Part shown: piece by piece, positions 1-64,000 of the stretch
How the letters are laid out: each line of letters opens with the position of its first letter
How positions within the stretch are numbered: position 1 is the stretch's first letter
Assembly: GCF_009749465.1 (NCBI RefSeq)
Contig: NZ_WBIS01000004.1
Coordinates: forward strand, 1 to 64,000
From: Agromyces terreus
GTDB lineage: Bacteria > Actinomycetota > Actinomycetes > Actinomycetales > Microbacteriaceae
DNA: 64,000 bases
Direction: 5' to 3'
The notes under the pieces: model-generated
Databases searched by the model: none
The model's input: only the letters and a program-made list of their open reading frames with translations
Told to the model about the DNA's origin: nothing
Translations under genes and position numbers: made by a program

Positions 1-164
1 CCTTCGATCCGATCGAAGACCTCAAGTACCTGTTTCTCGGCGGTGTCGAGGCTCTCCGGGCGACCATCCGGAACGAGCAGAGTGACCACCCAGACCGCTG
101 CGAGAAGGCCCACGGCACCCAAGGCGAGCCAGAAAGTTCCTCGGGAAGCACCCATTGAAGCCAT
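1..164 (-). CDS. N-terminal fragment of a single-pass membrane/secreted protein (cut by window edge)
   Basis: The left window edge cuts this gene, so only about 54 codons are visible, read leftwards from the ATG at 162-164; a second in-frame ATG lies at 153-155. After a short polar start there is one hydrophobic segment (FWLALGAVGLLAAVWVV, about residues 11-27), then a polar stretch ending in EKQVLEVFDRIE. This is the layout of a signal-anchored or secreted protein. I do not recognise the family. It is divergent from the toxin-antitoxin pair beginning at 259, with about 95 bases between them. Confidence 0.55.
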   Translation of the reverse strand, partial: MASMGASRGTFWLALGAVGLLAAVWVVTLLVPDGRPESLDTAEKQVLEVFDRIE

Positions 165-241
165 TTCCCCAAACTAGAGGTTCCGCGCACGGGTGCCCGC
201 AGGGATCGTTCAGTGAGGCACCCTAGACCTGCTGATATTTT

Positions 242-250
242 CGTATTACG
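242..250. promoter_or_regulatory. Candidate operator of the toxin-antitoxin pair
   Basis: CGTATTACG is a 9-bp palindrome (CGTA-T-TACG) eight bases upstream of the antitoxin ATG, in a locally AT-rich stretch. Ribbon-helix-helix antitoxins usually repress their own operon by binding short palindromes of this kind. This is inferred from position and symmetry only. Confidence 0.3.
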
Positions 251-258
251 CTCAAAGT

Positions 259-522
259 ATGGGCGGAGACGAAACGATCAACGGAGCACCGGTCACAGAA
301 GAGCAGATCGCGGCCTGGTCGGCAGAGGCAGAGGCCGGCTATGACGTCGATACGCTCAAGCGTCGCGGGCGCGGGCGCCCCGGGCGTGGCGCCGAGCCTG
401 CCCAGGTCGTCGCACTGAGACTCACGTCCGAAGAACTCGCAGCGCTCGAGGAGCGAGCTGCGCGCGAGCACAAGTCGCGATCGGAGCTCATTCGTGAAGC
501 GATCGCGGCGTACGCCGCGTGA
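259..522 (+). CDS. Ribbon-helix-helix (CopG-type) antitoxin
   Basis: An 87-residue protein. Residues 1-47 are acidic then Arg/Gly-rich (RRGRGRPGRG); residues 48-87 form a ribbon-helix-helix DNA-binding fold: a beta strand (AQVVALRLT), then helix EELAALEERAAREH, then the second helix SRSELIREAIAAYAA. The family usually autoregulates its operon and neutralises the toxin through the other end of the protein. Its stop overlaps the next start by four bases (GTGA), so the two are translationally coupled. Antitoxin-first order is normal for many toxin-antitoxin pairs but the reverse of classical brnT-brnA. There is no strong ribosome binding site before the ATG at 259. Confidence 0.7.
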   Translation: MGGDETINGAPVTEEQIAAWSAEAEAGYDVDTLKRRGRGRPGRGAEPAQVVALRLTSEELAALEERAAREHKSRSELIREAIAAYAA

Positions 523-758
523 GAGTCCATGACGCAGCGCTGAAGCACGGCATCACACCGGAAGACTCAATCCAGGCAGCATCTTGGCCGCTCTGGATCG
601 AAGACCTCGACGAGGACTCGCCTGCGCGCCAGCTGCGCCTCGGTTTCGACACGCAGGGGCGACTCCTCGAAACCGTCGTCCTCGTCTTCGACAGCGGAAG
701 CGAACTCATCATCCACTCGATGAAGGCGCGCCCACAGATGCTCGACCTCCTGCCCTAG
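519..758 (+). CDS. BrnT-like toxin candidate
   Basis: A 79-residue protein starting at GTG 519 inside the antitoxin stop. It shows a BrnT/RelE-like pattern: KHGIT at residues 9-13, an RxLxLGFDxxGRLLE strand-turn-strand in the middle, and IIHSMKAR near the C-terminus. BrnT toxins are small RNase-fold proteins with a KHGIxFEEA opening and a late (I/V)IxxRxA strand. The order here is antitoxin then toxin. No catalytic residue can be assigned with certainty from sequence alone. The alternative is an uncharacterised partner protein of the RHH regulator. Confidence 0.5.
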   Translation: MRVHDAALKHGITPEDSIQAASWPLWIEDLDEDSPARQLRLGFDTQGRLLETVVLVFDSGSELIIHSMKARPQMLDLLP

Positions 759-1029
759 CCCACGGCAGCAAAACGGCGGCACCGACTATCGAGCCACAAC
801 GGGGTCGGCCGCTGCCGAGGACCGGCATTCGGGTTCGGGCACGTTCCAGTGCATGGGAATCCGGTGGATGCCGCCCATGCGACGGCCATCATGCGAAATC
901 TCATGCACTGGTCGACCGGCATGCGGGCGGGGTCGGGCTTCCGCTCGCTGCATCGGACCGATGCGTCCGGACCGGATCGGTGGCATCGCCGCATCGGGAA
1001 TCGCCGATCGGGTGCACGATACTGCTGGC

Positions 1030-1527
1030 ATGGGATCAACGCGGCAATCGAGCTGGGACTCAACGACCATACGTCACAAGCTCCTGGTCGGCGCTGCCAT
1101 CGTCTCAGGCTTGACGGTTCTCATTATCGGTGGCCGGGTCATATCTGAGAACGCGGCCGAACCCACCGGCCTTGCGGTGTTCGACACCCCGCCGGAGCCG
1201 TCAGACAAGCCAAATACCCCGCTGCCCGAAGGGCCAGCCGAAGACACCCGCTATCTCACGAATCTCGTGGGATGGAATATTTTCGCGGCACGTGATCTTG
1301 AGCAGCGCGTCTGTCTCATCATCGAGCAGGGCGGAAAAGGCGGGGCGAACTGCGTGACTGAGGAAGAGTTCGACTCGAGCGGGCTGACCACCATCATCTA
1401 TTACGGCGACATCAGGTACGACGATCGTCCCGCATCGCTCTCAGAAGGTGAAAGCGTTCGGATCGAGTGGTCTCCGAAGACGCTCCCGATCTGGGAAGTC
1501 GATAAGGTGCGGTACGTGTCCCAGTGA
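1030..1527 (+). CDS. Membrane-anchored protein of unknown function
   Basis: The open frame extends back to 853, but the likely start is ATG 1030. It follows a GATACT hexamer by six bases, the spacing of a leaderless start, and it places a hydrophobic segment (LLVGAAIVSGLTVLIIGG) near residues 15-32. The product is about 165 residues, with a single N-terminal membrane anchor and a polar extracytoplasmic domain. That domain has two cysteines (RVCLI and GANC) that could form a disulphide, and ends IWEVDKVRYVSQ. I do not recognise the family. It lies in the low-GC accessory region with other small membrane proteins. Confidence 0.55.
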   Translation: MGSTRQSSWDSTTIRHKLLVGAAIVSGLTVLIIGGRVISENAAEPTGLAVFDTPPEPSDKPNTPLPEGPAEDTRYLTNLVGWNIFAARDLEQRVCLIIEQGGKGGANCVTEEEFDSSGLTTIIYYGDIRYDDRPASLSEGESVRIEWSPKTLPIWEVDKVRYVSQ

Positions 1528-1626
1528 GGATCCTGCTGCGGTCAGGATCGATAGATTCCGACCGAATTTCGGTGAGAGACGAGTTTGGGCACCGAGTAGT
1601 CTGCGTGTGAAGTCGCAGGGAGGCGC

Positions 1627-1944
1627 ATGTCGATCGAATCAATGCCGCGAACGGTGATCCTTTGGGGCGCTGGGGTCGCCGTGGTTGGAGGGCTCCTCGT
1701 CGCGGCCGCACCCCAGGTACTTGAAGCCTGGTGGGCGCCCAACACTGACGAATGGTATTCAGCGGCCGGGATCTTCGAGATCCTCATCGCCATCGCACGG
1801 ACGGTCCTCGCACCGCTCGGTGCTGCCCTTATCGCCGCGGGCGTCGTCATGCACTACGTCGACCGGCGCTTGAAGGGCGACAACATCGCCGACCGGCCCC
1901 GCAGATGGCGATGGCCCGACGAGGCGCAGAACCGCAATCAGTAA
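1627..1944 (+). CDS. Small two-TM membrane protein
   Basis: A 105-residue protein with a clear ribosome binding site (AGGGAGG about 7 bases before ATG 1627). Two hydrophobic segments are visible: VILWGAGVAVVGGLLVAAA (about residues 10-28) and IFEILIAIARTVLAPLGAAL into the following AAGVVMHYV (about 49-78). The C-terminus is basic (RRLKGD, RPRRWRW), suggesting a cytoplasmic tail. Family not recognised. The next gene, another membrane protein, follows after 68 bases, so the two may be cotranscribed. Confidence 0.6.
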   Translation: MSIESMPRTVILWGAGVAVVGGLLVAAAPQVLEAWWAPNTDEWYSAAGIFEILIAIARTVLAPLGAALIAAGVVMHYVDRRLKGDNIADRPRRWRWPDEAQNRNQ

Positions 1945-2012
1945 CGGTCGACCGTGACCGCAGCAGGATCCTGGAGCGCCAAACGCATGGCACGCTCTGT
2001 GTGGAGGGGCCC

Positions 2013-2447
2013 ATGACCGAAACCGCACCCGTCGACGATAGCCAACCCGCCAAGGTGAGGTGGTTCCGCCGTCGACCGCCAGCCGAGTACGACCGGTTCC
2101 TCCGAGGCGTTTGGTGGGCCGGCCATGGGCAGTTCTTCATCGCCGCGGCCCTGCCGTTCGTCGCCGTCATCACCTTCGGGTTCGTCGACATTGACGAACG
2201 GAGCGTGTACCTGGGCGTCCTCTTCCTCACGCTGGCGATCCCGTTCTGGTATTCCGGGTGGCTGCTGCGGGGTCTCGCGGGCTTCCTTCCTCCGGCGCAC
2301 CCGAAACCGCGAGTGTTCGACTGGGTGGGACGGATCTACATCCTCATCCTCGCGGTCGCCGGCATCGGCGTGCACGCGATCATCGGCGTGATCATGCAGG
2401 TGCTCGCCGCGATCATGCTCGGCTCGACGATCGCGAGCGTCACCTGA
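2013..2447 (+). CDS. Multi-TM membrane protein of unknown function
   Basis: 144 residues from ATG 2013, chosen because GGAGGGG lies just upstream (2003-2009). After a polar N-terminus (RWFRRRPPAEYDRFLRG) there are three or four hydrophobic segments, around FFIAAALPFVAVITFGFV, YLGVLFLTLAIPFWYSGWLL and IYILILAVAGIGVHAIIGV with its continuation. No conserved catalytic motif is visible and I do not recognise the family. It is small, AT-richer than the core genome, and sits among other orphan membrane genes. Confidence 0.6.
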   Translation: MTETAPVDDSQPAKVRWFRRRPPAEYDRFLRGVWWAGHGQFFIAAALPFVAVITFGFVDIDERSVYLGVLFLTLAIPFWYSGWLLRGLAGFLPPAHPKPRVFDWVGRIYILILAVAGIGVHAIIGVIMQVLAAIMLGSTIASVT

Positions 2448-2644
2448 TGGGCTGCACCGGAACGGCCGAGTTCAACCAGATCGCCCATGGAAATCCTGAG
2501 CGCGGAGTCCCGCGCGAAAGGCCGCGAACCGTCCCTGGTGTGGGAGCAGCCGATCCGTGAGCGGGCGGCCCATTGGTGACTTGAGTTCCTCGTTTTCTTG
2601 ATGCGGGCTGTCACACTTCTGGTGGTAGTGGCCATGGATGGGGC

Positions 2645-3406
2645 ATGAAGGCAGAAGAACCACAGGCTGAAGACGACCCGGAACTCCGGGCGCGTCTGCG
2701 ACCCCTGGGTGGTGTCCGACTTGATGAGGCGCTCGCGGTGGCTGCTCGAGAGCTCGCAGTCCAGCTCGAGGACGAGAGCGTCCGGTCAGCGGCGTTCGGA
2801 GAGTCGCGGCGGACATCGCGGCGGCGGTCGGGCGTCATCGTTGCGAGCGTGCTGGCTGCGGTTCTCGCGGCCGGTATCGCGGTGCCGGTCACGGCGGTCG
2901 CCAACTGGCTCTCGGCCCGAACGGGGGACTACGGCGACACGAGCCGAGGCACTCAAGAAGACAACACCGAGTGGCTCAACCTGGCAGGCGAGGATCTTCC
3001 AGCCGTCATTGCAGAGGCCTACCCGGACGGGCTGCAACTACCGGCAAGCCTCGGACGGGAAGACGCGATCGAACGCGTCGATGCAACCGTTTCGCGTCTG
3101 GGCAGTGAGCCGAACTCGTTCGTACAGGAGGGAGCAATCACGACGACGTTCGAGTTCTGGGCGATCTGCGCCTGGTACGACGAATGGCTCGACGCTGATG
3201 CGGACGACGAATCTGCACGCCGTGCAGTAGCCAGTGATTGGCTGCTTGATCAAGCGCACTACCCGTCGATCGTCGCGAACGACGGCGGCGGCGTCGTCGA
3301 CCGCCTCCAAGAGATCGCCCGCAGTGCGGCCGCCGGCGACCGGTCCCTCGTTGAGGCCGGGTACGGCGAATCGGCTTGCGATGGACTGCTGGGACGTGAC
3401 GAGTGA
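2645..3406 (+). CDS. Anti-sigma-like membrane protein paired with an ECF sigma factor
   Basis: 253 residues. Residues 1-60 are a charged, helical, probably cytoplasmic domain; residues 63-86 form one transmembrane segment (VIVASVLAAVLAAGIAVPV...); residues 90-253 form an acidic extracytoplasmic domain with single cysteines (CAWYDEW and ESACDGLL). Its stop overlaps the sigma-factor GTG by four bases, so the two products are made together. That layout suggests a regulator of the sigma factor. The zinc anti-sigma HxxxCxxC motif is absent, so the assignment rests on context. The anti-sigma gene precedes the sigma gene, the reverse of the common order. Confidence 0.55.
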   Translation: MKAEEPQAEDDPELRARLRPLGGVRLDEALAVAARELAVQLEDESVRSAAFGESRRTSRRRSGVIVASVLAAVLAAGIAVPVTAVANWLSARTGDYGDTSRGTQEDNTEWLNLAGEDLPAVIAEAYPDGLQLPASLGREDAIERVDATVSRLGSEPNSFVQEGAITTTFEFWAICAWYDEWLDADADDESARRAVASDWLLDQAHYPSIVANDGGGVVDRLQEIARSAAAGDRSLVEAGYGESACDGLLGRDE

Positions 3407-3945
3407 GTACCGAGCCAAGAATCACTTCATCCGCCGCGGCGGGCGTGGGTGAGTCTGGGGAGGGAGATGAGTTCACCGTGTTCGTTCGGTCTATCGCCCC
3501 CGAGTTGCTCACCTACTTCGGCCGCCGCGTCAACCCTGCCGAAGATGCCGCTGACTGTCTCGGCGAGACGCTCCTTGTGCTTTGGCGTCGCCGGGACGCA
3601 TTCCCGGTCGAACGATCGGATCAACGTGCGTGGACCTATGGGATCGCGCACCAAATCCTGAGGACCCGCCGCCGCGGTGCTATCCGTCGGATCCGGCTTA
3701 CCGAGCGGCTGAGAGACGAACTCCACGTCTCGAAGCAATTCAGCGCACGAAGCGACGACCACACGGCCATCGACGCAATGGCCCGGCTCTCGGAAGCCGA
3801 CCGTGAAGTCCTCGCCCTCGTCATCTGGGAAGGCTTCACCCTGACGGATGCCGCGAAGATCCTCGGCATCCGCCCAGAAGCAGCACGGGCTCGCTATTCA
3901 CGCGCCAGAACGCGGATGCGCCGACTGCTCGCCGCGGAGGACTAG
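3403..3945 (+). CDS. ECF-type RNA polymerase sigma factor
   Basis: 180 residues from GTG 3403, overlapping the previous stop; GTG 3445 is an alternative start. Sigma region 2 covers roughly residues 24-95, with a WRRRDAFP...RAWTYGIAHQ segment typical of region 2.3-2.4. Region 4 covers about 125-175 (LSEADREVLALVIWEGFTL, DAAKILGI helix-turn-helix, ARYSRARTRMRRLL). Length and the absence of region 3 are those of a group 4 (ECF) sigma factor. It probably acts with the membrane protein encoded just upstream. Its target promoters are unknown. Confidence 0.85.
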   Translation: MSTEPRITSSAAAGVGESGEGDEFTVFVRSIAPELLTYFGRRVNPAEDAADCLGETLLVLWRRRDAFPVERSDQRAWTYGIAHQILRTRRRGAIRRIRLTERLRDELHVSKQFSARSDDHTAIDAMARLSEADREVLALVIWEGFTLTDAAKILGIRPEAARARYSRARTRMRRLLAAED

Positions 3946-4313
3946 ACCGCGAAGTGATGCTCGCTGACCTCCAAGCGCCCAACTCGGCCAGAGAGTACCG
4001 GTCGCAACGTTCGAGATCATGGCGTCAGCGTTCGAGTCAGAAGCGGATCGACGAACGGGCGACGTGGGCTAGGGGCGGTAATCCGCCCGCTTCGCTGGCA
4101 GATCGTCACTCGGGCGGCCTATTGGCAGCCCACCACCCGAACCCATCGCAGAGAGTGCCGAACCTAAGCTCGCAGCTAGCGCTCTCAGCACTCGCCAAAT
4201 TCCTGGGCGGTACTCCGAATCGGCCATCTCGTCGCCTCCTTCACGGAGGCTAGCAAGGGATGGATGAGACGGCGAGGAATTCACGGATTGGAGCCAGCCC
4301 GCAAACCGATCCC
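3946..4313. other. Gene-free stretch between sigma factor and Imm11 gene
   Basis: No supported gene lies in these 368 bases. The stretch holds a short inverted repeat (GCCTCC-TTCAC-GGAGGC at 4234-4250) that could end transcription from either side. The sequence is AT-richer than the core genome. Open frames crossing it have no coding character. Confidence 0.5.
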
Positions 4314-4883
4314 CTACTGAGCCGCCACTGCGTCTGCATCGTGAATCAGCCGGAACTCTGTGCCACTGGTGAGGCCCGTCGCTCGAATCGCCTCGACCAA
4401 GTCGCCTCGGAGGAAGAGATCACCTCGGGGAAGCTCGGCAAGTTTGAACGCGCTTTTCCCCGCGAGCGCACCCATATTGAAGACATGGCGGCGGATATCC
4501 ATGATTCGTCCGGATGTAAAACGGACGATTTCAGATTGGTTTTCCTCGAGCGCGTTCGCCACTTGGGGAGCGTTAAACACCATCAGTCGGGCTTCATCAC
4601 ACTCCAGAGGCAGCAGCTCGCCGTGCGGGGCGAGGAGCGGCCCGACAGCCTCAATCGCTTCCTCGCGAAGGATGAGCACATGCCTACCTAGCCAGGGCAT
4701 TTTCGAACGGCGCCATGGCAGCCCGTGCTCATCGTCCTTCAGGAAACGCATCTGGATCGGCTCCCAAGGACTGCCCGGCTGCCGCTCGGAGAGCGTCCAG
4801 AACACCTCGAAGTCGCCCGGATCGACCGGGAAGACCCACTCAAACCCATCGGGCACTGCTGGGCGAAACACGCGGACGTTCAT
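4314..4883 (-). CDS. Imm11-family (DUF1629-type) immunity protein
   Basis: About 189 residues from ATG 4883; GTG 4916 would add 11. The order of motifs fits Imm11: an N-terminal W/P-rich part with a PWRRSKMPWLGRHVLIL segment, then ARLMVFNAPQVANALEEN, then VFNMGALAGKSAFKL, a GDLFLRGDLVEAI segment, and a C-terminal TGLTSGTEFRLIHD. Imm11 proteins protect producers and neighbours from polymorphic toxins of contact-dependent or secretion-delivered systems. No cognate toxin is in the window. It lies close to a barstar homologue, so this is probably a collection of immunity genes. Local GC falls to about 50%, consistent with transfer. Confidence 0.65.
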   Translation of the reverse strand: MNVRVFRPAVPDGFEWVFPVDPGDFEVFWTLSERQPGSPWEPIQMRFLKDDEHGLPWRRSKMPWLGRHVLILREEAIEAVGPLLAPHGELLPLECDEARLMVFNAPQVANALEENQSEIVRFTSGRIMDIRRHVFNMGALAGKSAFKLAELPRGDLFLRGDLVEAIRATGLTSGTEFRLIHDADAVAAQ

Positions 4884-5010
4884 CACGGGAACGCTACTGG
4901 GTTTAGAGGAGACCACTTGCGTCGATGTGGTGCCATCCGGGATCCGCTATCGCCTCATCCTCAGATCAGGCGCCGGCTGCCCCAGAGCGGCTTCATAGTC
5001 CGGAGGAGCT

Positions 5011-5475
5011 TCAGGGGATCGGTATTGGAATCAACGTGAATTCGTCGATGCCTGGTTCGTAGCGAATGACGACGTCGTCGAAGTTCCCCTCGTGAGACAG
5101 GGTCACCGGCTTTCTTAGCGACCGTCCTAGGAGTACGAGAACTTCGCAGAGGGCGTCGAGCGCGCTTTGATCCTCGAGCTCGCGCAGATCGACGTCGAAG
5201 AGTACCTCGTCGCCCAGGAAGAAGTTCACTTGGACGTTGGGCATGGGGCGCACCGCGAATGAATCATGACGGCGATCCGGATCGTGTAGCTGACCAAACT
5301 CGACGTTTCCACCGTCGCGATTCCACGCCACGTTCCATCCGGTGCGAGCGATCGCCCGCATTACCGCTGGCCAGTCAGATTGGCTCGACCCGAGGACCTG
5401 CCCATCAGGCAAAGGGCCGGCGAAGTCCCCGCCAAAGGCCGCTTTGAAATCGGCGAGGGAGACGACACTCTTCAC
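5011..5475 (-). CDS. Hypothetical protein between two immunity genes
   Basis: About 154 residues if started at GTG 5475; the open frame continues to 5553. It is a soluble, acidic protein with no signal or membrane segment. Visible stretches include FKAAFGGDFAGPLPDG, WPAVMRAIARTGWNVAWNR, a DLRELEDQSALDALCEVL helix, and a C-terminal beta-rich end (VVIRYEPGIDEFTLIPIP). I do not recognise the family. Its position between Imm11 and barstar-like genes makes a third immunity role plausible, by inference only. Confidence 0.55.
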   Translation of the reverse strand: MKSVVSLADFKAAFGGDFAGPLPDGQVLGSSQSDWPAVMRAIARTGWNVAWNRDGGNVEFGQLHDPDRRHDSFAVRPMPNVQVNFFLGDEVLFDVDLRELEDQSALDALCEVLVLLGRSLRKPVTLSHEGNFDDVVIRYEPGIDEFTLIPIPIP

Positions 5476-5596
5476 ATTGCTATTCTCGGGTCGGCACTCC
5501 AGCCGACCAAACTGTTTCCGATTCGCCGCGACGGCCCGCACACGGATCGGCAACTGGGCCGGCCAGTGCCCTCTGAGAGCGCAGCGGCCGTCCAGT

Positions 5597-5602
5597 TAGG
5601 CT
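5597..5602 (+). promoter_or_regulatory. Probable -10 element of leaderless barstar gene
   Basis: TAGGCT lies six bases before ATG 5609, which would put the transcription start at or next to the A of the start codon. No ribosome binding site is present. No convincing -35 is seen. Confidence 0.45.
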
Positions 5603-5608
5603 CGCCCC

Positions 5609-6121
5609 ATGGCGTCCTTCGATCTGCAGACCGATCTCGGTCAAGACCCCGCATATCGACTGCTGGCCAATTCGCCCGTCACGCTGTTCCATAGGGCCAA
5701 CCGGATGGCCTCGACGCTCGAGGAGCTGAGGAAGCTCCGCTATCAAGTCCTGGAGTTCGACGCCACCACTTGGAGTCAGCTCGCGGCAATGCACGATCAG
5801 CTCGCGGCTGCGTTTGAGTTCCCGGACTACTACGGACGGAACTTCGATGCACTCGCCGACTGCCTGAGGGACGTCGTCGAGCACGACTACGGGTGGGACC
5901 CGAAGGCGACAGGACTCGTCGTCGTACTCAATCGATACGACGCCTTCGTGGAAGCCCATCCCGAATCGGCACAACTTCTCCTCGAGATCATGGCTGAGAC
6001 ATCGCGAGGCGCCGCATTACTCGGCGGCCGCTTGATCTGCCTCGTGCAGTCTGATGACCGCGAAATCGCGATTGCACCGGTCGGCGCGACCGTTGTGCCG
6101 TGGCACGATGCGGAGCATTGA
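5609..6121 (+). CDS. Barstar-family ribonuclease inhibitor
   Basis: 170 residues; the barstar fold occupies about residues 35-165 after an N-terminal extension. The hallmark is FPDYYGRNFDALADCLRDV at residues 71-89, where the F-P-x-Y-Y-G-x-N-x-D-A-L motif forms the inhibitor's nuclease-binding region. A later LVVVLNRYDAF strand and an AALLGGRLICLV strand follow. Barstar binds and blocks barnase-type RNases in the cytoplasm. No barnase gene is visible nearby, so this may be an orphan immunity gene against a competitor's toxin. ATG 5609 is preferred because of the TAGGCT six bases upstream; M33 is an alternative start. Confidence 0.8.
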   Translation: MASFDLQTDLGQDPAYRLLANSPVTLFHRANRMASTLEELRKLRYQVLEFDATTWSQLAAMHDQLAAAFEFPDYYGRNFDALADCLRDVVEHDYGWDPKATGLVVVLNRYDAFVEAHPESAQLLLEIMAETSRGAALLGGRLICLVQSDDREIAIAPVGATVVPWHDAEH

Positions 6122-6200
6122 CCCGATCGACGGCGGTCGCAGCGTGGTCAACTCCAGTGCACCCGCACTGCGCAAGCGGATCCGCTCGCGGGCTGATGCG

Positions 6201-6701
6201 TTATCGGAGTGTGAGCACGCGTTCAGCGTCGTCTTCCTCGTTCGTCAGTCTCACGGTTACGGGTCTCCCGGTCACCTCGGACGGGAGATCAAACACGTGA
6301 GTGGTCGCGGCCATGTCTGCCGTGCACGGGTCATTCGGCGAAGCGCTGAGTGGGATGCTCACGTCATCGGAATCGATCACGTGCAATTCGCCGGCGACAA
6401 CGGGGCAGCTACTGCTCCCGAACGTGATCAGCCCGAACTCGGACTCGCCCACCCAACCGACGATCGGGTCGCCGGTGAGGAGGTCTGGATTAGGTCCGGC
6501 CCAATTGTCCGGAAGCCCACGCACGGTTCTGGGAACCTCTGAGCCAGCGTCTGAGGTACTCCTCCCTTGCTCGACCTCAGCACATCCCGTCAAGATCATC
6601 ACGCTCGCCACGACAACGCTGCCGGCCACCTGCAAGCATCGGCGGGAACCGCTGCGTACTCGAACACGTTCAACACGGAAATCGGCCACACCTGATCTCA
6701 T
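6201..6701 (-). CDS. Predicted lipoprotein of unknown function
   Basis: About 166 residues from ATG 6701. A basic N-terminus (RVRVRSGSRRC) leads into a hydrophobic stretch and a lipobox ending ILTGC at C40, so it is probably lipid-anchored on the outer face of the membrane. The mature part has three cysteines (SSSCPVV, NDPCTAD) and a C-terminal beta-like end (RPVTVRLTNEEDDAERVLTLR). Family not recognised. The open frame extends further upstream, but starts there would bury the signal peptide. Confidence 0.6.
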   Translation of the reverse strand: MRSGVADFRVERVRVRSGSRRCLQVAGSVVVASVMILTGCAEVEQGRSTSDAGSEVPRTVRGLPDNWAGPNPDLLTGDPIVGWVGESEFGLITFGSSSCPVVAGELHVIDSDDVSIPLSASPNDPCTADMAATTHVFDLPSEVTGRPVTVRLTNEEDDAERVLTLR

Positions 6702-6913
6702 CGTGCCAGCCGGCGGATAAGTGGGGCGACGCCGTTCTGTTGCCAAATCGGTTCCGAAACGAGTTGGAACCGAGATCGCACCGGCACAACCTCCCTGCAC
6801 GCTCACTCGTTCGCAATGAACAGTGGTGCGATGGTGGATCCACCCACGGGCGCCCGGCGGCCGACCGGCTTTCGGCCTTGACTTCCCGAAGCCGACAGAT
6901 GCTCCTCGGACCC

Positions 6914-7312
6914 TTACCTGCTGAGCTCGTCAGACGATCTTGGTTCTCTCGGGCGATGTCGCAACAATACGAACGAGCCGACCAGCAGGCAGCTGATTCC
7001 TGCGTAAAGCGGGACCGTTCCAAGGTCCAGAAAATCGTTCACCCGCGGTCGTCCGTCGCCGGCGAACAGTGAGCATTCCAGTCCGAACGGGAAGACGGTG
7101 TATCGGAAAGTCGGGTCGTCCTCCGGCCGACCCGAATCGACCGCGCCGGATGAGGACGCATCAACGAGGCACCATGACATCGCAGATCCACCGATTGCTC
7201 GAAGCGAGAGCGACAGACCGACAAACACGAGCAACGCAACACCGACGAAGATCAGCACCCAGGCAACTCGGGCCGAACCCGCCTCGCTTCGCATGATCCC
7301 CGTCGTCACCAA
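6914..7312 (-). CDS. Two-TM membrane protein of unknown function
   Basis: 132 residues from 7312, or 126 from ATG 7294 (MRSEAGSAR). Transmembrane segments lie at about residues 16-40 (VAWVLIFVGVALLVFVGLSL) and 100-118 (VPLYAGISCLLVGSFVLL). Between them is an extracytoplasmic loop with two cysteines and FRYTVFPFGLECSLF. The C-terminus is basic. Family unknown. It reads in the same direction as the lipoprotein gene after it, with a 212-base gap, and is the last gene of the low-GC accessory region. Confidence 0.55.
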   Translation of the reverse strand: MVTTGIMRSEAGSARVAWVLIFVGVALLVFVGLSLSLRAIGGSAMSWCLVDASSSGAVDSGRPEDDPTFRYTVFPFGLECSLFAGDGRPRVNDFLDLGTVPLYAGISCLLVGSFVLLRHRPREPRSSDELSR

Positions 7313-7751
7313 TCCTCAGTTGACTGAACAGATCGAACGCTAGCGGTGGCGCTACTGAGGCGAGGAACCCCATAAGGAGGGCCAGACGTTACACCGCGCG
7401 CCCAATCGCCGCCGGGGCGCGCGCCCGCAAGCCGGTCCGGCAGCGGGCCCGCGCTCAACTGAGACTGCGAGCGCGCGCTTCGCCCGAAGGGTTCGGCGCG
7501 CCCGAATCCCGCAAGACCCGCCCGCGAAGATGCCCGGTGAAGGGGTGCTTTGCGGGGCAGCCAGCCGGGGCGACCGGATGCGGGCCGCCGAGCCCGAGAC
7601 GGGAAGTCGATCCGGGTGCGGCCGGAGCCCGGATCGACGGTCGAGACATCCGTCGAAGTGATTGCGACATCCGTCCAATCCGATCTCGCGGGACCTCCGA
7701 ACCCCTCGTGTCGACCCGCTCCGGGCCGGCCACTACGAAGGAGGAGATCCG
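7313..7751. other. Boundary intergenic region upstream of the fasciclin gene
   Basis: No gene is supported here. Composition changes from the AT-richer left region to typical high GC at about 7.4 kb. Two near-identical short direct repeats, GACATCCGTCGAA at about 7645 and GACATCCGTCCAA at about 7666, are exactly 21 bases (two helical turns) apart. Their position roughly 80-105 bases upstream of the fasciclin start fits a regulator or alternative sigma site. A strong GGAGGAG ribosome binding site precedes 7752. Confidence 0.35.
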
Positions 7752-8420
7752 ATGCGATCGATCCGCAGCACCCGTACCGCACTCGCCGTGTTCTCGATCA
7801 CGGCCGTCGCCATGCTCGGCCTGGCCGGATGCAGCTCGGGCGACACCACGTCGTCCGAGTCCGACGAGTCCACCATGTCCGAAGAGGCCGCCCCTAGCGA
7901 GGAGGCCATGGAGGAGATGGACCCCGCCGCCGACCTCGTCGGCCCCGGTTGCGCCGCCTACGCCGAAGAGGTGCCCGACGGCGCCGGATCGGTCGCCGGC
8001 ATGGCCGAGGACCCGGTGGCGGTCGCGGCATCCAACAACCCGATCCTGACCACGCTCACCGCGGCGGTCTCGGGTCAGATCAACCCCGACGTGAACCTGG
8101 TCGACACGCTGAACGGTGACGAGTTCACCGTCTTCGCGCCCGTCGACGACGCGTTCGCGAAGATCGACGCCGCCACCATCGACACGCTCAAGACCGACGC
8201 CGACCTGCTGACGACGATCCTGACATACCACGTCGTGCCCGGGCAGCTCACGCCCGACGAGGTCGTCGGAACGCAGACGACCGTGCAGGGCGGCACCGTC
8301 GAGGTGACCGGCTCCGGCGACGACCTGATGGTCAACGACGCCAAGGTCATCTGCGGTGGCGTGCACACCGCCAACGCGACCGTCTACCTCATCGACACGG
8401 TGCTGATGCCCACGATGTGA
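7752..8420 (+). CDS. Fasciclin-domain surface lipoprotein
   Basis: 222 residues from ATG 7752 (GGAGGAG upstream). The signal peptide ends in a lipobox LGLAGC with C27. A Ser/Glu-rich linker precedes one FAS1 domain (about residues 85-222), with the H1-type motif [13 protein letters not shown] and the H2-type motif [11 protein letters not shown]. This resembles the actinobacterial MPT70/MPT83 type of secreted or anchored FAS1 proteins, thought to act in adhesion or surface interactions. A terminator hairpin follows the stop. Confidence 0.9.
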
Positions 8421-8425
8421 CGATC

Positions 8426-8459
8426 GCCGGGTGCTCCGCCCTCGGGCGGAGCACCCGGC
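8426..8459 (+). terminator. Hairpin terminator after the fasciclin gene
   Basis: A perfect 15-bp stem (GCCGGGTGCTCCGCC paired with its complement) and a 4-base loop start six bases after the fasciclin stop. There is no T-tract, as is common for terminators in this GC range. Confidence 0.7.
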
Positions 8460-8515
8460 ACCCGCACCGAACGTCATGTCGCGGCATCCGCTCGCGCAAC
8501 TCAGGAGGAAACATC

Positions 8516-8932
8516 ATGGGAAACTCTGTCAACCGCATCGTCGGGGTCGTGTTCGGCGCGGTGTACCTCGTCGTCGGCCTGCTCGGCTTCGCCGTCACCG
8601 GCGGCGTCGGCTTCATCGCCACCGAGGGCGGGCTCCTGCTCGGGCTCTTCGCGGTGAACCCGCTGCACAACATCGCGCACCTGCTCATCGGAGCCGCGTT
8701 GCTCGTGGCCGGCATCGTGAGCGCCCGCGCGGCGAAGACGACGAACACCGTCGTCGGCGCCGCCTACCTGCTGCTCGGCATCGTCGGGTTCTTCCTGGCG
8801 GGCACCGCGGCGAACATCCTCGCGCTCAACACGGCCGACCACTTCCTGCACCTCGCGAGCGCGCTCGTGCTGCTCGGAGTCGGACTCGGCGCCGAGCGCT
8901 CGGTCTCGTCCACCCGCACGGCGACGGCCTAG
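8516..8932 (+). CDS. DUF4383 membrane protein
   Basis: 138 residues, ATG 8516 preceded by AGGAGGAAAC. Four transmembrane segments are evident. The NPLHNIAHLLIGAALL stretch with two histidines (about residues 50-65) and a second NTADHFLHLASALVLLGVGL match the DUF4383 layout found widely in Actinobacteria. The function of the family is unknown. The next gene starts 11 bases downstream and is also a membrane protein, so the two are probably one transcript. Confidence 0.85.
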   Translation: MGNSVNRIVGVVFGAVYLVVGLLGFAVTGGVGFIATEGGLLLGLFAVNPLHNIAHLLIGAALLVAGIVSARAAKTTNTVVGAAYLLLGIVGFFLAGTAANILALNTADHFLHLASALVLLGVGLGAERSVSSTRTATA

Positions 8933-8943
8933 GGAGCCCGGCC

Positions 8944-9561
8944 GTGTCGGCACTGACGGACCTCACGCGCAGCTGGCCCATGTTCGCCGCACTCGGCGCC
9001 GGGCTCGTGCTCACCGCGGTGGGCGCCGGTGCCCTGGGCGCAACGGCATGGGGGACCGCGGCGGCCGTCGCGCTCGTCGGGAGCGGCGTCGCCGCACTCG
9101 GCTGGGGCGTGGCGGCGCTGCGGGCAGGTCGTGCGCCCGCCCCCCGCGGCACGCTCGTCGTGTCGCTCGGGATCATCGCGGCGTCCGGGGCGGTCATCGC
9201 CTCGGGCGCCGCCCCCGATCTCGGCGTCTCGGTGCTGCCGATGCTCGCCGCCGACGTGTTCCTCGTCGCCGTCGCGTTCGGTGCCGCCGCAGCCTTGCGG
9301 TCTCGGCGCGTGGAGCGAGCGGATGCCGCGGGGCCGCGTCGAGCGGATGCCGCGGGGCCGCGTCGGGCGGATGCCTCGGGGCCGCGTCGGGCGGATGCCT
9401 CGGGCGGGCGTCGATCCGGCGCTCGCGCCTCGACGATCGGCATGCTCGTCGGCGCGACCCTCGTCGCCGCGCTCGCCACCCCCGCGCTCGCCGCGACGGA
9501 GGCCGGCGAGGTCGCCGTGCCGCACGGCGAACTGCACGGCGACGTCGGCCACCACCACTGA
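8944..9561 (+). CDS. Membrane protein with internal RADAAGP repeats
   Basis: 205 residues from GTG 8944. Residues 1-115 hold about four transmembrane helices; residues about 122-157 are a hydrophilic linker made of four near-identical RADAAGPR units; a last transmembrane segment (STIGMLVGATLVAALATPALA) precedes a His-rich end (HGELHGDVGHHH). The linker is encoded by a 24-bp tandem repeat carrying the GGATGCC heptamer, so it probably grew by repeat expansion. Family not recognised. It is likely cotranscribed with the DUF4383 gene. Confidence 0.65.
   Translation: MSALTDLTRSWPMFAALGAGLVLTAVGAGALGATAWGTAAAVALVGSGVAALGWGVAALRAGRAPAPRGTLVVSLGIIAASGAVIASGAAPDLGVSVLPMLAADVFLVAVAFGAAAALRSRRVERADAAGPRRADAAGPRRADASGPRRADASGGRRSGARASTIGMLVGATLVAALATPALAATEAGEVAVPHGELHGDVGHHH
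9317..9412 (+). repeat. 24-bp tandem repeat (4 units) inside a coding region
   Basis: Four units of the form GAGCGGATGCCGCGGGGCCG plus CGTC lie at 9317, 9341, 9365 and 9389, the later ones with small changes (GAG to GGG, GCC to CTC). Period 24 keeps the reading frame and encodes RADAAGPR-like units. Each unit carries one GGATGCC heptamer. Confidence 0.9.
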
Positions 9562-9588
9562 TCCGGCGACGCCGGACCCACAGACCCC

Positions 9589-9664
9589 GCCTCCTCGCGT
9601 GCCGGCGACGCGCGCGAGGAGGCGGCCCAGAAGACGGCCCCGGGGACCCCGACCCCGGGGCCGT
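9589..9664. terminator. Two consecutive strong hairpins
   Basis: The first stem is GCCTCCTCGCG (9589-9599) with CGCGAGGAGGC (9613-9623). The second is a perfect 12-bp stem, ACGGCCCCGGGG (9634-9645) with CCCCGGGGCCGT (9653-9664). They follow the stop at 9561 and lie between convergent genes. Confidence 0.7.
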
Positions 9665-9706
9665 CGTCATGCCCCGAGCGCAGTCGCGAGCGCGACATGC
9701 TCGAAC

Positions 9707-9764
9707 GCGCGCGAATGCGACGAGTGCGCGCGGTTCGCACCGCGCGCTCGTCGCATTCGCGCGC
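9707..9764. repeat. Long perfect-arm palindrome between convergent genes
   Basis: The left arm GCGCGCGAATGCGACGAG, then a TG bulge, then CGCGCGG (9707-9733) pairs with 9740-9764; the loop is TTCGCA. This gives 25 paired bases with a 2-base bulge, well beyond a normal terminator. It lies between the convergent genes ending at 9561 and 9809 and may act as a bidirectional terminator or be a structured repeat. Confidence 0.8.
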
Positions 9765-9808
9765 ACTCGGCGGGGGCGGGGGCGGAGTTGGGCGTGCGGA
9801 GGCGGGTG

Positions 9809-10816
9809 TCAGACGAACGAGTCCGTGTCGACCGGCGTGCGCAGGTCGGCTGCGGCGCGCACGTCGGCTTCGCGCTGCTCGCGGTTCTTGCGGATCATCC
9901 GGTCGTCGCGCAGCGGCAGGTGCAGATGCTCCTCGGCCGGGATGCCCGAACGGAGCTGGCGCACCCGCTCCACCTCGGTGTCGAGCACCGCGCCGAGCAT
10001 GATCGCGAGGTTCGACAGCCAGAACCACAGCATGAACGCCACGGCGAACCCGAGTGCGCCGTAGTTGCGCTCGTACGTTCCGAAGCCCACCGCATACCAG
10101 CCGAACAGCAGCGTCGCCGCGGCCCACACGAGCATCGCGCCGACCGCGCCGACGCTGAACCACCGGAAGTTGCGGCGACGCACGTTCGGCGTCGCCCAGT
10201 AGAGGAGCGCGATCGTGAGGGCCATCAGGCCGAGCGCCAACGGGATCTTCGCGAGATCCCACCAGAAGACGACCCCCTCGTCGAGGCCGAGCGACCGGGC
10301 CGCGGCATCCGCCACCGGCCCGCTCAGCAGCAGGATCAGCGCGAGCGCCCCGCCCAGCACGAGTGCCGCCGCCGCAACGAGGAGCATGAGCGGGCGCGAC
10401 TTCCAGAACGGGCGGCCCTCGCCGACGTGCAGGATGCGGTTCATGCCGCGCCCGAACACGCCGAGGTAGCCCGACGTCGACCAGAGCGCGCCCGCGAGCC
10501 CCACGAAGATCGCGAACCACTGATGCGACCGGTCGAGCAGCTCTTCGACCGGGCCGCTGAGCGCGGCGGCCACCGAGTCGCCCCCGAGATCGGAGACGAC
10601 GCCCAGGACGTCGCGCGTCACGTCCTGCGCCGTGCCGAACGCCCCGAGGATCGCGAGGGCGGCGAGGGTCGCCGGGAACATGGTGAGCACCGCGTAGTAC
10701 GTGAGCGCCGACGCGATGTCGGCGCTCTGGTTGATGCGGAACTCGTGCCACGTGCGGACGGCGATCAGGCGCCATTCGTGCCGCGAGACGCGAATGGGGG
10801 AGTCCTCGTGCGTCAT
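9809..10816 (-). CDS. YihY/BrkB-family inner membrane protein
   Basis: 335 residues from ATG 10816, with GAGGAAGG upstream. Six transmembrane segments are visible, with the family's signature regions: ADIASALTYYAVLTMFPATLAAL (given here only as a broken motif ASALTYYAVLTMFP, about residues 35-48), the IFVGLAGALWSTSGYLGVF segment, and the C-terminal NYGALGFAVAFMLWFWLSNL. A long polar C-terminal tail follows. YihY-type proteins (once called RNase BN or BrkB) are membrane proteins of uncertain role. It ends next to a large palindrome shared with the convergent membrane gene. Confidence 0.9.
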   Translation of the reverse strand: MTHEDSPIRVSRHEWRLIAVRTWHEFRINQSADIASALTYYAVLTMFPATLAALAILGAFGTAQDVTRDVLGVVSDLGGDSVAAALSGPVEELLDRSHQWFAIFVGLAGALWSTSGYLGVFGRGMNRILHVGEGRPFWKSRPLMLLVAAAALVLGGALALILLLSGPVADAAARSLGLDEGVVFWWDLAKIPLALGLMALTIALLYWATPNVRRRNFRWFSVGAVGAMLVWAAATLLFGWYAVGFGTYERNYGALGFAVAFMLWFWLSNLAIMLGAVLDTEVERVRQLRSGIPAEEHLHLPLRDDRMIRKNREQREADVRAAADLRTPVDTDSFV

Positions 10817-10890
10817 CTTCGCCTTCCTCGGGTGATCGGCTCCCGCCGATGATCGCACCTGCATCCGCTCAGGTCGAGCCGATCGCCGGA

Positions 10891-11943
10891 TCAGCCGAGG
10901 TTCGCGTGCAGGAAGCCCGCCACCCGGACGCGCATCGCCTCGTCGAGGATGCCGATCGAGTGCTCGGAGCCGGGCGCGACGGCCAGCTCGACCTCGACCC
11001 CGGCTGCGGCGAGTTCGTCGGCCAGCCGCTGCGACTGGCCGAGCGGGATGATCTCGGTCTCGGCGTGGCCGATGAGGAACGGCGGGTCGCTCGCGTCGAC
11101 GAACGTCGCCGGCGAGGCATCCGTCGCCTGCCGGCACGCGTCGATGGCGTCGGGCTCGCATCCGAGGTAGTCGGCGACGATGCCGCGGAGCCAGGGGGAC
11201 GCCCCGTCGGCGAGCAGCGACTCGGCCGAGAGCCCGACCGGGCCCGAGAGCTCGGCGACCGCCGCGACCCGCGAACCCTCGTCGAGCGGCCCTTCGCCGG
11301 TCGTGCCGAGCAACGCCGCGAGGTTGCCGCCGGCCGAACCGCCGAACGCGCCGATGCGCGTCGGATCGAGGCCGAACCGGCTCGCCTGCTCGGGGTCGCG
11401 CAGCCACGCGACGGCATGCGCCACGTCTTCGATCGCCGCCGGGAACCGCACCTCGGGCACGAGCCGGTAGTTGACGGATGCCGCGACGAAGCCCTCGCTC
11501 GCGAGCCACATGCAGACGTTCCGCCAGTCGGCGTTCGCCTTGTCGCCGCGCGCCCAACTGCCGCCGTGGATCGACACGACCGCGGGCAGCGCGGTCACGT
11601 CGTCGTCGGTCAGCGCCGCGGCGGCGGCCGGGGCGGCCTCGGCGGGCATCGAAGCCGGTCGGCAGATGTCGAGCGTGAGCACGGTGCCGTCGTCGCGCAC
11701 CCCGTACTCGAGGTCGGCGTCGACGGTGATGCCCTCGGGCGCGGTGAACGTGCGGATGCCGACGATCGCGGGGGTCGTGACCTCGCTCGCGGCCTGCGCC
11801 TCGCCCGGGTCGAGCTCGCGAAGCTGGTGGTGGAAGCCCGAGAGGGCGGACACGCCGACGATCGCCGCGAGGGCGGCAGCGGCGGTCACCAGGACTCGCC
11901 GGGAGCGAATGCCGGAGCCGCCTGCGTTTCGGGTCGAGGTCAC
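10891..11943 (-). CDS. Secreted or membrane-anchored alpha/beta-hydrolase (esterase/lipase)
   Basis: 350 residues from GTG 11943, chosen because CGGAG lies upstream and the next residues form a signal anchor (RRVLVTAAAALAAIVGVSAL); the frame extends back to 12021. The catalytic domain shows the HSL/carboxylesterase signature: oxyanion HGGSWARGD near residue 124, nucleophile GGSAGG near 202, and GSEHSIG supplying the histidine near 328. It probably hydrolyses esters outside the cytoplasm; the substrate is unknown. It is divergent from the RNA helicase. Confidence 0.8.
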   Translation of the reverse strand: MTSTRNAGGSGIRSRRVLVTAAAALAAIVGVSALSGFHHQLRELDPGEAQAASEVTTPAIVGIRTFTAPEGITVDADLEYGVRDDGTVLTLDICRPASMPAEAAPAAAAALTDDDVTALPAVVSIHGGSWARGDKANADWRNVCMWLASEGFVAASVNYRLVPEVRFPAAIEDVAHAVAWLRDPEQASRFGLDPTRIGAFGGSAGGNLAALLGTTGEGPLDEGSRVAAVAELSGPVGLSAESLLADGASPWLRGIVADYLGCEPDAIDACRQATDASPATFVDASDPPFLIGHAETEIIPLGQSQRLADELAAAGVEVELAVAPGSEHSIGILDEAMRVRVAGFLHANLG

Positions 11944-12251
11944 CAGGAGCTCCGGGTTCAGGGGTGCAGCGATGCTACTCCGCGGATGCCGCAGGGCAAA
12001 GTCGAGGACCGGCGGCGACATCGCCGGGTGTACGGCGGTTTCTCAGCGGCATCCGCTATTCTTCAAAGGTCGGTTCTGGACACCGCGCATGTCGTGCGGA
12101 TGGGTTTGTGAGTCCAGGGGCCGGTTTCGGGGCAGTCGCCCTCGAATAGTCACCGTATGTGAACGGCCCCGGTCGACGATGTTCCGGGTTCTCAGCGCGC
12201 CGCCCCGCGGCGGTACTGCCATGTACTTGAAGTAACCCAGAAAGCATCGCC
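11944..12251 (+). promoter_or_regulatory. Upstream region and possible long leader of the DEAD-box helicase gene
   Basis: These 308 bases between divergent genes hold no supported CDS. A possible -10 (TATTCT, about 12057) follows CGGCATCCGC; it would give a leader of about 190 bases. Cold-inducible RNA helicase genes often have long structured leaders, so a regulatory role is possible but not shown. A CGCGCCGCCCCGCGGCGG stretch near 12200 can fold. Confidence 0.3.
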
Positions 12252-14642
12252 ATGCCCAAGAACAAGAAGCCCGCCGGCGGCCGACCCGCCAAGAACTTCG
12301 ACCCCTCCTACGCGAAGGGCGGCAAGCCCGCGCGCCACGGGTCGTCCAAGCCCGGCAGCCGCAGCGCCGGCCACCGCGGATACCGCGCCGAAGAGGCCGA
12401 AGCGCCTCGCGCCAAGGACCGTTGGTCGCGCGACGAGCGCGTCTCCGCCGGTCGCTCGCCGCACCGCGCTGACCGTGCCGACCGTGCGCCTCGCGACGAC
12501 CGTGCTCCTCGGTCGTACGACCGCGGCGGCCGCGACGAGCGCCCCGCGCGTTCGAACGATCGCGACGACCGCGCTCCCCGCTCGTACGACCGCGGCGGGC
12601 GCGACGACCGTGCGCCCCGTTCGTACGACCGCGATGACCGTGCTCCCCGTTCGTACGACCGCGGCGGCCGCGACGAGCGTCCCGCGCGTTCGAACGATCG
12701 CGACGACCGCGCTCCCCGCTCGTATGACCGCAACGAGCGTCCCGTGCGCTCGTTCGACCGCAACGACCGCACGGACCGTGCTCCCCGTTCGTACGATCGC
12801 GATGACCGTGCCCCTCGCTCGTACGACCGCGGCGGCCGCGACGAGCGCCCCGCGCGCTCGTACGACCGCAATGATCGCAACGACCGTGCGGCTCGCCCGG
12901 CCCGCTCGTTCGATCGCGATGACCGTGCGCCTCGTTCGTTCGATCGCGATGACCGTGCGCCTCGTTCGTTCGACCGCAACGACCGCAACGACCGCGCACC
13001 TCGTTCGTTCGACCGGAACGACCGCGCCGACCGCGCCCCCCGTTCGTTCGACCGGAACGACCGCCCGACGCGCTCCTTCGAGCGCGACGAGCGCGCGCCG
13101 CGCCGCGACTTCGACCGCAACGACCGCCCCGCACGCCGCGACTTCGACCGCCCGGGCTTCCAGGACTCCGCGCGCCGCCCGTCGAGCTTCTACCCGGCCA
13201 AGGACGCCGGTGCCCACTTCACCCCGAACGACGACGTCGTGCTCGAGCGCCTCGAGGCCGAGGCCATCCAGGCCGGCGACGTCGACGGCGTGAGCTTCGG
13301 CGACCTCGGTCTCGGGCCGAACGTCGTGCGCGTGCTCGCCGAGCTCGGCGCGGCATCCCCGTTCCCGATCCAGGCCGCGACCATCCCGGTCGTGCTCGAG
13401 GGTCGCGACGTGCTCGGCCGCGGCAAGACCGGCTCCGGCAAGACCATCGCCTTCGGCGCCCCGACGGTCGAGCGCCTCATGAGCCTGTGGGCCCAGTCGG
13501 GCAAGGCCGGCGGCAAGCGCCAGATGGGCCGTCGCCCCCGCGCGCTCATCCTCGCCCCGACCCGCGAGCTCGCGCTGCAGATCGACCGCACCGTGCAGCC
13601 CATCGCGCAGAGCGTCGGCCTCTTCACCACGCAGATCTACGGCGGCGTGCCCCAGGGTCGTCAGGTCGGCGCGCTCCAGCGCGGCGTCGACATCGTGATC
13701 GGCACCCCCGGCCGCATCGAGGACCTCATCGAGCAGGGCCGCCTCGACCTCAGCGAGATCGCCATCACGGTGCTCGATGAGGCCGACCACATGTGCGACC
13801 TCGGGTTCCTCGAGCCGGTGCAGCGCATCCTCCGCCGCACCGCGAAGGGCAGCCAGCGGCTCCTCTTCTCGGCAACCCTCGACCAGGGCGTCGCGACGCT
13901 CGTCGACGAGTTCCTCGTCGACCCGGCCGTGCACGAGGTCGCCGGCGAAGACCAGGCCTCCTCGACGATCGAGCACCGCGTGTTCGTCATCGAGAACCGC
14001 GAGAAGCGCGACATCGTCGCCCAGCTCGCCAACCGCAAGGGCAAGACCCTCGTCTTCAGCCGCACGCGTGCGTTCGCAGAAGACCTCACCGATCACCTCG
14101 AGGACTTCGGCATCCGTGCCGTCGCGCTGCACGGCGACCTCAACCAGTCGCGCCGCACGCGCAACCTGCAGCAGCTCACCTCTGGCCGGGTCGACGTGCT
14201 CGTGGCGACGGATGTCGCGGCGCGCGGCATCCACGTCGACGACATCGACCTCGTGATCCAGGCCGACGCGCCCGACGAGTACAAGACGTACCTGCACCGC
14301 GCCGGCCGCACCGGCCGCGCCGGCAAGGAGGGACGTGTCGTCACGCTCATCCCGCGCAACCGCCAGCGTCGCATGACCGACCTGCTCGACCGCGCCGAGA
14401 TCGCCGCGCCGTTCGAGTTCCTCGCGTTCGGCGAGGAGGCGTTCCCCGAGGACGCGCCCGGCTACGTGGCTCCTGTCGCCGAGGTCGCCGAGGTCGAGGA
14501 GGCCGTCGAGGTCGAGGCATCCGCCGCTCCCGAGGCATCCGACGCCCCCGAGCAGGAGCAGCCCGACACGGCCGACACCCCCGACGTGCTCGAGGAGGCC
14601 GACGAGACGATCGAGTCCGACGACGAGCAGCAGACCGTCTGA
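12252..14642 (+). CDS. DEAD-box RNA helicase with long repetitive Arg/Asp-rich N-terminus
   Basis: 796 residues. The helicase core runs from about residue 340: Q-motif FPIQAATIP, motif I GRGKTGSGKT (about 388-397), Ia PTRELA, TPGR, motif II LDEADHM (about 506), SAT (about 540), then the second RecA domain with ATDVAARGIH and HRAGRTGRAG (about 682). Residues about 70-310 are degenerate repeats of DRDDRAPRSYDR and RGGRDERPARS type, a disordered RNA-binding-like tail unusually placed before the core. The C-terminus is acidic (DEQQTV end). It probably remodels RNA in ribosome assembly, decay or cold adaptation. A terminator hairpin follows at 14680. Confidence 0.93.
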   Translation: MPKNKKPAGGRPAKNFDPSYAKGGKPARHGSSKPGSRSAGHRGYRAEEAEAPRAKDRWSRDERVSAGRSPHRADRADRAPRDDRAPRSYDRGGRDERPARSNDRDDRAPRSYDRGGRDDRAPRSYDRDDRAPRSYDRGGRDERPARSNDRDDRAPRSYDRNERPVRSFDRNDRTDRAPRSYDRDDRAPRSYDRGGRDERPARSYDRNDRNDRAARPARSFDRDDRAPRSFDRDDRAPRSFDRNDRNDRAPRSFDRNDRADRAPRSFDRNDRPTRSFERDERAPRRDFDRNDRPARRDFDRPGFQDSARRPSSFYPAKDAGAHFTPNDDVVLERLEAEAIQAGDVDGVSFGDLGLGPNVVRVLAELGAASPFPIQAATIPVVLEGRDVLGRGKTGSGKTIAFGAPTVERLMSLWAQSGKAGGKRQMGRRPRALILAPTRELALQIDRTVQPIAQSVGLFTTQIYGGVPQGRQVGALQRGVDIVIGTPGRIEDLIEQGRLDLSEIAITVLDEADHMCDLGFLEPVQRILRRTAKGSQRLLFSATLDQGVATLVDEFLVDPAVHEVAGEDQASSTIEHRVFVIENREKRDIVAQLANRKGKTLVFSRTRAFAEDLTDHLEDFGIRAVALHGDLNQSRRTRNLQQLTSGRVDVLVATDVAARGIHVDDIDLVIQADAPDEYKTYLHRAGRTGRAGKEGRVVTLIPRNRQRRMTDLLDRAEIAAPFEFLAFGEEAFPEDAPGYVAPVAEVAEVEEAVEVEASAAPEASDAPEQEQPDTADTPDVLEEADETIESDDEQQTV
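12470..13140 (+). repeat. Degenerate coding repeats in the helicase N-terminus
   Basis: More than twenty copies of short units such as GACCGTGCTCCTCGTTCG and TACGACCGCGGCGGCCGCGA alternate over about 670 bases. They encode runs of DRAPRS, YDRGGRDERPARS and FDRNDR. Units differ by third-position changes and swapping of Y, F and N, which points to repeat expansion followed by divergence. Confidence 0.85.
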
Positions 14643-14679
14643 GGCATCCGCCGCCCGAGCCGCCGCAGCGCAGCTGAAC

Positions 14680-14711
14680 GAGGCCCCGCGTCGCATCCGA
14701 CGCGGGGTCTC
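14680..14711 (+). terminator. Terminator hairpin after the RNA helicase gene
   Basis: GAGGCCCCGCGTCG (14680-14693) pairs with CGACGCGGGGTCTC (14698-14711), with one wobble or mismatch and a CATC loop. It is 37 bases after the helicase stop. Confidence 0.65.
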
Positions 14712-14758
14712 GTCGCGTTCGGCGCCGGCTGGACTTCGGGGTCCGTGACCCGTTCGGG

Positions 14759-14788
14759 TTGCGCGCGGCATCCGTCGTTGCGTACGCT
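14759..14788 (+). promoter_or_regulatory. Candidate promoter of the MHS transporter gene
   Basis: TTGCGC (14759-14764), an 18-base spacer and TACGCT (14783-14788) resemble a housekeeping promoter. A PaaR-like operator begins six bases after the -10, where a bound repressor would block initiation. Confidence 0.4.
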
Positions 14789-14793
14789 CAATT

Positions 14794-14815
14794 CCCAACC
14801 GAACAATCGGTCAGG
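14794..14815. promoter_or_regulatory. PaaR-type operator 1 (transporter gene)
   Basis: CCCAACCGAACAATCGG followed by TCAGG is an inverted repeat (ACCGA...TCGGT). It matches the pattern at 16371, 27415 and 30574. It also resembles the operator I recall for Corynebacterium glutamicum PaaR: ACTNACCG, NNCGNN, CGGTNAGT. It has one mismatch in the central CG. Confidence 0.6.
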
Positions 14816-14880
14816 AAGTCGGGCGACGACGTCGGCTTCCGGGTCCATTCCCCCAAGCACGCCAGAACAACGGAGTTCGC

Positions 14881-16200
14881 ATGTCGACCGAAGTCAGAGA
14901 GAGCACGAAGCCCGGGCGCATGCCCGCCGAGGAGCGGAGGGTGCTCGCGGGCACCCTCGTCGGCACCTCGATCGAGTGGTACGACTTCTTCATCTACGCC
15001 CAGGCGGCCGGCCTCGTGCTCGCGCCGCTCTTCCTCGCCCCCGTCGCCGAGTCGAACCCGGGCCTCGCCCAGGTGCTCGCGTTCGCGACCATCGGCATCT
15101 CGTTCCTCTTCCGCCCGCTGGGCGCGGTCGTCGCCGGCTACCTCGGCGACAAGCTCGGACGCAAGCGGATGCTGGTCTTCACCCTCATCATGATGGGCCT
15201 GTCGACCTCGCTCATCGGCTTCCTGCCGACCTACGCCGCGATCGGCATCGCGGCGCCCATCCTGCTCATCCTGCTGCGCATCCTCCAGGGCTTCTCCGCC
15301 GGCGGAGAGTGGGGCGGCGCGGCGCTCATGGCGGTCGAGCACGCCCCGAACGGCAAGCGCGGCTTCTTCGGCGCCTTCCCGCAGATCGGCGTGCCCGTCG
15401 GCATGATCCTCGCCACGTTCACGCTGTGGGTGCTGACGAGCTCGATGTCGCCCGAGGCCTTCATGGCGTGGGGCTGGCGCATCCCGTTCCTGCTCTCGAT
15501 CGTGCTCATCATCGTCGGCTACGTGATCCGTCGCGCGGTCGAGGAGAGCCCCGTCTTCGAGGAGCTCCTGAAGCGCCGTAAGGAATCCTCGACCCCGCTG
15601 CGCGAGCTGTTCCGCCACAACACCAAGCAGGTCGTGCTCACCGCCGTCATCTTCATCGCGAACAACGCCGCGGGCTACCTGCTCATCGCCTACTTCGCGA
15701 CCTACGCGGTCACCGCGCTCGGCATGGACCGCCCGAGCGTGCTGCTCGCGACCACGTTCGCCTCGTTCGGCTGGCTCGTGTTCACGCTCTTCGGCGGGCG
15801 CATCTCCGACCGGCTCGGGCGGGTGCGCACGTTCCAGATCGGGTACGCGTTCCTCGCGCTGTGGGCGATCCCGATGTGGTTCCTCATCGACACCGGCAAC
15901 ATCGTCTGGTACTTCGTCGCGCTGTTCGTGATGACCTTCGGGCTCGGGCTCTCGTACGGACCGCAGGCCGCGCTCTACGCCGAGATGTTCCCGGCGCGCG
16001 TGCGCTACTCGGGCGTCTCGATCGGCTACGCGCTCGGCGCCATCCTCGGCGGCGCGTTCGCCCCGATGATCGCCGAGGCCCTGCTCAACGCGACCGGCCA
16101 GTCGTGGACGATCGGCCTCTACATCGCGATCGCCAGCGTCATCTCGCTCATCGGCGTCTCGCTGGTCAAGGAGACGAAGGGCCGCGACCTGCTCGACTGA
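14881..16200 (+). CDS. MHS-family MFS transporter, candidate phenylacetate permease
   Basis: 439 residues, twelve transmembrane segments. It has the metabolite:H+ symporter marks: SIEWYDFFIYAQAAGLVLAP at the start, GYLGDKLGRKRML in the loop after helix 2, and RILQGFSAGGEWGGAALM in helix 4. Family members (ShiA, KgtP, ProP, aromatic acid permeases) import organic acids with protons. The PaaR-like operator 66 bases upstream and the paaJ operon next door suggest it imports phenylacetate or a related acid; that substrate is inferred. A terminator hairpin follows at 16210. Confidence 0.85.
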   Translation: MSTEVRESTKPGRMPAEERRVLAGTLVGTSIEWYDFFIYAQAAGLVLAPLFLAPVAESNPGLAQVLAFATIGISFLFRPLGAVVAGYLGDKLGRKRMLVFTLIMMGLSTSLIGFLPTYAAIGIAAPILLILLRILQGFSAGGEWGGAALMAVEHAPNGKRGFFGAFPQIGVPVGMILATFTLWVLTSSMSPEAFMAWGWRIPFLLSIVLIIVGYVIRRAVEESPVFEELLKRRKESSTPLRELFRHNTKQVVLTAVIFIANNAAGYLLIAYFATYAVTALGMDRPSVLLATTFASFGWLVFTLFGGRISDRLGRVRTFQIGYAFLALWAIPMWFLIDTGNIVWYFVALFVMTFGLGLSYGPQAALYAEMFPARVRYSGVSIGYALGAILGGAFAPMIAEALLNATGQSWTIGLYIAIASVISLIGVSLVKETKGRDLLD

Positions 16201-16209
16201 GCGACGGAT

Positions 16210-16252
16210 GCCCCGGCCCCGCGCCCCGGTTCGCACTCGTGCGGGCCGGGGC
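16210..16252 (+). terminator. Terminator hairpin after the transporter gene
   Basis: GCCCCGGCCC (16210-16219) pairs perfectly with GGGCCGGGGC (16243-16252). It is followed by GTTTCG, the nearest thing to a T-rich tail. Confidence 0.6.
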
Positions 16253-16360
16253 GTTTCGCGTTCGGCATCCCGAGCGGATGCCGCGGGGCCGGCGTCGGGT
16301 CGGGCGGATGTCGCCGGCCGCCGGCCGACGGCGCCCGGGTGGCGTGCCGGCGGGTGCGCG

Positions 16361-16369
16361 TGCCATAAT
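16361..16369 (+). promoter_or_regulatory. Extended -10 promoter element of paaJFH
   Basis: TGC directly before CATAAT forms an extended -10. No good -35 is seen, which fits an extended -10 promoter. The PaaR-type operator starts two bases downstream. Confidence 0.5.
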
Positions 16370-16370
16370 T

Positions 16371-16392
16371 ACTTCCTGAACGGTCGGTCACT
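16371..16392. promoter_or_regulatory. PaaR-type operator 2 (paaJFH)
   Basis: ACTTCCTGAACGGTCGG then TCACT. Half-sites and spacing match the sites at 14794, 27415 and 30574, including the outer ACT and ACT. It lies between the -10 and the paaJ start, the position expected of a repressor site. Confidence 0.7.
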
Positions 16393-16424
16393 AATTCGAC
16401 CGGACAACGACGTCAGGAGATTCG

Positions 16425-17630
16425 ATGCCCGAGGCCTATCTCGTCGGAGGCGTGCGCACGCCCGTCGGTCGATACGGGGGAGCGCTCGCGAGCGTTCGGC
16501 CCGACGACCTCGCGGCCCTCGTCGTCGGCGAGGCCGTGCGCCGCGCGGGCCTCGACCCGGCCGCCGTGGCCGAGGGCGTCATCGACGAGGTCATCCTTGG
16601 CGCCGCCAACCAAGCCGGTGAAGACAACCGCAACGTCGGCCGCATGTCGGTGCTGCTCGCGGGGCTGCCCGACTCGGTGCCCGGCATCACCGTGAACCGG
16701 CTCTGCGCGTCGGGCATGTCGGCCATCACCATGGCCGCGCAGGCGATCCGGGCCGGCGACGCCGACCTCGTCGTCGCAGGCGGCGTCGAGTCGATGACCC
16801 GTGCGCCGTGGGTGCAGGCCAAGCCCGAGAAGGCGTGGGCCAAGCCCGGCGCCGCCTACGACACGTCCATCGGCTGGCGGTTCCCGAACGCGCGACTGCT
16901 CGCCCGCGACAAGGCCACCTTCTCGATGCCCGAGACGGCCGAAGAGGTCGCCCGGGTCGACGGCATCACCCGCGCCGAGGCCGACGCCTTCGCGCTGCGT
17001 TCGCAGCAGCGCGCCGCCGCCGCGATCGACGCCGGCCGCTTCGCCGACGAGATCGTCGGGGTGCCGCTCGCCCGCGGCGGCGAGGTGCTCGTCGACGAGG
17101 GCCCGCGCCGCGACACCACGCTCGAGGCGCTCGCCGGGCTGCGCCCCGTCGTCGCCGGCGGATCCGTGGTCACCGCCGGCAACGCCAGCTCGCTCAACGA
17201 CGGCGCCTCGGCGATCGTCGTGGCCAGCGCCGAAGCCGTCGAGCGGTATGGACTCGAACCGCGCGCACGCGTCGTGGTCGGGGCATCCGCCGGTCTTGCC
17301 CCCGAGATCATGGGCCTCGGGCCCGTGCCTGCGACCGAGAAGGCGCTCGGCCGCTCGCGCCTCACCGTCGGCGACCTCGGCTCGATCGAGCTCAACGAGG
17401 CGTTCGCCACGCAGTCCATCGCCTCGATGCGCCGCCTCGGCCTCGACCCCGAGCGCGTCAACGCCGACGGCGGGGCGATCGCCCTGGGGCATCCGCTCGG
17501 CTCCTCCGGATCGCGCCTCGTCGTGACGCTGCTCGGCCGCATGGAACGCGAGGGCTCGCGCTACGGCCTCGCGACCATGTGCGTCGGCGTCGGGCAGGGA
17601 TCGGCCCTCATCGTGGAGCGCATGTCATGA
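16425..17630 (+). CDS. paaJ: Beta-ketoadipyl-CoA / acetyl-CoA acyltransferase (thiolase)
   Basis: 401 residues, AGGAG seven bases before ATG 16425. Active-site features of a thiolase II are present: nucleophile C94 in NRLCASGMSA, the GGAIALGHPLGSSGSR loop carrying the catalytic His, and CVGVGQG near the C-terminus with the second Cys. In phenylacetate breakdown it cleaves 3-oxoadipyl-CoA (and its dehydrosuberyl analogue) to succinyl-CoA plus acetyl-CoA. It heads the paaJ-paaF-paaH operon; the next start overlaps its stop (ATGA). Generic acetyl-CoA acetyltransferase activity cannot be excluded from sequence. Confidence 0.9.
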   Translation: MPEAYLVGGVRTPVGRYGGALASVRPDDLAALVVGEAVRRAGLDPAAVAEGVIDEVILGAANQAGEDNRNVGRMSVLLAGLPDSVPGITVNRLCASGMSAITMAAQAIRAGDADLVVAGGVESMTRAPWVQAKPEKAWAKPGAAYDTSIGWRFPNARLLARDKATFSMPETAEEVARVDGITRAEADAFALRSQQRAAAAIDAGRFADEIVGVPLARGGEVLVDEGPRRDTTLEALAGLRPVVAGGSVVTAGNASSLNDGASAIVVASAEAVERYGLEPRARVVVGASAGLAPEIMGLGPVPATEKALGRSRLTVGDLGSIELNEAFATQSIASMRRLGLDPERVNADGGAIALGHPLGSSGSRLVVTLLGRMEREGSRYGLATMCVGVGQGSALIVERMS

Positions 17631-18433
17631 CGGATGCCTCAGCCGGGCGTCGGACGGACGCATCGCCCTCGGCCGGGGCCGGCGCCGGTGCCCACGCACC
17701 CTCGCCGCTCCGGATCGAACGGTTCCCCGACCGCGTCGTCGCGACCCTCGACCGGCCCGACGTGCGCAACGCCATCGACCAGCGCACCGTCGACGCGCTG
17801 CACCTGCTCTGCGCGGAACTCGAGGCGATCCCGCGCATCCTGATCCTCACCGGCGCGGGCGGCGTGTTCGCGTCGGGCGCCGACATCGCCCAACTGCGCG
17901 AACGCCGAGCCGACGACGCCCGCCGAGGCATCAACGCGAACGCGTTCATCCGGGTCGCAGAACTGCCGATGCCGGTCATCGCCGCGCTCGACGGGTACGC
18001 CCTGGGTGGCGGCGCCGAACTCGCCTACGCCGCCGACATCCGCATCGCGACGCCGTCGCTCAAGATCGGCAACCCCGAGACCGGGCTCGGCATCCTCGCC
18101 GCCGCCGGTGCGAGCTGGCGTTTGAAGGAGATCGTCGGCGATGCGCGCGCCGCCGAGATGCTGCTCACCGGGCGCACCGTGCAGGCCGACGAGGCGCTCG
18201 CGATCGGGCTCGTCAGCGCGCTGCATCCGGCCTCCGAGCTGCTCGGCGCCGCGCACGCGATCGCCGACCGCATCGCCCGAAACGACCGCGACGCGACCAT
18301 CGCCACCAAGCGCGTGTTCCGCGCGCCGCGGGCCGAGCACCCCCGGGTCGACCACGAGGCGCAGGCGGTGCTCTTCGAGAGCCCCGAGAAGTTCCGGCGC
18401 ATGACCGAGTTCCTGGAGAGGAAGCAGCCGTGA
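17627..18433 (+). CDS. paaF: Enoyl-CoA hydratase/isomerase of phenylacetate degradation
   Basis: 268 residues from ATG 17627, overlapping the thiolase stop by four bases. After a low-complexity N-terminus (about 30 residues of Ala, Gly, Ser, Asp) the crotonase fold starts at LRIERFPDRVVATLDRP. The oxyanion loops are FASGADIAQL and YALGGGAELAYAADIRIA. The NPETGLGILAAAGASWRL region normally carries the second catalytic Glu; an E is present in NPETG. In the Paa pathway this hydrates 2,3-dehydroadipyl-CoA. It is coupled to paaH downstream by a GTGA overlap. Confidence 0.85.
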   Translation: MTDASAGRRTDASPSAGAGAGAHAPSPLRIERFPDRVVATLDRPDVRNAIDQRTVDALHLLCAELEAIPRILILTGAGGVFASGADIAQLRERRADDARRGINANAFIRVAELPMPVIAALDGYALGGGAELAYAADIRIATPSLKIGNPETGLGILAAAGASWRLKEIVGDARAAEMLLTGRTVQADEALAIGLVSALHPASELLGAAHAIADRIARNDRDATIATKRVFRAPRAEHPRVDHEAQAVLFESPEKFRRMTEFLERKQP

Positions 18434-19476
18434 GTGACGTGAATCCGCGGGATCTCGAGACGCGTGCTCCTGCGTCGCGCGCTCCTCGATCGGCGGGGGG
18501 CGGTGCTCCTGCGTCGCGCGCTCCTCGATCGGCGGGGGGCGGCGCTCCTGCGTCGCGGGATGCTCGATCGGCGGGGGTCGGTGCTCCTGCGTCGCGCGAT
18601 GTTCGATCGGCGGGGGTCGGCACCGGCGCGCCCGCCGAGGTCGGCGTGCTCGGCGGCGGACGCATGGGCGCGGGCATCGCGCACGCGTTCCTCCTCGCGG
18701 GCTCGCGCGTGACCGTCGTCGAACGCGATGCGGATGCCGCGGCCGCCGCCTCGGCGAAGGTGCTCGCCTCCGTCGCGGCATCCGTCGACCGCGGCACCGC
18801 CGACGAAGCCGCCGACGTCATCAGCGCGCGCTTCTCCACGAGCACCGACGTCGCCGCGTTCGCTCCCTGCTCGCTCGTCGTCGAGGCCGTGCCCGAGCAG
18901 CTCGACCTCAAGATCGACGCGCTCACCCGGGTCGAGGCCGTGCTGGCCGACGACGCCGCCCTCGCCTCGAACACCTCGTCGATCTCGATCGACGAGCTCG
19001 CGGCGCTGCTCGACCGGCCCTCGCGGTTCCTCGGCACGCACTTCTTCAACCCCGTGCCCGCGTCGACGCTCGTCGAGATCGTGCGCGGCGCCGCGACCGA
19101 CGAGGCGCTCGTCGACGAGGCACGCGCCTGGGTGCACGCCATCGGCAAGACGCCGATCGTCGTCGCCGACGCCCCCGGCTTCGCGTCGTCACGGCTCGGC
19201 GTCGCGCTCGGGCTCGAGGCGATCCGCATGCTCGAAGAGGGCGTGGCCTCGGCGGAGGACATCGACCGGGCCATGACGCTCGGCTACAAGCATCCGGTCG
19301 GCCCCCTGCGCCTGACCGACCTCGTCGGGCTCGACGTGCGCCTCGGCATCGCCGAGTACCTCGCCGCGAATCTGGGCCCGCGATTCGAGCCGCCCGCCCT
19401 GCTGCGCCGCATGGTCGCCGAGGGGCGCCTCGGGCGCAAGACGGGCGAGGGCTTCACCTCGTGGGACGCGTCATGA
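18430..19476 (+). CDS. paaH: 3-hydroxyacyl-CoA dehydrogenase with repeat-encoded N-terminal extension
   Basis: 348 residues from GTG 18430, which overlaps the paaF stop. The NAD-binding domain begins only at residue about 70 (EVGVLGGGRMGAGIAHAF). It is followed by NTSSISIDELA, the catalytic GTHFFNPVP histidine loop, and a C-terminal helical domain with HPVGPLRLTDLVGLD. The first 68 residues are DLETR plus four 13-residue APASRAPRSAGGG units encoded by 39-bp repeats. No usable start codon lies between these units and the nucleotide-binding strand, so they should be translated. The enzyme oxidises 3-hydroxyadipyl-CoA to 3-oxoadipyl-CoA. Confidence 0.88.
   Translation: MSDVNPRDLETRAPASRAPRSAGGGAPASRAPRSAGGGAPASRDARSAGVGAPASRDVRSAGVGTGAPAEVGVLGGGRMGAGIAHAFLLAGSRVTVVERDADAAAAASAKVLASVAASVDRGTADEAADVISARFSTSTDVAAFAPCSLVVEAVPEQLDLKIDALTRVEAVLADDAALASNTSSISIDELAALLDRPSRFLGTHFFNPVPASTLVEIVRGAATDEALVDEARAWVHAIGKTPIVVADAPGFASSRLGVALGLEAIRMLEEGVASAEDIDRAMTLGYKHPVGPLRLTDLVGLDVRLGIAEYLAANLGPRFEPPALLRRMVAEGRLGRKTGEGFTSWDAS
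18464..18619 (+). repeat. 39-bp tandem repeat (4 units) encoding the PaaH N-terminus
   Basis: Units start at 18464, 18503, 18542 and 18581. Each contains GTGCTCCTGCGTCGCGCG and CTCCTCGATCGGCGGGGG. The array is preceded by GATCTCGAGACG, the other half of the GGTCTCGAGAC...CTCCTCGACCGGCGG element found elsewhere in the window. Units 3 and 4 have GATGCTCGATCGG or GATGTTCGATCGG, so the array has begun to diverge. The period is a multiple of three. Confidence 0.95.
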
Positions 19477-19504
19477 GCGCGCGCACGTCGACCGTGTTGA
19501 TGTC

Positions 19505-19558
19505 GATCCGTCGATCTTCGCCCTTCGCCTGCGCGGGTGGGGCGAACATCGACGGATC
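19505..19558. repeat. 19-bp-arm inverted repeat between paaH and paaZ
   Basis: GATCCGTCGATCTTCGCCC (19505-19523) pairs with GGGCGAACATCGACGGATC (19540-19558) with a single mismatch; the loop is 16 bases. It fills most of the paaH-paaZ gap and ends 15 bases before paaZ, with a GAGAGGAG ribosome binding site in between. It could attenuate or process the transcript, or be a structured repeat. Confidence 0.85.
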
Positions 19559-19573
19559 ACGAGAGGAGAACCG

Positions 19574-21703
19574 ATGAGTGGGATGCTTCCGAGCTACGTG
19601 AACGGGGAGTGGTGGGTTCCGGATGCCGCGGGCGGGGCGGATGTCGCGGACGGGTCGGATGCCTCGGGCGGGGCGGGGACGCAGGGCACCGCGGTGCGCG
19701 ACGCGTCGACCGGGGAGGTCGTGGCCCGCGTCTCGACCGAGGGTCTCGACCTCGGCGCCGCATTGGAGTACGCGCGCACGGTCGGGCAGCGCTCGCTCGG
19801 CGCCCTCACCTTCCACCAGCGTGCCGTGCTGCTCAAGCAGATGGCGCTCGTGCTGACCGAGCGCAAGGCCGAACTCTACGAGATCTCGAGCCGCACCGGT
19901 GCGACGAAGCAGGACTCGTGGGTCGACATCGACGGCGGCATCGGCGTGCTCTTCACGTACTCGTCGAAGGGTCGGCGCGAGCTGCCGAACTCGCAGGTCT
20001 ACGTCGACGGCGGCGTCGAGCAGCTCTCGAAGGACGGTTCATTCCTCGGACGGCATATCTACACGCGCCTGCCCGGCGTAGCCGTGCAGATCAACGCGTT
20101 CAACTTCCCGGTGTGGGGGTCGCTCGAGAAGTTCGCGCCGGCGTTCCTCGCGGGGGTGCCGACCCTCGTGAAGCCCGCGACCCCGAGCGGATACCTCGCC
20201 GAGGCGTTCGTGCGCATCCTCGTCGAGTCGGGGCTGCTGCCCGACGGCTCGCTGCAACTCGTCTCGGGCAGTGTGCCCGACCTCTTCGAGCACCTCCGAT
20301 TGGGCGACCTCGTCGCGTTCACCGGGTCGGCGTCGACGGCCGAGCGCCTTCGCGCGAACGACTCGGTGCAGACCGGCGGCGTGCGGTTCACGAGCGAGAC
20401 GGACTCGATCAACGCCTCCGTGCTCGGCCCGGATGCCGTCGAGGGCACGCCCGAGTTCGACGCGTACGTGAAGCAGCTCGTCACCGAGATGACCACGAAG
20501 GCGGGGCAGAAGTGCACGGCCATCCGTCGGGCGGTCGTGCCCGAGGCATCCGTCGACGCCGTCATCGAGGCCGCCCGCGCGCGCATCGAATCGCGCGTCG
20601 TGGTGGGCGACCCCCGCGCCGAGGGCGTCACCATGGGCCCGCTCGCCTCGATCGCCCAGCGCGACGAAGTGCTGCGACAGGTGCGACGGCTGGCCGACGC
20701 GGGCGGCGAGATCGTCATCGGCTCGACCGACGCGCCCACCGTCACGCTCGCCGACGGGTCGACCGGGGCATCCGCCGAGGGCGCGTTCGTCGAACCCGTC
20801 ATGCTGCGGTTCGCGGATGCCGCGAGCCCGGCCCTGCACGACGTCGAGGCGTTCGGCCCGGTGACCTCGATCGTCGGCTACTCGAGCGTCGACGAGGCTG
20901 TGCAGCTCGTGGCACGCGGTGGCGGGTCGCTCGTCACGAGCGTCGCGACGCACGATCCCGCCGTGGCCGTGGCGCTCGCCTCGGGCATCGCGGCGTACAA
21001 CGGACGCCTACTGCTGCTCGATCGCGACGACGCCCGCACGTCGACCGGGCACGGCTCGCCGCTGCCGAACCTCGTGCACGGCGGACCCGGGCGCGCCGGC
21101 GGCGGCGAAGAGCTCGGCGGCATCCGCGCCGTGCTGCACCACATGCAGCGCACCGCCGTGCAGGGCTCGCCCGAGATGCTCACGGCGTTGACCGGCGTCT
21201 GGCACGCGGGCGCCGAGTCGACGCCGTACGCCGCGGCGGGCGAGGTGCATCCGTTCCGGAAGTCGCTCGCCGAGCTGCGCATCGGCGACCAGGTCGTGTC
21301 GGGATCGCGCACCGTGACGCTCGAGGACATCGAGACGTTCGCGCACTTCACGGGCGACACCTTCTACGCGCACATGGATGAAACCGCTGCGGCCGCGAAC
21401 CCGTTCTTCCCGGGGCGGGTCGCGCACGGATACCTGCTCGTGTCGTGGGCGGCCGGGCTCTTCGTGGACGCGGCCCCGGGCCCGGTGCTCGCGAACTCCG
21501 GGCTCGAGAACCTCCGGTTCGTCACGCCCGTATCGCCCGGGGACTCGGTGCGCGTCGAGCTCACCGCGAAGCAGATCACCCCGCGCGAGACCGACGAGTA
21601 CGGCGAGGTGCGCTGGGATGCCGTGCTGAAGAACCAGCACGACGAGCTCGTCGCCTCGTACGACGTGCTGACCCTCGTGGCGAAGGAGCAGGCGGCCGCG
21701 TAG
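19574..21703 (+). CDS. paaZ: PaaZ: oxepin-CoA hydrolase / semialdehyde dehydrogenase fusion
   Basis: 709 residues. Residues about 1-520 form an aldehyde dehydrogenase domain (INAFNFPVWG, LVKPATPSGY, FTGSASTAERL, catalytic C314 in KAGQKCTAIRR). Residues about 555-700 form a MaoC-type hotdog hydratase (HFTGDTFYAHMDE and PGRVAHGYLLVSWAAGLF). This two-domain order is diagnostic for PaaZ, which opens the oxepin-CoA ring and oxidises the resulting aldehyde. Residues about 16-35 are a low-complexity insert (GGADVADGSDASGG) encoded by GGATGCC-rich DNA. It probably follows paaJFH in the same regulated unit but after a large hairpin. Confidence 0.95.
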   Translation: MSGMLPSYVNGEWWVPDAAGGADVADGSDASGGAGTQGTAVRDASTGEVVARVSTEGLDLGAALEYARTVGQRSLGALTFHQRAVLLKQMALVLTERKAELYEISSRTGATKQDSWVDIDGGIGVLFTYSSKGRRELPNSQVYVDGGVEQLSKDGSFLGRHIYTRLPGVAVQINAFNFPVWGSLEKFAPAFLAGVPTLVKPATPSGYLAEAFVRILVESGLLPDGSLQLVSGSVPDLFEHLRLGDLVAFTGSASTAERLRANDSVQTGGVRFTSETDSINASVLGPDAVEGTPEFDAYVKQLVTEMTTKAGQKCTAIRRAVVPEASVDAVIEAARARIESRVVVGDPRAEGVTMGPLASIAQRDEVLRQVRRLADAGGEIVIGSTDAPTVTLADGSTGASAEGAFVEPVMLRFADAASPALHDVEAFGPVTSIVGYSSVDEAVQLVARGGGSLVTSVATHDPAVAVALASGIAAYNGRLLLLDRDDARTSTGHGSPLPNLVHGGPGRAGGGEELGGIRAVLHHMQRTAVQGSPEMLTALTGVWHAGAESTPYAAAGEVHPFRKSLAELRIGDQVVSGSRTVTLEDIETFAHFTGDTFYAHMDETAAAANPFFPGRVAHGYLLVSWAAGLFVDAAPGPVLANSGLENLRFVTPVSPGDSVRVELTAKQITPRETDEYGEVRWDAVLKNQHDELVASYDVLTLVAKEQAAA

Positions 21704-21777
21704 CCGCGCCCTCTCCGTACCTCGCCCACCCGCACCCCGCGCCCCGCCCCGCCCTCTGCACCCCGCACCAGTTGCGT

Positions 21778-21856
21778 ATTCAGGAGCGGAGGCGTGTCGC
21801 AGCCCCGCGTTCCGCGTCGCACCCTGCGACACGCCTGCGCCATCCTGAATTCGCAG
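21778..21856. repeat. 79-bp structured palindromic element, copy 1
   Basis: Outer arms ATTCAGGA (21778-21785) and TCCTGAAT (21843-21850) and inner arms GGCGTGTCGCAG (21791-21802) and CTGCGACACGCC (21824-21835) form a two-stage hairpin. The element ends in TCGCAG. It has the same length and mostly the same bases as the copy at 27538-27616, and lies between convergent paaZ and the recQ-like gene. Confidence 0.9.
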
Positions 21857-21952
21857 AGTATGAGAGGCGGGATGGGATGCGGGTGAGACGCGGGTGGAGC
21901 GCGGGGTTCGGCACCGGGTGGGTGACCCGGCCCGGGCGTGGCGCGGGCGGGG

Positions 21953-24127
21953 TCAGCCGCGAAGGGCGAGCACGAAGGGGAGCACGCTCGTCGCACCCGC
22001 GCGGCGGAGTTCGCGGGCGGCGACGGTGAGCGACCACCGGCTGTCGGCGAGGTCGTCGACGAGCAGCACGCCGCCGGCCGGCACGTCGAGGGCGTCGGCC
22101 GAGAACCGCTGCCAGACGCCCGCCAGCCGGAACGCGCTGTTGCCGCCGGGTTGGCCGCTCGGTCCGCCGTTCGCGGGCTCGAGCGCTCCGAGGTAGGGCA
22201 GCCGGCCGATGCGCGAGATCCCCTCGGCGAGGGAGCGCACGAGCTGCGGATGCGAGCGCGAGGGCATCGACACGACGGCGACGGGACGCTCGGACCAGCC
22301 CCAGTCGGCGAGCACGCGCACGCAGGCTTCGAGCATCTGCGGCGTGACGGGGGCGTCGGGTGCGCCCGCGGCGAAGACCTCACGCAGGGTGTTGCCCCAG
22401 CCGAGGTCGGTGAGGCGTGCGAGCGCGCGCCCCTCGCCCGCCTGCTCGCCCGGTGCGATGCGGCCCTTGACCGGAACGCCGAGCCGGTCGGCACCGGTCG
22501 GCCAGGCCTTGCGGGCCTCGACCGCGACGCCGACCCGATCGAGGGCTCCGGATGCCGCGGCCGCGGCGCCCTCGTCGAGGTCGCCCGGGTACCAGACGCC
22601 CGCGCAGTTGTCGCACCGGCCGCACGTCGCCGCCGTCTCGTCGTCGAGGGAACGCTGGAGGAACTCCATGCGGCATCCGTCGGTCTGCTCGTAGTCGATC
22701 ATGTGCTGCTGCTCGGCCTCGCGCTCTGCGGCGATGCGCGCATACCGGTCGGCGTCGTAGCTCCACGGCTCGCCGGTGGCGACCCAGCCGCCTTGGACGC
22801 GGCGCACGGCGCCGTCGACGTCGAGCACCTTGAGCAGCAGTTCGAGCGGCGTGCGGCGGATGTCGACCCGCGCCTCGAGCGCCGGCGTCGACAGCGGCAC
22901 GTCGGAGAGCTCGTCGATGACCCGGCGCGCGCGGTCTTCGTCGGGCATCGACGCGGTCGCGAAGTAGTGCCAGATCGCACGGTCTTCGGAGCCGGGCAGC
23001 AGCAGCACGTCGGCGCTCTCGCTCGCACGGCCCGCACGGCCGACCTGCTGGTAGTACGCCACCGGCGACGACGGCGCGCCGAGGTGCAGCACGAACCCCA
23101 GGTCGGGCTTGTCGAAGCCCATGCCGAGCGCGCTCGTGGCCACGAGCGCCTTGACCTCGTTGCGCTTCAGCAGCCCCTCGGACTCCTCGCGCTCATCGGG
23201 GTCGGTCTGCCCCGTGTAGGCGCGCACGTCGTGGCCGCGCTCGCGGAGCACGCGCGCGATGTCGTTCGCCGCCGAGACGGTGAGCGTGTAGATGATGCCC
23301 GAGCCCGGCAGCTCGTCGAGGTGGCTGAGCAGCCACGCGAGCCGGCTCTCGGAGTCGGGCAGGCGCAGCACGCCGAGGCGCAGCGAGGTGCGCGCGAGCG
23401 GTCCGCGGATCGTGAGCACGCCGTCACCGCCGTCGTCGCGGGCAGGGCCGCCGGCAGCGTCGCCGGTGCCCGCACCGTCGGACCCGAGCTGCTCCGCGAC
23501 ATCCGCCACGACCCGGCTGTTGGCCGTGGCCGTGGTCGCGAGCACCGGCACCGACGGCGGCATCTGCGCGATGAGGTCGCGCAGACGTCGGTAGTCGGGC
23601 CGGAAGTCGTGGCCCCAGTCGCTGATGCAGTGCGCCTCGTCGACGACGAGCATGCCCATGCGGCGCACGAGGGTCGGCAGTTGCTGCTCGCGGAACGAGG
23701 GGTTGTTGAGCCGCTCGGGCGACACGAGCAGCACGTCGACCTCGTCGGCGTCGAGCTTGTGCAGCACGTCGCCCCACTCGTGCGCGTTGGTCGAGTTGAT
23801 GGCCACGGCGCGCACGCCCGCCCGCTCGGCGGCCGCGATCTGGTCGCGCATGAGCGCCAGCAGCGGCGACACGAGCACGGTCGGCCCGGCGCCCTGCCGG
23901 CGCAGCAGCAGCGTCGCGACGAAGTACACCGCCGACTTGCCCCACCCCGTGCGTTGCACGACGAGCGCCCGACGGCGACCCTCGACGAGTGCGCTGATCG
24001 CCTCGAACTGCCCGTCGTGGAACACCGCGTCATCGCGCCCGACGAGCTCGCGCAAGGCCTCGAGGGCCCCCTCGTGCAGGTCGACGGGGGCCGCCGCTTC
24101 GGACGGGGGCGGCGGGGCTGCGGTCAT
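21953..24127 (-). CDS. RecQ-like ATP-dependent DNA helicase with C-terminal phosphoribosyltransferase-like domain
   Basis: 724 residues from ATG 24127. Helicase motifs: I (QRTGWGKSA, residues 58-66), Ia SPLLALMRDQ, II VVDEAHC (161-167), III ATTATANSRV, V TSALGMGFDKPDL, VI QQVGRAGRA. A RecQ-type zinc site follows (CRMEFL...CGRCDNC, about 485-508). The last 200 residues form a PRTase-like domain: a VVSMPSRSHPQL entry strand, NSAFRLAGVWQRF, and the PRPP-loop-like VLLVDDLADSRWSL. Unlike true PRTases the loop lacks the TTG-T ending. A fused helicase-PRTase of this type could link unwinding to nucleotide sensing; its function is unknown. Confidence 0.9.
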   Translation of the reverse strand: MTAAPPPPSEAAAPVDLHEGALEALRELVGRDDAVFHDGQFEAISALVEGRRRALVVQRTGWGKSAVYFVATLLLRRQGAGPTVLVSPLLALMRDQIAAAERAGVRAVAINSTNAHEWGDVLHKLDADEVDVLLVSPERLNNPSFREQQLPTLVRRMGMLVVDEAHCISDWGHDFRPDYRRLRDLIAQMPPSVPVLATTATANSRVVADVAEQLGSDGAGTGDAAGGPARDDGGDGVLTIRGPLARTSLRLGVLRLPDSESRLAWLLSHLDELPGSGIIYTLTVSAANDIARVLRERGHDVRAYTGQTDPDEREESEGLLKRNEVKALVATSALGMGFDKPDLGFVLHLGAPSSPVAYYQQVGRAGRASESADVLLLPGSEDRAIWHYFATASMPDEDRARRVIDELSDVPLSTPALEARVDIRRTPLELLLKVLDVDGAVRRVQGGWVATGEPWSYDADRYARIAAEREAEQQHMIDYEQTDGCRMEFLQRSLDDETAATCGRCDNCAGVWYPGDLDEGAAAAASGALDRVGVAVEARKAWPTGADRLGVPVKGRIAPGEQAGEGRALARLTDLGWGNTLREVFAAGAPDAPVTPQMLEACVRVLADWGWSERPVAVVSMPSRSHPQLVRSLAEGISRIGRLPYLGALEPANGGPSGQPGGNSAFRLAGVWQRFSADALDVPAGGVLLVDDLADSRWSLTVAARELRRAGATSVLPFVLALRG

Positions 24128-24333
24128 GGTTCCACTCTGTCGGATGCCGCTGACATCCGCCTGCGGGGTCGCCCACGCGGCATCCGCTCGCCAAGCGTCC
24201 CTCGCAGGCGACCCGTTCGGGGGCGTTGCCGCCGACCCGGCCTGCGAGTAGCGTGCGCCCGGCACGCCCCACCGTGCATCCGTGTCCACGACGATGCGGC
24301 CCGACATCGCCGACCTGGTGGAAGGGTACGCCC

Positions 24334-25176
24334 GTGGTTCGTCATCGCAGCATCCGCACCGCACTGGGGGCCGTCGTCGCGACGCTCGCCCTCGTGGCCG
24401 CATCGATCGCCGGGGCATCCGGCGCGCAGGCCGCAGCGCCGCCTCCGCCGTCGATCGCCGCGCTCGGCGACTCCATCACCCAGGCGACGGATGCCTGCGG
24501 ATACAAGGACTGCCCCGCCTACAGCTGGTCCACCGGAACATCGTCGAGCGTGAAGTCGCACGCCACTCGGCTGAAGGCCGCGGGGGCGACCACCCTCGCC
24601 GTCTACAACAACGCGGTCACCGGATCGAAGGCGGCGAACCTGCTCGCGCAGGCGCAGAAGGCCGTCGCCCAGCAAGCCCAGTACGTGACCGTCGAGATCG
24701 GCGCCAACGACGCCTGCACCACGACCGTGGCGGGCATGACGCCCACCGCGACCTTCTCGGCCTCCGTGCTCGCGGCGCTCCAGACCATCAACCAGGGCAC
24801 GCCCACGGCGAAGATCTTCGTCGCGAGCATCCCGAACCTGAAGCAGATGTGGTCGCTCAGCAAGTCCAAGGCCGGAGCGCGTCTCGTGTGGGCCGCGGGC
24901 CGGGTGTGCCAGTCGATGCTCGCGAAGCCCACGAGCACCGCCGCCGCCGACAACGCCCGCCGCGACCAGGTGCAGGCGAGGGTCGTCGAGTTCAACACGG
25001 CGCTGGCCGCGGCCTGCGCGGCCGTCTCGAACTGCACGTTCGACGGCAACGCGGTCGCGAACCTGGCCTTCACGTCGAGCCACATCTCGGTGCTCGACTA
25101 CTTCCACCCGAGCATCGCGGGCCAGGCGAAGCTCGCCGAGGTCACCTGGCCGCTGACGCCGTACGGTGCCCCATGA
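24334..25176 (+). CDS. Secreted SGNH/GDSL hydrolase
   Basis: 280 residues from GTG 24334, chosen because GGAAGGG precedes it and a signal peptide follows (ALGAVVATLALVAASIAG, then GAQAA). The catalytic Ser is S47 in ALGDSITQA (block I); GANDA is block III with the conserved Gly/Asn-Asp; DYFHPS near the C-terminus supplies the Asp-His pair (block V). It therefore probably deacylates or deacetylates an extracellular substrate. It is divergent from the helicase and unrelated to the phenylacetate genes around it. Confidence 0.88.
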   Translation: MVRHRSIRTALGAVVATLALVAASIAGASGAQAAAPPPPSIAALGDSITQATDACGYKDCPAYSWSTGTSSSVKSHATRLKAAGATTLAVYNNAVTGSKAANLLAQAQKAVAQQAQYVTVEIGANDACTTTVAGMTPTATFSASVLAALQTINQGTPTAKIFVASIPNLKQMWSLSKSKAGARLVWAAGRVCQSMLAKPTSTAAADNARRDQVQARVVEFNTALAAACAAVSNCTFDGNAVANLAFTSSHISVLDYFHPSIAGQAKLAEVTWPLTPYGAP

Positions 25177-25318
25177 CCCGCGCAGGAGCCCCATGACCCG
25201 AACACCTCAGACGCCCTGAGGCCGGCCGGGCCGCGGCATCCGAAGAATAGGGCGATCGCCGGATACGCCTGAGGCACCTCAGCGACGAATCTCGACTCCA
25301 GACGGACAGGGAGTCGAC

Positions 25319-25543
25319 ATGATGATCTCGGAACTGAGCTACCTCCACCTCCAGCAGAGCGAGGAGGCCCGCTTCACGCGGGAGCTCGAGCGTCGCCGTG
25401 AGCAGCACGAGCGGGCGACGGATGCCGCGGGCGCGACGGATGCCGCGGGCGCCCGGGCCGCTCGCGGCGGCCGCGGAGGCCGTGCGGCGAGCCGGTGGGC
25501 GGCCGTGCTGCACTTCGGGCGGAACGCGCACGGGGCGCACTGA
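25319..25543 (+). CDS. Small charged protein with ATDAAG repeat
   Basis: 74 residues; ATG 25319 (or 25322) follows GGGAGTCGAC. The N-terminus MMISELSYLHLQQSEEARF and RELERRREQHERA look like an amphipathic helix; then two ATDAAG units encoded by GGATGCCGCGGG repeats, a Gly/Arg-rich stretch, and a short hydrophobic end (WAAVLHFGRNAHGAH). Such small proteins are common in Actinobacteria. No function can be assigned. A real gene is likely because of the ribosome binding site and codon use. Confidence 0.6.
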   Translation: MMISELSYLHLQQSEEARFTRELERRREQHERATDAAGATDAAGARAARGGRGGRAASRWAAVLHFGRNAHGAH

Positions 25544-25605
25544 GGGGCGGGGCGGGGCACGGCATGCGCCGAGCCCGCGGCATCCGCCCCGCGCCGCCGA
25601 CGTCC

Positions 25606-25634
25606 TTGACCCGGTGCCGCGCGTCGTCCACGCT
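25606..25634 (+). promoter_or_regulatory. Promoter for a leaderless membrane-protein gene
   Basis: TTGACC (25606-25611), a 17-base spacer and CACGCT (25629-25634), with ATG 25641 six bases after the -10. This is the clearest leaderless promoter in the window. Confidence 0.6.
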
Positions 25635-25640
25635 GGGCAC

Positions 25641-26027
25641 ATGAGTGCATCGACGAGCGCATCCGTGCGCGGCGCAGCCTTCTGGATCTGCTACGCGGTC
25701 ACCGTGATCAGCGCCGTCGTCAGCATCGCGTTCGCGATCGCGGCGGTCGTCGACGGCGGCGTCGCGGCCGACAACGCGGACGCGCTCTATGCGGCCTCGC
25801 GAAGCACCGCGCTCGTCGTGCTCGTGCTCGTCGCGCCGCTGTTCCGCTCCGACGCCGCACTGCTGGCGCTCGCCGTCGCGATGACGATCGTGCAGGGCAT
25901 CGACGCGTTCGTGGGCGCGGTGCAGGGCGACCTCGGCAAGGCCCTCGGACCCGCGGTGCTCTGCCTCGCCACGATCATCGCGGCCACGTTCCTCGCCCGG
26001 AGCGATCGCATCCGATCGGCGGACTGA
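25641..26027 (+). CDS. Four-TM membrane protein of unknown function
   Basis: 128 residues with four predicted transmembrane segments: AFWICYAVTVISAVVSIAFA, STALVVLVLVAPLF, ALLALAVAMTIVQGIDAFVG and LGPAVLCLATIIAATFLA. No Shine-Dalgarno is seen; the start is placed at ATG 25641 because a TTGACC/CACGCT promoter ends six bases before it. Family not recognised (DUF-like small integral membrane protein). The next gene starts eight bases downstream and is probably on the same transcript. Confidence 0.7.
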   Translation: MSASTSASVRGAAFWICYAVTVISAVVSIAFAIAAVVDGGVAADNADALYAASRSTALVVLVLVAPLFRSDAALLALAVAMTIVQGIDAFVGAVQGDLGKALGPAVLCLATIIAATFLARSDRIRSAD

Positions 26028-26034
26028 CGCGCCC

Positions 26035-26667
26035 ATGCCCCACGAGCACCCCCTGCACGTCGACGTCGAGGCGCGCTGCCTCTGCTGCGGGAGCCTCCAG
26101 CGGTTCCGGTTCGCGTCGCCCTCCGACCAGGTCGTGTGCGAGCACTGCCGCACGCACGGCGGCGACGAGAAGGCGGTGCGGCGCGATCGCGAGCACATCG
26201 CGCTCTGGCGCGGCATCCTCGAGCATCAGGCGGCGGATGCCTCGGCCGCCGCGGCGGCCGCGACACTCTCCCAATCGGAGGCGGCGGCCGAACTCGCCCG
26301 CGTCGCCGCCGAGCGCGACCGGCTGCGCGCCGGCGTGCTCGACGAGAACGACCCCGCGGGTGCGGAACTCAGGCGCTCCCTGCAGGGCGACCTCGTGCGC
26401 CGCGCCGAGCGCGCGACCGCGCTGACCGCGCGCCGTGTCGACAAGGCGATGGTCGCCCTGTGGCGGCTGCAGGCGTTCCACCACCCCGATGCTCGAAAGC
26501 CCGGCGCGTGCACCTGCGGGCGGACGCTCGCGGCCTGCGGCGAGAGCCGGGTGCTCGAGGCGCAGCGGCAGGACATGCTCGACTGGGAGCGCCGGCAACT
26601 GGTGCTGCTGAAGGCCGGCGAGCGGCACGGACTGCCGCCCGAGCACCCCGAGGTCGGCGCGGGCTGA
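26035..26667 (+). CDS. Zinc-ribbon/coiled-coil protein of unknown function
   Basis: 210 residues. The N-terminus has two close cysteine pairs, CLCC (residues 15-18) and CEHC (35-38), typical of a zinc ribbon. Residues 45-145 are a long Ala/Glu/Arg-rich helix, likely a coiled coil (SEAAAELARVAAERDRL). A second Cys/His-rich patch lies at about 148-168 (FHHPDA...CTCGRTLAACGE), followed by a basic helix. Two metal sites flanking a coiled coil suggest a scaffold or nucleic-acid-binding role. The family is unknown to me. It is probably cotranscribed with the preceding membrane-protein gene. Confidence 0.65.
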   Translation: MPHEHPLHVDVEARCLCCGSLQRFRFASPSDQVVCEHCRTHGGDEKAVRRDREHIALWRGILEHQAADASAAAAAATLSQSEAAAELARVAAERDRLRAGVLDENDPAGAELRRSLQGDLVRRAERATALTARRVDKAMVALWRLQAFHHPDARKPGACTCGRTLAACGESRVLEAQRQDMLDWERRQLVLLKAGERHGLPPEHPEVGAG

Positions 26668-26775
26668 CGGGGGCGCCGGGGCGGTGTTGCCCGGGCGGTG
26701 CGGCTCGGGCTCGGGTGCGGGCGCGCCCGGCGCGGCGCGGCTCGGGCTCGCCCGGCTGGGCTCGGCCTCGCTCGC

Positions 26776-27408
26776 TCAGCCGAGCAGGTCTTCGACCCGG
26801 TTCGCCGTCGGCATGCGGAGCCCGTCGAGGGCCACCGCGACGACGTCGTCGGCGATCCGGTCGGCGTCTTCGCCGCCGCCGGGGCGGTACCACTCGACGA
26901 TCGAGTTGATCATGCCGAACGTGAGGCGCGAGACGACGCTCGCGTCGAGGTCGCTGCGCAGTGATCCCTCGGCCTGCGCCTCGGAGACGAGGGCGGTGAC
27001 GCGCTTGTCGAAGGCGCGCCGCCGGGCGAGCGCGAGCCGTTCGACCTCGGTGTTGCCGCGCACGCGCAGCAGCAGCGTCACCGACGGCAGTCGCTCGACG
27101 AGCACGTGCACGGCGCCGCGCAGCACGAGGTCGAGCCGGTCGGCGGCGCGCCCGGTCGAGGCATCCGCCTGCTCCAACACGCCCTCGAGCGCCGACAGCG
27201 CCGAATCGAGCGCCCGATCGAGGATCTCGTCCTTCGACGTGAAGTGGTGGTAGATCGCCGACTTCGACAGCCCGAGCCGATCGGCGAGCACGCCCATCGA
27301 CGTGGCGTCGTAGCCGTACTCGTTGAACGCGGCGACGGCGACGTCGAGGATGCCCTGCTGGTCGTAGCCTGGCCGCCCGCGTCGAAGGGTGTTCTCTGAC
27401 ATCCTCAT
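26776..27408 (-). CDS. paaR: TetR-family repressor of phenylacetate catabolism
   Basis: 210 residues from 27408 (GGGAG upstream); the third codon is also ATG. The N-terminal helix-turn-helix is textbook TetR: GILDVAVAAFNEYGYDATSM, then DRLGLSKSAIYHHFTSKDEIL (residues about 18-62, quoted in parts). The C-terminal half is an all-helical ligand-binding domain (ALARRRAFDKRV, MINSIVEWYRPGG). In actinobacterial Paa clusters the TetR-type PaaR is released by phenylacetyl-CoA. The gene lies beside paaK-paaI-paaABCDE and has a site of the shared operator pattern just before its start, indicating autoregulation. Confidence 0.85.
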   Translation of the reverse strand: MRMSENTLRRGRPGYDQQGILDVAVAAFNEYGYDATSMGVLADRLGLSKSAIYHHFTSKDEILDRALDSALSALEGVLEQADASTGRAADRLDLVLRGAVHVLVERLPSVTLLLRVRGNTEVERLALARRRAFDKRVTALVSEAQAEGSLRSDLDASVVSRLTFGMINSIVEWYRPGGGEDADRIADDVVAVALDGLRMPTANRVEDLLG

Positions 27409-27414
27409 CAGTCT

Positions 27415-27436
27415 CCCACCCGAACGGTCGGTTGGG
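27415..27436. promoter_or_regulatory. PaaR-type operator 3 (paaR itself)
   Basis: CCCACCCGAACGGTCGG then TTGGG, seven bases before the paaR start on the opposite strand. Core CCGAACGGTCGGTT matches the other three sites. It implies autorepression. Confidence 0.65.
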
Positions 27437-27537
27437 CGCGCGCCGCGCCCCCTGCCGCATCCCCGCCGCTCTGCCCCTTGCCCCCTGCCGCACCCCTCCC
27501 GCCACCCCTCCCGCCAGCTCTGCCGCCAGCTCAGCCA

Positions 27538-27616
27538 ATTCAGGAGCGGAGCCGTGTCGCACCCCGCACTGCCGCATATGCTGGCGCGACACGCCTGCGC
27601 GGTCCTGAATTCGCAG
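27538..27616. repeat. 79-bp structured palindromic element, copy 2
   Basis: The outer arms AATTCAGGA and TCCTGAATT and inner arms CGTGTCGC (27553-27560) and GCGACACG (27586-27593) are the same as in copy 1 at 21778-21856. The ends ATTCAGGAGCGGAG and TCCTGAATTCGCAG are identical. The loop has diverged (CATATGCTGG). It lies between divergent genes, so it is not simply a terminator. Confidence 0.9.
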
Positions 27617-27623
27617 ATCTGGG

Positions 27624-27690
27624 GCGGATGCCGCGGGCGGGCGGATGCCGCGGGGCGGGCGGATGCCGCGGGGCGGATGCCGCGGGGCGG
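27624..27690. repeat. Tandem GCGGATGCCGCGGGG repeats, intergenic
   Basis: Four units begin at 27624, 27641, 27659 and 27673, with periods 17, 18 and 14. The unit is GCGGATGCCGCGGGGCGG. The same heptamer-bearing unit is amplified in coding regions at 9317 and 25427. Confidence 0.9.
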
Positions 27691-27728
27691 CGAGGTTCGG
27701 TGTCGGCGGTGGCTGGCAGACTGACGAC

Positions 27729-28412
27729 GTGACGAAGCAGATCGGAACCCCGGGCGGCACGCCGGAACGCCCGGCGGTGTTCTTCGCCGATGCGGCGGAG
27801 TTCCGCGCCTGGCTCGAGGCCAACCACGACACGGCCGCCGAGCTCTGGATGGGCCTCTTCAAGAAGCACGTCGAGCCGCAGGGCCTCACGTGGGCCGACG
27901 CCGTGCCCGAGGCGCTGTGCTTCGGCTGGATCGACTCCGTCTCGCAGCGCATCGACGACGACGCGCGGCGGCAGCGGTGGTCGCCGCGCAAGTCGACGAG
28001 CATCTGGTCGGCGGTGAACATCGCGCATGTCGAACGGCTCGTCGCCGAGGGGCGCATGCGTCCGCCGGGGCTCGCGGCCTACGAGCGCCGTCGCGCCGAC
28101 CGCTCGGGCGTCTACTCGCACGAGAACGACGAACGGCAACTGCCCGACGAGGCGGTGGCGCGGCTCGAGGCCGACGCCGCGGCATCCGCGTTCTGGCTGG
28201 CGGCCACGCCGACCTACCGACGCGTCGTCACGCACTGGATGCTGTCGGCGAAGCAGGAGGCGACCCGCGAGCGCCGGCTCGTGCAGCTCATCGACGACAG
28301 TGCGGCGGGGCGGCTCGTGTCGTTCCAGCGGTACGGCGAGACGCCCAAGTGGGTCGAGCGCGCCGCGCAGGCGGCCCGCGACGCGGGCGGGCCGTCGACG
28401 TCGATCGAGTAG
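27729..28412 (+). CDS. YdeI/OmpD-associated-family protein
   Basis: 227 residues from GTG 27729. CAGACT lies six bases upstream, so the gene is probably leaderless. The YdeI/OmdA (COG4430-type) hallmarks are ELWMGLFKKH, ALCFGWIDSVSQRID, RRQRWSPRKSTSIWSAVN, and a C-terminal RRLVQLIDDSAAGR helix. Family members are often described as bacteriocin-protection or DUF1905-associated proteins, but their biochemical role is not established. A second, shorter relative starts at 60717. Confidence 0.85.
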   Translation: MTKQIGTPGGTPERPAVFFADAAEFRAWLEANHDTAAELWMGLFKKHVEPQGLTWADAVPEALCFGWIDSVSQRIDDDARRQRWSPRKSTSIWSAVNIAHVERLVAEGRMRPPGLAAYERRRADRSGVYSHENDERQLPDEAVARLEADAAASAFWLAATPTYRRVVTHWMLSAKQEATRERRLVQLIDDSAAGRLVSFQRYGETPKWVERAAQAARDAGGPSTSIE

Positions 28413-28439
28413 CGACGCGCGGCGGGATTCCATGGGCTC

Positions 28440-28523
28440 GGTCTCGAGACGGCTCGGTCTCGAGACGGCTCCTTCGTCGCCTCCTCGACCGGCGGGAGGG
28501 CACCGCCTCCTCGACCGGCGGGC
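28440..28523. repeat. Intergenic copy of the GGTCTCGAGAC...CTCCTCGACCGGCGG element
   Basis: Two copies of GGTCTCGAGACGGCTC stand in tandem (28440 and about 28455). They are followed by CTTCGTCGCCTCCTCGACCGGCGGG and a second GCCTCCTCGACCGGCGGG; each part is given in pieces of at most 25 bases split here as CTTCGTCG and CCTCCTCGACCGGCGGG. It lies between the convergent YdeI-like gene and paaK and touches the paaK stop. Confidence 0.85.
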
Positions 28524-28525
28524 GG

Positions 28526-29875
28526 TCAGCGCAGGTCGTAGACGCGCTTGTACTTGCCCTCGCTGCGCGGCAGCGTGCCGGGCTCCTCGAGCTGCACCTC
28601 GACGGTCGAGCCGATGAGTACCTTGATCTTCTTCGCGAGCACGACGGATGCCGCCTCGCAGGTCTCGCGCGAGAGGTCGGGGTGGCGTTCGATGCGCACC
28701 TTCATAGTGTCCATGCGCCCGGCCTTCGACAGCTCGAGGATGAAGTGCGGGGTGAGCGTCTCGATGCCGAGCACGATCTCCTCGATCTGCGTCGGGAACA
28801 GGTTGACGCCGCGCAGGATGATCATGTCGTCGTTGCGGCCGGTGATCTTCTCGATGCGGCGCATCGCGGGGCGCGCGGTGCCGGGCAGCAGGCGGGTGAG
28901 GTCGCGCGTGCGGTAGCGGATGACCGGGAACGCCTCCTTCGTGAGCGACGTGAACACGAGCTCGCCCATCTCGCCGTCGGCGAGCACGTCGCCCGTGTCG
29001 CCGTCGATGATCTCGGGCAGGAAGTGGTCCTCCCAGATGTGGGGGCCGTCCTTCGTCTCGAGGCACTCGTTGCCGACGCCCGGGCCCATGACCTCGCTGA
29101 GGCCGTAGATGTCGAGCGCGTCGATGCCGAGGCGATCCTCGAGCTCGTGGCGCATCTCGTTGGTCCAGGGCTCGGCGCCGAGCACGGCGACCTTGAGCGA
29201 GGTCGAGCGCGGGTCGATGCCGGCCTCGACCATGGCGTCGGCGATCGTGAGCAGGTAGCTCGGCGTGCAGAGGATCGCGTCGGGCTCGAAGTCCGTGATG
29301 AGCTGCACCTGGCGCGCGGTCTGCCCGCCCGACATCGGGATCACGGTCGCGCCGAGCGCCTCGATGCCGGCGTGCGCGCCGAGTCCTCCCGTGAAGAGGC
29401 CGTACCCGTAGGCGTTGTGCACCTTCATGCCCGGGCGGATGCCGCTCGCGCGGAGCGAGCGCGCGATGAGCTGCGCCCAGCGTTCGAGGTCGCCCTTCGT
29501 GTAGCCGACGACGGTGGGCCGGCCGGTGGTGCCGCTCGAGGCGTGGATGCGGGCGACCTGCTCCATGGGCACGGCGAACATGCCGAACGGGTAGGTCTCG
29601 CGCAGGTCGGCCTTGGTCGTGAACGGCAGCTTCGAGACATCCGCCAGCGTCGTGATGTCGTCGGGGTGCACGCCCGCCTCGTCGAACTTGCGCGTGTAGA
29701 GCGGCACGTTCGCGTACGCGTGGCGCACGGTCTGCTGCAGGCGCTCGAGCTGGAGGGCCTCGAGTTCGGCTCGCGACATCCGCTCTTCGAGGTCGAGAGC
29801 GTCGGATGCCGCGGGCGCGAGGCCCGAGACGCTGGGGGCCGTGATCGCGGTGGGGGAGAGGGTCGTCATCGACAC
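28526..29875 (-). CDS. paaK: Phenylacetate-CoA ligase
   Basis: 449 residues from GTG 29875 with AGGAG six bases upstream; ATG 29869 is in frame. Adenylate-forming enzyme motifs: ASSGTTGRPTVVGYTKGD (residues about 111-128), LCTPSYLL, YGLSEVMGPGVG (A5), then RYRTRDL and the C-terminal GRNDDMIILRGVNLFPTQIE, with EGKYKRVYDLR at the end. The enzyme activates phenylacetate with ATP and CoA, the first committed step. It is downstream of paaI on the same strand; a 147-base gap with a hexanucleotide repeat and an imperfect hairpin lies between. Confidence 0.95.
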   Translation of the reverse strand: MSMTTLSPTAITAPSVSGLAPAASDALDLEERMSRAELEALQLERLQQTVRHAYANVPLYTRKFDEAGVHPDDITTLADVSKLPFTTKADLRETYPFGMFAVPMEQVARIHASSGTTGRPTVVGYTKGDLERWAQLIARSLRASGIRPGMKVHNAYGYGLFTGGLGAHAGIEALGATVIPMSGGQTARQVQLITDFEPDAILCTPSYLLTIADAMVEAGIDPRSTSLKVAVLGAEPWTNEMRHELEDRLGIDALDIYGLSEVMGPGVGNECLETKDGPHIWEDHFLPEIIDGDTGDVLADGEMGELVFTSLTKEAFPVIRYRTRDLTRLLPGTARPAMRRIEKITGRNDDMIILRGVNLFPTQIEEIVLGIETLTPHFILELSKAGRMDTMKVRIERHPDLSRETCEAASVVLAKKIKVLIGSTVEVQLEEPGTLPRSEGKYKRVYDLR

Positions 29876-29903
29876 GTGGTGCTCCTGTGGTTTGTGCTGG
29901 AGT

Positions 29904-29939
29904 CGAGTTGCCCGACTTTGTGCAAAGTTCGGCGACTCG
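29904..29939. repeat. Imperfect hairpin just upstream of paaK
   Basis: CGAGTTGCCCGACTTT (29904-29919) can pair with AAAGTTCGGCGACTCG (29924-29939) at 13 of 16 positions around a GTGC loop. It lies in the paaK leader, about 28 bases before its start. Confidence 0.65.
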
Positions 29940-29941
29940 GT

Positions 29942-29995
29942 GGTTGCGGTTGCGGTTGCGGTTGCGGTTGCGGTTGCGGCTGCGGTTGCGGTTGC
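29942..29995. repeat. GGTTGC hexanucleotide repeat, nine units
   Basis: Eight GGTTGC units and one GGCTGC (unit 7) stand in perfect tandem over 54 bases. They lie between paaI and paaK in their common leader. Length change by slippage would alter spacing without affecting either protein. Confidence 0.95.
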
Positions 29996-30022
29996 GTCGG
30001 CAGGCGGCCCGGCGGGCGCGGG

Positions 30023-30496
30023 TCAGAAGCTGCGGTTGGTCGAGATCGATCGGCCGCGGAACTCGGCGACCGGGTCGCCGTGCTCGTCGACGACCGAGAC
30101 GTCGTAGAGGCCGGTGCGGCCGCTGCGCCTGCGCCGTACGGCGGTGGCGGTGAGCGTCTGCCCGGCGACGGTCGACTTGAGGAACGTGATGTCGGCGCCC
30201 GCGGCGACGGTGACGCGGTCGTCTTCGTTGCACGCGATCGCGAAGGCCGTGTCGGCGAGGGCGAAGACGAGGCCGCCGTGCGTGATGGCGAACCCGTTCG
30301 TCATGTCGTCGCGCACGCGCATCGAGACGACGGCGTGGCCCGGATCGTCGCGCTCGACCCGCATGCCGAGGGCGGCGGAGGCCCGGTCGCGCTGCATCAT
30401 CGTGCGCGCGTGCTCGCCCGCAGGCGGCGCAGGCGGCGCGTGCTCGCCGGCAGGCGTGGCGGGGTTCGGGTCGACGGCCGTCGCGGCATCCGTCAT
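30023..30496 (-). CDS. paaI: Hydroxyphenylacetyl-CoA / phenylacetyl-CoA thioesterase
   Basis: 157 residues from ATG 30496, with GAGGAGC upstream. After a low-complexity N-terminus (PATPAGEHAPPAPPAGEHA), the hotdog fold begins near residue 38. The PaaI signature NGFAITHGGLVFALADTAFA (residues about 67-86) contains the H-G-G and the catalytic Asp/Glu position; FLKSTVAGQTLTATA and the final GRSISTNRSF strand follow. PaaI removes CoA from dead-end or toxic thioesters and prevents CoA sequestration. It is divergent from paaA and shares that control region. Confidence 0.92.
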   Translation of the reverse strand: MTDAATAVDPNPATPAGEHAPPAPPAGEHARTMMQRDRASAALGMRVERDDPGHAVVSMRVRDDMTNGFAITHGGLVFALADTAFAIACNEDDRVTVAAGADITFLKSTVAGQTLTATAVRRRRSGRTGLYDVSVVDEHGDPVAEFRGRSISTNRSF

Positions 30497-30546
30497 CTGA
30501 AGCTCCTCGTCGAGTCGATGCGTCCAGGTCATGCGTCGGTGCGTCG

Positions 30547-30576
30547 TTGCCGTCGCGCCTGATCTCAGCATATACT
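30547..30576 (+). promoter_or_regulatory. Promoter of paaABCDE
   Basis: TTGCCG (30547-30552), an 18-base spacer and TATACT (30571-30576) form a good housekeeping promoter. The -10 overlaps the PaaR-type operator by three bases. The start codon of paaA is about 100 bases downstream. Confidence 0.65.
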
Positions 30577-30595
30577 AACTGAACGATCGGTTGGT
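30574..30595. promoter_or_regulatory. PaaR-type operator 4 (paaA / paaI-paaK)
   Basis: ACTAACTGAACGATCGG then TTGGT fits the recalled Corynebacterium PaaR operator at all but two informative positions. It overlaps the paaA -10. Being between divergent paaI and paaA it could repress both directions. Confidence 0.75.
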
Positions 30596-30679
30596 ATTGT
30601 TCTCGTGGCCCGACGGCCGCGAGAACGGGTTCTCACGAGAATCGGATGCCGCCGCACCCGCGAACAACAGGAGTCGACG

Positions 30680-31669
30680 ATGACCTCACCCGCTGACCTC
30701 AGCGCGGTCGAACGCGAGCGCACCCCCGAGGAGGCGCAGTTCGACGACCTCATCGCCGCGGACTCGCGCATCGAGCCCCGCGACTGGATGCCCGACGCGT
30801 ACCGCAAGACGCTGATCCGCCAGATCAGCCAGCACGCGCACAGCGAGATCATCGGCATGCAGCCCGAGTCGAACTGGATCACGCGCGCACCGAGCCTCAA
30901 GCGCAAGGCGATCCTCATGGCCAAGGTGCAGGACGAAGCGGGCCACGGGCTCTACCTCTACTCCGCCGCGCAGACGCTCGGCATCACACGCGACGAGATG
31001 ATGGCCCAGCTCATCGAGGGCCGCGCCCGCTACTCGTCGATCTTCAACTACCCCACGCCCACTTGGGCCGACATGGGGGCCATCGGATGGCTCGTCGACG
31101 GCGCCGCGATCTGCAACCAGGTGCCGCTCTGCCGTGCCTCGTACGGGCCGTACGGTCGCGCGATGGTGCGCATCTGCAAGGAGGAGTCGTTCCACCAACG
31201 GCAGGGCTTCGAGATCCTGCTCGAGCTCATGCAGGGCACCGACGAGCAGCGGCAGATGGCGCAGGATGCGGTGAACCGCTGGTACTGGCCCGCCCTGCAG
31301 ATGTTCGGGCCGCCCGACGACCAGTCGCCGAACTCGGCCCAGTCGATGGCGTGGAACATCAAGCGCTTCTCGAACGACGAACTGCGCCAGCGCTTCGTCG
31401 GCATGCTCGTGCCCCAGGCCGAGGTCATGGGCGTCACGCTGCCCGACCCCGCGCTGAAGTGGAACGACGAGACCGGCCGGTACGACATGAGCGAGATCGA
31501 CTGGACCGAGTTCGAGGAGGTGCTCGCCGGTCGCGGGCCGGCGAACGCCGAGCGCATCCGCCGCCGCCGCGAGGCCCACGAGGAGGGCGCCTGGGTGCGC
31601 GAGGCCGCGGCCGAGTACGCCCGCAAGCAGGCGGAGCGTCAGCTCGCGGCATCCGGGGCGGTGGCCTGA
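30680..31669 (+). CDS. paaA: 1,2-phenylacetyl-CoA epoxidase catalytic subunit A
   Basis: 329 residues from ATG 30680 with CAGGAG upstream, slightly longer than the usual 310. The di-iron carboxylate sites are seen as the first helix [11 protein letters not shown] region, [13 protein letters not shown] (E-x-x-H), and [12 protein letters not shown] (second E-x-x-H). PaaA carries the di-iron centre that epoxidises the ring of phenylacetyl-CoA in complex with PaaC, PaaB and the reductase PaaE. It heads paaABCDE and is directly behind a PaaR-controlled promoter. Confidence 0.96.
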
Positions 31670-31759
31670 TGCGCACCGCGCCCACCCGCGTGCCCGCCCT
31701 CGCGCCCGTGCCCGCCCCCTCGCCCGCCCTCGCGCCCGGCCTCAACACGTTTTCGGCGC

Positions 31760-31815
31760 CTGAGTGCCGAATCGGTGCGGCCGATCGGGCACTCTCACGC
31801 CGATTCGGCACTCAG
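31760..31815. repeat. Perfect 16-bp-arm hairpin inside the paaA-paaB gap
   Basis: CTGAGTGCCGAATCGG (31760-31775) pairs perfectly with CCGATTCGGCACTCAG (31800-31815). The gap itself is 166 bases, unusual for this otherwise overlapping operon. The paaB ribosome binding site (GCAGGAG) follows 7 bases later. Confidence 0.9.
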
Positions 31816-31835
31816 ACGATGGCAGGAGCAACACG

Positions 31836-32141
31836 ATGAGCACCCCCGGCGAGATGGGGACCGAGCCCTGGCCCCTGTGGGAGGTCTTCGTGCGCGCCAA
31901 CCGCGGCCTGAGCCACGTGCACGTCGGCTCGCTGCACGCGCCCGACCCCGACATGGCCGTGCGCAACGCGCGCGACCTCTACACGCGACGCAACGAGGGC
32001 GTGTCGATCTGGGTCGTGCCCGCCGACGCGATCACGACGAGCGACCCCGACGCGAAGGGCGCCTTCTTCGAGAGCCCCGCCGGCAAGAACTACCGGCACG
32101 CCGTGTACTACACGAAGAGCGAAGGGGTGAAGCACCTGTGA
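31836..32141 (+). CDS. paaB: Phenylacetyl-CoA epoxidase subunit B
   Basis: 101 residues from ATG 31836 with GCAGGAG upstream. It matches the short PaaB family: WPLWEVFVRANRGLSHVHVG at the start, MAVRNARDLYTRRNEGVSIWVV in the middle (quoted in two parts: MAVRNARDLYTRR and NEGVSIWVV), and the YYTKSEGVKHL end. PaaB has no active site; it bridges PaaA-PaaC complexes. Its stop overlaps the paaC GTG (GTGA). Confidence 0.95.
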   Translation: MSTPGEMGTEPWPLWEVFVRANRGLSHVHVGSLHAPDPDMAVRNARDLYTRRNEGVSIWVVPADAITTSDPDAKGAFFESPAGKNYRHAVYYTKSEGVKHL

Positions 32142-33163
32142 GCGTCGAGACCGGCGGTCGAGGAGTGAGCGCCAGCGAGCGTCTCGAGACCCCGCACGAG
32201 GATCTCGAGACGCCTCCTTCGTCGGCTCCTCGATCGGCGGGGGAGACGCCTCCTTCGTCGGCTCCTCGATCGGCGGGGGTGACGCCTCCTTCGTCGGCTC
32301 CTCGATCGGCGGAGGATGCGCACGATGTGCACGGCTCCGTCACCGTCGACGAGCTCGCGCTCGCCGAGGAGCTCGCGGGCTCCGGCATCACCGGTGCGGG
32401 CCGGGTCGCCTCGGCGGATGCCGCGGAGTACGCGATGCGGCTCGGCGACGACGCCCTCGTGCTCGCCCAGCAACTCGGCATGTGGATCACGCGTGCCCCC
32501 GAGCTCGAAGAGGACGTCGCCCTCGGCAACATCGGCCTCGACCTCATCGGCCACGCCCGCTCGCTGCTGCACTACGCGGGCACCGCGACCGGACGCAGCG
32601 AAGACGACCTGGCGTACTGGCGGGGCGAGCCCGAGTTCCGCAACGCGTGGCTGTTCGAGCAGCCGAACGGCGACTTCGCGCACACGATCGCGCGGCAGCT
32701 CGTCGCCTCCCTGTACCTGTACGAGCTCTACGGCGCCCTCGAAGAGTCGGCCGACGAGACGATCGCGGCGATCGCGGCGAAGTCGGTCAAGGAGGTCGAC
32801 TACCACCGCGACCACGCCGTGCAGTGGGTGCTGCGCCTCGCGGGCGGTACCGACGAGTCGCGTCGCCGCATGATCCTCGCCGTGACCGACACGTGGCCGT
32901 ACGTCGACGAGCTCTTCGTCGACGACGAGCTCGTCACGCGTCTCGCCGCCGACGGCGTCGCCGTGCTGCCGTCGACGCTGCGTCCCGCGTTCGAGGCGGC
33001 GGTCGACGCCGTGTTCACCGAGGCCGGACTCGAACGGCCGACGGGGCGCACCGCGTTCATCGCGTCCGGTGGGGGAAGAGCGGGCCGGCACACCGAGCAC
33101 CTCGGCCCGCTGCTCGCCGAGATGCAGGTGCTCGCGCGTTCGCACCCGGGGGCATCGTGGTGA
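32138..33163 (+). CDS. paaC: Phenylacetyl-CoA epoxidase subunit C with repeat-encoded extension
   Basis: 341 residues from GTG 32138, against about 250 for typical PaaC. The conserved part starts at about residue 90 (AEYAMRLGDDALVLAQQLGM, then ELEEDVALGNIGLDLIG, EQPNGDFAHTIARQ, and the end HTEHLGPLLAEMQVLARS). PaaC is the inactive partner of PaaA, binding substrate and stabilising it. Residues 1-60 are GRGVSASERLETP and three TPPSSAPRSAG units encoded by 36-bp repeats. An alternative start at GTG 32327, with GGAGGA 10 bases before it, would skip the repeats and give 278 residues. Confidence 0.93.
   Translation: MSVETGGRGVSASERLETPHEDLETPPSSAPRSAGETPPSSAPRSAGVTPPSSAPRSAEDAHDVHGSVTVDELALAEELAGSGITGAGRVASADAAEYAMRLGDDALVLAQQLGMWITRAPELEEDVALGNIGLDLIGHARSLLHYAGTATGRSEDDLAYWRGEPEFRNAWLFEQPNGDFAHTIARQLVASLYLYELYGALEESADETIAAIAAKSVKEVDYHRDHAVQWVLRLAGGTDESRRRMILAVTDTWPYVDELFVDDELVTRLAADGVAVLPSTLRPAFEAAVDAVFTEAGLERPTGRTAFIASGGGRAGRHTEHLGPLLAEMQVLARSHPGASW
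32209..32316 (+). repeat. 36-bp tandem repeat (3 units) at the start of paaC
   Basis: Units begin at 32209, 32245 and 32281. The unit contains GACGCCTCCTTCGTCGG and CTCCTCGATCGGCGGGGG. Just upstream an inverted copy reads CCGGCGGTCGAGGAGTG ... GCGTCTCGAGACC (about 32153-32191). Period 36 preserves the frame and encodes TPPSSAPRSAG(E/V). Confidence 0.95.
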
Positions 33164-33780
33164 CCGCGGTGGCTGGTCTCGAGACGGGCGCTGGTCTCGA
33201 GACGGGCGCTGCGCGCCCTCCTCGACCGGCGGATGCGGCTGGACGCCCTCCTCGACCGGCGGATGCGGCTGCGCGCCCTCCTCGACCGGCGGGGGCGGAC
33301 GCCCGTGCGTGGGACGTCGCGGCGACGGTGACCGACCCCGAGATCCCGGTGCTCACGATCGAGGACCTCGGCGTGCTGCGCTCGGCGTCCGTCGACGAGA
33401 CGGGAGCGGTTCGCGTGCAGCTCACGCCCACGTACAGCGGATGCCCCGCGCTCGACGCCATGCGCGACGACGTCGTGCTCGCACTCACGCACGCCGGCTA
33501 CGACGACGTGTCGGTCGAGCTCGTGCTCGCCCCCGCGTGGACCACCGACTGGATGAGCGAGGCCGGCAAGGCGAAGCTTCGCCGCTACGGCATCCAGGCG
33601 CCGACCGGCCGTGCCGCCGCGCGCGACGCCGGCCCCGTGCGCGTGCAGCTCGCGGTCAAGTGCCCGCGCTGCGACTCGCTGAACACCCGCGAACTCGCCC
33701 GCTTCGGCTCGACGTCGTGCAAGGCGCTCTACGAGTGCCGCGACTGCCTCGAGCCCTTCGACTACTTCAAGGTGCTGTGA
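33160..33780 (+). CDS. paaD: PaaD iron-sulphur maturation-like protein with repeat-encoded extension
   Basis: 206 residues from GTG 33160, which overlaps the paaC stop. The MIP18/DUF59-like core begins at about residue 49: TVTDPEIPVLTIEDLGVLR, then TPTYSGCPALDAM, and WTTDWMSEAGKAKLR. A four-Cys zinc-ribbon-like tail follows: VKCPRCDSLNT, TSCKALYECRDCLEPFDYFK. PaaD is needed for the iron-sulphur cofactor of the epoxygenase reductase. The first 45 residues are GLETGAGLETGA and three RPPRPADAA units from 30-bp repeats. No start codon lies between them and the conserved helix, so they must be read. Confidence 0.93.
   Translation: MTAVAGLETGAGLETGAARPPRPADAAGRPPRPADAAARPPRPAGADARAWDVAATVTDPEIPVLTIEDLGVLRSASVDETGAVRVQLTPTYSGCPALDAMRDDVVLALTHAGYDDVSVELVLAPAWTTDWMSEAGKAKLRRYGIQAPTGRAAARDAGPVRVQLAVKCPRCDSLNTRELARFGSTSCKALYECRDCLEPFDYFKVL
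33175..33300 (+). repeat. 18-bp and 30-bp tandem repeats at the start of paaD
   Basis: GGTCTCGAGACGGGCGCT occurs twice (33175 and 33193). Three 30-bp units follow, at 33211, 33241 and 33271, of the form GCGCGCCCTCCTCGACC plus GGCGGATGCGGCT. Both parts come from the GGTCTCGAGAC...CTCCTCGACCGGCGG element. Confidence 0.95.
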
Positions 33781-35174
33781 TGGCCGCGCGCAATCTGGGT
33801 TCCGTCGGTCGAGGAGGCGCGACAGCGCCGTCTCGAGACCTCGACGGTGGTGTCGACGGTGGTGTCGACGGTGGTCTCGACACGCCTCCTTCGTCGGCTG
33901 CTCGACCGGCGCCGGCGGTCTCGCAGGTCTCGCAGGTCTCGAGACGCTCCGCTCCTCGACCGGCGTCCGCTCCTCGACCGGCGTCCGCTCCTCGACCGGC
34001 CTCAGCCGCCGCAGAGGCGTTCCTCGCCGCGACCGTCGGCGGCGAGGCCGCCGCCACTCCCGAGGCATCCAAGCGTCGGCGGGCGCGGTTCCACTCGCTC
34101 GAGGTCGCCGAGGTCCGTCCGCTGACGGCCGACGCCGTCGAGGTCACGTTCGCCGTGCCGGCCGAACTCGCCGACGAGTACGCGTACCAGCCGGGCCAGT
34201 ACGTGGCCCTCCGCGCCGAGCTCGAGGGCCACGAGCGCCGCCGCAGCTACTCGATCTGCCGTTCGCCCTCGCGTGCGGCCGACGGCTCGGGCACGATCTC
34301 GGTCGGCATCAAGCGCGACCTCGGGGGGATCTTCTCGAGCTGGGCGAACACCGAGCTGAAGGCGGGCGATGCGCTCGACGTGATGAGCCCGCAGGGCACG
34401 TTCACCTCGACGCTCGAGGCGCTCGACGGCAAGCATGTCGTCGCGATCGCCGCGGGGTCGGGCATCACCCCGCTCATGGCGCTCGCCCAGACGGTGCTGG
34501 CCCGCTCCGAGACATCCGAATTCGAACTGGTCTACACGAACCGGTCGACGCTCGACGTGATGTTCCTCGAGGAGCTCGCCGAGCTGAAGGACCGCTACCC
34601 GTCGCGGCTCGCGCTGCACCACGTGCTCTCGCGCGAGCAGCGCACGGCGCCGCTGCTGTCGGGCCGCATCGACGCCGAGAAGCTCGGCACCATGCTCGAC
34701 GTGCTGATCCGGCCCGAGACGGTCGACGAGTGGTTCCTGTGCGGGCCGTTCGAGCTCGTGCAGCTCGCCCGCGACACCCTCGCCGCGAAGGGCGTGCCCG
34801 CCGAGCACGTGCGGTACGAGCTGTTCACGACCGACGCCGACCGCGTCGAGCCGCGCCACGGCCGCCCCGTCGAGGTGCGGCAGGGCGAGCGCACGTTCGC
34901 GATCGAGTTCACGCTCGACGGGCAGAGCTCGACCGTCGAGAGCCCGGTGTCGGCGAACGAGTCGATCCTGAACGCGGCGCTGCGCGTGCGCCCCGACGTG
35001 CCGTTCGCGTGCGCCGGCGGCGTGTGCGGAACCTGCCGGGCCCGCGTCACCGAGGGCGACGTGGCGATGACCGAGAACTACGCGCTCGAACCCGAAGAGC
35101 TCGAGCGCGGGTACGTGCTCACCTGCCAGTCGCACCCGACGTCCGACCGCGTGAGCGTCGACTATGACGTCTGA
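33780..35174 (+). CDS. paaE: Phenylacetyl-CoA epoxidase reductase with repeat-encoded extension
   Basis: 464 residues from ATG 33780 (TGATG overlap), about 100 longer than usual. The conserved protein begins at about residue 100 (RFHSLEVAEVRPLT). Next come the FAD site RRSYSICRSP, the NAD(P)H site AAGSGITPLMALA and LCGPFELVQ, and a C-terminal plant-type 2Fe-2S domain (CAGGVCGTCRARV, last Cys in LTCQSHP). It passes electrons from NAD(P)H to the PaaA di-iron centre. The first 85 residues are low-complexity and repeat-encoded (DGGVDGG, SQVSQVS, three SAPRPA units), with no internal start before the conserved part. Confidence 0.94.
   Translation: MAARNLGSVGRGGATAPSRDLDGGVDGGVDGGLDTPPSSAARPAPAVSQVSQVSRRSAPRPASAPRPASAPRPASAAAEAFLAATVGGEAAATPEASKRRRARFHSLEVAEVRPLTADAVEVTFAVPAELADEYAYQPGQYVALRAELEGHERRRSYSICRSPSRAADGSGTISVGIKRDLGGIFSSWANTELKAGDALDVMSPQGTFTSTLEALDGKHVVAIAAGSGITPLMALAQTVLARSETSEFELVYTNRSTLDVMFLEELAELKDRYPSRLALHHVLSREQRTAPLLSGRIDAEKLGTMLDVLIRPETVDEWFLCGPFELVQLARDTLAAKGVPAEHVRYELFTTDADRVEPRHGRPVEVRQGERTFAIEFTLDGQSSTVESPVSANESILNAALRVRPDVPFACAGGVCGTCRARVTEGDVAMTENYALEPEELERGYVLTCQSHPTSDRVSVDYDV
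33803..34001 (+). repeat. Composite of the same element with 12-, 9- and 18-bp arrays at the start of paaE
   Basis: An inverted full element (CGGTCGAGGAGG...GTCTCGAGACC, 33803-33840) is followed by three 12-bp TCGACGGTGGTG units from 33841 and CACGCCTCCTTCGTCGG. GTCTCGCAG repeats follow at about 33918. Three 18-bp TCCGCTCCTCGACCGGCG units end the array, at 33948, 33966 and 33984. All periods are multiples of three. Confidence 0.92.
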
Positions 35175-35210
35175 CCCGCTCGAGCTCGCCGCACGAGAGA
35201 GGAACCGAAC

Positions 35211-35996
35211 GTGATCGAGATGAGCGTGGGCGACGGCGTCGCCGAGATCGTGCTGAACGCCCCCGAGAAGCTCAACGCGCTCGACGAGCGGGCGCTCGAC
35301 GAGCTCGGTGAGGCGTACGGCGAGGCCGACCGGATGTCGCAGCGCGGCGACGTGTGCGCGCTCGTGCTCCGCGGCGAGGGGCGCGCGTTCTGCGCGGGCC
35401 GCGACATCTCGGGCGTGGATCCGCGCGAGGACGACGTGCTCGGCTACCTCGGCGGGCGCGTGCAGCCGCTGCTGGAGCGCATGGCCGCCTTCCCCGCGCC
35501 CACGTTCGCGGTCGCGCACGGCGCGTGCCTCGGCGTCGGACTCGGGCTGCTCGTGGCATCCGACATCGTGTACGTCGCCGACACCGCGAAGATCGGCTCG
35601 CCGTTCGCGAACCTCGGCGCGACGCTCGACTCGGGCGGACACGCCCTTTTCGTCGAACGCCTCGGTGCGCACCGCACCATGGACCTCATCGTCACAGGCC
35701 GGCTCATGTCGGGCACCGAGGCGGTCGCCGCGGGGTTGTTCTCGCAGGTGTTCCCGTCCGATGCGGTGACGGATGCCGCCCGCTCCGCGGCACGCGTCGC
35801 GGCGACGGGGGCGACGCAGGCGTTCGTCGCGTCGAAGGCGCTCGTGGCATCCCTGCGCGACGACCGGCTCGGCCTCTGGGCGTCGATGGCCGACGAGAAC
35901 CGCGCCCAGGCCGCCCTGTGCGAGACATCCGACTACCGCGAGGGATTCGCCGCGTTCCAGGAGAAGCGACGGCCGACCTTCACCGGCCGCGCCTGA
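35211..35996 (+). CDS. paaG: Enoyl-CoA hydratase/isomerase, ring-1,2-epoxyphenylacetyl-CoA isomerase type
   Basis: 261 residues from GTG 35211 with GAGAGGA upstream, 36 bases after paaE. Crotonase fold: oxyanion loops FCAGRDISGVDP and ACLGVGLGLLVASDIVYV, then the SPFANLGATLDSGG segment in which D replaces the usual catalytic Glu position, as in PaaG-type isomerases. In the pathway PaaG isomerises the epoxide to oxepin-CoA and shifts a double bond later. paaG rather than paaF is chosen from context (it follows paaE) and that Asp; the assignment could be swapped with the gene at 17627. Confidence 0.8.
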   Translation: MIEMSVGDGVAEIVLNAPEKLNALDERALDELGEAYGEADRMSQRGDVCALVLRGEGRAFCAGRDISGVDPREDDVLGYLGGRVQPLLERMAAFPAPTFAVAHGACLGVGLGLLVASDIVYVADTAKIGSPFANLGATLDSGGHALFVERLGAHRTMDLIVTGRLMSGTEAVAAGLFSQVFPSDAVTDAARSAARVAATGATQAFVASKALVASLRDDRLGLWASMADENRAQAALCETSDYREGFAAFQEKRRPTFTGRA

Positions 35997-36042
35997 GCGC
36001 GGGCCGCGCCTGAGCGCGGGCCGGGCCTGAGCGCAGGCCGGC
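35993..36042. repeat. Short GC-rich direct repeats after paaG
   Basis: GCCTGAGCGCGGGCCG(C/G) occurs about three times in tandem from the paaG stop. Its second and third copies differ by single bases. The repeat may have duplicated the paaG stop region. Confidence 0.75.
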
Positions 36043-36105
36043 GCACCGCCGCACCCGCGCACCCGCACCCCGACGCCCGGGCGCGAACCGACACGCGGCC
36101 CGGGC

Positions 36106-36486
36106 TCAGCGCACGTCGTCGGCCCGCGGCATCCGGGCGGCGTCCTGGTCGTGCTCGGCGATGTCGCGTCCGAGATCGTCATCGAGGAGCAGGTCGCGGC
36201 GCACGTGGTCGCTGCGGTACGCCGAGCGGCCGAGCATGTGGGCGGTCATCGGCTGGGTGAGCAGCTGGAACGTCATCACGAGCACGACGGTCGTGAGCAC
36301 GCCCCACGTCGGCACCTGCACGACGATCGCGACGAGGATCGCGGCGAGCCCGAGCACCTGCGGCTTCGTCGCCGCGTGCAGCCGGGTGAGCACGTCGGGC
36401 AGCCGCACGATGCCGATGCCCGCGGCCATCGAGAGGAAGCCGCTCACGAGCACGAGCAGCCCGACGGCGATCTCGGCGGCGCTCAC
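36106..36486 (-). CDS. mrpG: Mrp Na+/H+ antiporter subunit G
   Basis: 126 residues from GTG 36486, which overlaps the mrpF stop. Three transmembrane helices with the MrpG pattern GFLSMAAGIGIVRLPDVLTRLHAATKP and QVPTWGVLTTVVLVMTFQLL (the first quoted as GIVRLPDVLTRLHAATKP). The tail is polar. MrpG is a small membrane subunit needed for full antiport activity. It is the last gene of the operon, converging with paaG. Confidence 0.93.
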   Translation of the reverse strand: MSAAEIAVGLLVLVSGFLSMAAGIGIVRLPDVLTRLHAATKPQVLGLAAILVAIVVQVPTWGVLTTVVLVMTFQLLTQPMTAHMLGRSAYRSDHVRRDLLLDDDLGRDIAEHDQDAARMPRADDVR

Positions 36487-36755
36487 GAGGCATCCTGCTT
36501 TCCCATGAAGCGGGCGATCGAGATCGACCCGACGACCGCGAACATCGCGAGCACGAGCATCACCACGAGGGTGTCGGTGTGCTTGTTGATCGCCATCTCG
36601 GCGCCGAGCGCGCAGATCGCGATGGCGAGCAGCACGTCGGTGGCGAGGGTGCGGTCGAGGATCGACGGGCCCTTGATGATGCGGATGACGGCGGCGATCG
36701 CGCCGATGCCGAACATGATGCCCGCGATGATGCTCACGACGGTCAGGAAGGTCAT
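36483..36755 (-). CDS. mrpF: Mrp Na+/H+ antiporter subunit F
   Basis: 90 residues, three transmembrane segments. The family pattern RIIKGPSILDRTLATDVL (residues about 26-43) and the end VVGSISIARFMGKQD are clear. Overlaps mrpE and mrpG by four bases each. MrpF is an accessory membrane subunit of the cation/proton antiporter. Confidence 0.93.
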   Translation of the reverse strand: MTFLTVVSIIAGIMFGIGAIAAVIRIIKGPSILDRTLATDVLLAIAICALGAEMAINKHTDTLVVMLVLAMFAVVGSISIARFMGKQDAS

Positions 36756-37390
36756 GCGTCGCCTCCATTCGATTCGGATGCGCCGTGGCGCCCGCCCGGC
36801 GAAGTGCCGGCTGCACGGCGCTCGCGCCTCGCCTCGCGCACCGACTCCGCCTGCTCGCGCGTGCCGATCGCGAGCACGATGCGCTCCTCGGTGCCGAGCA
36901 CCGACCGGTGCATGCGCTCGATGTCGGCGTGGGTGCGGGTGCCGAGCGCGTGCAGGTACAGCAGACCCCGCTCGCGGTCGATGTCGACGACGACGGTTCC
37001 GGGCACCACCGAGATCGCCTCGGCGGTCAGGGTGGTCACGAGGTCGGATCGGGTGAGCAGCTGCACCGCGATGATCGAGCTCATGGGCTTCCACCACGGG
37101 TTGATCGAGAAGTACGCGACCTGGAGCGAGGCGACGACCACGTCGAAGATCATGCGGAGGCCGAGCAGCAGGCCGCGCCACGGGTTGAAGCGCCCGCTGA
37201 GCAGCACGGGCGGCAGGTACAGCGCCCGCGTCACGAGCACGGCGAGCAGGATGCCCGTCGTGATGGTGAGCGCGTCGATGTGATCCCACAGGAAGCACCA
37301 CAGGGCGACGAGCGCGACGAGCAGGGGGAGCTGGCGCCAGACGCTCCACCAGCGCGACATCTCGGCCTCGGGGAGGTGGTCGGGGGTCAC
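36752..37390 (-). CDS. mrpE: Mrp Na+/H+ antiporter subunit E
   Basis: 212 residues from GTG 37390, overlapping the mrpD stop. Two N-terminal helices (LPLLVALVALWCFLW and ITTGILLAVLVTRALYLP) precede the MrpE core LRMIFDVVVASLQVAYFSI and the motif TAEAISVVPGTVVVDIDRE. A C-terminal charged tail of about 45 residues (EARRERRAAGTSPGG) is longer than usual. MrpE is a non-catalytic subunit of the complex. Confidence 0.93.
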   Translation of the reverse strand: MTPDHLPEAEMSRWWSVWRQLPLLVALVALWCFLWDHIDALTITTGILLAVLVTRALYLPPVLLSGRFNPWRGLLLGLRMIFDVVVASLQVAYFSINPWWKPMSSIIAVQLLTRSDLVTTLTAEAISVVPGTVVVDIDRERGLLYLHALGTRTHADIERMHRSVLGTEERIVLAIGTREQAESVREARRERRAAGTSPGGRHGASESNGGDA

Positions 37391-38967
37391 GGCGCACCTC
37401 CGGGGAACACGAGCGAGACGTAGACCGCCGGGTCGGTGAGGTTCGAGGCGGCTCGGTCGGCGAGGCCGAAGATCGGGCCGGCGAACACGGTCAGCAGCAC
37501 GGTGACGACCACGAGCACGGTCGTCGCCGCGACCATGAGGGTCGGGGTCGACTTCGTGGCCGTGACGGTCGCGCCCTCGGGTGCTTCGACGACGGATCCG
37601 AGCAGCACCGACTCGTAGCCCTCGAGCTCGTCGCGGCCGCGCCAGAACGCCATGTTCCAGAACCGGGTGAGTGCGTACAGCGTGATGAGCGACGTGATCG
37701 CCCCCGCCGCGATGACGGCCCACACGAGCCACGCCGTCTCGGGGTCGGCCGCCGCCTGCTCGCCGCCCGCGAGGAAGAGCCCGGTCTTGCCGAGGAAGCC
37801 CGAGAACGGCGGGATGCCGCCGAGGTTCAGCGCCGGGATGAAGAACAGGATCGCGAGGAACGGCGAGGCCTTCAGCAGCCCGGCGAGGCGGTTGATCGAG
37901 GTGGCCCCGCCGAAGCGCTCGATGAGGCCGGTCGTGAGGAAGAGGCTCGTCTGCACCGTGATGTGGTGCACGACGTAGTAGATCGTCGCGGTCATGCCGA
38001 GCTGCGTGCCGAGGGCGATGCCGAAGATCATGTAACCGATGTGGCTCACGAGCGTGAACGAGAGCAGGCGCTTGATGTCGGCCTGGGTGAGCGCGCCGAG
38101 GATGCCGATGAGCATCGTGAGCCCGCCCACCACGAGCAGCAGCACCGACAGGTCGTGGTCGGCGAAGATCAGCGTCTCGGTGCGGATGATGGCGTACACG
38201 CCGACCTTCGTGAGGAGGCCGGCGAACACGGCCGTGACCGGTGCGGGCGCCGTCGGGTACGAGTCGGGCAGCCAGAACGACAGCGGGAACACCGCCGCCT
38301 TGATGCCGAACGCGATGAGCAGCAGCAGGTGCAGCACGAGCTGCACCTGGTCGGGGAGCTCGCCGATGCGCACCGACAGCTGCGCGAGGTTCGCGGTGCC
38401 GGTCGCCCCGTAGACGAGGGCGATCGCGCTGAGGAAGAACAGCGACGAGACGAGGCTCACGATGATGTACGTGACGCCCGCACGGATGCGCTCGCCGGTG
38501 CCGCCGAGGGTCAGCAGCACGTAGCTCGCCGAGAGCAGGATCTCGAAGCCGACGTAGAGGTTGAAGAGGTCGCCGGCGATGAACGCGTTGAAGACGCCGG
38601 CCGACAGGATGAGATAGCTCGGGTGGAAGATCGACACCGGCGTCTCGCGGTGGCGGTCGGCGACGCCCTGGCCGACGGCGTACACGAGCACGACGAGCAG
38701 CACGATCGCGGACACGAGCAGCATGATCGCCGAGAGCCGGTCGACCACGAGCACGATGCCGTACGGCGCGGGCCATGCCCCCACGGTGACCGCCACGGGC
38801 TCGCCGCCGTCGACGATCGCCAGCAGCACGGCCGCGATGACCGCCACGGCCGCGAGCGCCACGACGCTCACCACGACCTGCGCGCGACGGTGGCGCCCGA
38901 GGATCAGGGCGGATGCCGCGCCGAGCAGCGGCAGCAGCACGACGAGGGGCACGAGGGCGGCGGTCAT
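37387..38967 (-). CDS. mrpD: Mrp Na+/H+ antiporter subunit D
   Basis: 526 residues with about 14 transmembrane helices. It belongs to the proton-translocating NuoL/M/N-like family: GDLFNLYVGFEILLSASYVL carries the conserved membrane Glu, GIKAAVFPLSFWLPDSYPTA the conserved Lys and HxxP-like loop, and ADIKRLLSFTLVSHIGYM the second. Antiport subunits D and A are thought to carry ions. The gene overlaps mrpC and mrpE by four bases. Confidence 0.95.
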   Translation of the reverse strand: MTAALVPLVVLLPLLGAASALILGRHRRAQVVVSVVALAAVAVIAAVLLAIVDGGEPVAVTVGAWPAPYGIVLVVDRLSAIMLLVSAIVLLVVLVYAVGQGVADRHRETPVSIFHPSYLILSAGVFNAFIAGDLFNLYVGFEILLSASYVLLTLGGTGERIRAGVTYIIVSLVSSLFFLSAIALVYGATGTANLAQLSVRIGELPDQVQLVLHLLLLIAFGIKAAVFPLSFWLPDSYPTAPAPVTAVFAGLLTKVGVYAIIRTETLIFADHDLSVLLLVVGGLTMLIGILGALTQADIKRLLSFTLVSHIGYMIFGIALGTQLGMTATIYYVVHHITVQTSLFLTTGLIERFGGATSINRLAGLLKASPFLAILFFIPALNLGGIPPFSGFLGKTGLFLAGGEQAAADPETAWLVWAVIAAGAITSLITLYALTRFWNMAFWRGRDELEGYESVLLGSVVEAPEGATVTATKSTPTLMVAATTVLVVVTVLLTVFAGPIFGLADRAASNLTDPAVYVSLVFPGGAP

Positions 38968-39500
38968 CGGTCTGCCTCCGGTCGCTCGGCGGAGCCCGCC
39001 TCGAGGTCGTCGCGAGCGGATGCCTCGAGCTCGAGCTCGTCGTCGAGCGCGCGGTCGTACTCTTCATCGCTGGCCTCGATGAGCTCCTGCACGGCGGCGT
39101 CGTCGGCCGCGGAGATGCGGAACAGGTCGGCGGCCTCTTCGGCGTCGTGCAGGTCTTCGTCCTCGTCGTCGATGAGGTCGCCCTTCGCGCCGAGCTGCGC
39201 GAGCCACCACGAGCGGTAGATGAGGGCGAGCATGAACGCCGTGATGCCGAGGTTGATGACGATCGCGGTGAGCACGAACACCTGCGGCAGCGGATCGGAG
39301 ATCTCGTCGGCGTCGACGCCCTCGCCGAGGATGGGGGCCAGCCCTGGCGCGCCGCTCATGAGGTAGATGAGCACGTTGACGGCGTTGCCGACGAGCAGGA
39401 ACCCGATGAGCACGCGGGTGAGGCTGCGCTCGAGCATGATCGTGATGCCCGCGCCGAACATGACGGCCATCAGGACGACGAGGGTGAGCGAGGCGGTCAT
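38964..39500 (-). CDS. mrpC: Mrp Na+/H+ antiporter subunit C
   Basis: 178 residues. Residues 1-105 hold the three helices of a NuoK-like MrpC (MFGAGITIMLERSLTRVLIG, LLVGNAVNVLIYLMSG, QVFVLTAIVINLGITAFML). The remaining 70 residues are a very acidic tail (DDEDEDLHDAEEAADLF, ASDEEYDRALDDELELEAS) not found in typical MrpC of about 115 residues. Four-base overlaps with mrpA and mrpD. Confidence 0.93.
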   Translation of the reverse strand: MTASLTLVVLMAVMFGAGITIMLERSLTRVLIGFLLVGNAVNVLIYLMSGAPGLAPILGEGVDADEISDPLPQVFVLTAIVINLGITAFMLALIYRSWWLAQLGAKGDLIDDEDEDLHDAEEAADLFRISAADDAAVQELIEASDEEYDRALDDELELEASARDDLEAGSAERPEADR

Positions 39501-42500
39501 GCGCGGCCTCCCTCGGCGGGCTCGGGCTCGGGCTCGCGCTCGGACTGCGCGGGGTCGGCGGGCGTGCGAATCGACCCGCTGGGCGTGGGGTCGGGCAGTG
39601 CGGTCGGCGCGGGCCGGGCCGGCACCGCGGCGGTCGGGGCGGGCTCGGGGTCGTCGAGGCCGGTATCGGCCTCCTCCTGCTGCCGGTCGACCTCCCCGCC
39701 GAGCGAGCGCAGGATGTCGAGCACGAGCCCGATGACCACGAGGTAGACGCCGATGTCGAAGAGCGTGGACGTGCCGATCGAGATGGTGCCGAGCACCGGC
39801 ACCTCGGCTTCGAACCAGGCGGACTCGAGGGCCGCCCCGCCGAAGAGCAGCGAGCCGGCGGCGGTGCCGGCGGCGAGCAGGAGCCCGGTGCCGAGCAGTC
39901 GCCCCGCATCGACGGGCGCGGCCTCGCCGAGTTCGTAGCGCCCGCCCGCGAGGTAGCGTGCGACGAGCGCGAGACCTGCGAGCAGGCCGCCGGCGAAGCC
40001 GCCGCCCGGGGCGTTGTGCCCCACGAAGAGCAGGTACACCGACACGACGATCGCCGGGTGGAACAGCAGTCGCACGAGCACCTCGATGAGGATCGAGCGG
40101 TTGCGCGGCGAGATGGTGCGCCCGGCGATGAGCCACGTCTGCCGCGTCGAGGCGGCCTCGGCCGCGGCATCGGTCTCGCCGTCGGTGTCGGCCAGGCTCG
40201 TGCGGGGGGCGCGGATGCTGGACGCGGCCTCGGGCAGCGGGCGCGTGCGGTTGCGCCGGTCGAGCCCGAGGTCGCCGTCGTCGAGGCGCGGCGCCCCGCC
40301 CGTGCGGCCCGAGACGAAGATGAGGCTCGCGACGCCCGTCGCGACGGCGACGAGCACCGAGATCTCGCCGAGGGTGTCCCACGCGCGGATGTCGACGAGC
40401 ATGACGTTCACGATGTTCTTGCCGTGCGCCTCGAGGGCGAGGGCCGGCAGCCCGTCGGCGATGGTCGGCTCGACCCGGGCCCCGAGGGCGACGAGTCCGA
40501 TGACGCCCATGACGATGCCCGAGAGTGCGCCGATGACGCTGCGGGCGAGTTTGTGGACGGGCGGGTTGCGCTGCGCGATCTGCTTCGGCAGCCGGCGCAG
40601 CACGAGCACGAACACGACGATGACGATGGTCTCGACGAGCGCCTGCGTGAGCGCGAGATCGGGCGCGCCCGACATGCCGAACAGCACGACGAGCCCGTAT
40701 CCGGTGACGCTCACGAGGAGCACCGCGGCCATGCGCTGCCGCACGACCACGGCCGCGACCGCGGCGATGCACATCACGAACGCGATGAACGGCTGCGCCG
40801 GGTAGTCCCAGAGGCGGACGTCGTCGGCCCAGCCGGCGTCGAGGATCGCCGCCGTGCCGAGGCCGCCGATGAACACGGCGAGGATGATCGACAGGTAGCC
40901 GGGCAGCCCCCGTGACTGGATCGCGGTGGTCAGCGACGCGGCGAGCCGGTCGACGACGGAGACGATGCCCAGGTAGCCGCGGCTCGCGTCGACGACCGGC
41001 GCCACCGCGGCCTGCAGGCGGGCGACGCCCCGCCTCGCCCAGACGAGCACGCCGCCGAGCGCGAAGACCCCGAGCGAGATCCACAGCGCGGGCTCGAACC
41101 CGTGCCAGAGGGCCAGATGCGCGTGCCCGCCGGGGAACACGTCGGCGTACGCGGCGAGCAGGGGTTCGATGAACGAGACGCCGAGGGCCGTGACGAGGCC
41201 GGCGAGCGCGAGGGTCGCCGGCGCGACGACGATCGCCGCGCCGGTCGCGTGCAGCGGGGTCGGCGGCACGTCGGGCTTGGTCGAGAACGCCCCCCAGAGG
41301 AAGCGGACCGTGTACGCGACCGTCAGCACCGAACCGGCAACCGCGCCGATGAGGGCGACCCACGCCCAGAGCGCGACCGAACCGCCCTCGGCCTGCGCGT
41401 CGAGCAGGGCCGTGAACACGCCCTCCTTCGCCACGAATCCCAGCAGCGGCGGGACGCCGGCCATCGAGGCGCCGGCGAGCACGGCCACGGCGGCGAGCAC
41501 CGGCATCCGTCGCCCGAGACCCGAGAGCCGGCGCCAGTCGCGCGTGCCCGCGGCGTGGTCGACGATGCCGACCGTGAGGAACAGCGTCGCCTTGAACAGC
41601 GCGTGCGCGAGCAGCAGCGCCACGCCCGCGAGGGCGGCGTCGCGCGTGCCGAAGCCCGTGACGAGCACGAGGAACCCGAGCTGGCTGACCGTGCCGTAGG
41701 CCAGCAGGAGCTTCAGGTCGTACTGCCGCAGGGCCCGCCAGCCGCCGACGAGCATCGTGAAGGCGCCGAGGCCGATGACGATCGGATGCCACACCTCGAG
41801 GTCTGCGTACCCGGGGGCGAGGCGCGCCACGAGGTAGACGCCGGCCTTGACCATCGCCGCGGCGTGCAGGTACGCCGACACGGGCGTCGGGGCCGCCATC
41901 GCGGCCGGGAGCCAGAAGTGGAACGGCACGAGCGCGCTCTTGGAGATCGCTCCGAGCAGCACGAGCGCGATGCCCCACTCGCCCGCGGCGCCCGCGACGG
42001 GGTTGGCGACGAGCTCGGAGAGCGAGGTGGTGCCGCCCGCGACGGCGAGCACGACGAGGCCGACGAGCATCGCGAGCCCGCCGAACGTCGTCACGGTGAG
42101 GGCCTGCAGCGCCGCTCCGCGGCTCTCCTTGCGACCCGTGTAGTGCCCGATGAGGAGGTACGACAGCACGCTCGTCGCCTCCCAGAAGACGAAGAGCACG
42201 AACACGTCGTCGGCCGTGACGAGGCCGAACATGACGCCCGCGAACGCGAGCAGCAGCGCCGCGAACCGGCCGAGCGCGGGCTCGTCGTCGGCGAAGTACC
42301 AGGTGCAGTAGAGCAGCACGAGCGCGCCGATGCCCGTCACCACGAGGGCGAGGACGAGCGCGAGCGCGTCGAGCCGGAAGCTCAGAGCGATGTCGAGCCG
42401 GGGGATCCATTCGACGGTCTCGACGACCGGGGCGCCGTCGAGGACCCCCGGCATCCAGGTCAGCAGCAGGACGAATGCCGCTGCGGGCACCAATGCGATG

Positions 42501-42586
42501 ACGGCGAACACCCGCCGCCCGAGCAGTCTCGTGAGCCACGGCGTCGCGATCGCGACCGCGCCGAAGATCGCGAGAGTGAGGATCAT
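39497..42586 (-). CDS. mrpA: Mrp Na+/H+ antiporter subunit A fused to subunit B
   Basis: 1029 residues, ATG 42586 with GAGGAGAGC upstream. Residues about 1-760 are MrpA (NuoL-like): FVFWEATSVLSYLLIG with the conserved Glu, AISKSALVPFHFWLPAAMAA, and the MrpA C-terminal GAPDLALTQALVETIVIVVF (TQALVE motif). Residues about 830-960 are an MrpB domain (WLIAGRTISPRNRSILIEVL, GHNAPGGGFAGGLLAGLAL), making an A-B fusion as in many Actinobacteria. A Pro/Glu-rich tail ends the protein. It is the first gene of the operon. The complex exports Na+ in exchange for protons and supports pH homeostasis. Confidence 0.95.
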   Translation of the reverse strand: MILTLAIFGAVAIATPWLTRLLGRRVFAVIALVPAAAFVLLLTWMPGVLDGAPVVETVEWIPRLDIALSFRLDALALVLALVVTGIGALVLLYCTWYFADDEPALGRFAALLLAFAGVMFGLVTADDVFVLFVFWEATSVLSYLLIGHYTGRKESRGAALQALTVTTFGGLAMLVGLVVLAVAGGTTSLSELVANPVAGAAGEWGIALVLLGAISKSALVPFHFWLPAAMAAPTPVSAYLHAAAMVKAGVYLVARLAPGYADLEVWHPIVIGLGAFTMLVGGWRALRQYDLKLLLAYGTVSQLGFLVLVTGFGTRDAALAGVALLLAHALFKATLFLTVGIVDHAAGTRDWRRLSGLGRRMPVLAAVAVLAGASMAGVPPLLGFVAKEGVFTALLDAQAEGGSVALWAWVALIGAVAGSVLTVAYTVRFLWGAFSTKPDVPPTPLHATGAAIVVAPATLALAGLVTALGVSFIEPLLAAYADVFPGGHAHLALWHGFEPALWISLGVFALGGVLVWARRGVARLQAAVAPVVDASRGYLGIVSVVDRLAASLTTAIQSRGLPGYLSIILAVFIGGLGTAAILDAGWADDVRLWDYPAQPFIAFVMCIAAVAAVVVRQRMAAVLLVSVTGYGLVVLFGMSGAPDLALTQALVETIVIVVFVLVLRRLPKQIAQRNPPVHKLARSVIGALSGIVMGVIGLVALGARVEPTIADGLPALALEAHGKNIVNVMLVDIRAWDTLGEISVLVAVATGVASLIFVSGRTGGAPRLDDGDLGLDRRNRTRPLPEAASSIRAPRTSLADTDGETDAAAEAASTRQTWLIAGRTISPRNRSILIEVLVRLLFHPAIVVSVYLLFVGHNAPGGGFAGGLLAGLALVARYLAGGRYELGEAAPVDAGRLLGTGLLLAAGTAAGSLLFGGAALESAWFEAEVPVLGTISIGTSTLFDIGVYLVVIGLVLDILRSLGGEVDRQQEEADTGLDDPEPAPTAAVPARPAPTALPDPTPSGSIRTPADPAQSEREPEPEPAEGGRA

Positions 42587-42719
42587 CCGCTCTCCTCACG
42601 CCGTGGGCTGCCGTCCGTCCGGCCAGTTTACCGGGCGAGCGGCTCGGATCCCCCGGCTTCCGGGCATCCGGCGAGGTCGGCGGATGCCGCGTCCGCGCGT
42701 GTTGGCGCATGATGGACGG

Positions 42720-43559
42720 ATGTCGATCCTCATCTCCGACCGCGAACTCGCCGCACGTATCGAGTCGGGCATGCGAACGGTCGTCCTCGACGCGCGCTGG
42801 ACCCTCGCCGAGCCCCACGGGCTCGAGTCATTCCGCGCCGGGCATATTCCGACGGCCGTCTCCGTCGACCTCGAGGACGAGCTCTCCGATCACGCCGCAT
42901 CCGGCCTCGGGCGGCATCCGCTGCCCTCCGATGCGGCGTTCACGGCCGCGATGCGCCGTTGGGGCATCCGCACCGGCGACCTCGTCGTGGTGACCGACAC
43001 CACCGCGAACCTCGCCGCCGCCCGGGCGTGGTGGCTGCTCCGCCACGCCGGGCACGAGCAGGTGCTCCTGCTCGACGGCGGCATCGATGCCTGGGTCGCC
43101 GCGGGCTACCCGCTCGAGACCGGCGACCGCACCCCCGAACCCGGCGACGCGACGGCGCGCTTCGGCGCCATGCCCGTGATCGACATCGACGAGGCCGCCG
43201 GGTTCGCCGACGACGGCGTGCTCCTCGACGCCCGCGCCGCCGAACGCTACCGTGGCGAGGTCGAGCCGGTCGACCCGAAGGCCGGGCACATCCCGGGTGC
43301 GCGCTCGGCGCCCACCTCGATCGCGCTCGACGCCGACGGGCGGTTCCTCGAGCCCTCCGCGCTCGCGGCGAGGTTCGCCGGACTCGGCGTCGAGCCCGGC
43401 GCGCCCGTCGCCGCGTACTGCGGCTCGGGGGTCGCGGCCGGCCACCTCGTCGCCGCGCTCGCGATCGCCGGAATCGACGCGGCGCTGTTCCCCGGGTCCT
43501 GGAGCCAGTGGTCGAACGACCCCTCGCGGGAGGTCGCGACGGGGTCCGAACCGCGCTGA
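42720..43559 (+). CDS. Sulfurtransferase with two rhodanese domains
   Basis: 279 residues from ATG 42720. CATGAT lies six bases upstream and there is no ribosome binding site, so the gene is probably leaderless. The first, inactive rhodanese domain (about 1-135) has AGHIPTAVSVDLEDELSD and the LLLDGGIDAWVAAGYPLE end. The second domain (about 145-275) has the active Cys C234 in YCGSGVAAGH and the FPGSWSQWSNDPSREVATG end. The layout is that of thiosulfate or 3-mercaptopyruvate sulfurtransferase. Substrate not resolved. Confidence 0.9.
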   Translation: MSILISDRELAARIESGMRTVVLDARWTLAEPHGLESFRAGHIPTAVSVDLEDELSDHAASGLGRHPLPSDAAFTAAMRRWGIRTGDLVVVTDTTANLAAARAWWLLRHAGHEQVLLLDGGIDAWVAAGYPLETGDRTPEPGDATARFGAMPVIDIDEAAGFADDGVLLDARAAERYRGEVEPVDPKAGHIPGARSAPTSIALDADGRFLEPSALAARFAGLGVEPGAPVAAYCGSGVAAGHLVAALAIAGIDAALFPGSWSQWSNDPSREVATGSEPR

Positions 43560-43638
43560 GCCGACCCGCGGCTCGCAGCGCCCGACCCGGAGCCCGCAGC
43601 GCCCGGGCCGGCGCGCGGCGCGCGGGTGCGGCATCCGC

Positions 43639-44475
43639 TCACTCGGGGCGGTGCCCGACGCCGATGATCGTCGAGAGGTCGACGCGCGAGATGCCGCGTT
43701 CGGCCCGCAGCGCGTGGAACGCGGTCGCGACCCGGTCGCGCGTCGCGTCGTCGAGGTCGGCCACGAGCCGGCGTCGCGACATGCCGAGCACGAGCCGCCA
43801 GGCCAGGTCGTCGTCAAGATCGAGATGCCTCGGCACGAGCTCGCCGCGCGTGCGCTCCAGCCCGAACGAGCCGAGCCACTGCGCGAGGGCGCCCGGCGTC
43901 GACGGGACATCGGGGCGCCCGCCGCTGCGATAGGCAGCGACGGCCTCGGCGCCCGCCTCCCCGCCCTCGGCCTCGACCGCGTCGCACAGCGCCTCGGTGA
44001 AGTCCTTCACGGCGCCCGGCGCCCACAGCGTCACGACGAACCGCCCGCCCGGCTTCAACCGATCGACGAGATGCGCGACGCCGCCCTCGACGTCGTCGAA
44101 GAAGAAGACGCCGAGCACGCACTGCACGAGGTCGTAGCCGACGGGCTCCCACTCCGTGGCATCCGCCGCGTGCAGCCGGAGCTGCGGCAACGGCGCCGCC
44201 TCCCCCTCGGCCCGCTCGCGGGCGAGCTCGGTCATCGCCTCCGACCGGTCGACCGCGTCGACCGCGCCGCCGGGCCCCACGAGCTCGGCCGTCGGCACCG
44301 CGGACGCCCCGTCGCCGCAGCACGCGTCGAGCACGAGCTCCCCGAAGCGCGGCGCCGCGCGGAGCACCGTCGCCATCGAGATCGGATTCCACACCGCGGC
44401 ATCCAACTCGGCGAAAGCCGAGGCATGCTCAGCGAAATGCCGGACGGTAGCACTGACGTCAACCTGTTCCCCCAT
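43639..44475 (-). CDS. Class I SAM-dependent methyltransferase
   Basis: 278 residues. Motif I is LVLDACCGDGASAVPTA (residues about 47-63), followed by the acidic motif GAVDAVDRSEAMTELARE and motif IV-like YDLVQCVLGVFFFDD, then LKPGGRFVVTLWAPG. The UbiE/COQ5-like layout suggests a small-molecule methyltransferase. The C-terminal third (VADLDDATRDRVATAFHAL) is unassigned. Substrate unknown. It is divergent from the FKBP gene 111 bases away. Confidence 0.85.
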   Translation of the reverse strand: MGEQVDVSATVRHFAEHASAFAELDAAVWNPISMATVLRAAPRFGELVLDACCGDGASAVPTAELVGPGGAVDAVDRSEAMTELARERAEGEAAPLPQLRLHAADATEWEPVGYDLVQCVLGVFFFDDVEGGVAHLVDRLKPGGRFVVTLWAPGAVKDFTEALCDAVEAEGGEAGAEAVAAYRSGGRPDVPSTPGALAQWLGSFGLERTRGELVPRHLDLDDDLAWRLVLGMSRRRLVADLDDATRDRVATAFHALRAERGISRVDLSTIIGVGHRPE

Positions 44476-44586
44476 TGCTCCATTCTGGCGCTGATCGGGA
44501 CGGATACGCGGGATTCAGGCAACGGAAAGCCGAAGCGTGCAGACTGGAGGCATTCCGCTCTCCGATCGAATCGAGAAGACCCCCTC

Positions 44587-45537
44587 ATGAATCGTGTCCT
44601 GCGCCGCGCAGCGCCCGCCGCGCTCACCGCCGCCGCCGCGGCCCTGGTCCTCGCCGGGTGCGCCGGCGCCGGCGACCCCGAAGCCACGCCGACGCCCACC
44701 GCCGCGGCCTGCATGGACGTCCCGTCCGGCGACCTCAGCGACGCGGTCACGGTCGAGGGCGACTTCGGCGCCGTCCCGACCGCGACGTTCGAGGCGCCGC
44801 TCGAGGTCGACGAACTGCAGCGCACCGTCGTGACCGAGGGCGACGGCGAGACCACCACGGCCGGCGACAGCGTGAACGCGGTCGTCACGGTCTTCTCGGG
44901 CGCCTCGGGCGACCAGCTCTTCTCGCAGCCGGCGACCATCACCGCCGGCGACCCGACCGTCTTCGAGGCGTTCCTCTCGGGCGTCGACTGCGTGCCCACC
45001 GGCACCCGCAGCGTCACCGTCGCCCCCGCCGACACGCTCTACGAGGGCGCCGGCAACGAGAACATCGGCCTCGCCGCGGGCGAGAGCGTCGTCATCGTGG
45101 TCGACGTCAAGGAGCCGCTCACGGCCGAAGAGTGGACCGAGGACGTTCCCGAGGTGAAGTTCGGCGCCGAGGGCGAGGCCCCCACGGTCACGTTGCCCGA
45201 CACCGCGCCGCCCGCCGAGTACCGGCTCAAGGTGCTCGAGGAGGGCGACGGCGACGTCGTGCAGGCCGGCGACACCGTCACGCTCGACTACCAGGGCACC
45301 AGCTGGGACACGGGCGAGGTCTTCGACCAGAGCTACGGCGGCGAGCCCGCGCAGTTCTCGACCGATCAGGTCATCCAGGGCTTCGGCGCCGCGCTGATCG
45401 GCCAGAAGGTCGGCACCAAGCTCATCGTCACGATCCCGCCGGAGTACGCCTACGGCACCGACGCGAACGCCGCCGAGCTCGGCGGGCAGACGCTCGTGTT
45501 CCTCGTCGAGATCCACGACACGGCGCCGTCCGCGTAA
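44587..45537 (+). CDS. Lipid-anchored FKBP-type peptidyl-prolyl isomerase
   Basis: 316 residues from ATG 44587. The signal peptide ends in a lipobox VLAGC (C25), so it acts outside the membrane. Residues about 50-175 form an N-terminal FKBP-like or trigger-factor-like domain, and residues about 215-313 a canonical FKBP: GDTVTLDYQGTSWDTGEVFD, GFGAALIGQKVGTKLIVTIPP (quoted as GAALIGQKVGTKLIVTIPP), YAYGTDANAAELGGQTLVF. It probably folds exported proteins. Two FKBP-type domains in one chain is usual for actinobacterial lipoprotein FKBPs. Confidence 0.92.
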   Translation: MNRVLRRAAPAALTAAAAALVLAGCAGAGDPEATPTPTAAACMDVPSGDLSDAVTVEGDFGAVPTATFEAPLEVDELQRTVVTEGDGETTTAGDSVNAVVTVFSGASGDQLFSQPATITAGDPTVFEAFLSGVDCVPTGTRSVTVAPADTLYEGAGNENIGLAAGESVVIVVDVKEPLTAEEWTEDVPEVKFGAEGEAPTVTLPDTAPPAEYRLKVLEEGDGDVVQAGDTVTLDYQGTSWDTGEVFDQSYGGEPAQFSTDQVIQGFGAALIGQKVGTKLIVTIPPEYAYGTDANAAELGGQTLVFLVEIHDTAPSA

Positions 45538-45559
45538 TCCGGCGCCCGCCGACGCGAGA

Positions 45560-45591
45560 ACGGGCCGCAGCGAGCGATCGCTGCGGCCCGT
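45560..45591. terminator. Terminator hairpin after the FKBP gene
   Basis: CGGGCCGCAGCGA (45561-45573) pairs with TCGCTGCGGCCCG (45578-45590) around GCGA, with an extra A-T pair outside. TTCGTCGTCT follows. Confidence 0.75.
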
Positions 45592-45673
45592 TCGTCGTCT
45601 GCGGAGGGGTTGCCCGGCCGGCGCCGGCAGCCGACCACGACCACGCGCTCACGACTGCCCCCGGGCACTGGGT

Positions 45674-45744
45674 TGCAGGAAGAATCCGGCGAATCGCCGG
45701 GCTCCGGATGCCGCGGCACGGCGTTTCGCGCCGTTGTTCCTGCA
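45674..45744. repeat. 71-bp multi-stem palindrome bounded by TGCAGGAA/TTCCTGCA
   Basis: Outer arms TGCAGGAA (45674-45681) and TTCCTGCA (45737-45744) enclose two inner hairpins: CCGGCGA-A-TCGCCGG (about 45687) and CGGCG-TTTCG-CGCCG (about 45719). It shares its termini with the elements at 58578 and 60619. It lies between convergent genes. Confidence 0.75.
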
Positions 45745-45803
45745 TTTGCCGGGGGTCGCCGCGAGGGCGGGGGTTGAAGGGGAGGGTGAGGGCGGCGGAG
45801 GTT

Positions 45804-46481
45804 TCAGACTTGGGCTGCGGGCCCGGCCGGTGCTGTGGCATCCGTCGGTGCTGCGGCATCCGTCGGTGCTGTGGCATCCGTCGGTGCTGTGGCATCCGCC
45901 GGGCTCGTGGCATCCGTCGCCTTCACCCGGCGGACCGGGCGCTGCAACCCGCGCGCGACCCCGGTGCGGTCGAGCCGGCGCGCGATGAGCAGTCCGAGCC
46001 ACACGCCCGCGAGGTTCGAGAGCACCGACAGCACCGGGTACGCGACCTGCGCCCAGAACGGGAACCGGTCGACGCCGAGGAACGGCATCGAGTAGAGCGC
46101 GTACGGGAGCGCGAAGGCGGCGGCGCCGACGTAGAAGATCCACGGGCGGAACGAGCGGTAGAGGCCGAGCGCGAGCGGGATCTCGACCATCGCGCCGATC
46201 ATGAGGCACGTGAGGATCGCCGACGGGCCCTGCGGCGTCAGCACCGCGTTGATGAGCCCCGCGATGAGCGAGGTCAGCAGGCCGACGCCCGGCTGCCGCA
46301 GCAGCGCGAGCGCGACCACGAACGGCACGCTCCAGATGCCCGCGAAGGCCGCGTAGAGCAGCGGGATCGCCGGGGCGACCGCCGTCGACAGCACGAAGGC
46401 CGGCACGAGCAGCAGGCCCGCGGCGGCGCCGATCGCGGCGCAGGTGAGCAACAGGCGGGTGGGGACGTTCATGCGGCGCAT
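45804..46481 (-). CDS. ECF transporter S (substrate-binding) component
   Basis: 225 residues, six transmembrane segments. It resembles the YkoE type of S component: LSTAVAPAIPLLYAAFAGIW, LIAGLINAVLTPQGPSAILT, GAMVEIPLALGLYRSFRPW, SMPFLGVDRFPFWAQVAYP. S components carry the ligand and dock on EcfT. The last 35 residues are a low-complexity tail of TDATAP units (TDATAPTDAAAPTDATAPAG), from tandem GGCATCCGTCGGTGCTGT repeats, and are probably outside the fold. Its start follows the SIP gene stop by three bases, so it is in the iron-regulated ECF operon, where the substrate may be a ferric siderophore or haem-like compound rather than thiamine. Confidence 0.82.
   Translation of the reverse strand: MRRMNVPTRLLLTCAAIGAAAGLLLVPAFVLSTAVAPAIPLLYAAFAGIWSVPFVVALALLRQPGVGLLTSLIAGLINAVLTPQGPSAILTCLMIGAMVEIPLALGLYRSFRPWIFYVGAAAFALPYALYSMPFLGVDRFPFWAQVAYPVLSVLSNLAGVWLGLLIARRLDRTGVARGLQRPVRRVKATDATSPADATAPTDATAPTDAAAPTDATAPAGPAAQV
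45838..45915 (-). repeat. GGCATCCGTCGGTGCTGT tandem repeats encoding the S-component tail
   Basis: Five copies of (GTG/GCG)GCATCC(GTCGGTGCT/GCCGGGCTC) in a row with periods near 15-18. They encode the TDATAP units on the minus strand. Each contains the GGCATCC heptamer. Confidence 0.9.
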
Positions 46482-46484
46482 GGT

Positions 46485-47354
46485 TCAGGCTCCGATCAGC
46501 TGGGCGGCATCGACGGCGGGGGCGCCCTTCGGCAGGCGCCAGTAGCCGCAGAAGCTCACGTCGCCCTTCGCCCAACCGCGCTCGGTCACGAGCAGGCGAC
46601 GGATGCCGGTGGCCAGCCCCGACTCGCCGACCGCGTAGGCGTGCGCGGCGACCGCGCCCGGAACCTCGACGGCGGATGCCGCGGCGTACGCGCCCGCGCC
46701 CGGGCGATCGCCGTGCTGCCGCACGACCCAGTGCACCACCACGCCCGCGGGCTTCGGGAACTCCTGGGCGTCGGCCGCGTCGGGGATCTCGACGATCGCC
46801 GCGCCGGTCACGTCGGCCGGGAGCGAGGCGCAGATGCCCGCCACGGCGGGAAGGCCGGTCTCGTCGGCGACGAGCAGGAACCACGACGCCGCCTCGGACG
46901 CGTCGAAGCCGTAGCCCTCGTCGAGCAGTCCGACGCGGTCGCCCGCGCGGCATCCGGCGGCCCAGGCTGCGGCGACGCCCTCGAGCGCGCCCGTGTCGGG
47001 GCTCTCGTGCAGCACGAAGTCGATGTCGAGCTCGGCGCCCCGGTCGGCCGTCGCGGCACGGAACTCGCGCACCGTGTAGTTGCGCATCGTCGGACGCACG
47101 GCCTTCGGGGTGCGCAGCAGCTGCGCGTAGCCGAGGTACCCGTCGCGGTCGGGCAGTCGCACCTCCGCGGCATCCGCCGGCGGCAGGAACAGGCGGAACC
47201 ACTGGTCGTATCCGCGGGGCGTGAAGCGGTCGATCTCTGCGCCGCCCAACGTGACCCGCACGAACGACGGGCTGACACGGGCGGTGGCGAGGACTTCGAG
47301 CTCGATCGGCGCGGTGCGCTCGGGCTTCACCTGGCGGCTATGCGTCTTGGGCAT
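46485..47354 (-). CDS. Siderophore-interacting FAD-binding protein
   Basis: 289 residues from ATG 47354, chosen because GGAAGG lies seven bases upstream; the frame extends to 47447 with a Pro-rich lead. The N-terminal half is a beta-barrel FAD domain with VRVTLGGAEIDRF, and PTMRNYTVREFR carrying the R-x-Y-T flavin motif. The C-terminal half is a ferredoxin-reductase-like NAD(P)H domain (FLLVADETGLPAVAGICAS, ending DVSFCGYWRLPKG). SIP proteins reduce ferric siderophores in the cytoplasm to release iron. Its place between ecfT and the S component ties the transporter to iron. Confidence 0.92.
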   Translation of the reverse strand: MPKTHSRQVKPERTAPIELEVLATARVSPSFVRVTLGGAEIDRFTPRGYDQWFRLFLPPADAAEVRLPDRDGYLGYAQLLRTPKAVRPTMRNYTVREFRAATADRGAELDIDFVLHESPDTGALEGVAAAWAAGCRAGDRVGLLDEGYGFDASEAASWFLLVADETGLPAVAGICASLPADVTGAAIVEIPDAADAQEFPKPAGVVVHWVVRQHGDRPGAGAYAAASAVEVPGAVAAHAYAVGESGLATGIRRLLVTERGWAKGDVSFCGYWRLPKGAPAVDAAQLIGA

Positions 47355-47459
47355 CGGGGGACCTTCCGGGGTCGTGGGCGTGGATGGAGGATCGGGCGGC
47401 GGCCTGGGCGGCCTGGGCGGCTGCGGCGCGGGCGGGGCGGGCGGCATGGCGGGCGGCGC

Positions 47460-48470
47460 TCACAGGCCCACCTCGGTGCGATCGGGCGTGACGCCGCCGA
47501 GCCCGGCCTGCAGCGCCCACCAGTAGATGCCGAAGGAGACGGTCCAGAACAGCAGGACGAAGACCGTGTCGCGCGCCCGCCAGCGGCTGATCGTGCGCTC
47601 GGTGCGCGTCGGGTGGGCGCCGAACGCGCGCGCGTCCATGGCGAGGGCGACGCGCTCGGCGTGCCGGATGGCGCTCGCGAGCAGCGGGATCGCGGTGCCG
47701 ACGGTGCGCTGCACGGCCGCGAACGGTCCGCGGCCGGCATCCGTCCCGCGAACGCGGTGCGCGGCGCGGATGACCTCGAGCTCGTGTCCGAACCGCGGCA
47801 CGAAGCGGAGCGCCGCGAGCGCCGTGTATCCGATGCGGTAGGGCACGCGCAGGTTCTGCACGAGCGCGCGCACCAGCTCGGGGCCGCTCGTGGTGAGCCC
47901 CGCGATGAGCGAGAGCATGAGCAGCGCCGCGATGCGCAGCGCCGTCGCGAGGCCCACGAGGTACGCGGCGAGCGTGAACCGCCAGTCGCCGATCTCGAGG
48001 AGGACGACGGATGCCGCGGCGCTGCCGTTCTCGATGCGGTCGGGGTCGACCCAGATGCCGAAGCTCAGTCCGAGCACGAGGATCGCGACGGGAACCCCCA
48101 GGAGCAACGCGGCGAGGGCACGGCCCGAGAGCCGCGCGCCGACGACGAGCAGGCCGAGCGCGACCACGATGAACGCCAGCGGGATCGCGATGCCGCGCGT
48201 GAAGATGAGGGCGAGCATCACCGGCAGGGGCGCGGCGAACTTCGCGAGCGGGTTCAGGCGGTGCAGGAACCGGATGCCGCTCGTGGGCGCCTGCTCGGCG
48301 TAGGGGTCGCGCGGGGCGACCGTCGGTCGGGGAGGCGTGCGGGCGGGGTCTGGTGGCCGGGTTCCGCTGGTCTCGAGACGCTGCGCTGCTCGACCGGCGG
48401 GGTGTGGGGCGCTGGTCTCGAGACGCTGCGCTCCTCGACCGGCGGCGGCGGCGGTGTCGGCGGCGCTCAT
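47460..48470 (-). CDS. ECF transporter T component with repeat-encoded N-terminus
   Basis: 336 residues from ATG 48470 (overlapping the ATPase stop, ATGA). The conserved CbiQ/EcfT part begins at about residue 65: GIRFLHRLNPLAKFAAPLP, five or six transmembrane helices, and two coupling helices with ALRFVPRFGHELEVIRAAHRVRG and HAERVALAMDARAFG (the Arg-Ala-Arg/ARG signatures). The first 60 residues are AGRGAQRLETSAPHPAG and AGRAAQRLETSGTRP from two 32-bp repeats. There is no later start before the conserved part, so they are translated. Confidence 0.9.
   Translation of the reverse strand: MSAADTAAAAGRGAQRLETSAPHPAGRAAQRLETSGTRPPDPARTPPRPTVAPRDPYAEQAPTSGIRFLHRLNPLAKFAAPLPVMLALIFTRGIAIPLAFIVVALGLLVVGARLSGRALAALLLGVPVAILVLGLSFGIWVDPDRIENGSAAASVVLLEIGDWRFTLAAYLVGLATALRIAALLMLSLIAGLTTSGPELVRALVQNLRVPYRIGYTALAALRFVPRFGHELEVIRAAHRVRGTDAGRGPFAAVQRTVGTAIPLLASAIRHAERVALAMDARAFGAHPTRTERTISRWRARDTVFVLLFWTVSFGIYWWALQAGLGGVTPDRTEVGL
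48369..48445 (-). repeat. Two 32-bp repeats at the start of ecfT
   Basis: GGTCTCGAGACGCTGCG then CTGCTCGACCGGCGG (48369-48400), and GGTCTCGAGACGCTGCG then CTCCTCGACCGGCGG (48414-48445). These are the cleanest full-length copies of the element. Read on the coding (minus) strand they give GRGAQRLETS. Confidence 0.95.
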
Positions 48471-50257
48471 GCGGCGGCCCGATCGCGGACGGGAAGCTGC
48501 GACATCCGCGTGACCGCGTGCCATTCGGGGTGTCGCTCGAGCCCTCGGGTCGCCCGGGCGAGGGGCGGATGCCGCAGCCCCGCCGCCTCGATGAGCGGGC
48601 CCGCGAGCACCTCGGCCGTCGGCCCGGAACCGAGCAGGCGCCCGTCGCGCATGACCGCGATGTGCGTGGCGTGGTCGGCCACGAGCTGCAGGTCGTGCGT
48701 GACGACGAGCACGGTCGTGCCCTCGCGGTTGAGGTCGGCGAGGATGTCGAGCAGTTCGGACGCGCGGGCGCGGTCCTGGCCGAACGTCGGCTCGTCGAGC
48801 GCGAGCACGGGAGCGCCCGCGACGAGCGCGGTGCCGACCGAGAGCCGGCGCTTCTGCCCGCCCGAGAGGAGGAACGGATGCCGGTCGCGGTGCTCGGTCA
48901 GGTCGAAGCGCTCGAGCATGCGCTCGACCTCGGCCCGCCGGGCGGCCTCGTCGACCCCCTGGAGGCGCAGTCCGAGCTCGAGCTCCTCGGCGACGGTGTG
49001 TGCGACGAACTGGTGCTCGGGGTTCTGGAAGACGAATCCGATCTGCCGGGCGCGCGACCGGGCGTCGGCGCGGGACGGATCCATGCCGAGCACGTCGATG
49101 CTGCCGCGCGGCGCCGGGATGACGCCGGCGATCGCCTGGAGCAATGTGGTCTTGCCCGCTCCGTTGGTGCCCACGACGGCGAGGAAGTCGCCCGCGGCGA
49201 CGTCGAGGTCGACCCCGTCGACGACGATCGGCCCGCGTCGTCCGCCGCGGCGGACCGAGCAGTCGCGCACCCGGATCGCGGGGGCGGCGGGCGCGGTCGC
49301 AGCTGCCGCGTCATGTCCGGGCACCGCGGCCGAGACGGGCGCGGCCGTGACGGACGCGGGCTCGTGCGCAGGGGCGGGCTCGCGCGCGGGCGCGGGCAGC
49401 GCAGGCTGTGCGTCGAGCGCGGCGCCGAGCTCGGCGGGGCTGAGCGGCAGCGGGTCGAGCGCCACGCCGGCGTCGCGCAGCCGCAGCGCCGCGAGTGTGG
49501 AGACGGGCAGCCAGACGCCGAGGTCGAGCAGCTCCTCGGCCCGGCCCTGGAGCACCTCGCGGGCGGGGCCGTCGATCACGAGGCGTCCCGCCGCGTCGAG
49601 GACGACGACGCGGTCGACGATGTCGACGGCCGCGTCGAGGTTGTGCTCGACGAGCACGATCGCGTGGTCGCGCTCGCTGGCGAGTTCGCGGAGCACGGCG
49701 TAGACCTCGTCGATGCCGGCCGGATCGAGGTTCGCCGTGGGCTCGTCGAGCACGAGCACGGGTGACGCGAGGGCGAGGGCGCAGGCGACGGCAAGGCGCT
49801 GGCGACCGCCCCCGGACAGCACGTCGGGGTTGTCGGCCCGGCGCTCCCAGAGCCCGACGAGCTTGAGCGCCCGCTCGGCGCGCTCGAGCACCTCGGCGGC
49901 GGGCACGAGCCGGTTCTCGGGGCCGAAGCACACCTCGTCGAGCAGGGTGCCGGTGACGACCTGCGCGTCGGGGTCCTGGAAGACCATGGCCACGTGCTCG
50001 CTGAGCTCGGCGACGGTGTGCTCGGCGGTGTCGAGCCCGGCGACGCGCACGGTGCCGGCGAGCGTCGCCGGCACGGCGTGCGGGATGAGGCCGTCGAGCG
50101 CGAGCGCGAGCGTCGACTTGCCGCATCCGGACGGCCCGAGCAGCAGCACCACTTCGCCGGGGACCACCTCGAACGACACCGCCGACGGGGTCGCGCGCTT
50201 CGCCTCGTCGTGGCGGATGCTCACGGCGTCGAGGGTGATGAGGGGTTCAGCGTTCAC
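48467..50257 (-). CDS. ECF transporter ATPase, two ABC domains in one chain
   Basis: 596 residues. ABC domain 1 (1-275): Walker A GPSGCGKST (41-49), MVFQDPDAQVVT, signature LSGGGRQR (147-154), Walker B VLVLDEPTANLD. A Pro/Ala-rich linker (285-328) follows. ABC domain 2 (329-575): Walker A GTNGAGKTT (363-371), FVFQNPEHQFVAHTV, signature LSGGQKRR (464-471), DEPTFGQD. This is the YkoD/EcfA1A2 layout. It is the first gene of the operon ATPase-ecfT-SIP-S, and the IdeR-like box lies 56 bases before its start, covering a -10-like TAGGCT. Confidence 0.95.
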   Translation of the reverse strand: MNAEPLITLDAVSIRHDEAKRATPSAVSFEVVPGEVVLLLGPSGCGKSTLALALDGLIPHAVPATLAGTVRVAGLDTAEHTVAELSEHVAMVFQDPDAQVVTGTLLDEVCFGPENRLVPAAEVLERAERALKLVGLWERRADNPDVLSGGGRQRLAVACALALASPVLVLDEPTANLDPAGIDEVYAVLRELASERDHAIVLVEHNLDAAVDIVDRVVVLDAAGRLVIDGPAREVLQGRAEELLDLGVWLPVSTLAALRLRDAGVALDPLPLSPAELGAALDAQPALPAPAREPAPAHEPASVTAAPVSAAVPGHDAAAATAPAAPAIRVRDCSVRRGGRRGPIVVDGVDLDVAAGDFLAVVGTNGAGKTTLLQAIAGVIPAPRGSIDVLGMDPSRADARSRARQIGFVFQNPEHQFVAHTVAEELELGLRLQGVDEAARRAEVERMLERFDLTEHRDRHPFLLSGGQKRRLSVGTALVAGAPVLALDEPTFGQDRARASELLDILADLNREGTTVLVVTHDLQLVADHATHIAVMRDGRLLGSGPTAEVLAGPLIEAAGLRHPPLARATRGLERHPEWHAVTRMSQLPVRDRAAA

Positions 50258-50312
50258 GTGTCTCGCCAGATCGGCCGGCGCACCGGATGGGGGCTGCCGA
50301 CCCGACGTCGGC

Positions 50313-50331
50313 TTAGGACAGCCTAACCTTG
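50313..50331. promoter_or_regulatory. IdeR/DtxR-type iron box upstream of the ECF operon
   Basis: TTAGGACAGCCTAACCTTG matches the DtxR/IdeR consensus halves (TTAGGTTAG, CTAACCTAA) at 7 of 9 positions each. Read on the minus strand it contains TAGGCT, a likely -10 for the ECF operon, so iron-loaded repressor would block it. It also lies 112 bases before the gene at 50443 and could act on both. Confidence 0.75.
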
Positions 50332-50442
50332 GAACGCGGATGCTGCGACACCGGGTTGCCGCGGCATCCGGGAATGCACCGGCGAGCGCGTGTGTTGTAC
50401 ATGTGTCCGGGTGCGGAGGATCCGCGCCGGAAGGAGGAGAAC

Positions 50443-50859
50443 GTGGGCATCAGTTACGTCGAGTTCGAAGACGAAGCCGGGGTCCTGCGTCGCTACCGCA
50501 AGCACGTCAACGGCCGCGGTCTCGTCTCGACGACCGCGAAGGTCGATGCGACCGCCTTCGTCGACCCGACGGCGTACGTCGACCCCGGTGCCGAGGTGCA
50601 GCGCGGCGCGCAGATCGAGCACGGCGCCTGGGTCGAGGCCGGGGCGATCATCGCCGAGCGTGCGACCGTGGGCGTGAACGCCCGGGTCGGGCAGCGCGCG
50701 GTCATCGGCCGCAACGCCGTGGTCGGCCCCTTCGCCGTCGTCGGCTCGGGGGCGAAGGTGCAGAACGGCGCCAGGGTCCCCCGCGAGTACGTCGTGGAGT
50801 CGGCCGCCGAGTACCGGGCGTCGGGCGACGACCTGCGCCGCCTCGGCCTCGCGGCCTAG
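50443..50859 (+). CDS. Small left-handed beta-helix (hexapeptide-repeat) protein
   Basis: 138 residues from GTG 50443; AAGGAGGAGAAC just upstream decides this start over the longer frame. After GISYVEFEDEAGVLRRYR, residues about 30-115 are hexapeptide repeats ([LIV]-G-x4 type): KVDATAFVDPTAYVDPGAEV, AQIEHGAWVEAGAII, ATVGVNARVGQRAVIGRNAV, VGPFAVVGSGAKV. Family members are often acyltransferases or carbonic-anhydrase-like proteins; no active-site His can be assigned. It is too short for a full acyltransferase. Divergent from the iron-regulated ECF operon, it shares the region with the IdeR-like box. Confidence 0.8.
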   Translation: MGISYVEFEDEAGVLRRYRKHVNGRGLVSTTAKVDATAFVDPTAYVDPGAEVQRGAQIEHGAWVEAGAIIAERATVGVNARVGQRAVIGRNAVVGPFAVVGSGAKVQNGARVPREYVVESAAEYRASGDDLRRLGLAA

Positions 50860-50879
50860 GCGGGCGCCGGCCGCCCCCG

Positions 50880-52775
50880 TCAGGGGCGCGGCGGCTGGCC
50901 GCCGCCCGCGACCATGGTGCCCTCGGCCTGATCCTGCTCGCCGGCCACGCCGGATCCGACGCTCGTCGCGCCGTCCGCGCTGCCCGAGGCGCTGAGGCCG
51001 CCGAGCGCGTCGCCGCTCCCCGTGCCGCCCGCGACGAGCGTGTACGCCTCGCCGTTCACGAGGTCGGGCGAGGTGAAGACGACCGATTCGGTCTGCTTCG
51101 CGGCCGTGTACGTGGCGACCACCGTGCCGTCGGATGCCACGAGGTGCAGCACGGTGCCCGCGGCGACGGGGGAGTCGAGCACGACGGCGACCGCGGCCTG
51201 CGCGGAGTCGACGTCGGGCGCGACGAGCATGCGTGCGCTGCCGGCCGCGATGAGCGTGCCGCCCGACACGTCGAACGCGCCGTCGGCGTCGAGCGGGCCG
51301 TTCATCTGCTCGGTCGGCCCGTCGACGACGGTCGTGCCGCCGGTGACCGTCGCGTCGCCGTTCACGTCGATGCCGTCGCCGCTCTCGCTCGTATGCACGA
51401 CGAGCGTGCCGCCCGAGATGAGGAGGGTGCGGCCCGACGATGACGCGGATGCCCCGAACCCGTCGCCCGGTGCGCCGCCGCCCGCCTCGGTGCCCGAGCC
51501 GTCGGTCCCGCCCGCGACGTTGATGCCGTCGTCGCTTCCGGTGATGTCGGAGGCGCCGCCGCTGATCGTGATCGCCGCGGCCTCGAGGCCCTCGTACGAC
51601 TCGGTCACGGTCAGTCGGCCGCCCGAGACCGTGAGGGCGACGTCCGCGTGCACGCCGTCGTCGCCCGAGGCGAGGGTGACCTCGCCCGACGCGAGATGCG
51701 CGGTGTTGTCGGTGTGCAGCGCGTCGTCGGACGCGTCGACCTGCACGGTGCCGCCGTCGACGACGACGTACACGTCGCCCTTCACGCCCTTCGTCGAGGT
51801 GTCGGATGCCGCGGAGCCGGCGCCCCCGCCCGCGGTCACGTCGAGCGTGCCGCCCCAGACGACCGCGTCGGTCGCCGCGTCGATGCCGTCGGCGCCCGAG
51901 ACGATCGCGACGTCGCCCCCCGCGATCGCGACGTAGCCGCGCTCGGCCTCCTCGGCGTTGTCGGACTTGATGCCGTCGCCGCCCGCCGTCACCTCGACGG
52001 CGCCCCCGACGATCATGACGAGGTCCTTGCCTCGGATGCCGTCGTCGACCGCGTCGACGGTGAGGTCGCCGCCCGCGATCGTGAGGGCGTCGCGGCTCGC
52101 GATGCCGTCGTTGCCGTTGCCGTGCACGTCCAGCGAACCCGAGCCCGAGATGACGAGGTCGGCGGCGCTCGCCAGCGCGGCGTTCGCGGACTCGTCGTCG
52201 GCGTAGCCGGAGGCATCCGACAGCGAGTTCTCGCTGCCCTCGGCGAGCACGAGCTGCACCTCGTCGGCGGCGACGATGTCGATCGCGGCACCGTCGGCGT
52301 TCGCGATGTCGACCCCGTCGAGCACGATGGTGACGTCGGCGTCGGCCGCGTCGACCGACAGCTGCCCGTCGAGCGATCCGGTCACGAGGTACGTGCCGGC
52401 CGCCGAGACGGTGACGGTGTCGCCGTCGACGGCCACGCCGTCCGCGGCCTCGGGGTCGGCGAGGTCGATCGGGACCGCGGTCGCCGGGTCGTACTGCGCG
52501 ATCGCCGTCGGCGCCTCCTCGTTGTCGGCCATGACCTCGGCCGCGCTCGCGCCGGGCTCGACGGCCTCGGCCTGCTCGATCGTCACGGTCGAGTCCTCGG
52601 AGGCCGAAGAGCTGGAGGCGGACGAGGAGGCGGCGCCCTCGCTCGCGCAGCTCGCGAGCAGCAGCGTGCCCGCCAGGGCCAGTGGTGCGGCGGCCATCAG
52701 CCAGGGGCGCCGGCGGGCGCGGGCGGGGCGGGTGGGCTCGGGGGCCCCGTCGTGGTTCGTGCGGAGGGTGTTCAT
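50880..52775 (-). CDS. Cthe_2159-like beta-helix lipoprotein (carbohydrate-binding domain)
   Basis: 631 residues from ATG 52775 (AAAGGACC upstream). Lipobox LLLASC with C43, followed by a Ser-rich linker (ASSSASSSSASEDS). The rest is a right-handed beta helix, seen as repeated GxxxIxGGxxxVxxxxDGI units: LTIAGGDLTVDAVDDGIRG, VAIAGGDVAIVSGADGIDA, VTLASGDDGVHADV. This matches the Cthe_2159 family, which binds polysaccharide and calcium at the cell surface. It is followed by VTC and DUF4956 genes in the same direction, the usual company for this family. Confidence 0.85.
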   Translation of the reverse strand: MNTLRTNHDGAPEPTRPARARRRPWLMAAAPLALAGTLLLASCASEGAASSSASSSSASEDSTVTIEQAEAVEPGASAAEVMADNEEAPTAIAQYDPATAVPIDLADPEAADGVAVDGDTVTVSAAGTYLVTGSLDGQLSVDAADADVTIVLDGVDIANADGAAIDIVAADEVQLVLAEGSENSLSDASGYADDESANAALASAADLVISGSGSLDVHGNGNDGIASRDALTIAGGDLTVDAVDDGIRGKDLVMIVGGAVEVTAGGDGIKSDNAEEAERGYVAIAGGDVAIVSGADGIDAATDAVVWGGTLDVTAGGGAGSAASDTSTKGVKGDVYVVVDGGTVQVDASDDALHTDNTAHLASGEVTLASGDDGVHADVALTVSGGRLTVTESYEGLEAAAITISGGASDITGSDDGINVAGGTDGSGTEAGGGAPGDGFGASASSSGRTLLISGGTLVVHTSESGDGIDVNGDATVTGGTTVVDGPTEQMNGPLDADGAFDVSGGTLIAAGSARMLVAPDVDSAQAAVAVVLDSPVAAGTVLHLVASDGTVVATYTAAKQTESVVFTSPDLVNGEAYTLVAGGTGSGDALGGLSASGSADGATSVGSGVAGEQDQAEGTMVAGGGQPPRP

Positions 52776-52786
52776 GTTCGGTCCTT

Positions 52787-53560
52787 TCAGCGACTCGCGG
52801 TCGCGGTGGCGAAGTGGCGGCGCAGCACGGGCGTCCACCGGTTGGAGGGGAGGTCGGGTCGCAGGGCGGCGAGTCCCGTGGCGTACTTCGAGACGCTCGT
52901 GGGCCGATGTCCGAGCGCCCAGAGGGCACGGTCGACCGGTCCGGCGCTGCCCCCGGACTTGGTCTCGACGATCACGGACGACGGAGTCGCCAGACGCCGG
53001 CCGTGCGGCCCCAGCTCGACCCATTCGAGGTCGACGTCGATGGTCGCGCGGGTCCCGCCCGGCACGAGCAGGGTCGCCCGCCGGTACCGGGTCGTGAGCA
53101 CGGGCACGAACGGGTCGGCGTCCGGCGGCGTGATGCCGGCCTCGTCGAGGGTCGACGCCGCATAGGCGAGGGCCTCGCCCGTGAGGCGGGTCGAGGCATC
53201 CGGATCGATGCGGACGCGTTCCTTGACCGTGACCGAGCGGCCGCCGCGCGTCTTGACCTCGAGGAAGCTCAGCGCGGAGTCCACGTACGAGCGGGTGCGG
53301 ATCTTGTACCGCCGACGTCGTCCGTGCGCCGCGAGGTGGTAGCTCGCGAGCCCGGGGCTGTCGAAGTAGACCGACTCGTACCGCGACGACCGCTGACCGT
53401 CGATCTCGAGCACGCGCGTGGCGGCCGGCAGGTGCGCGAGCAGGTCGGGCACGATGGCGGCGGGCAGCATGTACTTGCGGTCGACGCGGGTGAGCAGCCC
53501 GGCCGCGTCGTTCAACTCGTCGAGCCCGACGGGGTCGAGCTCGTGCAGGGTCGCGATCAC
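52787..53560 (-). CDS. VTC-domain polyphosphate polymerase-like protein
   Basis: 257 residues from GTG 53560, overlapping the DUF4956 stop. VTC catalytic-tunnel features: TRVDRKYMLPAAIV near the N-terminus, RSSRYESVYFDSPGLASY, YKIRTRSYVDSALSFLEVK(T)R, VTVKERVRIDP, IDVDLEWVEL and the end VIVETKSGGSAGPVD. The basic and acidic residues (K, R and E on alternating strands) that line the triphosphate tunnel of VTC4-like polymerases are present. Eukaryotic VTC makes polyphosphate; bacterial homologues may do so or make another anionic polymer. It lies between DUF4956 and the Cthe_2159-like gene. Confidence 0.88.
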   Translation of the reverse strand: MIATLHELDPVGLDELNDAAGLLTRVDRKYMLPAAIVPDLLAHLPAATRVLEIDGQRSSRYESVYFDSPGLASYHLAAHGRRRRYKIRTRSYVDSALSFLEVKTRGGRSVTVKERVRIDPDASTRLTGEALAYAASTLDEAGITPPDADPFVPVLTTRYRRATLLVPGGTRATIDVDLEWVELGPHGRRLATPSSVIVETKSGGSAGPVDRALWALGHRPTSVSKYATGLAALRPDLPSNRWTPVLRRHFATATASR

Positions 53561-54132
53561 GACGCCACCAGCTCGCGAGCGGATGCCGCGTGGTGCAGCT
53601 CGTAGCGCACGTCGACGCTCGTCGTGTCGTTCACGAGGTCGAGCCGCTCGATGCGGACCGCGCGGACGCGCCCCCCGAGGAGGAGCTCGAGGTGCTCGCG
53701 CAGTTCGGCCTCGTCGGCGATCGCCCGGTCGATGACGACGATCTGCCGACGGTACCGGCGCATGACCCTGCCGTTGTCGACCGCGGCGAGGACGCCGACC
53801 ACGAGCGCCATGAGCGCCGGGCCGGCCCAGCCCATGCCGGCGCCGAGGCCGCCGATGAGGCCGAGCGCCAGCGACGCGAAGTAGTACGCGACCTCGTGCT
53901 GCTGCACCTCGCTCGAACGGAGGCGGATGATCGACAGCACGCCGAACAGCCCGAGGCCGAGCCCCGCTCCGACCGCGGTCGAGCCGAGCACGAGCGACAC
54001 GGCGAGCACGCCGACGTTCACGGTCAGGAAGGCGATCAGCAGATCGCGGCGCCGATGGCGCGGGAAGTACAGGCCGAAGACCAGGGCGCTGATGGCGACC
54101 AGGTCGACGGCGAGGAGGATGAGGGGATCCAT
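53557..54132 (-). CDS. DUF4956 membrane protein
   Basis: 191 residues from ATG 54132, GGAGC upstream. Four transmembrane helices in the first 125 residues (LILLAVDLVAISALVFGLYF, FLTVNVGVLAVSLVLG, LGLFGVLSIIRLRSSEVQQ, ALMALVVGVLAAVDNG). The FGVLSIIRLRS...EVAYYF segment is the DUF4956 mark. A cytoplasmic ferredoxin-like C-terminal domain ends the protein. It accompanies VTC genes widely and may export or anchor the polymer. First gene of the three-gene set; its stop overlaps the VTC start by four bases. Confidence 0.88.
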   Translation of the reverse strand: MDPLILLAVDLVAISALVFGLYFPRHRRRDLLIAFLTVNVGVLAVSLVLGSTAVGAGLGLGLFGVLSIIRLRSSEVQQHEVAYYFASLALGLIGGLGAGMGWAGPALMALVVGVLAAVDNGRVMRRYRRQIVVIDRAIADEAELREHLELLLGGRVRAVRIERLDLVNDTTSVDVRYELHHAASARELVAS

Positions 54133-54262
54133 GGGTGCTCCGAACGTTCGTCGATGCACCCATCCAGCCAGCCGGGCCCGGCCGTCGACTATGACGAGCC
54201 GATGAGGTTCCTATGCGTCCGAGCGCGGTTCGCTGAGTGTCGGCGCTCGCCGCGTGCGGGGC

Positions 54263-55318
54263 CTACGCGGCGGACGTCAGCTCGGCGGCGAGCAACTCGA
54301 GCGTCTGCTCGCGGCCGGGCGAGGCATCCGCCGGCTCCTCGGCGAAGGCGCCCGCGATCGGCGAGATCATGACCTCGTCGATGCCGTGACGGCTCGCGAG
54401 CCCGCGCAGTTCGGATGCCGCGGCCGACGGGTCGCCGATGATCCAACGCCGCTCCATGCCGGCGATGAGCCCCTCGACCGTGCTGTCGGCCGGGGCCGCC
54501 TGCGCCTCCTCGACGGTCTCGAGCTCGCGCATGGGCAGGTTGGCGCGCAGGCGCGCCATCGCCCGCATCTGCGGCAGCGCCCGGGCCCGCGCCTCCTCGG
54601 ACGTGGGGGCGACCGACGCGTTCGCCGTGAGGAAGGTCTCGGGCGCCGGATGCGCCTCGCTCGGCCGGTACTCGGTGCGGTAGAGCTCGAGCGCGCGCTC
54701 GAGGCCCTCGCCCGAGAAGTGGTTCGCGAACACGTAGGGCAGCCCGAGCTCGGCCGCGAGCTTCGCCGAGTAGTCGCTGGATCCGAGCAGCCACACCCGG
54801 GGTGCACCGGCCGCCGCGGGCGTCGCCGTGATCGCGTACTCGCGCCCGCTCGTGAGCCGCAGCGTCGCGCCGTCGGGGGAGACGAGGCCGAGGATGTCGG
54901 CGATGTGATCGGGGAACCGGTCGACGTCGGCCGTCGGGCCCGAGATGCGCAGCAGTTGCGTGATGACGGGGTCGCTGCCCGGCGCACGGCCGAGGCCGAG
55001 ATCGATGCGTCCGGGTGCGATGGCCTCGAGCGCGGCGAACTGCTCCGCGACGACGAAGGGCGCGTGGTTCGGCAGCATGACCCCGCCCGATCCGACGCGG
55101 ATGCGCTCGGTCTGGGCGACCGTCGCGGCGATCAGCACGGGCGGCGTCGTCGAGGCCACCGAACGCATGTTGTGGTGCTCGGCGAACCAGTAGCGGGTGA
55201 ACCCGAGCCGATCGGCGAGCTTCGCCAGCCGCACGGATGCCGCGACGGCCCCCGCACTGGTCTGGCCGCTCCGCACGGGAACGAGATCGAGCACGGACAG
55301 GCGCAGTGAATCGGACAT
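54263..55318 (-). CDS. LLM-class flavin-dependent oxidoreductase
   Basis: 351 residues from ATG 55318; the AGGAG is immediately adjacent to the ATG, so the true start may be a few codons off. The LuxA-like TIM barrel begins LRLSVLDLVPVRSGQTSAGA. Family marks: RYWFAEHHNMRSVASTTPPV, RIRVGSGGVMLPNHAPFVVA, GRIDLGLGRAPG, and FMN/F420-binding WLLGSSDYSA. The end has IAGAFAEEPADASPGREQ. The substrate is unknown. Neighbours are a FAD oxidoreductase (divergent) and the polyphosphate set. Confidence 0.9.
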   Translation of the reverse strand: MSDSLRLSVLDLVPVRSGQTSAGAVAASVRLAKLADRLGFTRYWFAEHHNMRSVASTTPPVLIAATVAQTERIRVGSGGVMLPNHAPFVVAEQFAALEAIAPGRIDLGLGRAPGSDPVITQLLRISGPTADVDRFPDHIADILGLVSPDGATLRLTSGREYAITATPAAAGAPRVWLLGSSDYSAKLAAELGLPYVFANHFSGEGLERALELYRTEYRPSEAHPAPETFLTANASVAPTSEEARARALPQMRAMARLRANLPMRELETVEEAQAAPADSTVEGLIAGMERRWIIGDPSAAASELRGLASRHGIDEVMISPIAGAFAEEPADASPGREQTLELLAAELTSAA

Positions 55319-55576
55319 CTCCTGCGACAACCGCGCGCCGCGGTCGGATATTCCGCGCGCCGAGGCATCCGCTCGGCCGGCCCGCTCGACCCCGCGCGCG
55401 GCGCCGCGCTTCGAGGGATACCCCTGAGGCAGGAGCAGGGATCCCACTGGCGCGCGCGGCGCGCGGCGGTCGTTGTATGGGTCTCGCGTTCGTGCGTGCC
55501 GACGGGATCCCCCGCGGCCGTCCGCCTCCGATGCGAGGCTCGGGCCCGCGGCGCGATCCATCGAAAGGAACCATCA

Positions 55577-57112
55577 GTGAACACCCCTGTGTCCGGCGCC
55601 GCCTCGAGCGCCGCCCAGCCCGCCGAATCCGTCTCGGTGATCGTCGACGCGTCGACCGTCGACGCGTCGATCGCCGCGGAGCAGATCGCCCCCGTCGTCG
55701 ACCTCGCGTCGGCTCGCATCAGCCACGAGCTCGCCGAACTCGGCCGACGACTCGACGGACGGCTCAGCCTTCCCGGCGACGCCGGCTGGAACGCCGATCG
55801 CACCGCCTGGAACCTCGCGGTCGACCAGCGCCCCGCCGCGGTCGTCGTCGCCGGCAGCGCCGACGACGCCGTCGAGACCGTGCGCGTCGCCGCGGCCCTC
55901 GGGCTCGGCGTCGCCGCGCAGGCGACCGGCCACAACGCCGCGCCGCTCGCCGCGCAACCCGGCTTCGACGAGGTCCTGCTGATCAGGCTGTCCGAGCTGC
56001 GGGGCGTCGAGATCGACGTCGAGGCCCGGGTGGCCCGCATCCAGCCGGGTGCCCAGTGGGGCGACGTCGTCGCGGCCGCCGCGCCGCACGGACTCGCCGC
56101 GCTCGCCGGATCGTCGCACGACGTCGGCGTCATGGGCTACACGCTCGGCGGCGGCGTCAGCTGGCTCGCCCGATCGCACGGACTCGCCGCGAACCAGGTG
56201 CTCGCGGCCGAGATCGTGACCGCCGACGGGCGCCTGCGCCGCATCGACGCCGAGCACGACGCCGACCTGTTCTGGGCCGTCCGCGGCGGCGGCGGCGACT
56301 TCGGCGTGGTCACGGCGCTCGAGTTCCGTCTCTTCCCGATCGCCGAGGTCGTGGCGGGCATGCTGCTCTGGCCCCTGGACGCCGCGGAGCTGGTGCTGCC
56401 CGCTTGGGCGGCCTGGACCGCCGAGCTGCCCGACAGCGTCACCTCCACGGCCCGCGTCATGCGCCTTCCCGCGCTGCCGGAACTGCCGCCCTTCCTCTCC
56501 GGACGGGAGCTGCTGCTCATCGAGGCCGTGTGCCAGGAGAGCCCCGACCGGGCGGCCGAGCTGCTCGCGCCGCTGCGTGCCTTCTCGCCCGAGATCGACA
56601 CCGTGCACCCGCAGCCCGTGGCCGAACTGCTCCAGCTGCACATGGACCCGCCCGAGCCCTCGCCCGCCTTCGGCGACGGCATGATGCTCTCCGACCTGAC
56701 GCCCGAGGCCGTTCGCGCGTTCCTCGACGCCGTCGGGCCCGGAGCCGACACCACGCTCCTCGTCGCCGAACTGCGGCACCTGGGCGGTGCGCTCGATCCG
56801 GATGCCGCGCTCGCCCTCGCCGCGGAGCACGACGTGCCGGCGCCCGGCATCGTCGCGGGCTTCGACGCCCGCTACCTCGTGTTCGCCGGCGGCATTCCCA
56901 TGCCGGGCGTCGGCGATGCGCTCGTCGCCTCGCTCGGCCGCCTGTTCTCGCGGATCGAACCGTGGCGCGCGCCCGTGGAGTACCTGAACTTCAGCGAGAG
57001 CCGGCGTCCGGCCGAGCGGCTGTTCGGCGAGCGCGTGCATCGCCTGCGGGCGATCAAGCGCGCGGTCGACCCGAACGGGCTCATCCGGTCGAACCACCCC
57101 GTGCTCGGCTGA
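55577..57112 (+). CDS. FAD-linked oxidoreductase (BBE type)
   Basis: 511 residues from GTG 55577 with AAAGGAAC upstream. The N-terminal FAD-binding PCMH domain (about 70-250) has RPAAVVVAGSADDAVETVRVA, ATGHNAAPLA, GSSHDVGVMGYTLGGGVSW and LFWAVRGGGGDFGVVTALEF (the G-G-G-x-F-G flavin loop). The C-terminal BBE segment ends APVEYLNFSE, LRAIKRAVDPNGLIRSNHPV. A histidine for FAD attachment may be the GHN His; the matching Cys of bicovalent members is not obvious. It probably oxidises an alcohol or sugar. Confidence 0.9.
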   Translation: MNTPVSGAASSAAQPAESVSVIVDASTVDASIAAEQIAPVVDLASARISHELAELGRRLDGRLSLPGDAGWNADRTAWNLAVDQRPAAVVVAGSADDAVETVRVAAALGLGVAAQATGHNAAPLAAQPGFDEVLLIRLSELRGVEIDVEARVARIQPGAQWGDVVAAAAPHGLAALAGSSHDVGVMGYTLGGGVSWLARSHGLAANQVLAAEIVTADGRLRRIDAEHDADLFWAVRGGGGDFGVVTALEFRLFPIAEVVAGMLLWPLDAAELVLPAWAAWTAELPDSVTSTARVMRLPALPELPPFLSGRELLLIEAVCQESPDRAAELLAPLRAFSPEIDTVHPQPVAELLQLHMDPPEPSPAFGDGMMLSDLTPEAVRAFLDAVGPGADTTLLVAELRHLGGALDPDAALALAAEHDVPAPGIVAGFDARYLVFAGGIPMPGVGDALVASLGRLFSRIEPWRAPVEYLNFSESRRPAERLFGERVHRLRAIKRAVDPNGLIRSNHPVLG

Positions 57113-57346
57113 ACGGCCGGTCGGGGCATCCGCTCGGGGCATCCGGTCGCGGCATTCGGTCGGTGCCGGGGAACGCCGGGTCGCGGCATCCGCTCATCGT
57201 CGTGAGCACGCGTCGGGTGACTCGCGAGCCAGCGCCCGCGCGCCCCGTTCCGTCGCGTCGCGCTCTGGGGGTGTCGCTCGAGGCCTCGCCTTCATAGGCT
57301 GGGGTCACGCGACATCGCCGTCGCACGATCCACGGGGGAGGAACGA

Positions 57347-58528
57347 ATGACGCTCCATCACGAGCTGCCGACCAGCGCCGATTTCGCAACACTGGCGGGT
57401 GAACACCGACCGGCCATCACCGTCTACGCGTCGACGTCGCCCGTGGTCAACGAACGCGAACGCGCGGAGGTCTCCGTCAAGAGCGCGTTCGACCACGCGA
57501 TCGACCAGATCAAGCTCGGCGGCGCCCCGGCATCGGAGCTCGACGCCCTGCGCCGCGAGCGCGACGGCGTGCTCGGCGACCTCGCCCTGTGGGGTGCGCT
57601 CTCCCGCTCGCTCGCGATCTTCGTCGCCCCCGGCTTCTCCGAGGTGTTCGTGCTGCCCAATCGGCTCGACGACGCCTGGCACGTCGGCTCGCACTTCACG
57701 CTCGGCCAGCTGCTCCGGGCGCCGAGCCAGGATCAGGAGGCGTTCGCCCTCACCCTCTCCGCCCACGAGTGGAAGCTCTGGCACGCCACGCCCACGGCCC
57801 GCGCCGAGCGGCTCGCGACCGACCCGTCGCATCCGGCCGACCTCGACGCGGCCACGAACCGCGAGCCCGGAGAGCACAGCCCCCGCGGCGGCCAGCACGG
57901 CGACCGCGGCGAGGTCGGCGACGAGCGCAGCAAGAAGCTGATCGACATCTACGCCAAGCGCATCGCCGACGCCGCCAAGCACGAGCTCGCGGCCACCGAT
58001 CCCGACGCGCGCGTGCCGCTGCTTGTGTTCGCGGCCGAGCCGCTGCTCAGCGCGTTCCTCGACCGCGCCCGAAACGGCCGCCGCATCGTCGGCGTGCCCG
58101 GCTCCCCCGACCGCCTCGGCGCGGCCGAGATCGACTCGGCCGTGCGCGAGCAGCTCGCCCGCCTGAACATCGCCGAAGCGGATGCCGCGCTCCGAGGCCT
58201 CGCCGAAGCGAACGCCGGCCGGGTCGAACGCGACCTCGCGGCCATCGCCAGGCTCGCCGCCGACGGCGCCGTCGAGACGATCTGGTTCGACTTCACGACC
58301 TCGGTCAACGGCACGCTCGACCGCGAGAGCGGCGCGATCGAGTTCGCGACCGGCAACGGCACGGGCGACGCCCTCGACGACGGCACGCCCGCCGGTGACC
58401 TGCTTCCGCAGCTCGCACTGCTCGTCGCCGCGAAGGGCGGACGCGTCGTCACCGTCCGCGGCGAAGACCTCGATGGCGGCTCATGGCATGGGCCCGCCGT
58501 CGCCGAGCTGCGCTTCGCGCTCGCCTGA
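57347..58528 (+). CDS. baeRF-family protein (bacterial relative of archaeo-eukaryotic release factor)
   Basis: 393 residues; GGGGGAGGA stands just before ATG 57347. The baeRF layout is visible: an N-terminal domain with ITVYASTSPVVNERERAEV, ALSRSLAIFVAPGFSEVFVLP and the EAFALTLSAHEWKLW strand; a middle domain with KKLIDIYAKRIADAAKHE and PLLVFAAEPLLSAFLDRARN; and a C-terminal ADGAVETIWFDFTTSVNG with LLPQLALLVAAKGGRVVTVRG. Bacterial members are predicted ribosome-associated or stress factors without a GGQ motif; none is seen here. Function unproven. Confidence 0.8.
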   Translation: MTLHHELPTSADFATLAGEHRPAITVYASTSPVVNERERAEVSVKSAFDHAIDQIKLGGAPASELDALRRERDGVLGDLALWGALSRSLAIFVAPGFSEVFVLPNRLDDAWHVGSHFTLGQLLRAPSQDQEAFALTLSAHEWKLWHATPTARAERLATDPSHPADLDAATNREPGEHSPRGGQHGDRGEVGDERSKKLIDIYAKRIADAAKHELAATDPDARVPLLVFAAEPLLSAFLDRARNGRRIVGVPGSPDRLGAAEIDSAVREQLARLNIAEADAALRGLAEANAGRVERDLAAIARLAADGAVETIWFDFTTSVNGTLDRESGAIEFATGNGTGDALDDGTPAGDLLPQLALLVAAKGGRVVTVRGEDLDGGSWHGPAVAELRFALA

Positions 58529-58577
58529 CGCCGGCTGCTCGCCTGACGCCGGCCGGGTCGAGCACGCCCGATCGAGA

Positions 58578-58635
58578 TGCAGGAAACGGGGCGCCATCCT
58601 CGCTGTGAGCGGGGGATGGCGCCCCGTTTCCTGCA
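58578..58635. repeat. Perfect 22-bp-arm palindrome, copy 1
   Basis: The arms 58578-58599 and 58614-58635 are exact complements and begin TGCAGGAAACGGGGCG. The loop TCGCTGTGAGCGGG contains a further CGCT-GTG-AGCG stem. A near-identical element is at 60619. Here it lies between convergent genes. Confidence 0.95.
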
Positions 58636-58666
58636 GCAGCGAGGCTGCGCCTGCGCTGCGCCTGCC

Positions 58667-59050
58667 TCAGGAGACGACGGATGCCGCAGCGCGCCGGGTC
58701 GCGGCATCCGATCGGCCGTTCGGAACGACCTCGACCACGGGAACGCTGAACGGCTCCCGCCAGGCGAAGCGGATCACGACCTCGGTCGCCTGCGATCCCT
58801 CGATGATCGCCTCGACCGGGGTGTCGACCAGCGCGCGGCGCCGACGGCCGCGCGGCGCCCGCTCGCGCAGTTCGAGCCACAGGCTCTCGGGATGCGGCAC
58901 GACGCCCGGGTTCGCGGCGACGAGCGAGAGCTCCCAGCCGCTCGTCGGGCACAGGCCGAAGCCCGTCACGTGCACGATGCGGCCGGCCGACGATGAGACG
59001 GCCGTGGCGGTGAAGTCGCTGGCGGAGAATTCGCAGTGAGTCGTGTTCAT
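58667..59050 (-). CDS. Hypothetical soluble protein
   Basis: About 127 residues from ATG 59050 (59062 gives four more). No signal or membrane segment. Mixed beta protein with LCPTSGWELSLVAANPGVV, PESLWLELRERAPRGRRRR, TEVVIRFAWREPFSVPVVEVV. I do not recognise the family and see no catalytic motif. It converges with the baeRF gene across a large palindrome. Confidence 0.6.
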   Translation of the reverse strand: MNTTHCEFSASDFTATAVSSSAGRIVHVTGFGLCPTSGWELSLVAANPGVVPHPESLWLELRERAPRGRRRRALVDTPVEAIIEGSQATEVVIRFAWREPFSVPVVEVVPNGRSDAATRRAAASVVS

Positions 59051-59153
59051 TCGGAGCACCATACGGATGCCGCGGCGCGGCGTCCTCAGGGACAGCGCTG
59101 AGATCGCGGCATCCGCCCGCGCTCGACCCGGCGACCTGCGGCGCCGACCGTCC

Positions 59154-59159
59154 TAGGCT
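59154..59159 (+). promoter_or_regulatory. -10 of a leaderless LLM oxidoreductase gene
   Basis: TAGGCT lies seven bases before ATG 59167. No ribosome binding site is present. The -35 region is weak. Confidence 0.5.
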
Positions 59160-59166
59160 GAACCAC

Positions 59167-60165
59167 ATGCGATTCGGAATGTTCATCCCCCAGGGCTGGC
59201 GCCACGACCTCGTCGACATCGACCCGGCCGAGCACTGGCAGACCATGCACGACCTCGCCGCGCACGCGGATGCGCCCGACTCCGGCTGGGAGTCGATCTG
59301 GGTCTACGACCACTTCCACACGGTGCCCGTGCCGAGCGAGACCGAGGCCACCCACGAGGCGTGGACCCTCATGGCCGCGTTCGCCGCCTCGACCTCGCGC
59401 GTGCGCCTCGGCCAGATGTGCACGTGCGTCGCCTACCGCAACCCCGCCTACCTCGCGAAGATCGCCGCCACCGTCGACCTCGTCTCGGGCGGCCGCACCG
59501 AGATGGGCATCGGCGCCGGATGGTACGAGCACGAGTGGCTCGCCTACGGCTACGGGTTCCCCGACGCCCCCGCACGCCTCCGCGCCCTGCGCGAGGGCGT
59601 GGAGGTCATGCACCAGGCGTGGACCACCGGCCGCGCCACCCTCGACGGCGAGTTCTGGCAGATCTCCGACGCGATCGTGCAGCCCAAGCCGCTCCAGGAC
59701 GGCGGCATCCCCATGTGGATCGCCGGCGGCGGCGAGAAGGTCACGCTCAAGATCGCGGCGAAGTACGCGAGTTACACGAACTTCAACGGCGGCGCCGAGA
59801 CCTTCGCGCACAAGAGCGACGTGCTGCGCGGCCACTGCGAACGGCTCGGCCGCGACTTCGATTCGATCGTGCGCTCGTCGAACTTCAACACCGTCGTCGG
59901 AACGGATGCCGCAGACGTCGAACGCCGCCTCGCCGCCGTCGAGGCGCGCGTCGCGCCGTACCTCGGGCCCGCGGGCACCGAACGGTACCTGCAGGGCATG
60001 CACTCCGACGAGTCGCTCGTCGGCACCGTGAGCGAGGTCGTCGCCAAGCTCGAGCAGCGGCGCGAGCTCGGCCTCGGGTACGCGATCCACTACTTCCCCG
60101 AGATCGCCTACGACCGCAGCGGGCTCGAGCTCTTCGAGGCAGAGGTGATGCCCGCGCTCGCGTAG
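59167..60165 (+). CDS. LLM-class F420-dependent oxidoreductase
   Basis: 332 residues. RFGMFIPQGWRHDLVDIDPA is the typical opening of the F420 subgroup; WESIWVYDHFHTVP, RVRLGQMCTCVAYRNPAYLAK, GRTEMGIGAGWYEHEWLAYG and the IPMWIAGGGEKVTLKIAAKY strand follow. The GIGAGW loop and D-H near 49-50 contact F420. It reduces or oxidises a low-potential substrate, unknown. No ribosome binding site precedes ATG 59167; a TAGGCT seven bases upstream makes it leaderless. A bidirectional terminator follows. Confidence 0.9.
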   Translation: MRFGMFIPQGWRHDLVDIDPAEHWQTMHDLAAHADAPDSGWESIWVYDHFHTVPVPSETEATHEAWTLMAAFAASTSRVRLGQMCTCVAYRNPAYLAKIAATVDLVSGGRTEMGIGAGWYEHEWLAYGYGFPDAPARLRALREGVEVMHQAWTTGRATLDGEFWQISDAIVQPKPLQDGGIPMWIAGGGEKVTLKIAAKYASYTNFNGGAETFAHKSDVLRGHCERLGRDFDSIVRSSNFNTVVGTDAADVERRLAAVEARVAPYLGPAGTERYLQGMHSDESLVGTVSEVVAKLEQRRELGLGYAIHYFPEIAYDRSGLELFEAEVMPALA

Positions 60166-60205
60166 CGCGGCGTGCGCACGCCCGAGACGACGAAGACGGG
60201 ACGAC

Positions 60206-60240
60206 GAAGCCGGGCCGACGAACGAGGTCGGCCCGGCTTC
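60206..60240. terminator. Bidirectional terminator
   Basis: GAAGCCGGGCCGAC (60206-60219) and its perfect complement (60227-60240) with loop GAACGAG. It lies between convergent genes ending at 60165 and 60269. Confidence 0.8.
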
Positions 60241-60268
60241 GGTGTCTTCGGCTACGTGGGGACGCCGC

Positions 60269-60550
60269 TTACGCGGCGAGTTCCTCGTCGAGCTTCGCGC
60301 CGAGCTCGGCGTCGGTCGGCTCGGTGAAGTGGGTTCCGTCGGGGAACACGACCACGGGGATCTGCGTGCGGCCCGAGATCGCCTTGGCGCGGTCGGCGCC
60401 GTCGACGACGACCTCGAGGTCGACGTAGTCGTAGTCGACGCCGCGGGCGTCGAGCAGCGCCTTCGAGCGGCGGCAGTCGATGCACCACTCGGCGCCGTAC
60501 ATCGTGATGCGGGCAGGGTTGAGGTCAGTCGCGGGGGAAGTCATATCCAT
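60269..60550 (-). CDS. Glutaredoxin-like (mycoredoxin-type) thiol reductase
   Basis: 93 residues from ATG 60550, or 91 from the next in-frame ATG 60544, which is six bases from a TAGGTT (-10) and could be the leaderless start. Thioredoxin fold with the redox motif EWCIDCRRS (C23, C26), QIPVVVFPDG (cis-Pro loop) and the FTEPTDAELGAKLDEELAA end. C-x-x-C-R-R is the actinobacterial Mrx/NrdH-like variant. It probably reduces mycothiol-mixed disulphides or serves as an electron donor. Confidence 0.85.
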   Translation of the reverse strand: MDMTSPATDLNPARITMYGAEWCIDCRRSKALLDARGVDYDYVDLEVVVDGADRAKAISGRTQIPVVVFPDGTHFTEPTDAELGAKLDEELAA

Positions 60551-60618
60551 AACCTACGTTGCGAGGCTGTGCGGTATTCCCAGCCACCTGGGCCGGCGTG
60601 CGCGCGCTCGGTCCGAGA

Positions 60619-60676
60619 TGCAGGAAACGAGGCGGCATCCCCTCTGTGAGGGGTGGATGGCGCCTCGTTTCCTGCA
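60619..60676. repeat. 22-bp-arm palindrome, copy 2
   Basis: The arms 60619-60640 and 60655-60676 pair with one mismatch; they start TGCAGGAAACGAGGCG. The loop region has a further CCCCT-CTGTG-AGGGG stem. It lies between divergent genes (glutaredoxin and DUF1905), unlike copy 1. Confidence 0.95.
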
Positions 60677-60716
60677 GACTGCATCGGCGACGGCGCGGCG
60701 GTGGCAGACTCTCGGC

Positions 60717-61145
60717 ATGCGATTCGAGTCGACGATGGCCCAGATGGGCAACAACACCGGCATCGAGGTGCCGGAGCAGGTGATCGAGGCGCTCGGCGCG
60801 GGCCGCAAGCCGCCCGTGGTCGTGACGGTCAACGGGTTCGAGTACCGCAGCACGGTCGCGGTGATGGGCGGGCGCTACCTGATCGCGTTCAGCTCGGACA
60901 AGCGGGCGGCGACCGGGATCCGCGGCGGCGATGCGATCGTGGTCGACCTCGAGGTCGACACGCAGCCGCGCACCGTCGAGGTTCCGGCAGATCTCGCCGA
61001 GGCGCTGGCGGATGCCGGTGCGCGGGCGGCGTTCGACAAGCTGGCGCCGAGCGCCCGCAAGGCGCACGTCACCAACGTCGAGTCGGCCAAGGCGCCCGAG
61101 ACCCGGCAGCGCCGCATCACGGCGATCGTCGCGAAGCTCGCCTGA
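60717..61145 (+). CDS. DUF1905/YdeI-type protein
   Basis: 142 residues from ATG 60717; CAGACT six bases upstream suggests a leaderless start. Residues about 1-90 match DUF1905 (MRFESTMAQMGNNTGIEVPE, PPVVVTVNGFEYRSTVAVMG, RYLIAFSSDKRAATGI). The last 35 residues are the YdeI/OmdA tail (LAPSARKAHVTNVESAKAPETR as two pieces: LAPSARKAHVTNVE and SAKAPETRQRRI). Function unknown. A relative is at 27729. Confidence 0.85.
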   Translation: MRFESTMAQMGNNTGIEVPEQVIEALGAGRKPPVVVTVNGFEYRSTVAVMGGRYLIAFSSDKRAATGIRGGDAIVVDLEVDTQPRTVEVPADLAEALADAGARAAFDKLAPSARKAHVTNVESAKAPETRQRRITAIVAKLA

Positions 61146-61240
61146 CCCCGGACCACGTTCGATCGTTGCGCCGCGCGCCGCGCGCCGCTCGCCGCGAGCC
61201 GTGTGCCGCGCGCCGCCCTGCATACCGCGCGCCGCGCGCG

Positions 61241-64000
61241 TCAGGCGACCGTCTCGGCGACCGAGCTCGCCGGCTCCGGAACCGGGGCGCGTTGCGACGA
61301 CTCGGCCCGGTCGGCGCCGACGAGGCGCACGAACGCGCTGAGCCGGGCGACACCCGCGGGGGTGTAGGGGAGCGTGTCGAGCAGGCCGGGGGAGTAGAGC
61401 AGGTACGCCGCCCACTTCGCCCGCGAGATGGCGACGTTCAGTCGATTCTCGAGCAGCAGGAACTCGACCCCGCGCGGTGCGGACGCGGCGTTCGAGGCGG
61501 CCAGCGACACGATCGCGACGGCGGCCTCCTGGCCCTGGAACTTGTCGACGGTGCCCACGGGAACATCGGCGAATCCGGCCTCGTCGAGTGCGCGACGCAC
61601 GCAGGCGAGCTGCGCGTTGTAGGGCGTGACCACGATGAGGTCGCGCTGCTCGAGCGGGCGCCCGGCCGCGGCATCCGCTTCGGACGGGTCGGTCCCGGCG
61701 GCAACCGGCCCCGGGGCCTCGGTCGGGTCGACCCAGGTTCGGCCGAGAAGGGATGCGACGCAGTCGACGACGACCGTGGCCTCTTCGGGGGAGGCAACCG
61801 TGTTGCCCTCGTGGGAGACCGGCACGGGCACGAGGCCGGGGTGCACCCCCTCGAGCGAGCGGGTCGACGCGACCTCGTGCGAGTGCAGTTCGCCCTCGTA
61901 CGACAGGCGCGAGACCGGGGCGGCGACGGCGGGGTGCATGCGGCGGCTCTCGGCGAGGAAGATGCCGAGTTCGGGGGGCAGCACGTCGTGGCCGTCGGCG
62001 ATCCACCCGAGCGCCGACGTGTCGACGGGTTCGAGGTGGCTGCCCTGGCTCACCTGCGGCAGTTGCTGCGGATCGCCGAGCAGCAGCAGGTTGCGCGCCG
62101 AGACGGAGGTCGCGATGGTCGACGCGAGCGAGAACTGCCCGGCCTCGTCGATGACGAGGAGGTCGAGCGAACCGCGCGGCACGCGGTCGGCGTTGGCGAA
62201 GTCCCACGCGGTGCCGCCCACCACGAATCCGGTGCCGGCGTGCGCCTCGGCGAACTGCGCGATGCCGTTGCGGCGTTTGTCGAGCCGCGTGTAGTCGTGC
62301 CCGAACGGCTCGTTCTCGTCTTTCGGCGCCTTGCCGACGAGGTCGGGCGCGAGCCCGGCGCGGATCGTGGCGTCGAGCACGTTCTCGACGACGGCGTGCG
62401 ACTGGGCGACGACGCCGATCTTCCAGGCGTGCTTCGACACGAGTTCGGTGATCACGTGCGAGGCGACGTAGGTCTTGCCCGTGCCGGGAGGGCCCTGCAC
62501 CGCGAGATAGGAGTCGTCGAGCTGACGCAGGCCGGCGATGACGGCGCCGACGTAGTCGTGGTTCGCGGCATGAGTACCCGCCGCCCCGAGGCCGCGCCCG
62601 TCGCGGGTGCGCGGAACGGAGCGGCGGAGGATGTCGACCGCGGGGTTCGCGGGCCATTGCGGCCAGGCCCTGGCGACCTGCTCGCCCCAAGCGGCGATCG
62701 CGTCCTTCTGGCGCCCCGCGGGCGGCGGTGAGCCGGGCACGACCGCCATGGGCAGCGCTGACCAGGTCTCGCCGTCGGACGCGAACTCCTCGACGACGAC
62801 CCCGTCGTCGAGCACCTCGACGATCTGCACGTCTCGCTTCGTGCGCGACCCCGGCCGCGCGAGGGCGGTGCCGCCGAACGGCGCGGGCGAGTCGTACAGC
62901 ACGAAGACGCTGCCGCCGACCGAGAAGCGGGAACCGGGCGCGACGCGCCCTCGGAGCCGAACGTGCCGGCGCTCGGCCTTCTTGCCCTCGGGGACGAACC
63001 AGGGCTGCGCGACCGCGGATGCCGCGGGGTCGACGACGATGACGTCGCGCTGCTCCTCCCAGGCTTCGAGTGGCTGCTCGAGGCGGAAGAAGTGCGCCCA
63101 CCAGAAGCTCTTCGCCTCGCGGTCGTGGTAGTCGACGGCGGCGGCCGCGAGGGCCAGGGCCGTGTGGTCGGCATCGCGATCGGGGTCGTCGCGGGGGCCC
63201 GCGAGGTGTTGCAGGTGCAGCGCGACCGGCGACGGCTCGGCGACGCGGCCCTCGGCCTTGGCGGCCTCGACGAGCTGCGACTCGGGCACCGACGGCACCC
63301 CGGCCGCGCGCGCGAGGCCGAGCAGCCAGTCGCGCAGGCGCAGCGTCGAGACGCAGTCGTAGCGGTTGTAGTCGGCGAGGTCGTCGAGCACCAGCTGGGC
63401 GGCCGCGGTGCCGGTGAGGCCGGTCTCGGGGTCGAGCTCGTCTCCCGACGCGGCGAGGGCGCGGGCGCGCACGTACTCGAGGATCGAGTCGCCGCCCGAC
63501 TTCACCTCGGCCTCGCGCAGCTCGTCGCCCATGTAGAGCGGTTCGAGCTTCTTGATGGAGTACGAGCGGCTGCCCACACGCACCGCGCGCTTGACGATGG
63601 GGTAGAGGTCGACGAACACGCCGTCGGCGAGCAACCCGTCGACCTCGGCCTCGCGCACGCCGTGGCGCGCCGCGATCGAGAGCAGGTGCGCCTTCTCGTA
63701 GTTGGCGTAGTGGTAGATGTGCAGGTTCGGGTGCGCGGCCCGGCGAGCGGCGACGAGGTCGAGGAACCGCTCGAGCGCGACGCGTTCTTCGGCGAACGTG
63801 TGCGCCCAGAGCGGCGTGAACCGATCGTCGACGTCGACCATGCCGAAGAGGTAGTCGATGCCCCAGTCGCGGGCCGGACCCTCGGTGTAGAGCGGATCGC
63901 CCTCGAAGTCGAAGAACAGGTCGCCGGCGTCGGGCTCGGGGATCGCGGCGAGCGCCGCGGGGTCGCGCACGTCGACGGGCGGGGGCAGTGGCGGGTCGTC
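61241..64000 (-). CDS. TM0106-type RecB-like nuclease/helicase (cut by window edge)
   Basis: The last 920 codons are visible; the N-terminus is beyond the right edge. Residues from the edge: an RNase-H-fold nuclease part (GDLFFDFEGDPLYTEG, HYANYEKAHLLSIAARHG, YNRYDCVSTLRLRDW, with the acidic residues of a DEDD exonuclease). Then a SF1 (Dna2/UPF1-like) helicase: AVQGPPGTGKTYVASHV (Walker A), LLVIDEAGQFSLAS (Walker B), LLLLGDPQQLPQV, ITPYNAQL-like VVTPYNAQLACVRRAL, and TVDKFQGQEAAVAIVSL with the final LNVAISRAKWAAYLLYS. This order matches the TM0106 family. It probably repairs DNA or degrades foreign DNA. Confidence 0.85.
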   Translation of the reverse strand, partial: DDPPLPPPVDVRDPAALAAIPEPDAGDLFFDFEGDPLYTEGPARDWGIDYLFGMVDVDDRFTPLWAHTFAEERVALERFLDLVAARRAAHPNLHIYHYANYEKAHLLSIAARHGVREAEVDGLLADGVFVDLYPIVKRAVRVGSRSYSIKKLEPLYMGDELREAEVKSGGDSILEYVRARALAASGDELDPETGLTGTAAAQLVLDDLADYNRYDCVSTLRLRDWLLGLARAAGVPSVPESQLVEAAKAEGRVAEPSPVALHLQHLAGPRDDPDRDADHTALALAAAAVDYHDREAKSFWWAHFFRLEQPLEAWEEQRDVIVVDPAASAVAQPWFVPEGKKAERRHVRLRGRVAPGSRFSVGGSVFVLYDSPAPFGGTALARPGSRTKRDVQIVEVLDDGVVVEEFASDGETWSALPMAVVPGSPPPAGRQKDAIAAWGEQVARAWPQWPANPAVDILRRSVPRTRDGRGLGAAGTHAANHDYVGAVIAGLRQLDDSYLAVQGPPGTGKTYVASHVITELVSKHAWKIGVVAQSHAVVENVLDATIRAGLAPDLVGKAPKDENEPFGHDYTRLDKRRNGIAQFAEAHAGTGFVVGGTAWDFANADRVPRGSLDLLVIDEAGQFSLASTIATSVSARNLLLLGDPQQLPQVSQGSHLEPVDTSALGWIADGHDVLPPELGIFLAESRRMHPAVAAPVSRLSYEGELHSHEVASTRSLEGVHPGLVPVPVSHEGNTVASPEEATVVVDCVASLLGRTWVDPTEAPGPVAAGTDPSEADAAAGRPLEQRDLIVVTPYNAQLACVRRALDEAGFADVPVGTVDKFQGQEAAVAIVSLAASNAASAPRGVEFLLLENRLNVAISRAKWAAYLLYSPGLLDTLPYTPAGVARLSAFVRLVGADRAESSQRAPVPEPASSVAETVA

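Follow-up and report, generated by a model that had tools for sequence, protein, structure and literature searches.

REP-like palindromic repeats at overlapping gene junctions in Agromyces terreus, probably read as N-terminal extensions of PaaC, PaaD and PaaE

Repeat arrays at the starts of three paa genes

The window (the whole 64,000-nucleotide stretch of Agromyces terreus DNA analysed here) carries paaA to paaE in order, as identified with the NCBIfam models PaaA-PaaE. The last three genes each begin with a start codon that overlaps the stop of the preceding gene, and shortly behind each start lies an array of palindromic repeats, spanning 32156-32316 in paaC, 33172-33292 in paaD and 33807-34000 in paaE. 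The genes and their repeats are as follows.

32138..33163, plus strand: paaC; GTG start, 4-nt overlap (GTGA) with the paaB stop; TIGR02158, 276.5 bits
32156..32191, plus strand: full-length 36-bp element, GGTCGAGGAG-TGAGCGCCAGCGAGC-GTCTCGAGACC, 14 nt behind the paaB stop
32207..32316, plus strand: 36-bp tandem array of paaC, 3.1 copies, half element in the opposite orientation, in frame
33160..33780, plus strand: paaD; GTG start, 4-nt overlap (GTGA) with the paaC stop; TIGR02159, 185.4 bits
33172..33292, plus strand: paaD array of 18-bp (2.2 copies) and 30-bp (2.8 copies) repeats, starting about 11 nt behind the paaC stop
33780..35174, plus strand: paaE; ATG start, 1-nt overlap (TGATG) with the paaD stop; TIGR02160, 493 bits
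33807..33840, plus strand: full-length 34-bp element with a hairpin fold, 26 nt behind the paaD stop
33841..34000, plus strand: paaE array of 12-bp, 9-bp and 18-bp tandem repeats, in frame

A first-pass annotation of this DNA had described in-frame arrays directly behind the overlapping starts of the three genes, amplified in multiples of three and read in a common frame, and we found exactly this at those positions. All six tandem periods (36 in paaC; 18 and 30 in paaD; 12, 9 and 18 in paaE) are multiples of three, and the encoded peptides SAPRSA, RPPRPA and SAPRPA share one phase. The annotation had also spoken of an extension of 45-100 disordered residues. This holds for the residues ahead of the conserved cores, which number 97 in PaaC, 50 in PaaD and 102 in PaaE, but not for the repeats themselves. 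In congeners, the corresponding lengths are 33-73, 8-55 and 11-126 residues, with medians of 45, 23 and 45; these ranges omit misassigned starts, which the script had placed too far upstream (paaC of L037 and L047, paaE of L036 and L045). Set against these medians, the repeats account for roughly 25-60 residues of each extension. An AlphaFold model of PaaE gives pLDDT below 50 for residues 1-16 and 18-98 and a first strand at residue 104; the other alignment rows lack the N-terminal region, making this weak evidence.

Copy number and placement of the repeat family

Intact elements consist of GGTCGAGGAG, a variable hairpin and (C)GTCTCGAGACC. The annotation had proposed a search of the whole genome, which we carried out. 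The intact-element pattern (GGTCGAGGAG – variable hairpin – CGTCTCGAGACC) matched 237 times in the A. terreus genome, compared to 0 for the reversed control, and both orientations are common (120 and 117). For the half-site GGTCTCGAGACG, the counts were 135 and 132, compared to 0 and 0 for its reversed control, so the abundance of the repeat is not due to chance. The 122 intact units from the sampled stretches are mostly 27 bp (53 units) or 34 bp (49 units) long, and their inner sequences are of 31 distinct kinds. Complementarity of the inner stems is in modest excess over shuffled sequences (mean 2.65 for the 31 distinct inners; shuffle mean 1.99, shuffle maximum 2.48). The 34-bp unit of paaE folds into a hairpin (-11.5 kcal/mol, z -2.7), and folding of the 36-bp paaC unit was no better than that of shuffles. 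CGTC lies inside the unit rather than at its terminus, compared with an unpaired end tag CGTC, an 8-9 bp stem and a CCA-like tail in CGTC-tagged REPs.

Of 60 genus genomes, A. terreus included, 31 have intact copies; so do 12 of 150 sampled genomes of the family, among them A. terreus, two congeners and one genome of another genus with 271 copies. Between species, the stems diverge and the ends are the same by the search pattern used, as judged by eye among the matches listed. A variant, GGTTGAGTAG...GTATCGAAACC, was dropped after matching 0 of 59 genomes of the order, few of them from the same family, and a compound IUPAC pattern had no match within the 64-kb window.

To locate the copies relative to genes, we examined 35 stretches surrounding the first 100 entries in the list of 267 half-sites, together with the window; this non-random sample, in contig order, yielded 59 clusters. 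Genes were called with a codon model trained on the sampled stretches, not from curated annotation. Forty-one clusters lie in no called gene, a count that includes the three paa arrays, since the model starts the paa genes behind them. Clusters usually start 2-30 nt behind a stop: 37 of the 59 begin no more than 30 nt after a facing stop codon, 32 of them no more than 20 nt. For 15, the rule used here gives no facing stop up to a distance of 200 nt. Another four clusters are situated within long called genes or at their ends. Four extra loci were read for genes, and three of these held no convincing gene. Gaps between convergent genes hold 15 of the 59 clusters, and the window contains a copy in this position.

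28440..28518, strand not assigned: non-coding family copy between convergent genes, 27 nt behind a stop, 16-bp period

Tandem gaps show the same bias. In 15 such gaps without start overlap, from which L156 and L179:1038 were excluded for overlapping a called gene, 11 arrays are no more than 20 nt from the upstream stop. Random placing gives a mean of 5.4 (p = 0.0009), or 7.8 if arrays are kept out of the 20 nt ahead of the next start (p = 0.03). The array is closer to the 3' side in 12 of the 15 gaps (sign test, p = 0.018), a result reduced to 10 of 15 (p = 0.15) once those 20 nt are set aside. The placement of the sampled clusters matches that reported for REPs in the available text of PMC3733652, namely next to 3' ends, at less than 20 bp, between convergent or tandem ORFs.

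The family thus has a short palindromic unit within the 20-40 bp of REPs (the 27-bp and 34-bp forms, even if a 36-bp unit folds no better than shuffles), many copies per genome, and a mainly extragenic position near the 3' ends of genes. These repeats are a genome-wide REP-like family with no paa speciality, and with 237 intact copies and 135 and 132 half-sites across the genome we rejected a paa-specific element. The earlier statement that the repeats sit "at exactly these coupled junctions" was not supported, as sampled clusters mostly lie a few nucleotides behind stops.

REP transposases belong to family PF01797 (Y1_Tnp), which we found in none of 60 genus genomes; the control was positive in 5 of 14, E. 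coli among them. The RAYT (Y1_Tnp) gene that goes with RAYT-mobilised GTAG REPs was not found in any of the 60, and we rejected RAYT dispersal. These data also tell against the first-pass idea of a mobile element with a preferred site. CGTC-type REPs apparently likewise lack a dedicated transposase, according to the portion of PMC3733652 consulted. For the Agromyces family, the only grounds for speaking of a mobile element are its scattered occurrence and the fact that some species have it and others do not.

Overlap junctions, reading frame and orthologues

Eleven of the 59 clusters sit where an upstream stop is overlapped by a start that opens a frame through the array into the next gene. 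The genes concerned are paaC, paaD, paaE, a 3-hydroxyacyl-CoA dehydrogenase-like gene, a CbiQ-like gene (scoring below the CbiQ model cut-off), cysD, hemL and four others. Two of these arrays lie elsewhere in the window.

18430..18620, plus strand: family array at the N-terminus of the 3-hydroxyacyl-CoA dehydrogenase-like gene; GTGA overlap, 39-bp period
48325..48440, minus strand: family array at the N-terminus of the CbiQ-like gene; start at 48470, ATGA overlap, 26 nt behind the upstream stop

At the 11 junctions, the clusters begin 11, 11, 11, 14, 17, 17, 20, 26, 26, 47 and 167 nt behind the stop; nine of these distances (11-26 nt) fall in the extragenic range, with 47 and 167 nt outside it. 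Given that the stop overlaps a start, it follows that the usual post-stop position falls within the downstream reading frame. ScpB (L151) was seen by eye to have the same arrangement, with an 11-nt overlap, and was left out of the scripted junction count. Another junction case is an amidase-like gene (named by eye), which lies 4.3 kb beyond the window.

Tandem periods differ sharply between junctions and other sites. At junctions, 12 of 12 are multiples of three; the remaining 48 clusters have 19 such periods out of 45 (one-sided Fisher test, p = 0.0002). Counted per locus, the figures are 8 of 8 and 14 of 35 (p = 0.002). One caveat here is that the junction class demands a continuing frame, which favours a total length divisible by three without forcing the period. 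Clusters between convergent genes have 5 of 13 such periods, and coding periods with intragenic copies included have 15 of 15. With tandem repeats called at a lower score limit and clusters sorted into classes by hand, 13 of 13 periods were multiples of three in coding clusters, 4 of 13 in convergent ones and 14 of 33 in the others. The spacings of single half-sites, in which independent insertions and amplification are mixed, are divisible by three in 43 of 65 cases in coding clusters (hand-set), 28 of 92 in convergent ones and 52 of 161 in the rest; the coding clusters are thus less clean by this measure than by tandem period, and this counts against our main explanation.

Comparison of orthologues, also proposed in the annotation, was possible in 29 of the 36 other genus genomes searched, those with a strong paaD match, and all 29 were compared. 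The start overlaps the upstream stop in 29 of 29 for paaC, 28 of 29 for paaD and 29 of 29 for paaE, with starts picked by a script that prefers overlap; the linkers are variable. Family half-sites are present in at least one of the three paa linkers in eight congeners (G025, A. salentinus, A. sp. S2-1-8, A. albus, G002, A. italicus, G018 and A. lapidis), leaving 21 of 29 without one by this stricter criterion; single F5 half-site matches, which include a conserved core segment, are excluded from the repeat counts. In 4 of 29 congeners, the paaC or paaD linker contains another, apparently unrelated repeat type (a 16-mer, at most 2 mismatches), and 17 of 29 have neither type. On a tree of the conserved cores, the minimum numbers of changes are 3 for paaC, 4 for paaD and 4 for paaE, where paaC of L048 is scored as repeat-bearing from its peptide, without a half-site match.

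A. salentinus, A. italicus and G018 also have inserts in two or more of the three paa genes. In A. salentinus, related inserts lie in paaC and paaE: its PaaC resembles the A. terreus insert without the 36-bp amplification, and its paaE has undergone a separate 36-bp amplification (12-residue repeats). The A. terreus copies are mostly read in one phase, and A. italicus, G018 and G002 use another as well. A single fixed reading phase as a sign of targeted insertion was therefore rejected. Since empty, decayed, amplified and differently filled states coexist at the same linkers across congeners, we read them as tolerance of in-frame inserts and not as a private target site. The earlier suggestion that the repeats are kept as in-frame survivors is supported.

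In 20 translated linkers (1150 codons, tandem copies counted repeatedly), AGA and AGG codons number 6 in the reading frame, compared to 77 and 16 in the other two frames. Together with the three-base periods at junctions and the genus-wide overlapping starts, this avoidance argues that the in-frame repeats are very probably translated as disordered N-terminal extensions, as far as can be judged from the DNA.

Explanations for the arrays and their relation to known repeats

We consider it likely that the paa repeats are copies of a REP-like palindromic family translated within the downstream proteins. The element can form hairpins and, in the sampled clusters, usually lies 2-30 nt behind a stop codon; where stop and start overlap, as at paaB/C, paaC/D, paaD/E and eight more junctions, the post-stop site is inside the downstream frame. 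Surviving copies would be those that lack in-frame stops and rare arginine codons, add up to a multiple of three in length and have landed in an N-terminal linker that is disordered by nature and variable in length. Slippage or unequal exchange may then have multiplied sub-units, again only in multiples of three, the extension being presumably tolerated and not selected.

It is rather improbable that the arrays are untranslated leaders, with paaC, paaD and paaE starting later and the repeats acting only as RNA hairpins or intercistronic regulators. GTG codons do lie behind the arrays of paaC (32327) and paaD (33328, in frame and the first residue of the NCBIfam PaaD model) and could start shorter proteins. 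The codon model places all three starts behind the arrays (32327, 33328 and 34155), which counts against translation of the repeats, and most N-terminal REPs of P. putida, C. koseri and S. maltophilia were judged possibly non-coding in the part of PMC3733652 available. The first-pass annotation had named only paaD and paaE as lacking a start between array and domain; it was right about paaE and about the exception this implied for paaC, and wrong about paaD. No ATG, GTG or TTG separates the paaE array from the conserved core, and a start at GTG 33328 would remove from PaaD the WxxAA motif common to 30 of 30 Agromyces rows. Later starts are also at odds with junction periods that are all multiples of three, with rare codons avoided in the reading frame, and with overlapping starts kept in congeners.

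It seems unlikely that a mobile element seeks out the coupled junctions of the paa operon by a sequence preference of its own. Arrays in three neighbouring genes, and the family's recurrence at the same linkers in congeners with the minimum changes given above, would suit this idea, but most clusters (41 of 59, the three paa arrays among them) are in no called gene, 15 lie between convergent genes, and the genus genomes lack the PF01797 transposase. The apparently unrelated repeat type in the linkers of four strains points instead to tolerance. Highly improbable, in our view, is that the extensions are functional, for instance as tethers in the multicomponent epoxidase or as tuners of subunit ratio, and positively selected. 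All three genes have them, and three other strains likewise bear inserts in two or more of the genes, yet most congeners (21 of 29) have no family half-site there, content and length vary, and similar tails are found on the unrelated HemL, CysD and CbiQ-like protein.

Read as translated copies of a REP-like family, the paa repeats resemble several known systems. In-frame intragenic REPs, N-termini included, are already established (Rickettsia palindromic elements, RPEs; available text of PMC3733652); the new parts here are the overlap-junction rule and the three-base test. Among the papers listed in searches of open-licence PMC text, there was no report of the Agromyces family or of REPs at overlapping junctions. 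As described in the accessible sections of Di Nocera, De Gregorio and Rocco 2013 (PMC3733652), REPs of the GTAG and CGTC super-families, some of them intragenic, are likewise short palindromes. They are found paired or clustered, for the most part just behind stops in convergent or tandem gene gaps. Intragenic ones are commoner at the N-terminus than at the end, and REP clusters code for 43-82 residues in Thauera and R. conorii. The Agromyces family differs in its variable inner hairpin between conserved GGTCGAGGAG and GTCTCGAGACC ends, in having no terminal GTAG tag, and in its overlap-junction arrays amplified by multiples of three. The word "Actinobacteria" is absent from that text, so far as it was available.

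Rickettsia palindromic elements, a fair precedent in the annotation, also place palindromic repeats in frame within unrelated proteins, as seen here in paaC, paaD, paaE and the eight other sampled overlap-junction clusters. N-terminal RPE-1 proteins are said to be expressed in vivo (PMC3733652, in part). Unlike RPEs, most sampled Agromyces copies are extragenic, and junction copies are N-terminal because of the gene overlap; the Agromyces arrays are tandemly amplified, whereas tandem amplification of RPEs was not met in the portions of the literature examined. E. coli REP elements share the post-stop placement, and a REP within 15 nt of a stop has been reported to down-regulate translation (cited in PMC12306157, as far as its text was available). 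In contrast to E. coli, the Y1 transposase family was not found in 60 Agromyces genomes, and the junction copies appear to be translated.

A simple rule emerges, by which an extragenic repeat becomes protein where the preceding stop overlaps the next start. Translation of N-terminal REPs was left open by Di Nocera 2013 (PMC3733652, available text), and the contrast in period modulo three between junctions and convergent gaps offers a test from sequence only. We lean, by a little, towards a broader view in which overlap junctions are a gateway that makes post-stop REPs coding, recurrently creating new disordered N-termini in Agromyces and perhaps other Microbacteriaceae; these would grow by slippage in multiples of three and put tails on unrelated housekeeping enzymes, with translation readable from the periodicity of the periods alone. 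N-terminal extensions in such genomes should be neither trimmed by default nor taken as functional domains. The event is of a known kind in an unusually tidy form, and the repeat is probably read as floppy extra protein on several enzymes.

Other repeats in the paa linkers and the window

The variable N-terminal linkers of paaC and paaD that the REP-like family uses are also used, among congeners, by CTTCGACAAGCTCAGG-like repeats, scored at ≤2 mismatches to a putative consensus of this other repeat type. Such repeats occupy the paaC linker at three loci (L039, L052 and L055) and the paaD linker at one (L053), and the strains with a repeat in either linker are A. cerinus, A. mediolanus RA 14A.10, A. 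mediolanus JCM 3346 and A. bauzanensis.

Two further features lie in the window:
12479-13151, degenerate long tandem repeats (units of 20-138 bp), found in the tandem-repeat run
31757-31818, palindrome in the paaA-paaB gap

By eye, the tandem repeats bear no relation to the REP-like family. The gap palindrome is distinct from the family seen in paaC, paaD and paaE; its core, GAGTGCCGAATCGG, has nine exact copies in the A. terreus genome.

Distribution and inner stem of the REP-like family

Half-site density is very uneven between two A. terreus contigs: of the first 100 half-sites listed, 69 fall in the first 0.57 Mb of C20 versus 10 in C12 (1.15 Mb). The family also sits behind an ATGA junction 4.3 kb beyond the window (L195, G000:C22:68330), in a gene labeled amidase-like by eye.

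Among the matches listed, the inner stem varies between copies and species, with self-complementarity often kept. Judged from sequence, this pattern looks as if whole stems had been replaced, rather than mutated base by base.
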